Positions 1 to 46,707 of a stretch of DNA of 46,707 bases are shown piece by piece. The notes below the pieces were generated by a model. The model searched no databases. It was not told where the DNA came from and was given only the letters and a program-made list of their open reading frames with translations. The stretch spans positions 112,969-159,675 of the forward strand of contig CAINDP010000007.1 in the NCBI GenBank assembly GCA_903847405.1, read 5' to 3'. Every line of letters begins with the position of its first letter. Within the stretch, counting starts at the first letter, position 1. The position numbers and the translations under genes are program-made. Source of the stretch: an uncultured Myxococcales bacterium (GTDB taxonomy: Bacteria; Myxococcota_A; UBA9042; DTJE01).

Positions 1-149
1 GCGACGGCTCCCTTCACGTCCGCCACGGCGCCTTCGACCTTGCCCTGGCGCTCGTCCGCGGCGCCCTGCTGCTTCAGGTGCTCGTCGCCGGTAAGGCTGC
101 CGACGGCCTGCTTGATCCTTCCCTTGGCCTTGTTGACGAATTCGCTCAT
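1..149 (-). CDS. CsbD-like stress protein (3' end outside window)
   Basis: Reading leftward from the ATG at 149, 49 codons are visible before the window edge. The peptide begins MSEFVNKAKGRIKQAVGSLT and continues with GDEHLKQQGAADERQGKVEG, which is the CsbD/UPF0337 signature of small, charged, helical general-stress proteins. The visible part is most of the usual 60-70 residue length. The start is supported by GGAGAAG seven bases upstream. The gene follows the auxiliary lipoprotein gene of the Mla operon at a 122-base gap, and a sigma-54-like promoter in that gap suggests separate control. The molecular role of CsbD proteins is not established; they are known as stress-induced proteins. Confidence 0.85.
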   Translation of the reverse strand, partial: MSEFVNKAKGRIKQAVGSLTGDEHLKQQGAADERQGKVEGAVADVKGAV

Positions 150-215
150 GTTTCTTCTCCCATGGTTCCTGTGATGAAACAGCCCGGCTTCTTGCGTCGC
201 CGGGACCTACCCTGT

Positions 216-230
216 GCATCCCGCGTGCCA
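216..230 (-). promoter_or_regulatory. Candidate sigma-54 promoter for the CsbD-like gene
   Basis: On the minus strand this reads TGGCAC-GCGGG-ATGC, with -24 at 230-225 and -12 at 219-216. It differs from TGGCAC-N5-TTGC at one position, and the essential GG and GC dinucleotides have correct spacing. Transcription would start near 204, about 55 bases before the ATG. A half-conserved copy of the CCATC-N4-TGATTGG motif lies upstream at 268-283. Confidence 0.55.
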
Positions 231-271
231 GCCGATCCCCCGGCCATCCGGGAGGCGCCGGTCGCGGGCAA

Positions 272-904
272 TCACCTGGATTCCGCGAGGACCCGGACCG
301 CCTGATCGGCAACGGAGTCGACCGCGACACGCAGGGCCTCGCCCAGGGCATCGACGGTCGCGACGGCCGGATCGCCGCCCTTCTTCCGCACCACGGCGCG
401 CTCCACCGTGAACGTTTCCTCCCACAGCACCAGGCGCGCGTCGTGCAGTTGCGCGACCACCACCACCCGGGCCATCAGTTCCGGGGCGCGGATTTCGTCC
501 AGCGCCACCAGTTGCACGTCCAGCGTCGGTCCCGGGCCGCTGACCACCTGTCGCAGCCCGCGCCGTTCGAACAGCGCACGCGCCAGCAGCGGCCCCAGGA
601 ACATTTCCGGAGGCTCGGTCCAGCGGCGTTCCCGGTAGTAGCCGATTTCACGGGCCGAGTTCCGGAAGACCATCCGCTCCTCCAGGTGCGGGGCGCTGGT
701 GACGCGGCCCAGGCGCAGTTCCGCGCCTGCGGGGGCTGCGGCGGGAAGTTCCGCCGGAACGACGCCGGGCGGTGCGGGTGCCAGTTCCAGGCTGAAGTAG
801 CGCGCCGCGCCCTCCTCGCCCTTGGCGGACAGGGCCCCGCAGCCGGGCGCCAGGGACAGGGCCAGCGTGCACAGGATGGTCCTTCGGAAGGATGCGGTGG
901 TCAT
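272..904 (-). CDS. ABC-type transport auxiliary lipoprotein (PqiC/ABC_trans_aux type)
   Basis: This is a 210-residue lipoprotein with a short signal peptide and lipobox-like APGC at residues 19-22. The body resembles the ABC_trans_aux family (PqiC-like), whose members sit at the outer membrane and assist MlaD/MCE-type lipid transport. It is the last gene of a leftward four-gene operon and its ATG overlaps the stop of mlaD by four bases (ATGA), which implies translational coupling. The residues ELRLGRV near 62 followed by FRNSAREIGYY near 80 fit the usual family pattern. Assignment rests on lipobox, length and position after MlaE-MlaF-MlaD. It is not MlaA or MlaC. Confidence 0.78.
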   Translation of the reverse strand: MTTASFRRTILCTLALSLAPGCGALSAKGEEGAARYFSLELAPAPPGVVPAELPAAAPAGAELRLGRVTSAPHLEERMVFRNSAREIGYYRERRWTEPPEMFLGPLLARALFERRGLRQVVSGPGPTLDVQLVALDEIRAPELMARVVVVAQLHDARLVLWEETFTVERAVVRKKGGDPAVATVDALGEALRVAVDSVADQAVRVLAESR

Positions 905-1881
905 GGCTTCTTCTCCGGTGCGCGGCCCTTCATCAGCATGTCGGGATCCTGCTCGAGGGCCTCGGTCAGTTTGCGCATCGACCGTGCGGCCGACTGGACG
1001 GACACCAGCGTGTCCACCAGTTGCCCGCCCAGTCCGCGGGCGTCGCTGAGGATGTCGCCGATGGCGCCCCCGGCGCGCTCGATCCGCGCCAGCAGGCCGT
1101 CGTCACGACCCACGCGGACCAGCAGTTCGTCCACCCGGGCCACCGCGGCCATGGCGCCGGCAAGGGTCTTCCGGCCATCCCGCGAAAGCCCGTCGGTATC
1201 CAGTTGCTCCAGTTTCAGTCGGGCCGTGGCGAACAGGGCGTCCGCCGAGTCCAGCGTATTGGCGATCTGCGTGGGAATATGGTGTTCGTCCACCTGGCGG
1301 ACGATGGTGTCGATCCGGCCCAGGATCGACGCCGCCCGGTCGGTGATCTCGGGCAGCGTGTTCGCCATGCGGGTGATCGAATCCTCCAGGTTCTTCATCA
1401 TCGACGCAGCCGTCGGGATGTAGTTTTCCGGGACCGGGAAAGGCAGCACGGGCGGGGGGTAGGCTGCGACATCGAAGAAGTCCAGTTGCAGGAACTTCAC
1501 GCCGGTCAGGCCGGACGACGCCAACTGCAGGCGGAGGTCGGGCGCCATCACCAGTTTTCGCGGCCGGCCGAAGCGGACCGGTTCCTCGGCGTCGTCCAGT
1601 CCCAGTCGGGCCAGTTCGTCGACGACCAGCTCGCTTTCCACCTCGACGTGCCGGTGGTCCGGGGCCACCTGGATCCGGCCGACGGTGCCGACGGTGACGC
1701 CGCGGAACTTGATCGGCGATCCGACCTCCAGGCCCTGGACCGACTCGTCAAAGAAGGACGCGTACAGGCCGACCTCCTTGCGCATGCTGCGGGCGCCCAG
1801 CAGGGCTACCACGGCCAGCAGCAACGTCAGGCCCGCGATCACGAACAACCCCAGTTTCCAGTGGTTCTGCGGCGCAGCCAT
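901..1881 (-). CDS. mlaD: MlaD-family (MCE domain) substrate-binding protein
   Basis: This 326-residue protein has an N-terminal membrane anchor (about residues 8-28) and then an MCE domain in which SPIKFRGVTVGTVGRI (around 55-70) is the family hallmark. The C-terminal half, from about 160, is long and helical with repeated ARVDELL/ILSDARGLGGQL-like heptads, typical of MCE proteins that form a hexameric ring and tunnel across the periplasm. The ATG at 1881 was chosen because the MCE anchor begins there and because it overlaps the stop of the ATPase gene by one base (TGATG). It should carry phospholipid or another hydrophobic substrate between the inner-membrane permease and the outer membrane, working with the lipoprotein encoded next. 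Confidence 0.9.
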   Translation of the reverse strand: MAAPQNHWKLGLFVIAGLTLLLAVVALLGARSMRKEVGLYASFFDESVQGLEVGSPIKFRGVTVGTVGRIQVAPDHRHVEVESELVVDELARLGLDDAEEPVRFGRPRKLVMAPDLRLQLASSGLTGVKFLQLDFFDVAAYPPPVLPFPVPENYIPTAASMMKNLEDSITRMANTLPEITDRAASILGRIDTIVRQVDEHHIPTQIANTLDSADALFATARLKLEQLDTDGLSRDGRKTLAGAMAAVARVDELLVRVGRDDGLLARIERAGGAIGDILSDARGLGGQLVDTLVSVQSAARSMRKLTEALEQDPDMLMKGRAPEKKP

Positions 1882-2651
1882 CACGCATTCTCCCCGGTCC
1901 GACCGGCGGTTGGCCGGTCGGGGCTGGTCCTGTTGAAGAAGTGTCGAACCGCGGGGATGTCGCACTCGTCGCGCAGCGTTTCGGGGGCCCCGCAGGCCAG
2001 GATGCTCCGGGACGCGCGGTCCAGCAGGATGCATCGATCCGCGATCTTGAAGATGCTGGCCAGTTCGTGGGTCACCAGCACGACCGTCAGCCCGAGGCCC
2101 TGGTTCAGCGTCAGGATCAGATCGTCCAGTTCCACCGCGCTGACAGGGTCGAGGCCCGAGGAGGGTTCGTCCAGGAAGATGAGGCCCGGCTCCAGCGCCA
2201 TGGCCCGGGCGATCGCGGCGCGCTTCTTCATGCCGCCCGACAGTTCCGAGGGCTGCTGGTACTCGCTGCCCTGCAGGCCGACCAGGCGCAACTTTGCGCG
2301 TACGATGGCCGACACCGCGGCAGGCGGCAGGCGGGTCCACTCGGTCAGTGCCAGTGCCAGGTTTTCGGCGACGTTCATCGATCCGAACAGCGCGCCGGAC
2401 TGGAACATGACGCCGTAGGCGGGACGCCCGACCTCGAGGGTGGGCGTACCCACGCCCTCGATCCGGACGGTTCCGGACTTCGGTTCGTCCAGTCCCGTCA
2501 GGTAGCGGAGCAGGGTCGACTTCCCGCAGCCGCTGGCGCCCAGGATCGCAAAGACCTCGCCGCGCTGGACCTCGAACGACACGTTTTCCAGGAGGACGAC
2601 GTCGCCCCAGCCCATCGTCAGATCCGTCACGGTGATGAGGGGCGTGCTCAT
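1881..2651 (-). CDS. mlaF: MlaF-family ABC transporter ATP-binding protein
   Basis: This 256-residue ABC ATPase has Walker A GASGCGKST near residue 38, the Q-loop in VMFQSGALFGSMNV, the signature LSGGMKKR, Walker B LIFLDEPSSGLDP and the switch His in VTHEL. GALFxSxxVxEN and SGGMxKR are typical of the Mla/Ttg2A branch. It powers the MlaE permease at the inner membrane. Its ATG overlaps the mlaE stop by four bases (ATGA), so mlaE, mlaF, mlaD and the lipoprotein gene form one tightly coupled operon. Confidence 0.93.
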   Translation of the reverse strand: MSTPLITVTDLTMGWGDVVLLENVSFEVQRGEVFAILGASGCGKSTLLRYLTGLDEPKSGTVRIEGVGTPTLEVGRPAYGVMFQSGALFGSMNVAENLALALTEWTRLPPAAVSAIVRAKLRLVGLQGSEYQQPSELSGGMKKRAAIARAMALEPGLIFLDEPSSGLDPVSAVELDDLILTLNQGLGLTVVLVTHELASIFKIADRCILLDRASRSILACGAPETLRDECDIPAVRHFFNRTSPDRPTAGRTGENA

Positions 2652-3799
2652 AGTCCCAACGTGTGGAAGGCCAGGGTGAAGGCCGCGTCGATCAGGATCA
2701 GCGCGAACAGCGACATCACAACCGCGGAGGTGGTCCGCCGTCCCACGCCCTCGGCGCCGCCCGTGGTCGCGAGGCCCTGCGCGCACGAGATCAGGCCGAT
2801 GGCGAGGGCGAACACGGCGGACTTGATCAGGCCCTGGAACACGTCCCAGGGCACCATCGCGCGCTGGGTCTGGTTGAGGTAGCCGGTGATGGTCAGGTCC
2901 AGGTTCACGACGCCCACCAGCAACCCCCCGAGGATGCCCACGAGGTCGCCCAGGAGGGTGAGGATCGGCAGGACCAGGAACAGGGCCAGGATCCGCGGGA
3001 ACACCAGGAACCGCAGCGGTCCGATGCCCATCGTGCGCAGGGCGTCGATTTCCTCGGACACCTTCATCGTGCCCAGTTCGGCGGCGAATGCCGCCCCCGA
3101 ACGTCCGCACACGATGATGGCCGTCATCAACGGGCCCAGTTCGCGCGTGATCGACAGCGCCACCAGGTCGGCGACATAGATGTTCGCGCCGAACTGCTTC
3201 AACTGGAATGCGGACTGGAACGCCATCACGAACCCGATCAGGAAGGTGATCAGCAGCACGATCGGCACGGCGTCGGCGCCGGTGCGGGTCATGGTCGGCA
3301 GGATGTCGTGCCAGTTCCCGGTCCGGGGACGCCGCAGGACGCCCGCCACCGCCAGGACCATGCTGCCGACGAAGGCGAAGAACAGTTGCGCCTCGCGCAG
3401 CGCGTCCAGCGTCTGGTTGCCCACGCGCCCCAGGAAGCCGATGCGGACGAGCGGCGGCTTCGGGGTCGGGCTGGCGTCGCCCTCGTACAGCGTCAGGATC
3501 TTCTGGACCGCGTCGTTCGCACCGATGAACTCGCACTTCCCCCCGGCAGTCTGTCGATCCCACTTGACCTGGACCAGCAGGGCCATCGCTCCGCCGTCGA
3601 TGGAGTCCAGACCGGACAGATCGAAGCGGACCGCTGTCTGGGTTGCGGGCGGCAGTTTCGCGGCCAGTTCGTCCCAGAGGGCCCCGCCATCGGCGAAGGT
3701 CAGGGCGCCCTCGATGCGGACGTCCATGGCGCCGCCGTTCGGGGGCGGGCTCTGGACGCGCCACGTCGGGTCGGGGAGGGGATCCAGCTTCACGCCCAT
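2648..3799 (-). CDS. mlaE: MlaE-family permease with N-terminal STAS domain
   Basis: This is a 383-residue protein. Residues about 24-110 resemble a STAS domain (VRFDLSGLDSIDGGAMALL is the central strand-loop-helix), equivalent to a fused MlaB. Residues about 130-383 are the MlaE/DUF140 permease with five or more hydrophobic segments and the conserved ITRELGPLMTAIIVCGRSGAAFAAELGTM core (two overlapping family motifs). The ATG at 3799 is used because it precedes the STAS domain and has GAGGG upstream; an ATG 23 codons inside is an alternative. First gene of the lipid-transport operon; a sigma-54-like promoter lies about 45 bases upstream. Fused STAS-MlaE proteins are known in other bacteria. 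Confidence 0.92.
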   Translation of the reverse strand: MGVKLDPLPDPTWRVQSPPPNGGAMDVRIEGALTFADGGALWDELAAKLPPATQTAVRFDLSGLDSIDGGAMALLVQVKWDRQTAGGKCEFIGANDAVQKILTLYEGDASPTPKPPLVRIGFLGRVGNQTLDALREAQLFFAFVGSMVLAVAGVLRRPRTGNWHDILPTMTRTGADAVPIVLLITFLIGFVMAFQSAFQLKQFGANIYVADLVALSITRELGPLMTAIIVCGRSGAAFAAELGTMKVSEEIDALRTMGIGPLRFLVFPRILALFLVLPILTLLGDLVGILGGLLVGVVNLDLTITGYLNQTQRAMVPWDVFQGLIKSAVFALAIGLISCAQGLATTGGAEGVGRRTTSAVVMSLFALILIDAAFTLAFHTLGL

Positions 3800-3841
3800 C
3801 GTCGGTCGCCCTCTGCTTCCGGTTCGCCGATTCCCTTCAAT

Positions 3842-3856
3842 GCGACTTGCGTGCCA
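3842..3856 (-). promoter_or_regulatory. Candidate sigma-54 promoter for mlaEFD operon
   Basis: Minus strand reads TGGCAC-GCAAG-TCGC, one mismatch from TGGCAC-N5-TTGC with the -24 GG and -12 GC kept at correct spacing. Transcription would start near 3830, giving a leader of about 30 bases before the mlaE ATG. The inverted repeat at 3985-4000 lies about 130 bases upstream, a normal distance for an enhancer-type activator site. Confidence 0.55.
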
Positions 3857-3984
3857 TGCTTCGATCGCGGACCTGCGATGAGCCTGCAGGTGCGTCAAGT
3901 GGCGCCTGGCGTGGCTGCCGTGCCTGCGGTCCGTCCCGGATTCACCCCCGACGGGGCGTCGCTCCCCCCTGCCCGCGGGTGCTG

Positions 3985-4000
3985 CCATCAAAGTGATTGG
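3985..4000. promoter_or_regulatory. Candidate activator site CCATC-N4-TGATTGG in the mlaE/lipoprotein divergent region
   Basis: The plus strand reads CCATC-AAAG-TGATTGG, an imperfect inverted repeat (CCATC against GATTGG). It differs at one of 16 bases from the reverse complement of the site over the start of the second sigma-54 activator (16335-16350). It lies in the 350-base gap 3800-4149 between divergent genes, about 130 bases from the mlaE promoter and about 90 from the weak promoter of the gene at 4150. Apart from these elements I see no gene in the gap. Confidence 0.5.
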
Positions 4001-4086
4001 GTGTCGGTCGGAATCGCCGGGCGGCGGGGGGCGTGCCGACGACGGCGGCCCAGCGTGCGGCCCGTATCCCGGCGCCACGACGGCGC

Positions 4087-4101
4087 TGGCTTGGTTCCTG
4101 C
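4087..4101 (+). promoter_or_regulatory. Weak sigma-54-like promoter for the Cys-rich lipoprotein at 4150
   Basis: Reads TGGCTT-GGTTC-CTGC. The GG and GC dinucleotides have the right spacing, but three consensus positions differ. A start near 4113 would leave a leader of about 37 bases. Support comes mainly from the nearby repeat at 3985-4000 and the similar arrangement at neighbouring genes. Confidence 0.25.
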
Positions 4102-4149
4102 ACTGCTACCTCCCCGGCTCCCATTCTTCGCTCCACGAGAGGTGAGTTC

Positions 4150-4509
4150 ATGCTGAGGTCCATTCCCATCGTTCTCCTGGTGATGCTGTCCGCGGGATGC
4201 ATCGTCGCTGCAGCCCCCGAGTGCAGGTATTCGTCGGACTGCGGCGGCGAGAACTTCGTCTGCAGTTCGGGCGTTTGCCTGTGCACCCCCTACTGCCCGT
4301 CCTCGGGCCCCTGCACCCTGGGCGACGGCTGCGGCGGCGCCTGCTTCGACTGCGGGATCGGCTCCAGTTGCAGAAGCGACGGGTACTGCTCCTGCTCGAA
4401 CTACTGTCCTTCCAGCGGCGCCTGCTACCTGACCGACGAGTGCGGCGACGACTGCTTCTTCTGTGACCCGGGCCTGTACTGCGCGAACGACGGGTACTGC
4501 TACAACTGA
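4150..4509 (+). CDS. Small Cys-rich lipoprotein
   Basis: This 119-residue protein starts MLRSIPIVLLVMLSAGC, a clear lipoprotein signal with lipobox SAGC. The mature part is extremely Cys-rich and contains two related blocks: CTPYCPSSGPCTLGDGCGG near residue 50 and CSNYCPSSGACYLTDECGD near 84. Each is followed by C-x2-C and a closing C-x5-C or similar, so it looks like a tandem disulfide-rich module. The ATG at 4150 has GAGAGGTGA upstream. It is divergent from the Mla operon and convergent with the next gene. Function unknown; likely exposed in the periplasm or on the surface. No catalytic motif is visible. Confidence 0.75.
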   Translation: MLRSIPIVLLVMLSAGCIVAAAPECRYSSDCGGENFVCSSGVCLCTPYCPSSGPCTLGDGCGGACFDCGIGSSCRSDGYCSCSNYCPSSGACYLTDECGDDCFFCDPGLYCANDGYCYN

Positions 4510-4561
4510 GGACGGGCCCGGGATCGGGCCGTTCCCGGGGAGGTTCGTGATGCAGCTTCCT

Positions 4562-4590
4562 GCCCGCGCCGTTCGTGGAACGGCGCGGGC
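4562..4590. terminator. Hairpin between convergent genes
   Basis: A perfect 13-bp stem (4562-4574 pairing with 4578-4590) with a three-base GTG loop lies between the stop at 4509 and the leftward gene ending at 4598. It has no long T-run on either side, so it is a terminator-like hairpin that could serve both directions. Confidence 0.6.
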
Positions 4591-4597
4591 CCTTCAC

Positions 4598-5098
4598 TCA
4601 ATGCTTGTCGTGGCCGCCCCTGGGATTGCCGCCCTTGCCGGCGCCCGGGCGGCCTCGGCGGTCGTCCTTCCTGTCACGGCTCTTTCCGGGCTTCGCCTGC
4701 CGGCGGTCCGGCGCGTATCCCTGGCGTGCGGGGCGTGCCTCGCGGCGGATCTGTCCGGGGGGCGGCCCACCGTCGCCGCGGAAGTGGCGATAGTGTCCCG
4801 GTTCGTTGGCATAGAACCGGGCCGGGACGCGACCGCGGTCGATCACCCCCCAGTGGCCCCGATGATCCCGGGACCGGTACCAGCGGTCATCCTGCTGGGT
4901 CCAATACCAGCCATCGTAGAAGAACACCTCGTCGGGGGAATCCTCCACGACCCACATCCCGGGCGCCATCACGACCATGGGCGGCCGTGCGGTCCAGCGG
5001 ATCGCCGGCGGGTTGAACATCAACGTCAGGCCCTGTGCCCAGGCAGTCGCGGGAAGGAGTACGCAGAACAGAAGGATCGAAAGGAATCGTTGCACCAT
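4598..5098 (-). CDS. Secreted Trp/Tyr-rich protein (YXWGXW-like)
   Basis: This 166-residue protein has a signal peptide ending near TAWA (residue 20). The core, residues about 35-105, is rich in Trp, Tyr and Gly: PGMWVVEDSPDEVFFYDGWYW followed by RWYRSRDHRGHWG. Such cores are seen in secreted proteins described as YXWGXW-repeat or related. The last 60 residues are highly basic and Gly/Arg/Lys-rich and probably unstructured. GGAGG lies only three bases before the ATG at 5098 but six before the next codon, GTG, so translation may begin at that GTG. It lies downstream of a 19-codon reading frame and a sigma-54-like promoter. Function unknown; envelope location inferred. Confidence 0.7.
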   Translation of the reverse strand: MVQRFLSILLFCVLLPATAWAQGLTLMFNPPAIRWTARPPMVVMAPGMWVVEDSPDEVFFYDGWYWTQQDDRWYRSRDHRGHWGVIDRGRVPARFYANEPGHYRHFRGDGGPPPGQIRREARPARQGYAPDRRQAKPGKSRDRKDDRRGRPGAGKGGNPRGGHDKH

Positions 5099-5166
5099 GC
5101 ACCTCCAAGGGTTTGCCCCGTTCTCCCTCACAGCAACCGGCGTGCCGCCCGCTGCGGCCCGCCGGA

Positions 5167-5226
5167 TCAGAACCGGTAGCGGAACCCGAACGCCACGTCG
5201 AAGTCGAAGTAGACGGTCGGGGTCAT
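5167..5226 (-). CDS. 19-codon reading frame resembling a barrel C-terminus
   Basis: The frame opens with ATG at 5226 behind GAGGAG and ends with TGA at 5167. The 19-residue product alternates polar and aromatic residues and ends ...VAFGFRYRF, the pattern of the last strand of an outer-membrane beta-barrel ending in Phe. A stop codon in the same frame 15 bases upstream excludes a longer intact gene. It is either a leader peptide of the 4598-5098 gene, whose start is 68 bases downstream, or the relic of a deleted barrel gene whose start region was joined to its last strand. Confidence 0.4.
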   Translation of the reverse strand: MTPTVYFDFDVAFGFRYRF

Positions 5227-5270
5227 GATGTCTCCTCGTCAGGCAGGTTGGAATGCCGACGGGATGTTTT

Positions 5271-5285
5271 GCAGGAAGCGCGCCA
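5271..5285 (-). promoter_or_regulatory. Candidate sigma-54 promoter upstream of the 19-codon frame and the 4598-5098 gene
   Basis: Minus strand reads TGGCGC-GCTTC-CTGC followed by AAAA. GG and GC spacing is correct; it differs from TGGCRC-N5-TTGC at one position. Transcription would start near 5259, about 33 bases before the ATG at 5226. Confidence 0.5.
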
Positions 5286-5386
5286 CGACGGGGGAGGGAT
5301 GTCGGCCGCAGCCCGCATGGGGAATCGGCAAGCGGGAAGGGCCTCCGGGGGTGCACCCGATCCTCGAATCGAATCATTGTGAACGA

Positions 5387-5402
5387 CCATCGACCAGGAT
5401 GG
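5387..5402. promoter_or_regulatory. Inverted repeat CCATC-N6-GATGG upstream of the 5271 promoter
   Basis: CCATC at 5387-5391 pairs with GATGG at 5398-5402. The element has the 16-base length of the repeats at 3985, 12632 and 16335 but differs in its right half. It lies about 100 bases upstream of the sigma-54-like promoter at 5271-5285, in the otherwise empty gap 5227-5419. Could be a diverged activator site or chance. Confidence 0.3.
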
Positions 5403-5419
5403 CGGTACGGCAGTCGGCG

Positions 5420-6436
5420 TCAGCCCGCGCTGCCATGCCCGCCCCGCTCCAGCGCGGGGAGAATCTCCGCCACGGCGGGAATCAGCGCGATCGCCGCCCG
5501 GGCGGCCGGGTCCAGGCGGACGGGAGCGCGCTGCGGGTCGCCCAGGAACTCCAGGACCTTCGCGGCGACCTTCTCAGGCTGTTGGAGGTGGGGGTAGTGC
5601 CCACATCCCGGGAACACCTCCAGCGTCGCCCCGGGGAACAGTCCCAGCGCCAGCCGGCCATGCTTCACCGGGATGACGGGGTCGTCCGCGCCCCAGTACA
5701 GCGCGACCGGGGGAAGGCTGGTGACCGCTCCCACGCCTTCGCGCGTCTGCACGACCTGGCCAAACACGTTGACGACGCCCCGGATGGTTCGGCTGAACGC
5801 CCTGCCGGTGCCGCGGATGCCGTTCTCCCGCGCGCGCCTCCCGATTTCGGGGAGCGTGGGATTTCCGAAGGAGTCGGGGCTCAACAGAAGGCTCAACAGC
5901 GTGCCGAACCACATCGCGGCGGGCGAGTACAACAGTTCGGTGAACGGCAGCGCCGCCAGGCGGAGGCCCAGCCCGACCTCGGGTCCCAGTCCGCCCGCGG
6001 CGATCAGCGCCAGCCGGTCCACGCGGGTTCGGTGGTCCAGGACCAGCCACTGCGCCACGCCTCCGCCGAAGGAGTGGCCGACCAGGTGCGCATGTCGCAC
6101 GCCGATCGCCGCCATCCAGTCGCTGATCACAGCCGCGAACCAGGTCAGCGTGTAGGGGGCGTCGGGCCGTCCGGACATGCCGTGGCCGGGGAGGTCCGGC
6201 ATCAGGACGCGATAGCGCGTTGCCAGGACCGGTGCGACGCATCGCCAGGTCCGCCGGGAGTCGCCGATTCCGTGGAGCAGCACGAGGTCCTCACCCTGGC
6301 CCCGCTCGGTCCAGGCGATCCGGGTCCCGTCGACCTCGATCTGGTGGGTCCGCTGGCGGAGGTTCGCCGCCGCCCTTCGGTCCGCAAGCCGACGACGGGT
6401 CCCGGGGTTCATCGTGGAGCCTGTCGCTGGAGTCAT
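5420..6436 (-). CDS. Alpha/beta-hydrolase fold protein
   Basis: This 338-residue hydrolase has the oxyanion HGIGD near residue 55, the nucleophile elbow GHSFGGG with Ser122, the acid in GADDPVIP and the His in GCGHYPHL, so a complete Ser-Asp-His triad is visible. The sequence MPDLPGHGMSGRP (79-91) is typical of esterase, haloperoxidase-like and meta-cleavage hydrolase branches. There is no signal peptide, so it is probably cytoplasmic. The ATG at 6436 is preceded by GGAGGAGG at ideal distance; an ATG eight codons inside is less likely. Substrate unknown. It is divergent from the hybrid kinase at 6704, with face-to-face sigma-54-like promoters between them. Confidence 0.85.
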   Translation of the reverse strand: MTPATGSTMNPGTRRRLADRRAAANLRQRTHQIEVDGTRIAWTERGQGEDLVLLHGIGDSRRTWRCVAPVLATRYRVLMPDLPGHGMSGRPDAPYTLTWFAAVISDWMAAIGVRHAHLVGHSFGGGVAQWLVLDHRTRVDRLALIAAGGLGPEVGLGLRLAALPFTELLYSPAAMWFGTLLSLLLSPDSFGNPTLPEIGRRARENGIRGTGRAFSRTIRGVVNVFGQVVQTREGVGAVTSLPPVALYWGADDPVIPVKHGRLALGLFPGATLEVFPGCGHYPHLQQPEKVAAKVLEFLGDPQRAPVRLDPAARAAIALIPAVAEILPALERGGHGSAG

Positions 6437-6469
6437 TCTTCCGCCTCCTCCATGCCCGGATCGGCCGAT

Positions 6470-6484
6470 GCATCGGTCGTGCCA
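6470..6484 (-). promoter_or_regulatory. Candidate sigma-54 promoter for the hydrolase
   Basis: Minus strand reads TGGCAC-GACCG-ATGC, one mismatch from consensus and the same -24 and -12 elements as the promoter at 216-230. Transcription would start near 6458, leaving a 22-base leader that contains the GGAGG. Confidence 0.55.
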
Positions 6485-6544
6485 GCGACACGACGTCACG
6501 ATGGTCCTGCGGCGGGAACGACCCGATTCTGCGGGGCAAGGCGA

Positions 6545-6557
6545 CCAATATGATTGG
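6545..6557. promoter_or_regulatory. Palindrome CCAAT-ATG-ATTGG between divergent sigma-54-like promoters
   Basis: A perfect 5-bp inverted repeat, flanked by GCGA on the left and TCGC on the right after one extra G, gives a near-perfect 22-base palindrome (6541-6562). It contains TGATTGG as in the repeats at 3985, 12632 and 16335. Its centre is about 67 bases from the -24 element of the hydrolase promoter and about 69 from that of the kinase promoter. Confidence 0.45.
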
Positions 6558-6619
6558 GTCGCAGGGCGAAACCGAAGCCGGCTGTTCTGCAACCACCGGT
6601 AATGACGGAGTATCGGTGA

Positions 6620-6634
6620 GGGCGCGAAACTTGC
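6620..6634 (+). promoter_or_regulatory. Candidate sigma-54 promoter for the hybrid histidine kinase operon
   Basis: Reads GGGCGC-GAAAC-TTGC followed by A. Only the first base departs from TGGCRC-N5-TTGC. Transcription would start near 6646, about 58 bases before the ATG at 6704. Confidence 0.5.
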
Positions 6635-6703
6635 AGACGCATGGGTCGGGCGATAGGTTCAGCCGTTCCATCCGAAGCCGCAGTGCTTCATGCAGAGGGT
6701 TCG

Positions 6704-9700
6704 ATGTCCTTGAAAACGAATTCGGGAATCGCGGTCGCGCTGGTCGGGGCCGCTTCGCTGGCCCTGCTGCTGGTCGTGCCGTCGTTCTGGACCTTCAATC
6801 AAATCACGGACGCCGCCGCTGCCCGCAAGGCAAGCTACGAGGTCGTGATGCGCGCGGATGGCTGGCAGTCGTCCCTGTCGGATGCGGAAACGGGCCAGCG
6901 CGGCTACCTGCTGACCGGTGACGAGTCCTTCCTGGAACCGTACCTGGCGGCGCGCGATGGCATCCGGGGAGATCTGCAGGAACTGGTCGGCCTTGCCACG
7001 ACGGATTCCGCACGCAGTCACCTGGAGGCCCTCGTTCCGATGGCCGATGCGAAACTGGCGGACCTGGCGAGCGTCATCGAGGTGCGGCGCACCGGGGGAA
7101 TCACCGCCGCGCTGGCACAGGTGCAGGGTGGTCAGGGCAAGGGCCTGATGGACTCGATTCGTGCCCGGATGAAGGAATACGTCCGGATGGAAAGGGACGC
7201 GCTGTCCCGGCACGACGCCGAGTTCCAGTCGAAACTGGAAAACCTGTTCGTCGTCATCGTCGTCGTCAGCCTGTCCATGCTGTTGTTCGTGGCGCTGACC
7301 GTCTACGCGACCCGGCGACGGGCACTGCAGCGTCTGAAGAATGCGATTCACCTGGAAACGGTCCACCTCCTGGAGATGCAGGAGGAAACCAGCCGGCAGT
7401 TGCAGCAGGCGAACTCCACCCTGCGGACCAGCGAGGAGCGCCTGGACGTCACGCTGTCCTCGATCGGCGATGGCGTGGTTGCGACCGATGCCGAGGCCCG
7501 CGTGACGCGCCTGAATCCCGTCGCCGAGGAACTGACCGGGTGGTCGCAGGACGAGGCCATGGGACGGCCGGTCGGCGAGGTGTTCAACATCATCAACCAG
7601 GAAACCCGTCTGCCCGCCACGATCCCGGTCATGGCGACCCTGGCCCACGGGACGGTCCAGGGCCTGGCCAACCATACCATCCTGATCGCACGGGACGGTT
7701 CCGAGCGCGCCATCGCCGACAGTTGCGCGCCGATTCGCGACCGGGATGGAAGGGTGGTCGGCGCGGTACTGGTGTTCCGCAACGTGACCCAGGAATACGC
7801 GGCGCAGCAGGCCCTGCGGGACAGTGCCGCGCTGGTCCAGGCGATCCTGAACACCGTGGTCGACGGCATCGTGACGTTCCAGGCGCGCGGGAGCGTCATC
7901 CAGATGGTCAACCCGGCCGTCGAGGAACTGTTCGGGTACACCGCGGCGGAACTGCACGGGAAGAGCTTCAGTGACCTGGTGCCCGAACTGGATGACGACC
8001 AGCGCAACGGTTCCCTGGAGTACTACGGCGTCAGCGACGAGGCGCGGGCGAAGGGCCTCGGTCGCGAGGTCGTGGGTCGTCGGAAGGACGGCAGCGCGCT
8101 GTCGCTGGAGATCGCGGTCAGCGAGATGTGGCAGGGGGACCAGCGCTTCTTCACGGGCATCCTGCACGACCTCAGCGATCGCAGGCGGGCTGAAGAGGCG
8201 TTGCTGAAGGCAGGGGCGCTGCAGAGCGCGATCTTCAACAGCGCGAATTTCAGCAGCATCGCCACGGACGCCAAGGGCGTGATCCAGATCTTCAACGTCG
8301 GCGCCGAGCGGATGCTGGGGTACGCGGCCGCCGACGTGATGAACAAGATCACCCCGGCCGACATCAGCGATCCGCAGGAAGTGATCGCGCGGGCCCGGGC
8401 ATTGAGCGAGGAACTGGCGACGACGATCGCGCCGGGCTTCGACGCCCTGGTGTTCAAGGCGTCCCGCGGCATCGAGGACATCTACGAGTTGACGTACATC
8501 CGGAAGGATTTCAGCCGCTTCCCGGCGGTCGTATCGGTCACGGCCCTGCGCGACGCTGCGGACGCGATCATCGGCTACCTGCTGATCGGTACCGACAACA
8601 CCGCCCGCAAGCAGATCGAGGCGGAGCAGGAGAAGATGGCCCTGCGCCTGCGCGACCAGCAGTTCTACACGCGCTCCCTGTTCGAATCCAACATCGACGC
8701 GCTGATCACCACCGACCTGTCCGGCATGATCACCGACGTCAACAAGCAGATGGAGGCGCTGACCGACTGCACGCGGGACGAATTGATCGGCGCGCCGTTC
8801 CGGAACTTCTTCACGGACCCGGAGCGCGCCGAGGCGGGCCTCAGGCTGGTGCTCAGCGAGAAGAAGGTCACGGACTACGAGTTGACCGCCAGCGCGCGGG
8901 ACGGCAGGAAGACCTCGGTGTCCTACAACGCGACCACGTTCTACGACCGGGACAGGACGCTGCAGGGGGTGTTCGTCGCCGCACGGGACGTCACCGAGCG
9001 CATGCGCCTGGACGCGGTGCTGCAGGACAAGAACGCCGAACTGGAAAGCGCCCGGTTCCTGGCCGACAAAGCCAACCTTGCCAAGTCGGAATTCCTGTCC
9101 GGCATGAGCCACGAACTGCGCTCGCCGCTGAACGCGATCCTGGGGTTCGCCCAGTTGATGGAATCCGACACCCCGCCGGCGACGCCCTCCCAGCGGGCCA
9201 GCATCGAGCAGATCCTGCACGCGGGGTGGTACCTGCTGGAGTTGATCAACGAAATCCTGGACCTCGCCGTGGTCGAGTCCGGAAAACTGTCGCTGTCGGT
9301 GGAGCCGGTGTCCCTGGAGGAGGTCGTGTCCGAGTGCCAGGCCATGGTCGAACCGCAGGGGCAGCAGCGTGGCCTGGAAGTCACCTATCCCGGCTTCGAC
9401 CAGCCGGTCTATGTCCTTGCCGACAGGATCCGGTTGAAGCAGATCCTGATCAACCTGCTGTCCAACGCGATCAAGTACAACCAGCCTGGGGGATCGGTCG
9501 CCGTGGACTACGCCGCGGTGACGCAGGACCGCCTGCGCATCAGCGTCCGGGACACGGGCATCGGGTTGTCTGCGGAAAGCCTGAAGCAGTTGTTCCAGCC
9601 GTTCAACCGCCTGGGCCAGGAGAGTCGGGGTGAGGTGGGCACCGGTATCGGCCTGGTGATGAGCAAGCTGCTGGTCGAGATGATGGGGGGGCTGATCGGT

Positions 9701-10231
9701 GTCGAAAGCACCCTGGGCGTGGGCAGCGTGTTCTGGTTCGAGGTGAGCATCGCCAGCGCGCCCGAGTTCGCGGAGGAACCCGCCTTGCAGGCGGCCCCGG
9801 TCGCCAGCGTTCTTCCCCGTGCGACCCTGCGTACCCTGTTGTATGTGGAAGACAACATGGCCAACCTGTTGCTGGTCCAGCAACTGATCGCCCGACGCCC
9901 GGACCTGCGCCTGCTGACGGCGGGGGATGGAACCGAAGGGGTCCAGACGGCCCGCAGCGCCCTGCCGGACGTGATCCTGATGGACATCAACCTTCCCGGG
10001 ATGAACGGTATCGAGGCGCTGAGGATCCTTCGCGCCGATTCGACGACGGCGGACATCCCGGTGCTGGCCATCAGCGCCAATGCCATGCTGGGGGACATCG
10101 AGAAGGGCCATGCGGCAGGGTTCTTCGACTATCTGACCAAGCCGATCAACGTCCGCAAGTTCATGGAGACGCTGGACCTGGCGTTGCAGGCGGCGCGGGA
10201 CCATCGGAACGATTCGACCGGGGAGAGGTGA
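6704..10231 (+). CDS. Hybrid histidine kinase (CHASE3-PAS4-HisKA-HATPase-receiver)
   Basis: This 1175-residue membrane sensor kinase has TM1 at 8-30, a periplasmic CHASE3-like domain (about 40-178, with the ETGQRGYLLTGDE motif) and TM2 at 181-203. Four PAS domains follow (about 243-375, 378-500, 505-640, 645-775). The HisKA domain has the phospho-acceptor His803 in MSHELRSPLNAIL. The ATPase has N-box NLLSNAIKYN and G-boxes DTGIGL and GTGIGL. The C-terminal receiver has Asp1094 in LMDINLPG. The ATG at 6704 is preceded by GAGGG and begins just before TM1. The gene for a second receiver protein starts six bases after the stop, so the two probably form a phosphorelay. The stimulus is unknown; PAS domains could bind ligands or redox cofactors. 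Confidence 0.93.
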   Translation: MSLKTNSGIAVALVGAASLALLLVVPSFWTFNQITDAAAARKASYEVVMRADGWQSSLSDAETGQRGYLLTGDESFLEPYLAARDGIRGDLQELVGLATTDSARSHLEALVPMADAKLADLASVIEVRRTGGITAALAQVQGGQGKGLMDSIRARMKEYVRMERDALSRHDAEFQSKLENLFVVIVVVSLSMLLFVALTVYATRRRALQRLKNAIHLETVHLLEMQEETSRQLQQANSTLRTSEERLDVTLSSIGDGVVATDAEARVTRLNPVAEELTGWSQDEAMGRPVGEVFNIINQETRLPATIPVMATLAHGTVQGLANHTILIARDGSERAIADSCAPIRDRDGRVVGAVLVFRNVTQEYAAQQALRDSAALVQAILNTVVDGIVTFQARGSVIQMVNPAVEELFGYTAAELHGKSFSDLVPELDDDQRNGSLEYYGVSDEARAKGLGREVVGRRKDGSALSLEIAVSEMWQGDQRFFTGILHDLSDRRRAEEALLKAGALQSAIFNSANFSSIATDAKGVIQIFNVGAERMLGYAAADVMNKITPADISDPQEVIARARALSEELATTIAPGFDALVFKASRGIEDIYELTYIRKDFSRFPAVVSVTALRDAADAIIGYLLIGTDNTARKQIEAEQEKMALRLRDQQFYTRSLFESNIDALITTDLSGMITDVNKQMEALTDCTRDELIGAPFRNFFTDPERAEAGLRLVLSEKKVTDYELTASARDGRKTSVSYNATTFYDRDRTLQGVFVAARDVTERMRLDAVLQDKNAELESARFLADKANLAKSEFLSGMSHELRSPLNAILGFAQLMESDTPPATPSQRASIEQILHAGWYLLELINEILDLAVVESGKLSLSVEPVSLEEVVSECQAMVEPQGQQRGLEVTYPGFDQPVYVLADRIRLKQILINLLSNAIKYNQPGGSVAVDYAAVTQDRLRISVRDTGIGLSAESLKQLFQPFNRLGQESRGEVGTGIGLVMSKLLVEMMGGLIGVESTLGVGSVFWFEVSIASAPEFAEEPALQAAPVASVLPRATLRTLLYVEDNMANLLLVQQLIARRPDLRLLTAGDGTEGVQTARSALPDVILMDINLPGMNGIEALRILRADSTTADIPVLAISANAMLGDIEKGHAAGFFDYLTKPINVRKFMETLDLALQAARDHRNDSTGER

Positions 10232-10236
10232 TTCGC

Positions 10237-11148
10237 ATGATTGCTGCATCGGACATTCTTCACGGCAAGATCCTGATTGTCGACGACCAGGAGGCGAACG
10301 TCGTCCTGCTGGAGCGGATGCTGCGAGGCGCCGGGTATGACCGCTTCACCTCGACCCGGGATTCGACGAAGGTCTGCGAACTGCACCTGGTGAACCGCTA
10401 TGACCTGATCCTGCTGGACCTGCAGATGCCCGGCATGGACGGCTTCCAGGTGATGGAAAACCTGAAGGAAATCGAGGTGGGAAGTTATCTTCCCGTCCTG
10501 GTGATCACGGCGCAGCCCGCGCACCGTTTGCGGGCCTTGAAGGCCGGGGCCATGGACTTCCTCAGCAAGCCCCTGGATCTGGCGGAGGTGTTGATCCGCG
10601 TCCACAACATGCTGGAGGTCCGTCTGCTGCACCTGGAAACGAAGGCCCTGTACCAGCGTGTCCTGGCCGAGCAGAAGGTGTCGGAACGACTGTTGCTGGC
10701 GGGGCTCCCGGGTGCCATCGCCGAGCACCTGCAGGGGCGCTCCGAGGGAACGGGCGAGGATTCCGCAGGACTGGTCGCAGCCAGTTGGGCCGAGGTCGCG
10801 GTCCTGTTCGCGGACATCGTGGCGTTCACGAAGTTTTCGGAAGGCGCCGGCGCCGAGGTGCTGGTGCACGTGCTCAACGACATCTCCACCCGGCTGGACG
10901 ACAAGGACGGCCGGGAGGGGTTCGACAGGAACCGGACGACCGACGACGCGTACGTGGGCGCGGCAGCGCTGACCGAAGCGGTGGCGATGCGGACGATGCG
11001 CGCGTCGCAGATGGCGCTGGACATGATCGAGGCAGTGGACCGCTTCAACGGGCACAGCCGCTTCCAGGTGAAGCTGCGGATCGGCATCGAGGCGGGCGCG
11101 AACGCCGCCGACGATGCCGCCAAGGGCCGGAGCGTGTTCGAACTGTAG
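10237..11148 (+). CDS. Response regulator with truncated, degenerate adenylate/guanylate cyclase domain
   Basis: This is a 303-residue protein. Residues 10-125 form a receiver with acidic residues IVDDQ, phospho-acceptor Asp61 in LLDLQMPGMDG and Lys111. Residues about 183-303 resemble a class III cyclase: VLFADIVAFTKFSE keeps the first metal Asp193, and DDAYV keeps Asp237. The Lys before the second Asp is replaced (RNRTTDD). The protein stops at KGRSVFEL, before the region that supplies the Asn and Arg needed for catalysis. It is therefore probably a non-catalytic output or binding module. The ATG at 10237 follows GGGAGAGG; a GTG three codons earlier overlaps the kinase stop. It is the likely partner of the adjacent hybrid kinase. 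Confidence 0.82.
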   Translation: MIAASDILHGKILIVDDQEANVVLLERMLRGAGYDRFTSTRDSTKVCELHLVNRYDLILLDLQMPGMDGFQVMENLKEIEVGSYLPVLVITAQPAHRLRALKAGAMDFLSKPLDLAEVLIRVHNMLEVRLLHLETKALYQRVLAEQKVSERLLLAGLPGAIAEHLQGRSEGTGEDSAGLVAASWAEVAVLFADIVAFTKFSEGAGAEVLVHVLNDISTRLDDKDGREGFDRNRTTDDAYVGAAALTEAVAMRTMRASQMALDMIEAVDRFNGHSRFQVKLRIGIEAGANAADDAAKGRSVFEL

Positions 11149-11175
11149 ACCACGGGAACGTTCAGGGAGCAGGCG

Positions 11176-12585
11176 ATGATGACGCTCACATCCTACGGCG
11201 CGGCCCAGGAGGTCACGGGGAGCAAGCACCTGCTGGAGGTCGGCGGGTCCAGGATCCTGATCGACTGCGGGATGTTCCAGGGCCGGCGCAAGGAGTCCCG
11301 TGCGAAGAACGAGGACATGCCCTTCGACCCGGCGACCGTGACGGCGTGCATCAACACCCACGGGCACCTGGACCATTGCGGCGCCTACCCGGTGCTGGTG
11401 AAGCGCGGCTTCCGGGGGCTGATCTGGGCGACCGCGGCCACCGTGGACGTGGCGCAACTGGTTATGGCCGACGCGGCGCGGATCCAGGTCGCCGACGCCC
11501 GGTACCTGGAAAGGGTCCTTTCGCAGAACCCCCGGGATCGGCGCGAGGTGGTGCCTCCGCTGTATGACGAGGAGGACGCGGCGCAGGCGACCGGCCTGTT
11601 CCGGCCCGTGGCGTACCGGCAGCCCGTGGAAATCGCGCCCGGTGTCACCGCGACGTTCCTGGAAGCCGGGCACATCCTGGGCTCCGCGGTGGTGCGCCTG
11701 GACGTCGTGGACGGCGACCAGCGCCGGACCATCGTCTTCACCGGCGACCTGGGGCGGCGGAACACCCCGATCCTGCGCGACCCCGATGCGGCCCCCGACG
11801 CGGACTGGCTGGTCTGCGAATCGACCTACGGCAACCGGCTGCACGATGACCTGGCGTTCGCCCAGGAGGAGCTGGCGGCCGTCGTGCGCGATACCGTCGC
11901 GAAGGGCGGTCGCGTGCTGATCCCGGCGTTCGCCGTCGGCCGCACCCAGGAACTGGTCTGGCACCTGCACCAGTTGAACGAGTCCGGCCGGATCCCCGCG
12001 ATCCCGGTCTACGTCGACAGCCCCATGGCGACCCGGGCCACCGGGATCTTCACGAAGCACACCGAGTGCTACGACGAGGAAACGGTCCGGCGGTTCGTGG
12101 ATCACGGCGAAAGCCCCTTCCGCTTCGGCGCGCTGAAGTTCACGGCCAGCGCCGAGGACAGCAAGAAACTGAACGACGTCCGGGGCCCCTGCATCGTCAT
12201 CGCCTCGTCGGGGATGTGCGAGGCGGGCCGCATCCTGCACCACCTGGTCCGCGACGTGGGCGATCCCCGGAACACGATCCTGGTCGTCGGGTTCATGGCC
12301 GAGCACACCCTGGGGCGGGCTCTGGCGGACCGGCGTCCCGAGGTGCGAATCTTCGGCGAGCCCCACCGCCTGGAGGCCCGGGTCAAGATCCTGAACGCCT
12401 TCAGCGCCCATGCGGACCGGAACGAGATCGGCGCGTGGGTGGCCCCCATGGACCAGGCGCGGCTGAAGGGCGTGCTGCTGGTCCACGGCGAACCGGTTGC
12501 CCAGGCGTCCCTGGGGGATCACCTCAGGAGCCTGGGGGTGCGACGCGTCGAAAGCCTGGTGGCAGGTCGGAGCGTGTCCCTGTGA
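11176..12585 (+). CDS. Metallo-beta-lactamase/beta-CASP family hydrolase (CPSF73-like)
   Basis: This 469-residue protein has the metal-binding motif HGHLDH at residues 62-67, the His in EAGHILGSA, the Asp in FTGDLGRR, and the beta-CASP segment with [17 protein letters not shown] and [17 protein letters not shown] and VHGE near the C-terminus complete the RNA-processing (RMMBL) part. Bacterial homologues are RNA nucleases or are annotated as MBL-fold exonucleases. It is expected to be a cytoplasmic zinc-dependent nuclease. The ATG at 11176 (ATGATG) follows GGGAG. It lies 27 bases after the receiver/cyclase gene and 58 bases before the sigma-54 activator, so it probably belongs to the kinase operon. 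Confidence 0.9.
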
Positions 12586-12631
12586 AGCTTGCTTGCGATG
12601 TTCATCCGTGAGGTGCAAATTGAACGGCGAT

Positions 12632-12647
12632 CCAATCAGAACGATGG
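12632..12647. promoter_or_regulatory. Candidate activator site over the start of sigma-54 activator 1
   Basis: The plus strand reads CCAATC-AGAAC-GATGG, so the minus strand reads CCATC-GTTC-TGATTGG, the same pattern as at 3985-4000. The ATG at 12644 lies inside the GATGG half. Binding by the activator here would interfere with transcription or translation start, which suggests autoregulation. Confidence 0.4.
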
Positions 12648-14296
12648 TGTCGATGCGCGTCGAGGACCTGGACGTCAAGGAACTGGTCGAGTTCGACACG
12701 CAGACCGGGGAAATCCACCTCGCCGGACAGCGGGCCCTCCTGATCGACGCAACCGCCCTGGGTATGCTGCGGAAGGAACTGGTCGAGCACCTGGGCCTGG
12801 AGGCGGCGCGGCTGATCCTGACCCGGTTCGGGTTCGTCCACGGATGGAACATGTCCGAGGCGATGCGGTCCCAGTTCAAGTGGGAAACCCCCGAGGACTG
12901 CGTGCGTGCCGGTGGATGCCTGCAGATGATCGAGGGGATGGTCCAGATCGCGCCGGATGATCCGGGACCCCTGTCGAAGGAGGGCCGCACGCTGCTTTCG
13001 TCCTTCGAGGCGGAACAGCACATCGCGCACCTGGGGCGCAGCGACAGCACGACCTGCTGGATGACCTGCGGCCTGACCAGCGGCTTTCTGAGCCGGGTCC
13101 TGGACAAGGAGATCTTCGTCCTGGAGGACCGGTGCATCGGCAAGGGGGATGCGTCGTGCTGCCTGCTGGCGCGAACCCGCGCGGAGTGGGAGGAACTGGG
13201 GGATTCGCGGGCCGAGGAGCTGCGGTTCTTCCGCCGGGAGCACCTGAAGGACTGGCTGGACGCCTCCCTGCACCACGTTTCCGAGACGCTGAAGCGGGTG
13301 GAGCAGCGGCTGAGCACCCGGCGACGCGCCCTGGAGCGTGTCGCGGTCGACGTGGAGGACCCGCTGGGTGTCGTGGCCCGCAGCGATTCCATGCGGCGCC
13401 TGGTGGACCTGGCGCGCCGGATCGCGAAGGTGGACTCGACGGTGCTGATCACGGGCGAAAGCGGGACGGGGAAGGAGCGCATCGCGCGGCTGGTCCACGA
13501 CGAGTCGGCGCGCAGCCGGGGGCCCTTCATCGCGGTCAACTGCGGCGCGATCATGGAAACGCTGCTGGAAAGCGAACTGTTCGGGCATGCCCGCGGATCC
13601 TTCACGGGTGCCGTGGCCGACCGTCCCGGGCTGTTCGAGGCCGCGAACGGCGGGACGCTGCTGCTGGACGAGATCGGCGAGGTGTCGGCCAGCATGCAGG
13701 TCAAGCTGCTGCGGACGCTGCAGGAGCGCGAGGTCCGCCGCGTCGGCGAAAACAAGAGCCGCCCGTTCAACGTCCGGGTCATCGCGGCGACCAACAGCGA
13801 CCTGACCGCGGACATCGCCGCGGGACGCTTCCGCAAGGACCTGTACTACCGTCTGAACGTCGTGGAACTGCGCGTGCCCGCGTTGCGGGAGCGGCGGGAG
13901 GACATCCTGCCCCTGGCGCGCGTGCTGCTGGCCGAGGCCGCGCTGCGGCTGAAGCGTCCGATGACCGGGTTGTCGCCCAGTGCGGCGGACCAGTTGCTGA
14001 AGTACGACTGGCCGGGGAACGTCCGGGAACTGGAAAATGCGATGGAGCGCTCGGTGGCGCTGGCCAGCGTCAGTCGAACCGAAATCGAGGACCTTCCCGA
14101 GGAGGTCCGCAGGGCGGTCCCCCGTCAGCCGCTGAACGGCGAGGTCAAGATCCTGGAGGACGTCGAAAAGGACTACATCCTGGCGGTCCTGGAGTTGAAC
14201 GAGGGGAACCAGGCCCGCACGGCCGAAATGCTGGACATCGGGACGGCGACCCTGTACCGCAAGTTGAAGAAGTACGGCGCCCTCCGCGGATCCTGA
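12644..14296 (+). CDS. Sigma-54-dependent transcriptional activator 1 (XylR-N/V4R, AAA+, Fis HTH)
   Basis: This 550-residue protein is built like XylR/DmpR. Residues 1-125 match the XylR N-terminal domain and about 130-180 the V4R domain. A Cys-Glu-Cys-Cys set (Cys138, Glu161, Cys164, Cys172) has the exact spacing known for the zinc site of phenol sensors DmpR/MopR. A B-linker is followed by AAA+ with Walker A GESGTGKE (271-278), the sigma-54 contact loop GSFTGA (318-323, usually GAFTGA) and Walker B LLLDEI. The Fis-type helix-turn-helix is at the C-terminus. An in-frame TTG at 12620 with GAGG upstream is an alternative start. The immediately downstream operon carries a perfect sigma-54 promoter. 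The effector is unknown. Confidence 0.92.
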
Positions 14297-14356
14297 CACG
14301 GCCCACCCAACCACGCAGCGTCCGACATCCGACCCCTCCGGCATCGGGGCGGAAGT

Positions 14357-14371
14357 CCATCGAGTTGATGG
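14357..14371. promoter_or_regulatory. Candidate activator site CCATC-GAGTT-GATGG
   Basis: A perfect 5-bp inverted repeat with five-base spacer lies 93 bases upstream of the -24 element at 14464. Followed by GG, it matches CCATC-N4-TGATTGG at all but one defined position. A smaller repeat, GCAT-TCTG-ATGC, follows at 14380-14391. It lies in the 243-base gap 14297-14539, which holds no gene. Confidence 0.45.
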
Positions 14372-14463
14372 GACGGAGCGCATTCTGATGCGGTCGGAAG
14401 GCGGGTTTCGGAGAGGGCGGGAATTGTTGCTGGGAGAACGGCATCTTGCGGGGCCATCGCGCG

Positions 14464-14478
14464 TGGCACGTCGTTTGC
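14464..14478 (+). promoter_or_regulatory. Sigma-54 promoter of the DUF4398/OmpA operon
   Basis: Reads TGGCAC-GTCGT-TTGC, an exact match to the consensus -24/-12 element with the correct five-base spacer. Transcription should start near 14490, giving a leader of about 50 bases before the GTG start at 14540. The gene directly upstream encodes a sigma-54 activator. Confidence 0.85.
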
Positions 14479-14539
14479 GAAGGATGAAGGGATGTCGACG
14501 GAAGCGACGGGTGGCTTGATGCATCAACAGGAGAATCCA

Positions 14540-14905
14540 GTGAAACACACGTCCAGGATCGGAACCATGGTCGTTGGAATGGCAGTCGTTGCCGCGGCAA
14601 TCGCCGCGGGATGTGCCGGCGCACCGCTGCGCACCGAGGCTTCCACCTCGGGGATCCGTGCCGCCGAGGAAGTCGGCGCCAGCAAGGTGCCGAAGGCGGC
14701 GCTGCACCTGCAACTGGCCCGCGAGGAACTGGCGAAGGCCAAGGCTATGTCCGCCAATGGCGACAAGGACGAAGCGACGTCCCTGCTGGCACGGTCGGAA
14801 GCCGACGCCGAACTGGCGGTCGCCCTGTCCCGCGAAGACGCGGAAAAGACGGAAGCGCAGGCGGCGGTGGAGCGGGTTCGCCAGCTTCGCAAGGAAACCA
14901 AGTAG
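14540..14905 (+). CDS. DUF4398-type lipoprotein
   Basis: This 121-residue lipoprotein has a signal peptide ending in lipobox AAGC near residue 25. The mature part is helical: a DUF4398-like segment (ALHLQLAREELAKAKAMSANG followed by DKDEATSLLARSEADAELAV) with alternating Ala, Glu and Lys. Such proteins commonly accompany OmpA-like proteins. The GTG at 14540 is chosen because AGGAG lies six bases upstream and the signal peptide begins there; upstream in-frame ATGs at 14492 and 14519 have no comparable ribosome site. First gene of a three-gene operon behind a perfect sigma-54 promoter. Confidence 0.85.
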   Translation: MKHTSRIGTMVVGMAVVAAAIAAGCAGAPLRTEASTSGIRAAEEVGASKVPKAALHLQLAREELAKAKAMSANGDKDEATSLLARSEADAELAVALSREDAEKTEAQAAVERVRQLRKETK

Positions 14906-14943
14906 GTGATGGAACGGAACACCCCAACGGATAGGAGTCTCCC

Positions 14944-15834
14944 ATGAAAACGAATCACGCACTGCTCCTGGTCGCCTGCGCCGGACTGTTCGTGGCCTGC
15001 GCGACCACGCTGCCGAAGGAACTGGGAAATGCCCGCGAGGCCTACCGCCATGCCAGCGCGGGGCCCGCGGCCGTTGTCGCGCAGGCGGAACTGCACGTGG
15101 CCGGCCAGGCGCTGGCGAAGGCCGAACAGTCCTTCGCGGACAATCCCGATTCCTACATGACCCGCGACCTGGCGTATGTCGCCCAGCGCAAGGCGGAACT
15201 GGCCGAAGCGACGGCGTCCATCGTGGGCGAGCAGAAGAGCCAGGCCCAGTCGAAGAACGACTATCAGGCGACCCAGGGCCGGATCATCGCGGAAACCCGC
15301 AAGGACCTGAACGACACGACGGCGGCGTTGACCGAATCGCAGCACAGCGGCGAAGTGACGGCCGGAAGGCTTTCCGCCGAGCAGGCCGCGCGGGTCGAAG
15401 CCGAAAAGCGCGCGGCGGATGCCGTTGCCGCACTGGCCCGGTTGGCCGCCGTCAAGGAAGAACCCCGCGGCATGGTCATCACCCTGTCGGGCAGCGTGCT
15501 GTTCGCGTCCAACCAGTCGACGCTGTTGCCCGAGGCGCGGACGCGCCTGGACCAGGTGGCCGAGGTGCTGCTGACGACCCGCGAGCGCAGCCTGGTCGTC
15601 GAAGGGCACACGGATTCGCAGGGCAAGGATGCCTTCAACATGGACCTGTCGCAGCGCCGTGCGGACGCGGTTCGAAACTACCTGGTGCAGCGGGGCTACC
15701 AGGCCGATCTGATCCAGGCGCACGGCATCGGCGAGGGCAGCCCGGTCGCGGACAACGGCACCGCGGAAGGTCGCGCCAACAACCGTCGCGTCGAGATCGT
15801 CATCCAGCATGCAACCCAGGCATCCAACCGTTAG
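14944..15834 (+). CDS. OmpA-family lipoprotein with DUF4398-like N-terminal region
   Basis: This is a 296-residue protein with lipobox FVAC near residue 19. Residues about 25-170 are Ala/Glu/Gln-rich helices resembling the preceding DUF4398 protein, probably a coiled coil. Residues about 178-290 form an OmpA C-terminal peptidoglycan-binding domain: VLFASNQSTLLPEA, VVEGHTDSQG, LSQRRADAVRNYL and the closing NRRVEIV with the diaminopimelate-binding Asp/Arg pattern. It should tie a membrane to the cell wall. The ATG follows ATAGGAG. It lies 38 bases after the previous gene and ten before the next. Confidence 0.92.
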   Translation: MKTNHALLLVACAGLFVACATTLPKELGNAREAYRHASAGPAAVVAQAELHVAGQALAKAEQSFADNPDSYMTRDLAYVAQRKAELAEATASIVGEQKSQAQSKNDYQATQGRIIAETRKDLNDTTAALTESQHSGEVTAGRLSAEQAARVEAEKRAADAVAALARLAAVKEEPRGMVITLSGSVLFASNQSTLLPEARTRLDQVAEVLLTTRERSLVVEGHTDSQGKDAFNMDLSQRRADAVRNYLVQRGYQADLIQAHGIGEGSPVADNGTAEGRANNRRVEIVIQHATQASNR

Positions 15835-15843
15835 GAGGTCGTC

Positions 15844-16221
15844 ATGACTCATACCGAAGACACGAGTGCGTTGATGGTCGGGGGCAGCCTGTTCGCGATG
15901 GTCGCCCTGGTGTTCCTGGTCGGCGTGTTCGTCACGGGGTGCGATGCTGCCCGGGAGGCCAGGGACAACTTCGATTCCCACGTCGCCTGCGAACACTACT
16001 GCGCGAAGAACTTCGACTGCCAGAGCAAGACGCCGACCGGGGACGAAAGCAGCGCCTGCGTCAGCGGGTGCCGCGACTCGATCGAGGCCCGGTGCGGCAA
16101 CGAGCACCAGGCCGCCGCGAACGACCAGATCGAAACGTGCGTGGACAAGGCGTGCGGCGAGTTCTGGACCTGCATGGTGTTTGGCGCCGCGCCCGAATGC
16201 TACGGCTTCGTCACCCAGTAG
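15844..16221 (+). CDS. Membrane-anchored Cys-rich protein
   Basis: This 125-residue protein has one hydrophobic segment (about residues 11-32) that ends VFVTGC, lipobox-like, but no basic residue precedes it, so it may be a plain membrane anchor rather than a lipoprotein. The remainder has ten further Cys residues in spaced pairs (CEHYCAKNFDC, CVSGCRD, CVDKACGEFWTC), suggesting a disulfide-bonded helical module. The ATG has TAGGAGG at good distance. It is the last gene of the sigma-54 operon. No known family recognised. Confidence 0.7.
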   Translation: MTHTEDTSALMVGGSLFAMVALVFLVGVFVTGCDAAREARDNFDSHVACEHYCAKNFDCQSKTPTGDESSACVSGCRDSIEARCGNEHQAAANDQIETCVDKACGEFWTCMVFGAAPECYGFVTQ

Positions 16222-16334
16222 GGGGCGTCCGGGACCTTCTGGGACCCCGACTGCCCGCGAACGCCCCCGGAATCGGGGACGTCCCGCGCGTTCGGTTGTC
16301 CGCCCATCGCGTGCAGTCCACAATGACCTGGGGT

Positions 16335-16350
16335 CCAATCACTATGATGG
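16335..16350. promoter_or_regulatory. Candidate activator site over the start of sigma-54 activator 2
   Basis: The plus strand reads CCAATC-ACTAT-GATGG. Its reverse complement, CCATC-ATAG-TGATTGG, matches the site at 3985-4000 at 15 of 16 positions. The proposed ATGs at 16344 and 16347 lie inside it, as at activator 1. Confidence 0.45.
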
Positions 16351-18032
16351 CATCCATGCGTCTGGAAGACCTGGACGTGAAGGAACTGGTCGATTTCGAT
16401 GAAATCGCCGGCGAGATCCACGTCGCGGGCCAGCGGGCCATCCTGATCGACGCCACGGCCATGGGGATCCTGCGCAAGGAACTGGTCGAACAGTTGGGCC
16501 TGGAAGCGGCTCAGGTCGTCCTGACCCGCTTCGGGTTCGTCCAGGGATGGCGTCTGGCCGAGGCCGTGAAGGCCCAGTTCCACTGGGAGGCCGAGGCGGA
16601 CAACCTGCGTGCCGGCGGGCGCATCCACATGCTGGAGGGGATGTGCCGGGTCGCGCCGGACGACCCGGGGCCCCTGTCGAAGACGGGTCAGACCCTCCTG
16701 GCGTCCTTCGAGGCCGAGCAGCACACCGCCCACCTGGGCCGCAGCGACAGCGCCACCTGCTGGATGATCTGCGGCCTGACCAGCGGCTACCTCAGTTGCA
16801 TGGCGAACCAGGAAATCTTCGTCCTGGAGGACCGGTGCATCGGGAAGGGGGACGCGTCGTGCTGCCTGCTGGCGCGGACCCGCGAGGAGTGGGGCGATAC
16901 GCGGTCGGCGGAACTGCGCTTCTTCCAGCGGGAACATCTGAAGGAATGGCTGGACGCGTCCCTGCACCACGTGACCCAGACGCTGCGGCGCGTCGAGCAG
17001 AAACTGCGCGCCCGGAGGCGGGCCCTGTCGCTGGTGGCCGTCGACGTGGAAGACCCGATGGGGATCGTGGCGCGCAGCGATGCCATGCGGCGCCTGGTGG
17101 ACCTGGCGCGCCGGATCGCCAAGGTCGATTCGACGGTGCTGATCACGGGCGAAAGCGGCACGGGCAAGGAGCGGATCGCCCGGCTGGTCCACGACGAATC
17201 GACGCGGGCGTCGGGTCCGTTCATCGCGGTCAACTGCGGCGCGATCACGGAAACGCTGCTGGAAAGCGAGCTGTTCGGCCATGCCAGGGGGGCCTTCACG
17301 GGCGCGGTCCAGGACCGGCCGGGCCTGTTCGAGGCGGCGAACGGCGGGACGCTGCTTCTGGACGAGATCGGCCAGGTGTCCCCGGCGATGCAGGTGAAAC
17401 TGCTGCGGACGTTGCAGGAACGCGAACTGCGGCGCGTCGGCGAAAACCGCAACCGGCCGATCAACGTCCGGGTCATCGCGGCGACGAACAGCGACCTGAC
17501 GACGGACATCGCGTCCGGGCGGTTTCGCAAGGACCTGTACTACCGTCTGAACGTGGTGGAACTGCACGTCCCCCCCCTGCGGGACCGCCGCGAGGACATC
17601 CTGCCCCTGGCGCGGGTCCTGCTGGCCGAGGCGGCGCTGCGCCTGAGGCGCCCGGTGACGGGGTTGTCGCCCCGGGCCGCCGACCAGTTGCTGCGATACG
17701 ACTGGCCGGGAAACGTGCGCGAACTGGAAAACGCCATGGAGCGGGCGGTGGCGCTGTCCAGCGTCAACCGCACCGAACTGGACGACCTGCCCGAGGAGAT
17801 TCGCCACGCCGTTCCGAGCCCGTCCGTGTCGGGCGCCGTGAAGGTCCTGGAGGACGTCGAACGCGAGTACATCCTGGCGGTGCTGGACCTGAACGGCGGG
17901 AACCAGACGCGTACCGCGGGCATGCTGGGCATCGGGACCGCGACGCTGTACCGCAGGTTGAAGAAGTACTGCGCGCTGCGTCGGAACCTGCCGCCGGCGC
18001 AGCCCCGGCGGCGGGCCGGGGATCACCCGTGA
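16344..18032 (+). CDS. Sigma-54-dependent transcriptional activator 2 (XylR-N/V4R, AAA+, Fis HTH)
   Basis: This 562-residue paralogue of the activator at 12644 is nearly colinear throughout, with the same DmpR-type zinc set (Cys139, Glu162, Cys165, Cys173), Walker A GESGTGKE near 269-276, a canonical GAFTGA loop at 316-321 and a Fis-type HTH. It has an extra 20-residue Pro/Arg-rich tail. Differences concentrate in the sensory region (for example residues 70-105), so the two may read different effectors but bind the same DNA. The start is uncertain: ATG at 16344 is used; 16323 (MTWGPIT) and 16356 are alternatives, none with a strong ribosome site. The 122-base gap before it shows a GGGGGCGT/ACGCCCCC pairing but no clear promoter. 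Confidence 0.92.
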   Translation: MMASMRLEDLDVKELVDFDEIAGEIHVAGQRAILIDATAMGILRKELVEQLGLEAAQVVLTRFGFVQGWRLAEAVKAQFHWEAEADNLRAGGRIHMLEGMCRVAPDDPGPLSKTGQTLLASFEAEQHTAHLGRSDSATCWMICGLTSGYLSCMANQEIFVLEDRCIGKGDASCCLLARTREEWGDTRSAELRFFQREHLKEWLDASLHHVTQTLRRVEQKLRARRRALSLVAVDVEDPMGIVARSDAMRRLVDLARRIAKVDSTVLITGESGTGKERIARLVHDESTRASGPFIAVNCGAITETLLESELFGHARGAFTGAVQDRPGLFEAANGGTLLLDEIGQVSPAMQVKLLRTLQERELRRVGENRNRPINVRVIAATNSDLTTDIASGRFRKDLYYRLNVVELHVPPLRDRREDILPLARVLLAEAALRLRRPVTGLSPRAADQLLRYDWPGNVRELENAMERAVALSSVNRTELDDLPEEIRHAVPSPSVSGAVKVLEDVEREYILAVLDLNGGNQTRTAGMLGIGTATLYRRLKKYCALRRNLPPAQPRRRAGDHP

Positions 18033-18050
18033 CGCCGGAAGGACGAACGT

Positions 18051-19625
18051 TCAGAACGTCGACTGGAGCGCCAGCGAGATGTTGTGGTCGAAGCCGATCG
18101 GCGCCCAGCCGAACCCGTAGTACAGGTCCAGCCGGAACTGGTCGTAGATCAGGAAGTGCATGCTGGGCCCGAACCCGTTCGCGATGGCGGTCGGCCGGCC
18201 CGGGCGGGTGCGGTCCCGGAACACCGACAGGTCGTGGAACACGCCCAGCTTGACCTTGTCCTTCCACAGGCCGAAGTGCGCGGCAACCTCCAGTTGCGCC
18301 GCCTCGCGGATCCGGTAGCGATCCCCGAAGAACACGCGTTGGCAGTCGCCGGCCAGGGACTGATCGTCCCAGAACAGGACCGTGCCCAGGAGGGTGACGC
18401 CCCGGGTTCTGAACAGGAGGTCGTGGTATCCGAAACTGAACTCGTACCGACCTTCCAGGGAGAGCGCCACCATGACGTCGCCCGAGTTCGGCACCGCCAG
18501 TTCCGCCTGGACGTGGAGGTTCCGCTTGCGGCCTCCCGCCGGGCCGTCCGGGTCCGGGTCCAGATCCGCCATGAAGCGGAACAGGTAGCGCAGGCGGCTG
18601 CGTTCCGGGGGCGGGACCGGGGCGGGCGTCGCGGGCGCCGGCGATGCCGGGTCCGGCGGGGGAAGCCGGGTGACGGCGAAAACCTCGATGTCGCCCAGCC
18701 CGACTCCGAAGGTCATGGACAGCAGCCCGCGGACCACGTGGACCGACAGGTTGGCGTAGGTCGCCCATTGCCCCGCGAGGTAGGTGTCCAGGCCCAGGTC
18801 GCCGCGGCTGTAGCGTGACAGGGTTCCCAGGGCCTCGAACGAAGGGGTCAGGCGCCCCTGGGCGAACGGGCGCATCCGGTACTTGCCCCTCAACTCGCCA
18901 TACACCCACGTGAACCGCGGTTGCGTGTCCATGAGGTACCGCCGCCAGGGCACCCCGATGGCCAGTCCGACCTCCAGCCGATCGCGGTCCGCCATCAGGC
19001 TGGACTTGCGGTAGCCGACGCTGGGGACGAAGCCGAAGGTCGGGTCCAGGTCCGCCTGGATCTTCCACCCGTGGCTGTCGGCGCGCGAGATGCTGACGCG
19101 CAGCGCGCGCAGGGCGATCGGTTGGCCCAGGGCGTTCGGGATCAGTTCCTCGCGGTCCACGACAGCCCAGTCGATGGACTCCATCGTGTACTTGGTCTTG
19201 ATGGTGGCCAGCCCGTGCTGGAGGGTCGGAAGGTGGAAGACATCGTCCGGCAGGACCACGTCCAGGCGGAAGAACAGGGCCTGTTGCGGGCTGACGCCCA
19301 GGAAGACCATGCCGGACATCCGCCCCTCGTCGAGGTCGATCCGGACCGTGCCGTCCGGGGTGACGTCGAACCAGGCGCGGGCATATGTGTACCCCTTGGC
19401 GTTGTAGGCGGCCAGGATCCTTGCGGTCGCCCGGGTGGCCCACCGCTCGAGGTGCTCTGCGCCTTGCGGAGGGAGGCCGGCGGCGTCCTGGGCGAATTCC
19501 GCGGGAAGGACCTTCGTGCCGGTGATCTGGACGGACGGTGTGCCGGCCGCGGCGGATCGGGGCATCGCGGCCGCCAGGCACCCGGCCAGCAGGAAGGGAA
19601 GGAGGGCTGAGCGTCGACGAACCAT
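18051..19625 (-). CDS. Outer-membrane barrel protein with N-terminal POTRA-like region
   Basis: This 524-residue exported protein has a signal peptide (residues 1-27); a lipobox-like LLAGC occurs inside it, so the processing type is open. Residues about 30-140 resemble POTRA modules (RILAAYNAKGYTYARAWFDV, VRIDLDEG, GMVFLGVSP), as in BamA/TamA/ShlB relatives. From about 190 to the end there are many amphipathic strands, with a Pro-rich loop near 340-355, and the protein ends ...LALQSTF, the barrel end signal. It begins one base after the stop of the GH13 gene, so both are co-translated from the sigma-54-like promoter at 21475. The convergent neighbour stops 18 bases away. Confidence 0.75.
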   Translation of the reverse strand: MVRRRSALLPFLLAGCLAAAMPRSAAAGTPSVQITGTKVLPAEFAQDAAGLPPQGAEHLERWATRATARILAAYNAKGYTYARAWFDVTPDGTVRIDLDEGRMSGMVFLGVSPQQALFFRLDVVLPDDVFHLPTLQHGLATIKTKYTMESIDWAVVDREELIPNALGQPIALRALRVSISRADSHGWKIQADLDPTFGFVPSVGYRKSSLMADRDRLEVGLAIGVPWRRYLMDTQPRFTWVYGELRGKYRMRPFAQGRLTPSFEALGTLSRYSRGDLGLDTYLAGQWATYANLSVHVVRGLLSMTFGVGLGDIEVFAVTRLPPPDPASPAPATPAPVPPPERSRLRYLFRFMADLDPDPDGPAGGRKRNLHVQAELAVPNSGDVMVALSLEGRYEFSFGYHDLLFRTRGVTLLGTVLFWDDQSLAGDCQRVFFGDRYRIREAAQLEVAAHFGLWKDKVKLGVFHDLSVFRDRTRPGRPTAIANGFGPSMHFLIYDQFRLDLYYGFGWAPIGFDHNISLALQSTF

Positions 19626-19626
19626 G

Positions 19627-21420
19627 TCACCCGTCCTGCGAAAGGATGAGAACCGTGTAGGGCCCGATCCCGACCATGCCCGAGGAGGGAAGCCCGTCGG
19701 CGCCCTCGCCCCCGGCTTCCACATCGGGGGCGGGGTGGTTGGCGAAGTCCGCCCCGTAGGCGTCCGAATCGCTGTTGAAGCGCGTCTTCCAGGTTCCGGC
19801 CCGGGGGAACCCGATGCGGGTCCCGTCGACGACGCGGTTCGCCAGGTTCACCACCACGACGACGCTGTCCGTGGGTCCCGGGCGCTCCCAGCGGTGGAAC
19901 GCCAGGACCTTGGCCGCGTCGTCCACGTGATGGACGGCCACGTTCCGGCCGCAGAGGCCCCCGGTGACGCCCGATCGGTTCCGCCGCAACGCGATCAGCG
20001 CCTGGTACATCGCCAGGATGCCCCGCTCCTCCTCGGCCCGGGACCAGTCGATCGGGTCGCGGTCCTGGAACCAGCGATCCTCCAGGAACTCCTGGCCCTG
20101 GAACAGCATCGGGATCCCCGGCGACACCAGGACCAGCGCGCCCGCCAGGGTGGAGCGCTTCCGGGAAAACCACGAGCCCACGTTGCCGGGCCAGATCTCC
20201 TCGGGGACGCGGGCGTGCCCGTTGGCGACCTCGTCGTGGGACTCGGTGAAGATGACCCGCCGGAAGGCGTCCGGCTCGGATCGGTGCTCGATGGCCCTGC
20301 GGACCGAATCGAGGTCGCGGCGCTGGTCGTCGGGGGCGATGACGGCCTGGCGCACGGAATGCACGAACTGCGCGTCCCATTGGGCGTCGAAGCCTGCGCC
20401 GCCCGCGTCGATCGCCCGGGTGACCCAGGGGTCGTCGCGCATGCTTTCGCCGATGCGGATCCGGCCGGGAAACCGTTGCCCGGTTTCCGTGTTGATCCAC
20501 TGCAGCAGGCTGCGGCCTTCGGGCAGGTCGTTCGCCGGGTCGTCGATGCTGCCGTCCACGCTCTTGATGTAGGCGACCATGTCCCAGCGCAGACCGTCCG
20601 CGTGGTATTCGTCCAGCCACATCATCGCGTTGTCCCGCAGATAGGCGCGGACCTCGTCGCGACTGTAATCGGGGCGCGTGTCGCCCCACGGCGTATGTGC
20701 GCGGCGGTCGTTGTAGAAGTAGATGCCCCCCATGCCGCCCTCGGACCAGCCGTCGAACTGCCACAGACCCAGGTCGGCGGGGCCCAGGTGGTTGAACACG
20801 ATGTCCACGATCACGGCGATGCCATGGCCATGGGCCGCCTTCACGAATCGACGCAGGGCGTCCGGCCCGCCGTAGGCGCTTTCGACGGTGAACGGGTGCG
20901 CCGGGTTGTAGCCCCACGAGAAATCGCCCGGGAACTCGGCCAGAGGCATCAATTCGATGGCATTGATGCCCAGTCGCTGCAGGTCGGGAAGACGTTCGAC
21001 GGCGCTGTCCAGGGTGCCCGGGTGGCCGTCCCGCGTTGCGTTGAACGTGCCCACGTGCAGTTCGTACAGGACCAGTTCGTTCCCGGCAGCGATGCGAAAC
21101 GAGTCGTCCCCCCAGTCGAACGCCCGGGGATCGCAGATGATCCCGTTGCCGGCCGAGTGGGTCACCTGCCGGGCATAGGGGTCGATGCGGGACACCGGTC
21201 CCTGGGGACCCTGGATCAGGTACCGGTACTCGTGCCCGACGGCGGCGGCAGGCACCTCGGCCGCCCAGCATCCGGCGTTGTCGACGGTCAGGGGTGTCGC
21301 GTCGGGGCTCCAGTCGTTGAAGGTGCCGGTGACGAAGACCTTCTGGGCGTGGGGCGCCCACACCCGGAAGCGCACGCCCGTCGCGCCGGGGGTTGCGCCC
21401 ATCTCCAGGGTTCGTGTCAT
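19627..21420 (-). CDS. GH13 family alpha-glucan enzyme (branching-enzyme/amylase type) with CBM48
   Basis: This is a 597-residue cytoplasmic enzyme without signal peptide. Residues about 10-95 form a CBM48/early-set domain (VRFRVWAPHAQKVFVTGTFN near 16-35). The TIM barrel follows with region I DIVFNHLG (206-213), nucleophile Asp280 in DGLRWD, acid/base Glu325 in IGES and Asp396 in TESHDEVANG, so all catalytic residues are present. SHDEV is typical of branching enzymes and related GH13 groups. It should act on glycogen-like alpha-1,4-glucans or a related oligosaccharide; the exact reaction cannot be read from sequence. GGAGG lies seven bases before the ATG. It is co-transcribed with the POTRA/barrel gene. 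Confidence 0.88.
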   Translation of the reverse strand: MTRTLEMGATPGATGVRFRVWAPHAQKVFVTGTFNDWSPDATPLTVDNAGCWAAEVPAAAVGHEYRYLIQGPQGPVSRIDPYARQVTHSAGNGIICDPRAFDWGDDSFRIAAGNELVLYELHVGTFNATRDGHPGTLDSAVERLPDLQRLGINAIELMPLAEFPGDFSWGYNPAHPFTVESAYGGPDALRRFVKAAHGHGIAVIVDIVFNHLGPADLGLWQFDGWSEGGMGGIYFYNDRRAHTPWGDTRPDYSRDEVRAYLRDNAMMWLDEYHADGLRWDMVAYIKSVDGSIDDPANDLPEGRSLLQWINTETGQRFPGRIRIGESMRDDPWVTRAIDAGGAGFDAQWDAQFVHSVRQAVIAPDDQRRDLDSVRRAIEHRSEPDAFRRVIFTESHDEVANGHARVPEEIWPGNVGSWFSRKRSTLAGALVLVSPGIPMLFQGQEFLEDRWFQDRDPIDWSRAEEERGILAMYQALIALRRNRSGVTGGLCGRNVAVHHVDDAAKVLAFHRWERPGPTDSVVVVVNLANRVVDGTRIGFPRAGTWKTRFNSDSDAYGADFANHPAPDVEAGGEGADGLPSSGMVGIGPYTVLILSQDG

Positions 21421-21474
21421 GGGGACGACCTCCTCGGCATGGCGTGTCGGGCTCCCGGTGCACGTCCAGGAGAA

Positions 21475-21489
21475 GCAACCGGCGTGCCA
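21475..21489 (-). promoter_or_regulatory. Sigma-54 promoter of the GH13/barrel operon
   Basis: Minus strand reads TGGCAC-GCCGG-TTGC, an exact consensus match with correct spacing. Transcription would start near 21463, about 43 bases before the ATG at 21420. A degenerate TGGTTGG-containing repeat lies at 21515-21530, close upstream. Confidence 0.75.
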
Positions 21490-21536
21490 TGCCTTGTCGT
21501 CCGGGCTTTACGGGCCAACCATGGGCATTGCGGGGG

Positions 21537-21570
21537 TCCGGGGCGAGGGGGGGCGGGGCCGCGCCCCGGA
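21537..21570. repeat. GC-rich inverted repeat
   Basis: TCCGGGGCG (21537-21545) pairs perfectly with CGCCCCGGA (21562-21570) around a 16-base G-rich loop. It lies in the 237-base gap between the GH13 gene start and the HNH gene stop, both leftward, so it may end HNH transcription. There is no T-run. Confidence 0.4.
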
Positions 21571-21657
21571 TCCACGGACGCCTGTGGTCGCGCGTTGGCG
21601 GGACAGGGGGAGTCGAGCCTTCCTGGTGGTGTCTGAAAAGGGTGTGATCGCCTGATG

Positions 21658-22056
21658 CTACTTCTTGACCTTGTCCTTCAGCAGGGCCGCGAGGTTGGCA
21701 AACGGGCTGTGGGTCAGCGGGGGCGTGGTGTCAACGGGACGGGTGTCGACGTGGTCCTTTCCCAGGGCACGTTCGGCCCGGCCGTGCTCGACATCGCGCT
21801 GGTGCTCGTTGTCGTGACAATAGACGCACAGAAGTTCCCAATTGGAGCCGTCGGGCGGGTTCCGATCGTGGTTCCCGTCCTTGTGGTGGACGGTCAGTTC
21901 CCGCAGCCGCTTCCCTTCAAACTCCCGGGCGCAGCGCCCGCAGATCGGGGGGAACAGTTTCAGGGCCATACCCCGGTAGGATGCCTCGCGTTCTCTGCGG
22001 GCGGTCCGGGCGTCCTCGACCAATCGGCTGGGGGGACCTTCAACCTTCGGTGCCAT
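21658..22056 (-). CDS. YajD-type HNH nuclease
   Basis: This 132-residue protein has an HNH zinc-nuclease core at about residues 38-90: CGRCAREFEGKRLRELTVHHKDGNHDRN, then WELLCVYCHDNEH. The two C-x2-C pairs, the HH of the beta-beta-alpha-metal fold and the final His are all present. The pattern matches the small YajD family of housekeeping HNH nucleases. The ATG at 22056 follows GGAGAG. It is a single gene, divergent from the CBS/DUF294 gene, with no sign of an intron, intein or phage context. Confidence 0.85.
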   Translation of the reverse strand: MAPKVEGPPSRLVEDARTARREREASYRGMALKLFPPICGRCAREFEGKRLRELTVHHKDGNHDRNPPDGSNWELLCVYCHDNEHQRDVEHGRAERALGKDHVDTRPVDTTPPLTHSPFANLAALLKDKVKK

Positions 22057-22132
22057 GCAACTCTCCGACGCGTCACCGACGAAATCTTCGCACGGGCGGT
22101 TGCGACGGGGCAACCCGATTCCCGTGCTGATC

Positions 22133-22138
22133 TACAAT
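22133..22138 (+). promoter_or_regulatory. Possible sigma-70 -10 box for the CBS/DUF294 gene
   Basis: TACAAT lies 26 bases before the ATG at 22159. No convincing -35 element is seen 16-18 bases upstream. Confidence 0.35.
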
Positions 22139-22158
22139 GCGGACGAATGGGAGCATTG

Positions 22159-23982
22159 ATGGACGAGATCGTCCGGTTCCTGGTGGAGCACCCCCCCTGG
22201 CGCGATCTGCCTGCCGAGCGGGTGGAGGGCGTCGCCGCGCGGCTGCAGATCGAGTACTTCCCGCGCGGGGCGCGCCTGCTGTCGGGCGGGGGGCGTCCCG
22301 AGGACGGCCTGGTCGTGATCCGCAGCGGTTCGGTGGACCTGGTCCGGAAGGGGAGGGGAGGGGACGAACTGCTGGATCGCCTGGACGAAGGCGATGTCCT
22401 GGCGTCCGACCCCCGGGTGGCGCGCAGGGCGCCGGACATCGAGGCCGTGGCCCGGGAGGACACCCTGGCGTACCTGATCACCCGGGAGCACCTCCAACCC
22501 TTGATGAGCGAGCCGTCCGTGCAGCGCTTCCTGGCCGGGACGCCGGGGGAGCGCGTGAGGGTGGCCCGGGTTGCCGACCCGTCGCGGCCGGGGGCCGATC
22601 TGGCGGCGACGGCCGTGGGCGACCTTGTGACACGCCCGGTGCTGGGCTGCGGGCCCGACACGCCCGTCTGCGAGGCGGCGCGCCGGATGCGGGACGCGGG
22701 CGTCGGATCGCTGCTGGTGCTGGCGGACCCTCCGGGAATCGTGACCGACCGGGATCTTCGGGACCGGGTGCTGGCCGTCGGGGGCGACCTCATGGGGCCC
22801 GTGGGCGGGATACGGTCCACGCCGCTGATCACCGTGCCGGCCGACGCGCCGCTGATGGACGCCCTGGCGCTGATGGTGGATCGGGGCGTTCGGCACCTGC
22901 CCGTCGTGCGGGAAGGCGCCGTGGTGGGCGTCGTCACGGACACCGATCTGCTGCGCCTGCAGTCCCGGAGCCCCCTGCTGCTGCGGCGCGTGCTGGAACG
23001 GGCCGGGACCCCGGAAGCGACCGCGGACTGGGTCGGGATGGTCGGGGCCTCCATGGAGGCCCTGGTCGCCGACGACGTGCAGGCCTCGGCCGTGGGCCGG
23101 GTGACGTCCCTTGCCGCCGACGTGCTGGTGCGCCGGTTGATCGATCGGGCCACGGTGCGCCTGGGACCTGCGCCGGCCGCCTGGGCGTGGCTGGCGACGG
23201 GGGCCGAGGGGCGGTGCGAGGCGGCCTGGCCGGTGTCCCGGGCGGGCTTCGTGTTGTGGGACGAGGGTGCGTCCCGGGCGTCGGTGGCCTGGTGCGCGTC
23301 GCTGGCTGCCGAGGTGACCGCGGGTCTGGCCGCCGCGGGCCTCCGCCCCCCCCGGGACGCACCGTCGCCGGCCGATCCCGGTGGCCTGGGTCCTGCGTCC
23401 TCGGGCCTGCTGGCGGCGGTTGCGGCCGGGGATCCCGTGCTGCTGCCGGCCCTTCTGGACGCGCGTCGCGTGGCCGGACCCCTGGATCCGGGGCCCTTCC
23501 TGAACGCGCTGTCCGAGGCCGCACGGCGTTCCGGCGCGGTCGAACGCATGGCGGCTGACGCCTTCGCAGTCCCGCCCCGGGGGTTCTTCCAGGGGGTTGT
23601 TCTGGAGCGGGACGGGACGGCGGACGCGCACCTGGACCTGGACCTTCGCTGCCTGCGGCCCCTGGTGACGATGGCGCGGGTGGTTGCGGTCCGCGGGGGC
23701 GTTTCCGCCACGTCCACGCCCGGGCGCCTGGCGGATGCGGGACGGCGGGACGTGATCCCCCCGGTCCTGGCCCGGGACCTTGCCGCGGCCTGGGAATTCC
23801 TGGCGGGGCTGCGGTTGCGGCTGGGCCGGCCGTCCCCCGCACTGGGCGGCGGGGTGATCCTGCCGGACTGCCTGGTCCCGGCCGAACGCCGGTTGATGAA
23901 GGACGTCTTCGCGGTCATCCAGGAGGGCCTGGAGTTCGTCGGGGCGCCCGTGGCGTCGGGGAGGGCCCCATGGACGGCCTGA
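22159..23982 (+). CDS. cNMP-binding-like/CBS/DUF294 protein with degenerate nucleotidyltransferase motif
   Basis: This is a 607-residue protein. Residues about 10-130 resemble a cyclic-nucleotide-binding fold (PRGARLLSGGGRPEDGLVVI, then GSVDLV), about 150-275 a CBS pair (VTDRDLRDRV and VTDTDLL), and the rest DUF294 nucleotidyltransferase plus its helical C-terminal domain. Near residue 348, where family members have GSEGRxEQ and then DQDN, this protein has TGAEGRCEAAWPVSRAGFVLW. The metal-binding acidic pair is absent, so it is probably non-catalytic. ATG 22159 is chosen for GGGAG five bases upstream; ATG 22147 is the alternative. The next gene overlaps its end by 13 bases. Confidence 0.82.
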   Translation: MDEIVRFLVEHPPWRDLPAERVEGVAARLQIEYFPRGARLLSGGGRPEDGLVVIRSGSVDLVRKGRGGDELLDRLDEGDVLASDPRVARRAPDIEAVAREDTLAYLITREHLQPLMSEPSVQRFLAGTPGERVRVARVADPSRPGADLAATAVGDLVTRPVLGCGPDTPVCEAARRMRDAGVGSLLVLADPPGIVTDRDLRDRVLAVGGDLMGPVGGIRSTPLITVPADAPLMDALALMVDRGVRHLPVVREGAVVGVVTDTDLLRLQSRSPLLLRRVLERAGTPEATADWVGMVGASMEALVADDVQASAVGRVTSLAADVLVRRLIDRATVRLGPAPAAWAWLATGAEGRCEAAWPVSRAGFVLWDEGASRASVAWCASLAAEVTAGLAAAGLRPPRDAPSPADPGGLGPASSGLLAAVAAGDPVLLPALLDARRVAGPLDPGPFLNALSEAARRSGAVERMAADAFAVPPRGFFQGVVLERDGTADAHLDLDLRCLRPLVTMARVVAVRGGVSATSTPGRLADAGRRDVIPPVLARDLAAAWEFLAGLRLRLGRPSPALGGGVILPDCLVPAERRLMKDVFAVIQEGLEFVGAPVASGRAPWTA

Positions 23983-24680
23983 CCCGCTGGCGCCGCCGGA
24001 AGGCGCTGGAACGCACCGGCCTGCCGCCCGAGGTCCGGGCGTGGCTGGACGCTCCCTGGCCCGATCCCGACCGGTCCTGGCGGGACACGTCGTTCACCGC
24101 CCTGGACCTGGAAACCAGCGGACTGGACGCCCGGCGGGACCAGATCCTGGCCATCGGCACGGTCGACATCGAGGCGGGACGGGTCCGCATGGACACGGCC
24201 TGGAGCACCCTGGTGTCGCCTTCGCCCGGGCATGTCGTGGGCGTCCCGTCGATCCGCATCCACGGCCTGCTGCCCGAACGCCTGATGACCGCGCCCCGGC
24301 TGGCCGACGTCCTGCCGGTGCTGATTTCGCGACTGAAGGGGCGCGTGCTGGTGGTCCACGTGGCGGACGTGGATCGCCCCTTCCTGGCCCGGGCCTTCCA
24401 GGGCGCCTGGGGCTGCGGGGCCTGGATGCCCATCGTGGACACGGCCCGGCTGGCGGCGTTCTTCGATTCGCATCCGCACCTGGGCACGGGGCGCGAAGCC
24501 GACGAAACGCCCCTGCGACGGCTGGCGGACATCGCCCGGGGGGTGGGCATCCCGGTGGGGCGGCAGCACGACGCCCTGGCGGACGCGCTGATCTGCGCCC
24601 AGTTGATGCTGGCGCTGGCGACACGCCTGGAAGCCATGGGAATGGGTTCGTTGGGGGGGCTGCGGAGGGTCGGGACGTGA
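23970..24680 (+). CDS. DnaQ-like 3'-5' exonuclease (DEDDh)
   Basis: This 236-residue protein has exonuclease motif I FTALDLETSGLD (Asp and Glu at about 46 and 48), motif II HVADVDRPFL near 134, and motif III HDALADAL near 200, making a full DEDDh set. Proteins of this kind are often encoded beside DUF294 nucleotidyltransferase/CBS proteins and an acetate-type symporter, as here. Whether it acts on DNA, RNA or a signalling nucleotide is unknown. The start overlaps the previous gene by 13 bases, with GGGGAGGG upstream. Confidence 0.85.
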   Translation: MDGLTRWRRRKALERTGLPPEVRAWLDAPWPDPDRSWRDTSFTALDLETSGLDARRDQILAIGTVDIEAGRVRMDTAWSTLVSPSPGHVVGVPSIRIHGLLPERLMTAPRLADVLPVLISRLKGRVLVVHVADVDRPFLARAFQGAWGCGAWMPIVDTARLAAFFDSHPHLGTGREADETPLRRLADIARGVGIPVGRQHDALADALICAQLMLALATRLEAMGMGSLGGLRRVGT

Positions 24681-24705
24681 CGTCCCCGCCCGGGAAAGGC
24701 ACATC

Positions 24706-27603
24706 ATGAACTGGAAGCGGTTCGTCCTGAGGATCCTGTTCCCGACCGGCCTGGCCGTGGTCCTGTTCATGGCCCTCCTGTTCGTGATCCTGCTGCCCGA
24801 CGTCGAGCGGAACTTCCTGGAGCGCAAGCGCGAATTGATCCGCGAACTGACCCGATCGGCGGTGTCCGTCCTGAAGGAATACCAGGCGGAGGAGCGGTCG
24901 GGCCGCATGACCCGGGACGATGCCCAGGCCGCGGCGATCGCCCGCATCCGCGACCTGCGCTACGGCCCCGAGGACAAGGACTACTTCTGGATCACCGACA
25001 AGCAGCCGCGGATGATCATGCACCCCTTCCGGACCGATCTGGACGGCAAGGACGTGTCCGATTTCAAGGACCCCCGAGGCAACCCGGTCTTCGTCGAGTT
25101 CGTGCGCCGGGTCCAGGAGTCCGGCAGCGGCTACGTGGACTATGTCTGGCAGTGGAAGGACGACCCGGGGCGCCTGGTGCCCAAGGAATCCTTCGTGCAG
25201 GGGTTCGAGCCCTGGGGCTGGGTCATCGGGACGGGAATCTACACCGAGGACGTCCGGGCCGAGGTCGCCGCGCTGACGGGGCGCATGGTGCGGGTTTCCA
25301 TCGTGTTCATGAGCGTCGTGTCCCTGATCCTGCTGTTCGTGTCGCTGCAGAGCCTGCGCATCGAGCGCCAGCGGTGGACGGCCGAGGCGGCATTGCGCGA
25401 GTCCCACGAACGCTACCGTGCCCTGGTCGAGGCCTCCACCGAGGGCACCCTGATGGTGCTGGACGGCCGCTGTGCCTACAGCAACCCCGTTCTTCAGGAG
25501 ATGCTGGGCCGCAGCGCGGAGGATGTCGCCGCCCTTTCGCTGCTGGACCTGCTGCCCGATCGGGAAGCCGATCCCGCGCGGCGTTTCCTGGAGGACGTGC
25601 TGGAGGCCCGACCCGCGCCGTCGCAGTTCGAGGCCCAGTTGCGCCATGCCGACGGCGGCGTCGTGGACGTGCTGCTGACGGCGACGCGCATCGCCGTCAG
25701 CGATCGTCCCGGCGTCATCGTCACCGCCCGGGACATCGGTCGCACCAAGCGCGTCGAGGAGGAACTGGGCGAAAGCCGCGAGCGCTACCAGGCCCTGCGC
25801 ACGGCCATCGGGATCGGGGTGTTCCGCACGACCGCGGGCCGCCAGGGGCGCCTGGTCGAGGCCAATCCCGCCGCGCGTCGGATGTTCGGCTTCCCGGACG
25901 CGCAGCCGGTCCCGGGCACCGCCCTGATGGACCTGTGCTTCGACCCCGAGGATCGGGACGCCATCGCCGCGATCCTGGCCCGTGACGGCGCCCTGCGGGA
26001 TCGCGTGCTGCGGATCCGTCGCCTGGACGGCGCCTCCCGGACCGTCCGCGTGTCGGCGGTGCTGGTCCGGGACGAGGGGGGCTTCGCCCGCTACTGCGAC
26101 GGGATCGTCGAGGACATCAGCGACGCCGAGCGCCGGGTGTCCGAACGGGAGGCGTTGATCGAGGAACTGCAGACGTCCCTGCGCTTCCTGGACGAACCGG
26201 TGTCCCAGCGCGCCGCCGACGTCGTGTCGTGCCCGCTGGACGCCACGATCGCCCGGGCTGCCGCCGCCATGAGCCTTGCGGGGCGCGGCGCGATCCTGGT
26301 CACCGGGGCCGCCGACGCCCCGGTCGGCATCGTGACCGATCGGGACCTCCGGGAGCGCGTGGTCGCCGAGGGCCTGGACACCGGCCGACCCGTGTACGAG
26401 GTGATGAGCGCACCCATCCTGTCGATCGAGGAGGGGGCGCCGACCTTCGAGGCCCTGCTGCTGATGCGGGACCGGGGTGCGCGCCACCTGGCCGTCCGGG
26501 ACGGGTCCGGCCGCGTCGTGGGCCTGGTGGCGTTCGACGACCTGATGGCCTTCCACCGGTACTCCTCGGCCGTGCTGGTCCACGAAATCGGCCGGGCCCG
26601 GAACCTGGCCGACATCATCGCCGCCCGCGGGCGCCTGCCGATCCTGGTCAAGGCCCTGTCGGACTGGGGCGCAAGGCCTCGGACCGTGACACGGGTCATC
26701 ACCTCGGTGTCCGACGCGGTGACCGCCCGCCTGGTGGAACTGGCTGCGGCGGACCTGGGACCGGCGCCGGCGCGCTTCGCCTTCCTGGCCCTGGGCAGCG
26801 AGGGGCGCGACGAGCAGACGCTGTCCACCGACCAGGACAACGCCATTGTTTACGAGGACGTGGCGCCCGAGCGCCGGGAGGAGGTCGCCGCCTGGTTCCA
26901 GCGCCTGGGCGAGTTCGTGTGCGCCGGTCTGCGGGACGCGGGCTACGAACTGTGCCAGGGCGAGGCCATGGCGCGCAATCCGAAGTGGTGCCAGCCGCTG
27001 TCCCGGTGGAAGGAGTACTTCGGCCGGTGGATCCGTGTCGGAACGCCACAGGACCTCCTGTCCGTGAACATGTTCTTCGATTTCCGTGCCGTCGCCGGCG
27101 ATCCGCTGCTGGCCGCGGATCTGAGGGGGCACATCGACGGCGAACTGGCTGCCAGCCCGGCCTTCTTCGTCCAGTTCGCCCAGAACGCCCTGCTGTACAA
27201 ACTGCCCCTCGGGATGTTCGGGAAGATCGTGACCGGCGCCGAGGGACAGGGGCACGGGACGTTCAGCGTGAAGGAAGCGCTGATGCCCATCGTGAACTTC
27301 GCCCGCCTGTACTCGCTGCGCCACGGCGTCGACCGCACCAACACGCTGGAGCGCCTGCACCGGCTGCACGATACGGGCGTGCTGACCTCCTCCAGCCACA
27401 CCGAAATCGTCGCCGCCTATGACGTGCTGATGGAGATCCGGTTGCGGCACCAGGCGTCGGCGGCCGTCCGCGGCGTCAGTCCGGACAACGCCGTGAATCC
27501 GAAGGATCTATCCGAACTGGAAGAGGTCATGGTCCGGAAGGCGCTGGCCCAGGTGGCGCTGGTGCTCAAGAAGATTTCGTTCGACTACCTGGGTTCCGCC
27601 TGA
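24706..27603 (+). CDS. Membrane sensor: Cache-PAS-PAS-CBS-DUF294 nucleotidyltransferase
   Basis: This is a 965-residue protein. TM1 is at about 8-30. An extracytoplasmic single-Cache domain follows (about 35-190; YFWITDKQPRMIMHPFRTDL and GWVIGTGIY are hallmarks), then TM2 (about 200-220). Two PAS domains (about 235-350, 355-475) and a CBS pair (about 505-625; VTDRDLRERV) come next. The DUF294 nucleotidyltransferase has an intact GSEGRDEQTLSTDQDNAIVY motif near 696-715, and its C-terminal domain runs to the end. It combines an external small-molecule sensor with a potential protein or nucleotide nucleotidyltransferase. It precedes the DUF485/symporter genes by 188 bases. sCache domains often bind acetate-like or other carboxylates, which fits the neighbours. 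Confidence 0.88.
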   Translation: MNWKRFVLRILFPTGLAVVLFMALLFVILLPDVERNFLERKRELIRELTRSAVSVLKEYQAEERSGRMTRDDAQAAAIARIRDLRYGPEDKDYFWITDKQPRMIMHPFRTDLDGKDVSDFKDPRGNPVFVEFVRRVQESGSGYVDYVWQWKDDPGRLVPKESFVQGFEPWGWVIGTGIYTEDVRAEVAALTGRMVRVSIVFMSVVSLILLFVSLQSLRIERQRWTAEAALRESHERYRALVEASTEGTLMVLDGRCAYSNPVLQEMLGRSAEDVAALSLLDLLPDREADPARRFLEDVLEARPAPSQFEAQLRHADGGVVDVLLTATRIAVSDRPGVIVTARDIGRTKRVEEELGESRERYQALRTAIGIGVFRTTAGRQGRLVEANPAARRMFGFPDAQPVPGTALMDLCFDPEDRDAIAAILARDGALRDRVLRIRRLDGASRTVRVSAVLVRDEGGFARYCDGIVEDISDAERRVSEREALIEELQTSLRFLDEPVSQRAADVVSCPLDATIARAAAAMSLAGRGAILVTGAADAPVGIVTDRDLRERVVAEGLDTGRPVYEVMSAPILSIEEGAPTFEALLLMRDRGARHLAVRDGSGRVVGLVAFDDLMAFHRYSSAVLVHEIGRARNLADIIAARGRLPILVKALSDWGARPRTVTRVITSVSDAVTARLVELAAADLGPAPARFAFLALGSEGRDEQTLSTDQDNAIVYEDVAPERREEVAAWFQRLGEFVCAGLRDAGYELCQGEAMARNPKWCQPLSRWKEYFGRWIRVGTPQDLLSVNMFFDFRAVAGDPLLAADLRGHIDGELAASPAFFVQFAQNALLYKLPLGMFGKIVTGAEGQGHGTFSVKEALMPIVNFARLYSLRHGVDRTNTLERLHRLHDTGVLTSSSHTEIVAAYDVLMEIRLRHQASAAVRGVSPDNAVNPKDLSELEEVMVRKALAQVALVLKKISFDYLGSA

Positions 27604-27659
27604 TTCGGACGTGCCGAGGCATGAAGGACGGGTGCGGGACATTTCGCCACGGCAAATGC

Positions 27660-27672
27660 CCCGATAATCGGG
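27660..27672. promoter_or_regulatory. Palindrome abutting the -35 of the symporter operon
   Basis: CCCGAT-A-ATCGGG, a perfect 6-bp inverted repeat, ends one base before the -35 hexamer at 27674. Its position suits a regulator site for the carboxylate-uptake operon. Confidence 0.35.
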
Positions 27673-27673
27673 C

Positions 27674-27703
27674 TTGACCTCCCTTCGGCCGCCACCCTAC
27701 ACT
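27674..27703 (+). promoter_or_regulatory. Sigma-70-like promoter of the DUF485/symporter operon
   Basis: TTGACC (27674-27679), 18-base spacer, TACACT (27698-27703). It lies about 90 bases before the ATG at 27792, in the 188-base gap after the sensor gene. Confidence 0.55.
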
Positions 27704-27791
27704 CCCAAACATCAATTTCCGACGGTCGGTGTCGGGTTTACCGGCGTCCGGACTGTGTGGGAGCGACCACGCGAAACGGGGGAGGAGGACC

Positions 27792-28079
27792 ATGTTCCAC
27801 GAACCAGCGGCAAAGCAGGGGCGGGACCCGGCGACCGAGTACAAGACCCGGCTGGGTCTTTGGATGTTCCTGGCCTACGGGTTGATCTACGCGGGCTTCG
27901 TGGCCGTGAACCTCCTGTGGCCGGCGGCCATGGAGGCGACGGTCGCGATGGGCCTGAACCTGGCGGTCGTCTATGGCTTCGGCCTCATCATCTTCGCCCT
28001 CATCCTCGCCGTCATCTACAACGCGGCGTGCATGAAGGAAGAAAAACGGCTGGAAGGCTCCAGCGGCGGGGAGGGCTGA
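27792..28079 (+). CDS. DUF485 family membrane protein (YjcH-like)
   Basis: This 95-residue protein has two transmembrane helices (about 25-47 and 55-77), an N-terminal EYKTRLGLWMFLAYGLIYAG motif typical of DUF485 and a charged tail. Family members are encoded directly upstream of acetate/cation symporters and are thought to be a small partner subunit. The ATG at 27792 has GGAGGAGG upstream. The symporter gene starts three bases after the stop. Confidence 0.9.
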   Translation: MFHEPAAKQGRDPATEYKTRLGLWMFLAYGLIYAGFVAVNLLWPAAMEATVAMGLNLAVVYGFGLIIFALILAVIYNAACMKEEKRLEGSSGGEG

Positions 28080-28082
28080 GTC

Positions 28083-30011
28083 ATGGATTGGATGCCTGTT
28101 GCAATCTTCGTCGCGTTCGTGGGCGCCGTCCTCGGGATGTCCTTCTACTTCGCCCGGAAGGCCAAGTCGGCCGCCGGATACTACGCCGCCGGCGGCAACA
28201 TCCACTGGTCGGTCAACGGCATCGCCTTCGCGGGCGACTACCTGTCGGCGGCCTCGTTCCTGGGCATCTGCGGCATGATCGCCACCGCCGGATACGACGG
28301 GTTCCTGTACTCCATCGGCTACCTGGCCGGATGGATCGTGGCCCTGTTCGTCGTGGCCGAGCCCATGAAGCGCCTGGGCAAGTACACGTTCACCGACGCG
28401 CTGGACTCGAAGTTCAACAGCAAGGGGATCCAGTTGGCGGCGGCCATCAGCACCCTGGTGGTTTCCGTGTTCTACCTGATCCCCCAGATGGTCGGCGCCG
28501 GCGTCCTGGTGACCCCGCTGCTGGGCCTGCCCCACGCCGTGGGCGTCATGATGGTCGGCGGCATCGTCATCGTCATCGTGTCCACCGCGGGCATGACCTC
28601 CACGACCTACGTGCAGTTCATCAAGGGCGGCCTGCTGGTGGTGTTTTCCAGCATCATCGTCGTGGCCCTGCTGGTCCGCGGCCTGAGCACCGAACCCGAC
28701 CAGGGCGGCGACGTACCGTTCTACAAGTACGCGACCCTGGCGGCCACCGAGGTCAACGGCGCGCTGGCCCTGGAGGACGCCTCCTGGGCGATCGCCGGGA
28801 CCAAGGACGTGTCCGGGGTCACGCTGGTCAAGGCCGTGAAGGACGGCAAGGCGACGTGGTTCAAGAAATCCGCCAAGGACGGTCGCATCAGCCTGTACGA
28901 ATGCCAGGTCGAATCCGTGGGCGCCGACGGTGCCACGCTGATCAACGGTGCGCCGGCCTCGGCCGACAACAAGCTGCGGCAGGTCGGCAACCTGGAGTCC
29001 ATCGAAGGCAAGAAGGGCGCCGAGGCCGCGACCGGCTCCCTCGGGCCCTTCGACTTCCTGGCGAAGATCGGCAGCCCCGACACCGTCGTGAAGACCTGGA
29101 AGGCCCTGAAGTTCGAGGCCGAGGGCCAGAAGTTCACGGTCTACGCGCCGTCGTTCACGACCGGCAACAAGGTCCTCAAGCCCGGCCAGAAGTTCAAGGT
29201 CGAAGGCACGCCGCTGGAGAAGCTGGACTTCATCAGCCTGATGCTGGCCCTGTTCCTGGGCACCGCGGCGCTGCCCCACATCCTGATCCGCTACTACACG
29301 GTCGCGACGCCCGCAGCGGCCCGCAAGTCCACCATCGTGGCCATCGCGGCCATCGGCTTCTTCTACGTCCTGACGCTGTTCATGGGCCTGGGCGCCATGT
29401 CCAGCGGCGTGGTGAACCCGGCCGACAACAACATGTCGGCGCCGTTGCTGGCGAGGTCCTTCGGCACGGTCCTGTTCGCGATCATTTCGGCCATCGCCTT
29501 CGCGACGGTCCTGGGCACGGTCAGCGGCCTCATCGTCGCGGCCTCGGGTGCAGTGGCCCACGACCTGATGGACCGGTACATGGGCCTGCACATGCCCGAC
29601 CGCCGGAAGGTCGCCGCGGGCAAGATCGCCGCGGTCGTCGTCGGCATCGTGGCCATCGTCCTGGGCATCCTGTTCCACGGCGTGAACGTCACGTTCCTGG
29701 TCGGCCTGGCCTTCGCCGTCGCGGCGTCGGCGAACCTCCCGGCCATCCTGATGATGCTGTTCTGGAAGAAGACCACGGCGAAGGGCATTGTGGCCTCGAT
29801 CCTGGTCGGCATCTCGCTGTCCATCGGCATCATCCTGTTCTCGCCGGACATGTACGAGCTGTACGGGATGGCGCGGGCCGACGCCCCGATCCCGTTCGCG
29901 AACCCGGGCATCTTCAGCATTCCGGCCTCGTTCCTGACGCTGATCGTGGTGTCGCTGATGACGCAGAGCGGCGGCAACGCCGGGCACAATCCGGACGGTC
30001 ACAAGGCGTAG
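28083..30011 (+). CDS. actP: Sodium:solute symporter, acetate-permease (ActP) type, with large insertion
   Basis: This 642-residue inner-membrane transporter of the SSS family has the core GGNIHWSVNGIAFAGDYLSAASFLG (about 38-61, two adjoining motifs), AGMTSTTYVQ and GTAALPHILIRYYTV near 392, as in cation/acetate symporters. It is about 90 residues longer than typical ActP. Residues about 202-380, between the helix near 181-200 and LEKLDFISLML, form a hydrophilic, Lys/Gly-rich segment without membrane helices. GGGAGG precedes the ATG. It is co-transcribed with the DUF485 protein and probably takes up acetate or a similar short carboxylate with sodium. Confidence 0.88.
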   Translation: MDWMPVAIFVAFVGAVLGMSFYFARKAKSAAGYYAAGGNIHWSVNGIAFAGDYLSAASFLGICGMIATAGYDGFLYSIGYLAGWIVALFVVAEPMKRLGKYTFTDALDSKFNSKGIQLAAAISTLVVSVFYLIPQMVGAGVLVTPLLGLPHAVGVMMVGGIVIVIVSTAGMTSTTYVQFIKGGLLVVFSSIIVVALLVRGLSTEPDQGGDVPFYKYATLAATEVNGALALEDASWAIAGTKDVSGVTLVKAVKDGKATWFKKSAKDGRISLYECQVESVGADGATLINGAPASADNKLRQVGNLESIEGKKGAEAATGSLGPFDFLAKIGSPDTVVKTWKALKFEAEGQKFTVYAPSFTTGNKVLKPGQKFKVEGTPLEKLDFISLMLALFLGTAALPHILIRYYTVATPAAARKSTIVAIAAIGFFYVLTLFMGLGAMSSGVVNPADNNMSAPLLARSFGTVLFAIISAIAFATVLGTVSGLIVAASGAVAHDLMDRYMGLHMPDRRKVAAGKIAAVVVGIVAIVLGILFHGVNVTFLVGLAFAVAASANLPAILMMLFWKKTTAKGIVASILVGISLSIGIILFSPDMYELYGMARADAPIPFANPGIFSIPASFLTLIVVSLMTQSGGNAGHNPDGHKA

Positions 30012-30048
30012 CGGGTGGCGCCCCGGGGCGCCCCGTGAGGGAGGACGC

Positions 30049-31284
30049 ATGCGGTACGGGATTCAATTGACCCGGGCGATCGTCGTGGCGACCGTCCTGC
30101 TGGCCTCGGTGCCGGCGTTCGCCTGGAAGTTCGAACTGGGCGAGAACACGAACCTGAACATCGACTACCTGCTGCAGGTCCAGGCGCAGTTCCAGGAAAA
30201 GTCCGCGCCGAACAAGACCGACTACAGCAAGGACTTCTTCATCCGCCGCAGCCGCATCCTGCTGTTCGGCGATCTGTGGAAGGGCATTTCCTTCTTCATG
30301 GAAACCGAGCAGGCCAATTTCGGGAAGGCCGGAAACTGGGACGTGTCGTTCTTCGTGCAGGACGCGTTCATGTCCTTCAAGGCGCACGATGCCTTCATCG
30401 TGGACGTGGGCATGATCCTGCTGCCGTTCTCGCGGGCCAACATCCAGGGCGCGATTGGCCTGAACGCCATGGACTACCACACCGGCGTGATCCGCTTCGT
30501 GGACGGGTCCCACAAGGTGTGGCGCGACGCGGGCCTCCAACTGCGGGGCTATGCGAACGAAAAGAAGTTCGCGTACCGCCTGGGCGTGTTCAACGGCGCC
30601 CAGAACATGGGCCTCATGAAGGACGCGAATGGCGTCGTGATGAACGACGACGCCGGCAAGTCGGCGCTGTCCTCGAACCCCGAGGACTGGCCGCGCTTCA
30701 CCGGGCGCGTCAGTTACGACATCCTGGGCGTCGATGCCGGCTTCTTCCCGAAGGGGATCTATTTCGCCTCGGAACCGATCCTGACGGTCGGAGCGGGCTT
30801 CGACTACCAGCCCGGCGCCGTCATGGACACGGCGTCGATCCTGGACCAGAACAAGAAGGTCACGACGGTGGGCAAGGTGCGGTACTCCGCCGCCGCGACG
30901 GCCGACGTGTTCCTGGACATCCCGTTCGGGAAGGACAAGGACCACGAGATCGTGGTGCAGGGCGCCTTCTTCTGGTACGACCACGGCAATGAACTGAAGT
31001 GGGCCAGCGGCGCGTCGTCCGTGGTGGCCTCGAAGAATTCGGGCATCGGCGTGCTGGGCGAAGTGGGCTACCGCTACTCCTTCATCGAGCCCGTCCTGTG
31101 CGTGGACTACTTCAACGGCAAGCAGGCCAAGCAGGATCTGCTGGCGGTCCGCGGCGGCCTGAACTTCTGGATCCGCAAGCACGGCGCCAACATCAAGACC
31201 GAGTTCGGTGCGCAGAAGACGGGTGACCTGAGTTCGGCGCCGTGGATCAAGACGTTCACGACCCAGGCGCAGTTGTTCTTCTAG
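30049..31284 (+). CDS. Porin of the phosphate-selective (OprO/P-like) family
   Basis: This 411-residue protein has a signal peptide ending SVPAFA (residue 25) and then a barrel: FFIRRSRILLFGDLWKGISF near 65 and the alternating strands that follow are typical of OprO/OprP-like porins, and the protein ends ...QAQLFF. It begins 37 bases after the symporter stop with GGGAGG upstream, so it is likely co-expressed and could bring the symporter substrate across the outer membrane. Substrate specificity cannot be judged. It is convergent with pabC; the 18-base gap has no obvious terminator. Confidence 0.8.
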   Translation: MRYGIQLTRAIVVATVLLASVPAFAWKFELGENTNLNIDYLLQVQAQFQEKSAPNKTDYSKDFFIRRSRILLFGDLWKGISFFMETEQANFGKAGNWDVSFFVQDAFMSFKAHDAFIVDVGMILLPFSRANIQGAIGLNAMDYHTGVIRFVDGSHKVWRDAGLQLRGYANEKKFAYRLGVFNGAQNMGLMKDANGVVMNDDAGKSALSSNPEDWPRFTGRVSYDILGVDAGFFPKGIYFASEPILTVGAGFDYQPGAVMDTASILDQNKKVTTVGKVRYSAAATADVFLDIPFGKDKDHEIVVQGAFFWYDHGNELKWASGASSVVASKNSGIGVLGEVGYRYSFIEPVLCVDYFNGKQAKQDLLAVRGGLNFWIRKHGANIKTEFGAQKTGDLSSAPWIKTFTTQAQLFF

Positions 31285-31302
31285 ACCGCACGAAACCCCG
31301 CC

Positions 31303-31920
31303 TCACCGCACCGTCAGCAACGCGAACAGGGCATGGATCCGTGCGATGGGTTCGGCCGGAACCGCGGGACGATCGGGCAGCGCCAGGGGACAGGGCCCAG
31401 CGACGGCATTCACCAGCAGCAGGGGAAGGGCGCCCCGGGACGACAGCGGCGCGGCGCGGACCGGCAGGTGGCGGCGCACGGCCTCCTCGGCGGTCGACCA
31501 CACGCGCGGCCGATCGTCGGGCGGATGGACGAAGGCGGCGCCGTCCCACCCCAGGAGGGCGGCGGTGCAGGATTCCAGCAGTTCGGCGCCGTCGCGGGTC
31601 GTCAGCAGGGTCGCGACGCCCCGGCTGCGGACGTCGTCGTAGGGTCCCGGCGACACGGGCTTCGGGAAGCGGCCGCGCATCCAGGCGCACGGCGAGGGCA
31701 GCAGACGCACAGGCATGCCGTCCCGCAGGCTCGAGGGGCCCCGTGGCGTCACCTGCAGGCGGTCGCCGTCCAGGACCAGTCGATAGACGCCCGGAACCGC
31801 CAGGGCGGCGAAACGGTCGAAGGCCTCCCGGCCGGGGTGCAGGGGAATGCCCAGTCGCTCCAGGTGCAGGTCGCGCAGGGGAATGCCCGCGGCGGTCACC
31901 TGCAGGGTCGTCGTGCGCAT
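31303..31920 (-). CDS. pabC: Short aminotransferase class IV-like protein, probable 4-amino-4-deoxychorismate lyase
   Basis: This 205-residue protein is shorter than the usual 250-290. The N-terminal residues 1-60 are reduced. Lys87 in FPKPVSPGPY aligns with the PLP lysine of PabC-type lyases (Lys followed seven residues later by Tyr). GAELLES matches the Glu-containing GxVxE region and LLLVNAVAG the NALRG region near the end. It is the third gene of a pabA-pabB-pabC order; its ATG overlaps pabB by 25 bases. It would convert aminodeoxychorismate to p-aminobenzoate and pyruvate. Identity rests partly on context, and activity is not certain given the short N-terminus. Confidence 0.68.
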   Translation of the reverse strand: MRTTTLQVTAAGIPLRDLHLERLGIPLHPGREAFDRFAALAVPGVYRLVLDGDRLQVTPRGPSSLRDGMPVRLLPSPCAWMRGRFPKPVSPGPYDDVRSRGVATLLTTRDGAELLESCTAALLGWDGAAFVHPPDDRPRVWSTAEEAVRRHLPVRAAPLSSRGALPLLLVNAVAGPCPLALPDRPAVPAEPIARIHALFALLTVR

Positions 31921-32930
31921 CCCAGTGCTCCCAGCTTGGTCCGGAACTCCTCGATTTCGCGCGCCGCGTCCGAGTCATAGACGATGCCGCTGCCCACGCC
32001 GTAGGTCCAGCCGGTCGGGGTCCGCGTGGCGGTGCGGATCAGCAGCCCGAAGGCGGAACGCGCCCCCTGCCACAGGCCCAGCGCACCGCAGTACGGGCCC
32101 CGGGGCGTCGATTCCAGCCGCCGGATCATCGCCCGCGCCGCCTCCTTGGGGGCGCCGACGACCGAACCGCCGGGGTTCAGGGCGTCCAGGACCTCAAGGG
32201 GGCCGACCCCGTCCCGCAGGGTGCCTTCCACGTCGCTGACGGCCTGAAGCGCGTAGGGCAGGCGGACGATGCGCCGTTCGCAGGGCACGCGGATGGATCG
32301 CGGCATGCACACGGCCGCCAGATCGTGCCGCACCAGGTCGGTGATCATGGCCAGTTCGCAACGATCCTTGGCGCTGCCTTCCAGGACGGCCTGGTCGGAC
32401 AGTCGCGCGGTGCCTTTCATCGGTTCCGCGTGGACGTCGCTTGCGGCCGTGTCGAAGAAGCGCTCCGGGGAGGCCGACACGAACTCGGGGCCTCCCGGCA
32501 GGCGCACCCAGGCCGCGAAGGGAGGCACGCCGCCGGCGCAGATGGCGGACAGCAGCGTCGTGCCGGACAGGGGCGCGCCGGAATCCGCGGTGAGGGGCAC
32601 CCGGTGGGTCAGGCAGACCTGGTAGACGTCCCCCGCCGCAATGGACTGGCGGATGGTCTGGATGGATTCCCGGATGCCGTCCTCGTCGAACGCGGCGCAT
32701 ACGTCCTGCAGGGGCACGTTCCCGAAGTCCGGGTCGAAGCGGGCCACGTCGGACGGGGCCAGGACGCGGGCCTGGCTGCCGGGCGTTTCGAAGCCGGCGT
32801 ACACCAGCCGGGGCGATGCGGAGGGGCCCCTCGTGTCCGCCAGTCCCCGCAGCAGCAGGAACCCGTCGCATCCGTACCCGGGCCCCAGCAGCGCGAAGGA
32901 TTCCAGGGATTCCAGGTCGGCCAGGGTCAT
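31896..32930 (-). CDS. pabB: Aminodeoxychorismate synthase component I
   Basis: This 344-residue chorismate-binding enzyme carries AGDVYQVCLTHR (99-110), EPMKGTARL with Lys172, ELAMITDLVRHDL and LNPGGSVVGAPK. The Lys in P-x-KGT is characteristic of PabB, while anthranilate synthase has PIAGT, so p-aminobenzoate synthesis is favoured. It lacks most of the usual N-terminal domain (typical length about 450). Its ATG overlaps the stop of pabA by four bases. With PabA it converts chorismate and glutamine to aminodeoxychorismate for folate. Confidence 0.9.
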   Translation of the reverse strand: MTLADLESLESFALLGPGYGCDGFLLLRGLADTRGPSASPRLVYAGFETPGSQARVLAPSDVARFDPDFGNVPLQDVCAAFDEDGIRESIQTIRQSIAAGDVYQVCLTHRVPLTADSGAPLSGTTLLSAICAGGVPPFAAWVRLPGGPEFVSASPERFFDTAASDVHAEPMKGTARLSDQAVLEGSAKDRCELAMITDLVRHDLAAVCMPRSIRVPCERRIVRLPYALQAVSDVEGTLRDGVGPLEVLDALNPGGSVVGAPKEAARAMIRRLESTPRGPYCGALGLWQGARSAFGLLIRTATRTPTGWTYGVGSGIVYDSDAAREIEEFRTKLGALGCARRPCR

Positions 32931-33490
32931 CGGATCGCCTCGAAGAAGGACGCGAAGAGATCCAGCCCCCGGGGGGTCGCATAGGAATCCGGGTGGAACT
33001 GGACCCCCGCGATCGGCCTGGATTCGTGCTCCAGGGCCATGGGGATCCCGTCCTCCGTCGCGGCGACGACCCGCAGGGGAGGACACACCCGGGCCAGCGA
33101 CAGCGAGTGGTATCGCATCACGGTTTCGGGGCCGTCGAAGCCCGGGAACATCCGCGAAGGTTCGAATCGGGCGGTGCAGCGCAGGCCATGCGCCGGGTGC
33201 GTCCGGACCAGCGTCGCCCCGTAGGCCAGGCCGATGGCCTGGAAACCCAGGCAGACCCCCAGCAGCGGAAGGCGCCGCCGGTCCGCCTCGCAGACCAGCC
33301 CGACCAGTCCCGCGCGCACCGGGTCGGTCGGTCCCGGACCCAGCACGACGGCGTCGAACCCGTCCAGGGCGCGTGGATCGCGGCCCGCCTCGCCCCCGTC
33401 CCGGACCACGACCTCCCCGGGGCGGACCGGCAGGCGGTCGATCACGTTGCGGGAAAACGAGTCATGGTTTTCCAGGAACAGCACCCGCAT
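32927..33490 (-). CDS. pabA: Aminodeoxychorismate/anthranilate synthase glutamine amidotransferase
   Basis: This 187-residue class I amidotransferase has the oxyanion motif GPGPTDP (51-57), nucleophile Cys80 in GVCLGFQAI and the His in GVQFHPDS (His166). The third triad residue, normally Glu in HPES, is Asp168 here. It should supply ammonia to PabB. GGAG lies seven bases before the ATG at 33490. It is first gene of the pabA-pabB-pabC operon, with a sigma-70-like promoter 39 bases upstream. Confidence 0.9.
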   Translation of the reverse strand: MRVLFLENHDSFSRNVIDRLPVRPGEVVVRDGGEAGRDPRALDGFDAVVLGPGPTDPVRAGLVGLVCEADRRRLPLLGVCLGFQAIGLAYGATLVRTHPAHGLRCTARFEPSRMFPGFDGPETVMRYHSLSLARVCPPLRVVAATEDGIPMALEHESRPIAGVQFHPDSYATPRGLDLFASFFEAIR

Positions 33491-33528
33491 GAAGGACTCC
33501 GGGTCGGACGTTCGGTGTGCGACGCAGC

Positions 33529-33556
33529 ATGTTAGTCCGCCCGGGGTTTTCATCAA
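33529..33556 (-). promoter_or_regulatory. Sigma-70-like promoter of the pab operon
   Basis: On the minus strand TTGATG (33556-33551), 16-base spacer, TAACAT (33534-33529). It is AT-rich relative to its surroundings and lies in the 85-base gap upstream of pabA. Confidence 0.5.
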
Positions 33557-33575
33557 CCTTTTCGGAAGGGATTTT

Positions 33576-34049
33576 CTACCACGAGGCCTGGCACCGTGCC
33601 TGGATGGCCTCGGGCGGGGGTTGGTTCAGGCAGTAGCAGTCCCCGTAGTTCGTTTCGCTGACGGGGGCTTGCGCCTGGGCCCTTTCGGCCGCCGGTTCCA
33701 GGCCCTGCTGCGCCCTGCAGTCGTGGGTGAGGCTGTCGGCCTTCCTGGCCAGGCAGTCCCGCGTGTCCGCGAAGATGCGCCCGTCGCAGAACCGTCCGAC
33801 GTCGTACTCGCAGGAGGCGCGGCTGAGAACGTAGGTCCGGCACTCCTTCGTCAGGCGAACCTGGTTGTCCGCCAGGCAGTCGAAGACGGTCAGGTCCCAC
33901 GTCGCCTCCTCGTGGGCCGACTTGCACAGTTTTGCCACGTCCGTCGCGCAGGCCGGGGCCACCTTGACCTTCGCGTCGGCGACGCTGGCGGCCAGGATCG
34001 CCACGGCCACCGGGACGACTCCCCACAGGACTCTTGTCCAGCGTTTCAT
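33576..34049 (-). CDS. Secreted Cys-rich-repeat protein
   Basis: This 157-residue protein has a signal peptide ending SVADA (residue 26). Two to three copies of the cysteine-rich repeat family follow (also seen in Golgi apparatus protein 1): CATDVAKLCKSAHEEATWDLT, CLADNQVRLTKECRTYV, CEYDVGRFCDGRIF and CLARKADSLTHDC. A Gln/Ala-rich linker leads to a terminal CYCLNQPPPEAIQARC module. GGGAGG precedes the ATG at 34049. It stands alone between the MFS gene and pabA, all leftward. Role unknown; probably a disulfide-stabilised periplasmic protein. Confidence 0.78.
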   Translation of the reverse strand: MKRWTRVLWGVVPVAVAILAASVADAKVKVAPACATDVAKLCKSAHEEATWDLTVFDCLADNQVRLTKECRTYVLSRASCEYDVGRFCDGRIFADTRDCLARKADSLTHDCRAQQGLEPAAERAQAQAPVSETNYGDCYCLNQPPPEAIQARCQASW

Positions 34050-34121
34050 TTCAGCCTCCCGCGCTCGAGGTCGGCTCCCCCTGCCGGTGGCCCTGCGGCC
34101 CCCGTCGACCTGGGGCCGTCG

Positions 34122-34138
34122 CGCCTGCCGGACAGGCG
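34122..34138. repeat. Hairpin between MFS and Cys-rich-repeat genes
   Basis: CGCCTG-CCGGA-CAGGCG forms a perfect 6-bp stem with a five-base loop in the 193-base gap between two leftward genes. It may be a terminator for the MFS gene or part of the leader of the next gene. Nothing else is evident in the gap. Confidence 0.3.
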
Positions 34139-34242
34139 ATCGGACCCCTCGATGAGCCGTCTTCACAGGACACTCTGGGACCGGATCCTGCGGGGTCAAG
34201 AGCGGCCGGTTCCGGGCAGATTGTGTCGGGCAGGCGAGGGGT

Positions 34243-35562
34243 TCAGCCGGGAACGGCGGTTCCGGCGGCCAGTTTCGCGGCGGCCAGGGTGCGGGTGGCC
34301 AGGGCGCGGCTGACGAACGTCATGGCGGCGGCCAGTACCATCAGCCCGATGATGATGAAGTACGTCAGATCCTGGCTGCCGGTGGCGTCCTTGATCTGGC
34401 CGTTGACCCAGGGCATCAACAGGCCGGCCGCACCCCAGGCCGTGAACAGCAGGCCGTAGTTCAGGCCGAAGCCCTTCATGCCCCAGACGTCCTTGGCCGT
34501 GGACGGGAACAGGGACAGGTTGGCCCCGTAGTTCGCGCCCAGCAGCAGCACCACGGCCAGCGTGATCGCGATGAACACAGGCCCGGTGCCGGCGCCCTCG
34601 CCGGCGGCGTTGGACTGGGCCAGCAGGTACAGCGCGAACACCACGACGGCCTGCAGCAGGAACACGGCGAACATCGTCCACTGGCGGCCCAGTTTGTCCG
34701 AAACGGTGCCTGCCACGACCCGCCCGGTGGCGTTGCCGACGGCCAGGACGACCACGGCCAGGAACGCCAGTTCGCCCAGCGTGCGCTTGCCCAGGTCCTG
34801 GGCCACGCTGATGAAGGTCAGGCCGGCGGCGGCGCCGCAGAAGTACATGAACCACAGCACGTAGAACTGCGCGGTCGCGAGCACCTCGCGGAACGACATG
34901 TCGATCCCCTTCGAGGCGGGCTTGCCGGCCTGCGAGGCGATGACGTGGCCGGGGGGCGGGTTCTTGAGCAGTTGTGCCAGCAGGGTGACGACGACCAGGA
35001 AGGCCATGCCGAAGGCGACGATCGTGGGGGCCACGCCCTTTTCGACGACGCCCGCGGCGTTGGTGGTCTGGTAGGTGCCCAGCAGCCAATAGGCCAGCGG
35101 AGCGATGTAGACCGGCGCCAGGCCGAAGCCTGCCACGACGATGCCGGTCACCAGGCCGGTGCGGGACGGCGGGAACCACTTGATGGCCGCCGGGGTCGTC
35201 GCGGCGTAGCCGAACCCGATGCCCATGCCGCCGATCACGCCGAAGCCGATGATGAAGCCCGCCAGGGAGGGGGCCGTCATGCCGGCCAGGATGCAGCCCA
35301 CGCCGACCAGGCCGCCGCCGACCATCGCGACCATGCCGGGGCCGAAGCGGTCCTGGAGGCGTCCCGCCAGGACCATCGCCAGCGAGAACACGAAGCAGGC
35401 CACCGAATAGGGCAGGGCCTTGTCGGCATTCGACCAGCCCCACGAATCGGGGATGCCGCCCTTCAGGACGCTCCACGCATACAGGACGCCCAGGCCCAGG
35501 TTGATGCCGGTTCCCGCGGCGGCCACGACCTCGCCCCGGACCCACCTGTTCTCGTTTCCCAT
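34243..35562 (-). CDS. MFS transporter, OFA (oxalate/formate antiporter) family
   Basis: This 439-residue protein has twelve predicted membrane segments. The N-terminal GTGINLGLGVLYAWSVLKGG, the loop GRLQDRFGP, GIGFGYAATTPAAIKWFPPSR (140-160 region) and the second-half NYGLLFTAWG are hallmarks of the OFA family, which exchanges small mono- and dicarboxylates. The ATG at 35562 has GGAGAGG upstream; earlier in-frame starts lack support. It is a single leftward gene, divergent from the radical SAM gene. Substrate unknown; carboxylate transport would match the symporter operon nearby, but no direct link is visible. Confidence 0.88.
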   Translation of the reverse strand: MGNENRWVRGEVVAAAGTGINLGLGVLYAWSVLKGGIPDSWGWSNADKALPYSVACFVFSLAMVLAGRLQDRFGPGMVAMVGGGLVGVGCILAGMTAPSLAGFIIGFGVIGGMGIGFGYAATTPAAIKWFPPSRTGLVTGIVVAGFGLAPVYIAPLAYWLLGTYQTTNAAGVVEKGVAPTIVAFGMAFLVVVTLLAQLLKNPPPGHVIASQAGKPASKGIDMSFREVLATAQFYVLWFMYFCGAAAGLTFISVAQDLGKRTLGELAFLAVVVLAVGNATGRVVAGTVSDKLGRQWTMFAVFLLQAVVVFALYLLAQSNAAGEGAGTGPVFIAITLAVVLLLGANYGANLSLFPSTAKDVWGMKGFGLNYGLLFTAWGAAGLLMPWVNGQIKDATGSQDLTYFIIIGLMVLAAAMTFVSRALATRTLAAAKLAAGTAVPG

Positions 35563-35581
35563 GCGTCCTCTCCTCTCGCCG

Positions 35582-35597
35582 GAGTCGCAGCCGACTC
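35582..35597. repeat. Inverted repeat in the MFS leader
   Basis: GAGTCG-CAGC-CGACTC, a perfect 6-bp repeat, lies 20 bases upstream of the MFS start codon in the 222-base divergent gap 35563-35784. It could be an operator or a small leader hairpin. No clear promoter was found in that gap. Confidence 0.35.
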
Positions 35598-35784
35598 GGG
35601 GCCATTCCATGCCTGTCGATCGGAACCTTCCTGGTGCGGACGAAACCATGCGGGTGAAAGAAAATCAAGTGGTCCCGCAAGGGTGCCTGTCCGTGACCTG
35701 GCTGTGACATCGGTTCGCGATGATCAGTCCGTTGGCGCGCGGGGTGTCCCGGGGCGCCTGCCAGACTGCAGCATCGGAGTCGTC

Positions 35785-37470
35785 ATGAAACCGTCGAGCA
35801 TGGCCGGCCGGCCGCCGCGGATCCTCCTTTCCGGCGTGTTCGGACCCTTCGGGGTGGACGACGCGTTCGGCCGCAAGGAAAACCTGATGGAACTGTTCCA
35901 CAACCAGGTCACAAAGGCGCAGGGTGCGGCGTCCTTCCGCTTCCACCACCGCTCGTTCGGGCTGTACTTCCTGGCGGCGAACGTGGATGCGGACGTGACG
36001 GTGCTGGACTTCCCCTCCCGCGAACGCTTCGTCCGGGAACTCCGGAAGGGATGGGACGTCGTGGGGATTTCGTTCATCATGCCCAACTTCGTGAAGGCCC
36101 GCGAGATGGCCCGCCTGGTCCGCCTGCACGCGCCAGCGGCGAAGATCGTCCTGGGAGGCCATGGGACCGCGATCGAGGGCATCGAGGAACAGATCGAATG
36201 CGACCACGTGATCCGGGGCGAGGGGATCCGCGGGTTGCGGGCCTTCCTGCACCAGGATCCGGACGCGCCCATCGTGCACCCGGTCCTGCCCAGCGCCCAG
36301 CGGGAAAGCATCCTGGGGGTTCCGCTGCTGGGGAAGCCGGCGAACCTGCTGGTCCCGGGGGTGGGATGCGTCAACGCCTGCCGCTTCTGCTGCACGTCCC
36401 ACTTCTTCGGCCGTGCCTACACGCCGTTCCTGCCGACCGGGAAGGACCTCTTCGAAACGGCCTGCCGGATCGCGGACGCCCGGGGGACCGACGAGTTCTT
36501 CGTGATGGACGAAAACTTCCTGAAGGATCGGGACCGGGCGTCGCAGTTGCTGGAACTGATGGAACGGCACCGGCGTCCCTTCGGGTTCCAGGTGTTTTCG
36601 TCGGCCGAGGCGATCCAGGCGTTCGGGATCGACAACCTGGTGCGCCTGGGCGTGAACTTCCTGTGGATCGGCGTCGAGTCTGCGACCCGCGAGGGCAACT
36701 ACGCGAAGAACGAGGGGGTGGACGCGCCGGCGCTGGTGCGGGCCCTGCGGGACCGCGGAATCAGCGTGCTGGCCTCGGGCATCCTGTGCAGCGAGCACCA
36801 TACGCCGGAGAACATCGGGCGCGACATCGACTTTCTGGTCGGGCTGGAACCGGACCTGGTGCAGTTCATGCTGCTGACGCCGCTGCCGGTCACGGGGCTG
36901 TATCGCGACATGCAGCGGGACGGCCTTCTGCGCGAGGATCTGCCGTTCGAGGAGTGGCACGGCCAGAAGGAACTGTCCTGGCGCCACCCGGCGTTCCCCG
37001 GGGACCAGGCGGCGCGTTGGCTGGAAGAAGCCTTCCGGCGCGACCACGAGGTCAACTCCAGTTCGATGTACCGGATGGTGGAAACCGCCTTCCGGGGATG
37101 GCAGCGCCTGGCGGAAATGCCCGGTCGGGACGCGTGGCTGGACCTGCGCATGGAACGACTGGCGAAACGCACGCGGGACTGGTCGCCGACGCTGGCGGTG
37201 CTGTCGCGCCATGGCGTCAACGAGGTGGAGCGCCAGCGGGCGCGGGCGCTGGAGTTGAGGATCGCGGCGGCGCTGGGCCCGCCGGGGGTGACCGGGACGG
37301 CCCTGCGGATCGCGGTGCGGGGGTTCGCCGCGGCCTGGCGCCTTCGCATGCGGATGGTCGGGGATGTCCTTCAACCCGCGACGATCGTGACGCGGTACAA
37401 GGCCGGCGCGATCCGGCGAGGGGTTCCCGTCGCGGCCCCGGTACGGCACCTGGCCGCGGCCAGCCTGTAG
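35785..37470 (+). CDS. B12-binding domain radical SAM protein
   Basis: This is a 561-residue enzyme. Residues about 60-160 resemble a cobalamin-binding Rossmann domain (DVVGISFIMPNFVKAREMARL, IVLGGHGTAI). The radical SAM core has the cluster motif Cys195-x3-Cys199-x2-Cys202 in GCVNACRFCC, and DEFFVMDENFL plus FLWIGVESATREG follow as in the B12-radical SAM (BchE/MiaB-like) group. The last 120 residues are helical. Such enzymes perform methylation or rearrangement on varied substrates; the substrate is not evident and there is no biosynthetic partner beside it. GGAG lies upstream of the ATG at 35785. Confidence 0.88.
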   Translation: MKPSSMAGRPPRILLSGVFGPFGVDDAFGRKENLMELFHNQVTKAQGAASFRFHHRSFGLYFLAANVDADVTVLDFPSRERFVRELRKGWDVVGISFIMPNFVKAREMARLVRLHAPAAKIVLGGHGTAIEGIEEQIECDHVIRGEGIRGLRAFLHQDPDAPIVHPVLPSAQRESILGVPLLGKPANLLVPGVGCVNACRFCCTSHFFGRAYTPFLPTGKDLFETACRIADARGTDEFFVMDENFLKDRDRASQLLELMERHRRPFGFQVFSSAEAIQAFGIDNLVRLGVNFLWIGVESATREGNYAKNEGVDAPALVRALRDRGISVLASGILCSEHHTPENIGRDIDFLVGLEPDLVQFMLLTPLPVTGLYRDMQRDGLLREDLPFEEWHGQKELSWRHPAFPGDQAARWLEEAFRRDHEVNSSSMYRMVETAFRGWQRLAEMPGRDAWLDLRMERLAKRTRDWSPTLAVLSRHGVNEVERQRARALELRIAAALGPPGVTGTALRIAVRGFAAAWRLRMRMVGDVLQPATIVTRYKAGAIRRGVPVAAPVRHLAAASL

Positions 37471-37498
37471 GGATGCCCTCGAGGGCCTGCCTGCGGGT

Positions 37499-37512
37499 GG
37501 GCGCCGGCGCCC
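37499..37512. terminator. Possible terminator hairpin between convergent genes
   Basis: GGGCGCC-GGCGCCC is a perfect 14-base palindrome just before the leftward gene stop at 37514 and 29 bases after the radical SAM stop. A second palindrome, CCCTCGAGGG, lies at 37477-37486. No T-run. Confidence 0.35.
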
Positions 37513-37513
37513 G

Positions 37514-38419
37514 TCATTCCGGTATCGCCTGCATTCCGTGGGGCGGGGAGGCGTTGGTCAGCCAGCCTCCGACACATTTCATCCGGACGGGCTTGAACGC
37601 CAGGCCCGCCTTCCGGGCCGTCCACGTGTAGACCCCGGGGGCCGCGCCCGCGACCATGGCGCCGCCGTCCTCGGTGGTCGAGGTCAGTTCCAGGTCCGGC
37701 ACGGTGGTTTCGTCGAAATAGACGGGGCCCTGGGCCGGCGGGACCGGCGGGTCCACCTCCACCGTGACGCCCGGTTCGCCCAACGCCCAGATCGAACCCT
37801 GGGACGGGTCGATGGCCGTGATGGTCGCGACCATGGAGCACCGCGTGGCGTCCGAGGGGTCCGTGCCGACGAGGTAGCCCAGGTACAGGGCGATCACGTT
37901 GTTGACGGCCTGGAAGGTCACGTCCGTCAGGTCGCTTTCGCCGATCGTGAAGGTGGAGGTGAGGCTGGGGAAGTAGTCGGGGTGCAGCAGGCCGAGGGTC
38001 ACCTCCAGGCCCTCCGCGAGCCCCGGGAAGACGAACAGGCCGTCGGTCCCGAGGAACTGGCGGACGGACGGGTACTCCAGCAGAAAGACCTCGGCGCCTT
38101 CCACACCCTCGATTTCCAGGATCTGGCCGGGTCCCTCGGCGTTGAAGAAGTGTGCGCGGCCGCCGATGGAACGGTTCCCCGGGGGCGGCAGCGGGACGTC
38201 GGGGGCGGTGTCCTCGGGGGGTGTGTCCGTCGGGCCCGGGTCGTCCGAGGGGACGTCGAGGGGGCCGACGTCGGCCGGAAGCAGGTCCGGAGCATCCCGC
38301 TCATCCGTCCCCTCTGCGGCATCCCGCGGCACGTCCGGGGGGGAGGTCGTCGCTGCGCAGCCAACTGCCAGGACCGCCAGCAGGACCAGCAAACGTTCGC
38401 CAGTATGACGCATGGGCAT
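37514..38419 (-). CDS. Putative lipoprotein with Asp/Pro-rich linker and carboxypeptidase-regulatory-like folds
   Basis: This 301-residue protein has a signal peptide with lipobox-like AVGC near residue 21. Residues about 25-82 are an Asp/Pro/Thr-rich linker (DVPSDDPGPTDTPPEDTAPD). The mature domain has two beta-rich repeats in which short strands frame GAEVFLLEYP, GLFVFPGLAEGLEVTLGLLH and GVYTWTARKAGL, similar to carboxypeptidase-regulatory-like (transthyretin-type) beta-sandwiches. GGAGG precedes the ATG. It is 52 bases downstream of the dockerin lipoprotein gene and probably in one operon with it. Function unknown; likely surface or periplasmic. Confidence 0.68.
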   Translation of the reverse strand: MPMRHTGERLLVLLAVLAVGCAATTSPPDVPRDAAEGTDERDAPDLLPADVGPLDVPSDDPGPTDTPPEDTAPDVPLPPPGNRSIGGRAHFFNAEGPGQILEIEGVEGAEVFLLEYPSVRQFLGTDGLFVFPGLAEGLEVTLGLLHPDYFPSLTSTFTIGESDLTDVTFQAVNNVIALYLGYLVGTDPSDATRCSMVATITAIDPSQGSIWALGEPGVTVEVDPPVPPAQGPVYFDETTVPDLELTSTTEDGGAMVAGAAPGVYTWTARKAGLAFKPVRMKCVGGWLTNASPPHGMQAIPE

Positions 38420-38471
38420 GTTCCTCCGATCGGGCAAATCACCGGTGAGGGATGAACGGCGGTCCCGATGC

Positions 38472-40697
38472 CTACGGTGTCGCCGTGACTGCGTAGCGGC
38501 ATCCCTGGGCGGCGTCCATGAACGCGGTGTCGGTGGCGTCGATGCTGCCGGTGCGGTCCAGATCCGCGCCGCCGCACCAGTCGTTCGTCGCGTCGCATCC
38601 GGTCGTGACCGCGGCCTGCTGCAGCAGCAGCCGATCCGCTTCGCCGACCTTGCCGTCGCGATCGAGGTCGGGCCGGGCGCACCCCAGGCGGGCCCAGGCG
38701 CAGTCCAGCGCACCCGGGCTGGTGAGGCACAGGGGCAGGGCCTCCAGCAGATCGATGCCGCCCAGGACCATGTGATGGGGCGTTTCGACCGACCGCCACT
38801 CGCCCATTCCGTCCGGCCCGAAGGTCCGCGCCTCGTAGCCGTCGACGGTGCGACGGACCGGCGGGGTGGTGCCGTAGGCATCCTGGTAGCGCTTCTTGAC
38901 CGGGTCGCTGGCCCCCGACAATTCGTCCTGGACCCTCGTCGCGATGTACTCGTCGGTCATCAGCGCCGCCGCGGCCGTGTCCTGCAGGTCCAGCATCGCT
39001 TCCAGCCGCGCCATCTGCTGTTCGGCCGTCGCGAAGTCGCCCAGGTCCGTGCCGATCACCGCCAGGCCGCTCTGGGCATCGATCAGCGCCGCTTCGTACC
39101 GCCTGCGGGCCTGTTCGCCAGGGTTCAGGGACCCGTAGATCAGGTCCGCGAAGGTGCGATACATGGCGGTCATCTCGCCCAGCGCCGCGGTCGCGTCGGC
39201 CAGCAGGGCCGGATCGCCCGCGATCCGGGCGTACTCGTGCAACGCCATCATCGAGTTGAGGGGCTGATCGAAGTTGCCGTAGAAGTGCCCCAGCACCATG
39301 TCGGCCGTCCCAGGGGTGTCGGCTTCCAGTTCGCGCGCCATGTCCAGGAGGCCCTTGTCGCCGATGGTCAGGTCGTTCAGGCGGCCCCAGGTCTTGCCGC
39401 AGAAGGCGTCGGCCAGACGGGTGCACGTGTGCGCCGTGCCCTCGGGGGCGCAACCGGCCCAGGGGTCGAAGATGGGCGAAAGCAGGTCGTCCAGCGCACC
39501 CGGCTCGGGCAGTTCGGGCAGCGGCAGGGTCAGGCCCGTCGTCGAAAGGGCGCGCGCCAGGAAGGTCATCTGGCAGTCGGACATGCTGCCCAGGTCCTCG
39601 GCTTCGACGGTGCCGTCGGGCCGGACGCCGCCGCTGACCACCGGCTGGTCCCAGGGATCCCGCTCGGACACGGTCATGATCCGGCCGCCGTTGGCCTGGA
39701 CCAGGTCCCCGACGCTCTGTCCGGCCTTCCAGGCTTCCGTGGCGGCTGCGCGCACGTCCGGGTCCGCGGCCGGGTCGTTCATGGCTTCCCGGGCGGCGAG
39801 GTATCCGAACGCCAGGTCGGGGAAGTTGTCGCGCGAATTGTGGTTGCTGATGAAGGCGCCCGCCCAGGCGTAGGGCTCCGGGACCTGCATCAGCGACGTG
39901 CAGCAGTCGCTGACCCGCAGGTACGACGGCAGCATGCTGAACCCGTACGTCACGGCGTAGGAGGCGACCTCCTGGGCCGGCATGTAGTTCAGCAGGATGT
40001 CCGCCGGTTCGCCGCGGTAGGTCATCTGCACCCCGTCGAAGAAGGTCGACAGGATCTCGGCCTCCAGGGCCGCGTCGGGGGCGGTGGGCGGGCCGACGTC
40101 GGCGCCGTCGCGGGTGCGTTTCACGGTGCGGGCCGTGCCGTCGATGTCCATGGTCCAGTTCGGGTAGGCGTTGCGGCCCGTAATCCCGTCGTGGCCGCTG
40201 ACCGTCGCGATGAAGGTCATCCCCTTGAACATCCGCACCAGGCTGAGGGCCAGCGGGCGCGACCGGAAGACCTGGTATGCGAACCAGGTGGAGCGGACCG
40301 AGGTCCCGATGCTGTTGTTGTCGTTGGGACCGGGCACGACCTCGAAGGTGTCGCCCGTGCGGCTGATGCCGGCCTTCCGGATGTTGATCCCGAAGGTCGT
40401 GTCCCCGAACAGCATGAACCGGTTGTACGCGACGATCGTGCGCTCGACGCGCTCGCGGTAGTACAGACGGAAGGCCCGGGCCGCCACCTCCGGGTTCGCC
40501 ACGGGCAGAACGGTCCCGTCGGGCAGCGGGGCGTCGGCTTCGAACGCATCCCCGTCCACGGAATCCGGGCTGACGGCATCGGCATCCGGAAGGTCCGGGA
40601 TGTCCTGCGGCACCGACCCCTTGTCGGAGCACCCCAGGGACCCCGCCATCGCGGCGGCAATCGCCACCACGCTCAGCACGCCGAATCGACCGGTCAC
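38472..40697 (-). CDS. Large lipoprotein with C-terminal dockerin-like module
   Basis: This protein of about 741 residues has a lipoprotein signal ending SLGC, a short Asp-rich linker and a large mainly helical domain with many acidic residues and a few Cys pairs. The large domain matches no family I recognise. The last 60 residues hold two calcium-loop repeats, DLDRDGKVGEADRLLL and DLDRTGSIDATDTAFM, typical of type I dockerin. There is no ATG: GTG at 40697 has AGGA five bases upstream; a TTG at 40712 would add five residues. First gene of a two-gene lipoprotein operon behind a sigma-70-like promoter. Confidence 0.72.
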   Translation of the reverse strand: MTGRFGVLSVVAIAAAMAGSLGCSDKGSVPQDIPDLPDADAVSPDSVDGDAFEADAPLPDGTVLPVANPEVAARAFRLYYRERVERTIVAYNRFMLFGDTTFGINIRKAGISRTGDTFEVVPGPNDNNSIGTSVRSTWFAYQVFRSRPLALSLVRMFKGMTFIATVSGHDGITGRNAYPNWTMDIDGTARTVKRTRDGADVGPPTAPDAALEAEILSTFFDGVQMTYRGEPADILLNYMPAQEVASYAVTYGFSMLPSYLRVSDCCTSLMQVPEPYAWAGAFISNHNSRDNFPDLAFGYLAAREAMNDPAADPDVRAAATEAWKAGQSVGDLVQANGGRIMTVSERDPWDQPVVSGGVRPDGTVEAEDLGSMSDCQMTFLARALSTTGLTLPLPELPEPGALDDLLSPIFDPWAGCAPEGTAHTCTRLADAFCGKTWGRLNDLTIGDKGLLDMARELEADTPGTADMVLGHFYGNFDQPLNSMMALHEYARIAGDPALLADATAALGEMTAMYRTFADLIYGSLNPGEQARRRYEAALIDAQSGLAVIGTDLGDFATAEQQMARLEAMLDLQDTAAAALMTDEYIATRVQDELSGASDPVKKRYQDAYGTTPPVRRTVDGYEARTFGPDGMGEWRSVETPHHMVLGGIDLLEALPLCLTSPGALDCAWARLGCARPDLDRDGKVGEADRLLLQQAAVTTGCDATNDWCGGADLDRTGSIDATDTAFMDAAQGCRYAVTATP

Positions 40698-40738
40698 GAT
40701 GTTCCTGCTCAAGGCTCTTCCCCCAGAACGGCCCGGGG

Positions 40739-40767
40739 AGTATCACCGACGCGCTCGGGCGGATCAA
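40739..40767 (-). promoter_or_regulatory. Sigma-70-like promoter of the dockerin-lipoprotein operon
   Basis: Minus strand: TTGATC (40767-40762), 17-base spacer, GATACT (40744-40739) followed by CCCC. It is half of a divergent promoter pair whose -10 regions are identical over ten bases. Confidence 0.6.
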
Positions 40768-40801
40768 GGCGCGCAGGGGAGGGTGTTCGGCCCTTCGCCG
40801 A

Positions 40802-40830
40802 TTGACGCAGCAACGGCCGGGCCGGATACT
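40802..40830 (+). promoter_or_regulatory. Sigma-70-like promoter of the leucine-rich-repeat gene
   Basis: TTGACG (40802-40807), 17-base spacer, GATACT (40825-40830) followed by CCCC. Transcription would begin near 40837, about 33 bases before the ATG at 40870. Confidence 0.6.
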
Positions 40831-40869
40831 CCCCCCCGGTGGGACGACTTGTTGACGGATGGGGGTTCG

Positions 40870-41937
40870 ATGCGGGACAGGCCGGGTTCGATTCTGTTGG
40901 TGGCCGTGTTGCTGGCGTTTGCGGGCGGCGCGTGCGGTGGAGATTCGACGGACGGCCGGACCGATGACGCCGCCGTCGTGGCGGACACCGGTGACCAGGA
41001 AGCCGGCGCGCAGGACCTCCCGGAAACGACGGACCCGGCCGTGGCCGATCCGGGCTCACCGGATGCGACCGAGGTGGTGGACGCCGAGGGGATCGACCTG
41101 GCGGGCAATGACGCTCCCGGCCCCGACGTCGACACCCTGGTGCCGGGCGACGAGGGCCAGGAACCGGACGGGGACACCGGCGAGGACGTGGCCGCGGTGG
41201 ATGCCGATCCGGACATCGACGTGGGCGCCGACGAGGGCGCCGACGCGATTGCCGACGAGGGCGCCGACACCGTCGTCGACCCCTGCTCCGTCACGACGTG
41301 CCCGGAACACGCGACCTGCGCCGCCGGGGACGCGGGGGCGTTGTGCACGTGCGACGCCGACTACACCCTGGTCGACGGCCAGTGCGTCCGGATCGTGACG
41401 TTCCCCGACCCGGTGCTGGAGGCCTGCGTCCGCGCCCTGATCGGCAAGCCGACCGGCGACATCCTGTCCACGGACGTCGCCAGCCAGCCGAACCTGGAAT
41501 GCCCGTGCGAAGGCAACTGGATCGCCAGCCTCGCCGGGGTGGAGTACTTCACCTCGGTGTCGGTGCTGGGCTTCCCGAACTGCCAGGGAATCGAGGATCT
41601 GCAGCCGATCGCGGGGCTGGGCGCCACGTTGAGCTACCTGAATCTCCGGAACAACTACCTCAGCGATCTGGGGCCGCTTGCCAGCCTGCAGGGACTCATC
41701 TGGCTGACGCTTGCCAACAACCATATCCGGAACGTCGGCCCCCTGGGCGCGCTGCCGTCCATCACGCAGTTGAGCCTTTCGGCGAACCCGATTTCGGACA
41801 TCTCCCCGCTGGCCGGGCACGGCTACGAGGAACTGGACATCGAAAACTGCTGCATCGCCGACCTGTCGCCCATCCAGTCCCTGATCGATGCGGGGAACGT
41901 CTACGGCGCCGACACCCAGGGCGTCTGCTCGAAGTAG
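40870..41937 (+). CDS. Exported EGF-like/leucine-rich-repeat protein
   Basis: This is a 355-residue protein. The signal peptide ends near GGAC (Cys22), a poor lipobox but probably lipoprotein-like as in its neighbours. Residues 23-136 are an Asp/Glu/Ala-rich linker. An EGF-like module follows (139-172, CSVTTCPEHATC and CTCDADYTLVDGQC). Residues about 200-345 hold short leucine-rich repeats of internalin type (LSYLNLRNNYLSDLGPLASL, LIWLTLANNHIRNVGPLGAL, ITQLSLSANPISDISPLAGH). Such proteins mediate protein contacts at the cell surface. The ATG at 40870 has GGGGG upstream. Divergent from the dockerin lipoprotein. Confidence 0.82.
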   Translation: MRDRPGSILLVAVLLAFAGGACGGDSTDGRTDDAAVVADTGDQEAGAQDLPETTDPAVADPGSPDATEVVDAEGIDLAGNDAPGPDVDTLVPGDEGQEPDGDTGEDVAAVDADPDIDVGADEGADAIADEGADTVVDPCSVTTCPEHATCAAGDAGALCTCDADYTLVDGQCVRIVTFPDPVLEACVRALIGKPTGDILSTDVASQPNLECPCEGNWIASLAGVEYFTSVSVLGFPNCQGIEDLQPIAGLGATLSYLNLRNNYLSDLGPLASLQGLIWLTLANNHIRNVGPLGALPSITQLSLSANPISDISPLAGHGYEELDIENCCIADLSPIQSLIDAGNVYGADTQGVCSK

Positions 41938-41979
41938 GCGGGACGGGTCCTCTCACCAACGGGGCGGCGCGGGGAGCGC

Positions 41980-41985
41980 TACAAT
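41980..41985 (+). promoter_or_regulatory. Possible -10 box for the C39-like peptidase gene
   Basis: TACAAT lies 24 bases before the ATG at 42009 in a 71-base gap. No good -35 element is seen. Confidence 0.3.
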
Positions 41986-42008
41986 CGTCGGCGCGAGGTG
42001 CGGGCGTG

Positions 42009-42692
42009 ATGAAGGCAGTGTCCCCGTCGTCGGGTCCGGTTCGTCTGGCGGTGCCGTACTACGCGCAGACCTCCGAGTTCAGTTGCGGTCCGGCGTCGCT
42101 GCTGATGGCGATGAAGCACCTCGATCCGGGCTTCCGGATGACGCGGGCCAGCGAGTACGAGGTTTGGCGCGACTGCAACATGGCCGGCGTGCGGGGTGCG
42201 GATTCCTTCGGCCTGGCCGTGCCGCTGCTGAGGGCGGGACACGAGGTCCGCCTGCTGACGGCGAGGCGGGCCGCGGTCGATCCCGATACGTGGAAGCGCC
42301 GGCTGATCGGCGGGGGCTTTTCGGCCCAGGACGCGGACCTGGCGCTGTTCGTCGCACGGCAGAACGGAAGGCGCGCCCTGGGGCTCGGACTGGAGTTCCG
42401 GCGAGCCGCGCCGACCGTCGCGCGTGTCCAGGCGGCGATGCGCCAAGGCTTCATCGCGCTGGCGCTGGTCCACATGGGCGTCGTGCACCAGTACGACATC
42501 CCGCACTGGGTGGTCGTCAGCGGCGTTTCGTCGACCCGGGTGACGTTCAACGACCCCTATCCCCCCGCGGGCCGCAAGGGGCTTCACCAGGCGCCGCCGG
42601 TCTTCCAGCGGATGATGGACGACGTGTCGTCGCTGGGCATGACCCCGGCCGTCGTGCTGGCCAGGCGCCGTGTCCGGGATGGCGCGGGATAG
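42009..42692 (+). CDS. C39-like cysteine peptidase family protein (DUF3335-like)
   Basis: This 227-residue protein starts with VPYYAQTSEFSCGPASLLMAM, the C39-like papain-fold nucleophile motif with Cys26. His166 in IPHWVVVSG and Asp182 in FNDPYPPAG complete the expected triad. It has no signal peptide. The sequence and length resemble DUF3335 (peptidase C39-like) proteins, which in other bacteria are found beside RimK-type ligases; no such ligase is present here. Substrate unknown. GTG at 42006 directly before the ATG is an alternative start. It is convergent with the Cys-rich lipoprotein. Confidence 0.82.
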   Translation: MKAVSPSSGPVRLAVPYYAQTSEFSCGPASLLMAMKHLDPGFRMTRASEYEVWRDCNMAGVRGADSFGLAVPLLRAGHEVRLLTARRAAVDPDTWKRRLIGGGFSAQDADLALFVARQNGRRALGLGLEFRRAAPTVARVQAAMRQGFIALALVHMGVVHQYDIPHWVVVSGVSSTRVTFNDPYPPAGRKGLHQAPPVFQRMMDDVSSLGMTPAVVLARRRVRDGAG

Positions 42693-42730
42693 GCTTTTCC
42701 AGGTCGAAGGGCGGGCCGGCGGGTTCGGGC

Positions 42731-44623
42731 CTACCGGCACCCGGGGAGGAAGCCACAGGCGCACCCCAGGCCGCCGATGTTCACGTTGTAGCACGACGAG
42801 GGCGCCGGGCCCGGCAGCTCGCAGCAGCAGTCGCAGGTCGCGGGCTCGCCGTCGTCGCAGTCCAGGCGTGTGCTGCACGTGCAGGCCGGGTCGATCACGT
42901 GCACGCAGCCCGCGTCCCGGTCGCAGAAGTCCGTGGTGCAGGCGATCCCGTCGTCACAGGCTTGCGGGGCGCCCCGGCACACGGTCCCGGTGCATTCATC
43001 CCCCGTCGTGCAGGTGTCCAGGTCGTCGCAGGCGACGCCGTCCATCGCGAGGTGGTAGCAGCCGATCGTGGGATCGCACGCGTCCCGGGTGCAGGCATTC
43101 CCGTCGTCGCACTCCGCGGGTTCGTTCCGGCAGCCTCCGGTCACGCAGTCACAGGAATCCTGGGTGCAGGCGTCGCCGTCATCACACGAAAACCGCTGGT
43201 GAACACACCGGCTGGTCTGGCACGAATCCTTCGTGCAGCAGTCCCGGTCGTCGCAGTCGCCGTCGGCCATGCAGCATCCCGGGATCGGGGTGAACCGGCA
43301 GCCGATGGCCGGGTCGCAACCGTCCGTGGTGCACACGTCGCCATCGTCGCAGGGGCGCACCGCGTACATGCACAGGTGCGTCCGATCCTCGCAACTGGGC
43401 AGCAGGCATGCGTCGGCGACCTGGCAGTCCTGGACCGACGCGCACCGCACGCATTCCGGATTGACCAGGTTGTAGCATCCCAGCAACCGGTCGCACCAGA
43501 AGTCCGCGCACGAGCCCGTGCCGCAGTCGGTCGTCCCGTACCGGCACGTCCCGTTGTCGCAGCGGTCCTGCGTGCACTGGTTCCAGTCGTTGCACTGGAT
43601 GTCGGTCGTGCACGACGGCCCGCACCCCGGGATCGGCTGGTGCAGGCACAGCAGCGCGGCGTCACAGGAGTCCGCCGTGCAGGGGTTGTTGTCGGCGCAC
43701 GTGCGCGGCAGGCCGGCACAGAACCCGGCCTGGCAGGCATCCTGGACCGTGCAGGGATCGCCATCGTCGCAGGCGGTCCTGTCCGGAGCGCTCCGCACCT
43801 CGCACCGCGCCGGGAGCGTCTGGAGGTTGCAGAACCCCGCGGTGCACGGGCCCGCGGCGCGGCATTCGTCGTCCCGGGCACATCCCAGGCAGTCGGGCAC
43901 CGGGTCGTGGCGGCACGCCCCCTGCGCGCACAGGTCAACGGTGCACGGGTCCCCGTCGTAGCAGTCGGCCGGCCCATGCCCGCAGGTCCCCTGCAGGCAC
44001 TGGTCGACCGTGCAGCCGTCCCCGTCGTCGCAGTCGCCGTCGGCCTTGCACCCGCAGGCCGGGTTGGCCCAGTGGCGGCACCGGAGGTTCGTGGTGTCGC
44101 AGAAGTCGATGGTGCACGGCTCCCCGTCGTCGCACCCCACGTGCACCACGCAGGCGCAGTCGACGCAGTGCCCCGTGCGGCACGGGCCGCCGATCGGCTC
44201 GCAGTCCCGGTCCGACGCGCAGCAGGGGGGTGGGGCATCCCGTCCCAGGTCCGTCGGCTGCACGTCCGTCGGTGCCGAATCCGGCCCGACATCCCCGTGG
44301 GGCGTGTCCCCGGCGACATCCGGTGCGGGCGCATCCGTCCCGGTATCCACTGCAAGGACGTCACTCCCGTCGTCCGGGGCCGCGACATCGAGCCCGGCCG
44401 TGTCCACCGGCAGGGCGTCCGGTACCGGCAGGTCCGCGGGGAGGGCGCCGTCGCCGATACCGTCCGTCAGGATTTCGCCGGCCAGACTCTCCCAATCGGC
44501 GACGTCCGGGCCTCCCCAATCACCGGCACCCGCCGGGCGGCTCGCCGGGCAGCCCGGCAGCAGGAAGAGGCACAGCGCCAGGGCGGCCGCTGCGCACGCG
44601 TGCGCGTCGGTTTCCCATGTCAT
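42731..44623 (-). CDS. Lipoprotein with about twelve CDDGDxCTxDxC repeats
   Basis: This 630-residue protein has a lipoprotein signal with lipobox LPGC (near residue 25), an Asp/Pro-rich linker to about residue 130, and then a Cys-rich array to the end. About twelve copies of a C-D-D-G-D-x-C-T-x-D-x-C motif can be counted, each in a unit of roughly 35-45 residues with six or more Cys, sometimes joined by GCRFTPIPGC-like segments. Arrays of this kind are common in surface proteins of Myxococcota and relatives. Acidic loops between Cys pairs may bind calcium. GAGG precedes the ATG at 44623. Function unknown. Confidence 0.78.
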   Translation of the reverse strand: MTWETDAHACAAAALALCLFLLPGCPASRPAGAGDWGGPDVADWESLAGEILTDGIGDGALPADLPVPDALPVDTAGLDVAAPDDGSDVLAVDTGTDAPAPDVAGDTPHGDVGPDSAPTDVQPTDLGRDAPPPCCASDRDCEPIGGPCRTGHCVDCACVVHVGCDDGEPCTIDFCDTTNLRCRHWANPACGCKADGDCDDGDGCTVDQCLQGTCGHGPADCYDGDPCTVDLCAQGACRHDPVPDCLGCARDDECRAAGPCTAGFCNLQTLPARCEVRSAPDRTACDDGDPCTVQDACQAGFCAGLPRTCADNNPCTADSCDAALLCLHQPIPGCGPSCTTDIQCNDWNQCTQDRCDNGTCRYGTTDCGTGSCADFWCDRLLGCYNLVNPECVRCASVQDCQVADACLLPSCEDRTHLCMYAVRPCDDGDVCTTDGCDPAIGCRFTPIPGCCMADGDCDDRDCCTKDSCQTSRCVHQRFSCDDGDACTQDSCDCVTGGCRNEPAECDDGNACTRDACDPTIGCYHLAMDGVACDDLDTCTTGDECTGTVCRGAPQACDDGIACTTDFCDRDAGCVHVIDPACTCSTRLDCDDGEPATCDCCCELPGPAPSSCYNVNIGGLGCACGFLPGCR

Positions 44624-44647
44624 GACCCGACCTCGTGTGACCGTCTC

Positions 44648-44677
44648 AGGGTACGGTTCTACCCCCCCAGGAGTCAA
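44648..44677 (-). promoter_or_regulatory. Sigma-70-like promoter of the CDDGDxCT-repeat lipoprotein
   Basis: Minus strand: TTGACT (44677-44672), 18-base spacer, TACCCT (44653-44648), 25 bases before the ATG at 44623. Confidence 0.5.
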
Positions 44678-44789
44678 GCGTCTGACCTACGGAACACTGC
44701 GGTCATGTCGATGCTTTGTGGGTTTCACGCGAATTACAGGGATGGACGGACGGTCGCCTCGGGGACGGGATCGTTTGCGGGACACGTCG

Positions 44790-46707
44790 CTATCGAACCA
44801 TGACCTCGTCGATGTAGATCCCCGGAAAGCTCCCGGAGGAATCGCTGCGGAAGGCGAACCGGAGCCGGATGGTCTGGTCCGCGTAGGCGGAAAGGTCCAC
44901 CTGGACGATCTGCCATCCCAGCGCCGCCTGGTGCCCACCCCAGGCGGGATTGCCGTCGATCGTCAGCGGATAGGCCGGCGTCACCGTTTCGACCACCTTG
45001 AAGATCGCGCCGCCGTCGCTGCTGATCTGGAGGTCCGCCCCATCGTAGGTCGAGCCTTCCGTATCCACCCACATCCGGAAGGTCAGCGACGGGTGCGTCG
45101 CTCCCGACAGGCTGATGTCGGGCGAGGTCGCCGTCGTTCCGACCCACGTCTGAAGGCTGCTGTGGTTCCCCGCAATCTGCGTCCCGATGCACTGGGTGCC
45201 GTTGAACGCGCCGGCCGGTCCGACGTTGCCGGGAAGGCCGCACTGCCAGTCGCCGGTCAGGGTCCAGCCGGTCGGGCATGCACCCTCGAAGCCGTCGTAG
45301 TACAGGACGGATGCGACGTCGAAGGTGAACGTCTTCTCCGTGAAGTTCGACGGCAGCATCGGCTCCTCGACGTGGACGGTCACGAGGACCGGGCCGACGT
45401 TCGACGGCGCCGGGACCCCGGCCAAGGTGCCGGTGGCGGCATCGATCGACAGCCAGGACGCGTTCACCGCTCCCGGTGCGATGCTCCACACGATCCCCGC
45501 GCTGCCCCCAAGCCTGTCCAGGGCTGCGGTATAGGACGCGTGTTCGATGCCATCGGGCAGCCGGGCGGGCGTCGTGATGGTCAGCGGAACCTGCGGCGGT
45601 TCGGCGACGACGACGTCATCGACATAGACCCCCGGGAACACGTTCGCGCCGTCGCTGTGGAAGGCGAACCGCAGGACGATCGAGTGTCCCGCGTAGGCCG
45701 AAAGATCCGCCGTCCAGGGGCTCCAGCCCGCCGCGGCAGCGTCGCCTCCCCACGCAGGCTGGCCCGCAATCGTGCCGTCGTAAGGCGGATACACCGTCGT
45801 CACGGCCTGGAAGCTGGCCCCGCCGTTCGTGCTGACCTCCACGTTCCACCCGTCCAGGGACCCGCCTTCGGTCTGTTGCCACGCCCAGAACAGCAGCGTC
45901 GGGTGCGTCGCCTGGGTGAGGTCGATGGCGGGAGAGTCCGCCACCGCGGTGTCGAAGCCCTGGTCGTTCGAATACGGTCCTGCCAACTGCGTGCCGAGGA
46001 CGTTCGCGCCCGAATGGGCCAGCGACGGGCCCGCGCCTGTCGGGACACCGCACTGCCAGTCACCCCCGAACGTCCATCCGTGGGGACAGGTTTCGAAGCC
46101 TTCCTGCAGGTAGACCGAGCAGCCCGCCACGGGACTGCCGGAGCACGCCCCGCCGCCACACGCGTCGTCCCGGGTGCAGGCGTCATGGTCGTTGCAGGGG
46201 AGGCCGGTGGTCTCCGAGCCGGGCCTCGAAAGGCACTGGCCCGTCACCGGATCGCAGGCGACGATCCTGCAGTCCATCCAGGATGCTCCGACGCAGTCCC
46301 TGGGCGTTCCGACGCAGTCTCCGGACTGGCAGACGGGGGCGATCTGGCACAGGTCCGCCGAGGTGCAGGAATTGCCTTCGTTCACGGGGATGAATGCGCA
46401 AGACTTCTGTTCCTCGTCACATCCGACTGCGAGGCAGTCGGTGGGCATCAGCCCGCAGTGGGTCGTGGGCCCCCCGACGCACGTGCCCTCGTCGCACGTG
46501 TCTTCGGCGGTGCAGAACAAGCCGTCATCGCAAGGTGTCCCCCGGGGCGCGTTGATCACGATGCACGTATTCAGCGGGCCCACCCTCTGGCCGGTGTTGC
46601 AGACCGCGACCAGGCACCGGGCGGTTGCGACCAGGGAGCAGTCCATCCCGCAGGGGCCCGCGTCCACGTCGTCCGCGTCCAGTGCGTCGGCGTCCCCGTC
46701 CGCGAGG
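44790..46707 (-). CDS. Surface protein with Cys-rich repeats and duplicated beta-sandwich domains (N-terminus outside window)
   Basis: The frame is open to the window edge, so the start lies outside. About 639 residues are visible. It opens in an Asp/Ala-rich linker, followed by Cys-rich units related to the neighbour (CDDGLFCTAEDTC, CNDHDACTRDDAC) to about residue 195. Two homologous domains of about 165 residues come next, each opening GFE-x-CP-x-GW, containing GDWQCG, HPTLLFW or HPSLTFR, and PAWGG, and ending FPGVYVDDVVV or FPGIYIDEVMV. A putative Ig-like (He_PIG) domain, LSIDAATGTLAGVP, lies between them. The repeated domains resemble MAM/choice-of-anchor-J jelly-roll folds, which bind carbohydrate or protein. 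Probably a surface adhesin-like lipoprotein. Confidence 0.75.
   Translation of the reverse strand, partial: LADGDADALDADDVDAGPCGMDCSLVATARCLVAVCNTGQRVGPLNTCIVINAPRGTPCDDGLFCTAEDTCDEGTCVGGPTTHCGLMPTDCLAVGCDEEQKSCAFIPVNEGNSCTSADLCQIAPVCQSGDCVGTPRDCVGASWMDCRIVACDPVTGQCLSRPGSETTGLPCNDHDACTRDDACGGGACSGSPVAGCSVYLQEGFETCPHGWTFGGDWQCGVPTGAGPSLAHSGANVLGTQLAGPYSNDQGFDTAVADSPAIDLTQATHPTLLFWAWQQTEGGSLDGWNVEVSTNGGASFQAVTTVYPPYDGTIAGQPAWGGDAAAAGWSPWTADLSAYAGHSIVLRFAFHSDGANVFPGVYVDDVVVAEPPQVPLTITTPARLPDGIEHASYTAALDRLGGSAGIVWSIAPGAVNASWLSIDAATGTLAGVPAPSNVGPVLVTVHVEEPMLPSNFTEKTFTFDVASVLYYDGFEGACPTGWTLTGDWQCGLPGNVGPAGAFNGTQCIGTQIAGNHSSLQTWVGTTATSPDISLSGATHPSLTFRMWVDTEGSTYDGADLQISSDGGAIFKVVETVTPAYPLTIDGNPAWGGHQAALGWQIVQVDLSAYADQTIRLRFAFRSDSSGSFPGIYIDEVMVR

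Follow-up and report, generated by a model that had tools for sequence, protein, structure and literature searches.

A putative shared enhancer of XylR_N/V4R activators between two divergent sigma-54 promoters in an uncultured Myxococcales bacterium

An alpha/beta hydrolase gene and a hybrid histidine kinase gene diverge from a 267-bp region (6437-6703) in the genome of an uncultured Myxococcales bacterium, and each is preceded by a sigma-54-like box. Could a single activator, bound between the two boxes, serve both genes by looping, as a preliminary description of this DNA had proposed? We addressed this question in the window, meaning the whole 46,707-bp stretch analysed (G000:C7:112969-159675). 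The host genome (5.65 Mb, 273 contigs) contains rpoN, and contig C7 is 159,675 bp long. The elements that the question concerns are as follows.

5420-6436 (-): alpha/beta hydrolase gene, 338 aa (Abhydrolase_1, E 1.9e-31), divergent target 1
6469-6484 (-): predicted strong sigma-54 -24/-12 promoter, TGGCACGACCGATGCA, with the hydrolase ATG about 33 bases downstream
6541-6562: imperfect 22-bp palindrome, GCGACCAATATGATTGGGTCGC, arranged 9 + 3 + 10
6541-6557: predicted activator operator, GCGACCAATATGATTGG, 13.4 bits, the inner part of the palindrome
6620-6635 (+): predicted weaker sigma-54 -24/-12 promoter, GGGCGCGAAACTTGCA, directed at the kinase; operator centre 71 bp away
6704-10231 (+): CHASE3-PAS-HisKA-HATPase-REC hybrid histidine kinase, divergent target 2

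Two outward boxes and the palindrome between them

The two outward-directed boxes and the palindrome lie where the preliminary description had placed them, and its geometry is borne out: the palindrome is about midway, with some 67.5 and 68.5 bases from its centre to the -24 ends (about 67 and 69 in that description). The 22-base palindrome itself, reported as near-perfect, is present at 6541-6562, its arms 9 and 10 bases long, with a one-base bulge.

Sigma-54 promoters are recognized by GG at -24 and GC at -12 at a fixed spacing (TGGCACG-N4-TTGCW), and RpoN-dependent transcription starts some 12 bases beyond the -12 element. We scored sites with a matrix set by hand from the published consensus. 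The left box, TGGCACGACCGATGCA, has the GG, the GC and the spacing, with one mismatch to TGGCACGNNNNTTGCW, and scores 16.4 bits; the 263,320 positions of this contig used as controls contain no site of at least 14 bits. It is thus very probably a sigma-54 promoter, and the hydrolase ATG downstream is preceded by GGAGGAGG. The matrix scan placed eight strong sites at about C7:111,000-134,500, and no site of at least 14 bits in C7:1-100000. The right box, GGGCGCGAAACTTGCA, keeps the GG, the GC and the spacing, has two other mismatches and scores 12.0 bits.

The operator model and the putative regulon around it

An equally good palindrome arises in 36 of 300 dinucleotide shuffles of 6437-6703 (12%), so that symmetry by itself proves nothing and was discarded as evidence. 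The case for the site is its resemblance to a motif found elsewhere. In other genomes of the phylum, the DNA upstream of genes homologous to two activator genes of this window carries a recurring dyad just 5' of the start codon. From 25 such regions upstream of XylR_N/V4R (DmpR-like) activators, host genome excluded, we derived a palindromic 17-bp operator model, TCNATCANNNTGATNGA, with a log-likelihood of 219 vs 35-47 in shuffles. An even-width model, in which the register was blurred, was dropped for width 17, and a whole-genome search with an IUPAC pattern was too loose to interpret, with an unfair reversed-pattern control, and gave way to the matrix scan. The window's activators have the recognition helix IG[ST]ATLYRKLK in common with those relatives whose helix was extracted.

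Scanned with this matrix, 6541-6557 ranks seventh among 159,659 contig positions, and the seven best matches of the contig all fall inside a 27-kb island that also holds both activator genes, the first of them about 6 kb from the palindrome. The site at 6541-6557 is the sole operator with a positive score near the two promoters; in relatives, two sites 20-24 bp apart are common. The other predicted operators of the island and the activator genes are listed below.

3984-4000: predicted operator, 15.9 bits, 136 bp upstream of box 3841-3856 (-), before Mla-like transporter genes
5370-5386: predicted operator, 14.0 bits; distances of 93 bp to box 5270-5285 (-) and 231 bp to box 5132-5147 (-)
12632-12648: predicted operator, 11.6 bits, overlying the activator 1 start, with a further weak site (7.8 bits) at 12611
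12644-14296 (+): activator 1, an XylR_N-V4R-AAA+-HTH sigma-54 activator (DmpR-like), candidate binder of the operator
14356-14372: predicted operator, 13.5 bits, 100 bp from box 14464-14479 (+), before DUF4398 and OmpA genes
16335-16351: predicted operator, 15.2 bits, overlying the activator 2 start
16347-18032 (+): activator 2, an XylR_N-V4R sigma-54 activator, sensor region 74% identical to that of activator 1

The palindrome could instead belong to an unrelated regulator or have no function, its likeness to the V4R operator being coincidental. The frequency of such palindromes in shuffles would allow this, as would the operator score, which 1.2% of shuffles attain when the entire 267-bp region is shuffled; within the inter-promoter zone, however, the score has a P of 0.0026 (0.26% of shuffles), and the remaining 133 kb of the contig beyond the island contains no site of 13.4 bits or more. 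We regard coincidence as improbable. Given the two shuffle rates, the single match is moderate evidence, and it is the regulon-wide linkage that bears the weight: an operator of at least 13 bits lies upstream of five of the eight strong sigma-54 promoters in the island, where 0.04 would be expected, and none of 2000 shuffles did as well. The genes near these operators are for transport, DUF4398/OmpA, the hydrolase and the kinase. On this evidence the palindrome is likely to be an operator of the V4R activators, and the predicted site at 6541-6557 is one of several in a regulon.

In both candidate activators XylR_N, AAA+ and HTH_8 score above cut-off, with V4R below it (27.1 and 24.1 vs 31 bits), and both align to CapR/DmpR over most of their length. 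No further XylR_N match was found in the host genome or in two sister genomes, and the rest of the family has two weak ones. The sigma-54-contacting loop is usually GAFTGA, as in activator 2; activator 1 (12497-14296) has GSFTGA. Activator 2 and CapR/DmpR share an H in the effector domain that is Q in activator 1, which retains the Cys/Glu positions aligned to the CapR V4R domain.

Elsewhere in the island, a weak sigma-54-like box, TGGCTTGGTTCCTGCA, stands at 4087(+), 95 bp from the operator at 3984, and precedes a gene at about 4150 for a small cysteine-rich secreted protein; that operator, too, may act in both directions.

Spacing, relatives and the kinase-side promoter

Whether one site could serve both genes depends on the right box and on the distances. 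Measured from the operator centre to the -24 end in 46 operator-box pairs, the spacing is 69-73 bp in 12, all from other genomes, and 91-94 bp in a further 7 or 8, mostly for the second site of a tandem pair. The operator-model centre, 6549, lies 65 bp from the left promoter and 71 bp from the right one. Thus, where the preliminary description had suggested looking for conserved spacing in relatives, the right promoter falls within their common 69-73 bp and the left one outside it; the spacing is typical for the weaker box and atypical for the stronger.

This asymmetry raises the possibility that the operator is primarily for the kinase operon, the hydrolase promoter being driven by another activator or from solution. 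The right spacing of 71 bp fits the relatives' mode, the left spacing of 65 bp is about 0.6 helical turn off, and no strong sigma-54 box was found at the hydrolase homologues elsewhere. Yet the left box is the stronger of the two, no other positive-scoring operator is nearby, and the other island promoters use varied spacings (93, 100, 105 and 136 bp). We therefore consider this reading very improbable.

The converse alternative is that the operator serves only the hydrolase promoter at 6484(-). The box at 6620 would then be a look-alike, and some other promoter, weak or unrecognised, would transcribe the kinase. A two-mismatch box of 12.0 bits gives some room for this, as matches with two mismatches number 24 vs 16 expected over the whole window, which makes the right box credible mainly through its position. 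Palindrome and kinase are separated by 130 bases, in which about 0.002 boxes of this quality would be expected against the contig background and 0.004 by shuffling; the box lies at the common 71 bp; and the same variant, GGGCGCGCTTCTTGCA (GGGCGCG...TTGCA), lies 72 bp from a strong operator in another genome (L126). In addition, no sigma-70-like promoter was found in 6380-6760.

Relatives bear on both sides. Among the genomes searched, the exact hydrolase-kinase pair was found only here, and a search of 12 other genomes of the family found no relative of the kinase N-terminus; the PAS-kinase part of the kinase has homologues in scattered genomes. In L153 and L154, a kinase homologue and a divergent gene of the OmpA family flank an operator, and the OmpA-family gene has a near-perfect sigma-54 box 72 bp from it. 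This sole sigma-54 box points away from the kinase homologue, and no kinase-facing -24/-12 box was found in either of these two genomes, as the hydrolase-only arrangement would have it. The kinase of L153 is followed by a receiver-AAA+-HTH activator, and in L113 a kinase homologue has a V4R activator and its tandem operators nearby. These contexts indicate that the link between this kinase type, the operator and a sigma-54 activator recurs, and that the two-way arrangement looks particular to the host genome. The preliminary description had made conservation of the palindrome a test of its proposal; the outcome is divided, in that the operator does recur beside a divergent sigma-54-driven gene in L153 and L154, but without the exact pair or a kinase-facing box. 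Taken together, these data leave a hydrolase-only operator unlikely, and we favour a right promoter at 6620-6635(+) that is functional, with reasonable but far from full confidence. That one site serves both promoters is, in our estimate, somewhat better than an even bet.

A locus in L112 (at 12294) was considered as a second face-to-face case (64/72 bp) and rejected; its minus box has no GG and apparently lies in a signal-peptide-like frame. Ice-binding-like (PF11999) proteins with bacterial Ig-like domains are encoded near operators in L153 (5277-8426) and L113 (2795-3994).

The kinase ATG is most likely that at 6704, with AGAGGG before it and a membrane segment right after. Two genes follow on the same strand.

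10228-11148 (+): receiver plus truncated nucleotide-cyclase domain protein, its start overlapping the kinase stop
11176-12585 (+): MBL/beta-CASP nuclease-like gene, 27 bases after the receiver-cyclase gene

Kinase, receiver-cyclase, beta-CASP gene and activator 1 thus run on one strand: the first two overlap, 27 and then 58 bases separate the others, and a search of 10150-12700 found no terminator-like site. Because of this close gene order, the right promoter probably feeds activator 1 as well and may raise its level through the kinase operon. The cyclase part of 10228-11148 covers only positions 4-112 of the 183-position domain and the protein ends shortly after, so that it looks truncated.

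A proposed circuit and its known counterparts

From the promoters, the operator match, the island linkage and the gene order we infer the following mechanism. The palindrome would be an enhancer (UAS) for the two XylR_N/V4R proteins, activator 1 (12644-14296) and activator 2 (16347-18032). From its site at 6541-6557, a bound activator would loop to either promoter, the strong one at 6484(-) for the hydrolase or the weaker one at 6620(+) for the kinase. The transcript from the right promoter would run through the kinase operon into activator 1, giving positive feedback, and the activators would limit their own expression through the operators that overlie their start codons, as XylR does with its own gene. 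We put the probability of this explanation as a whole, in which one enhancer serves both promoters through the V4R activators and the kinase operon feeds back on activator 1, at about 0.6. The original proposal of one activator for both genes by looping is supported by the operator match, the linkage to five of eight island promoters and the right-hand spacing.

XylR/DmpR-type regulators are known from aromatic degradation, and in E. coli FhlA is shared by both units of the divergent hycA/hypA pair. The spacer between hycA and hypA is bound by RpoN (PMC8743547), and the hypABCDE-fhlA unit contains the activator gene, which parallels the kinase operon running into activator 1. The activator family differs from ours, as does the UAS, which for FhlA is a TGT/ACA-type motif (PMC6615313) vs TCNATCANNNTGATNGA here. 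A second counterpart is orp1/orp2 of Desulfovibrio vulgaris, a divergent pair of sigma-54 operons kept in step by a single enhancer-binding protein, DVU2106, which acts at palindromic sites; the DVU2106 gene lies within the orp locus and is negatively autoregulated through an overlapping site (PMC3897727). The likeness comprises two divergent sigma-54 units, one activator, a palindromic site and an activator gene in the locus; orp has two separate palindromic sites plus IHF sites, as opposed to one central operator here, and the activator family and target genes are unrelated (PMC3897727). The principle of a shared enhancer between divergent sigma-54 units is therefore already known, from a few other bacteria.

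For the activators themselves the nearest counterpart is the Ps/Pr region of the TOL plasmid, where XylR represses its own gene and activates the divergent sigma-54 promoter, and where the architecture XylR_N, V4R, AAA+, HTH is identical (PMC3253710). The targets differ: envelope, transport, hydrolase and kinase genes here, with no aromatic catabolic pathway recognised among the genes near the predicted operators. Activators of this architecture have a recognisable operator in many genomes of the phylum and, judging from the genes beside it, seem to control envelope and surface functions, with OmpA and DUF4398 genes among the targets and, in relatives, genes for ice-binding-like proteins. A literature search over titles, abstracts and a few passages found no published description of this operator; within that limited search, the new element appears to be this lineage's operator together with its envelope-type targets. 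More tentatively, and at rather less than even odds, a phylum-wide DmpR-like lineage would control envelope and surface genes through its own operator at 69-73 bp, here built into a two-way enhancer for the hydrolase and an activator-encoding kinase operon that acts as a feedback switch. The operator offers a sequence code for reading V4R-activator regulons in genomes of the phylum, and the face-to-face pair a compact natural case for how one looped activator splits its action between promoters unequal in strength and spacing.

Relatives of the hydrolase are found in records labelled Myxococcales or Deltaproteobacteria MAGs. A paralogue with 59% identity lies at C7:86199-87035 (L049), about 32 kb upstream and without a strong sigma-54 box, and the sister genome G001 has a copy with a similar level of identity. 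Upstream of the hydrolase homologues in L028, L029, L031, L032 and L033, repeated TATCAC/GTGATA-type motifs occur, which suggests a different regulator for those genes.
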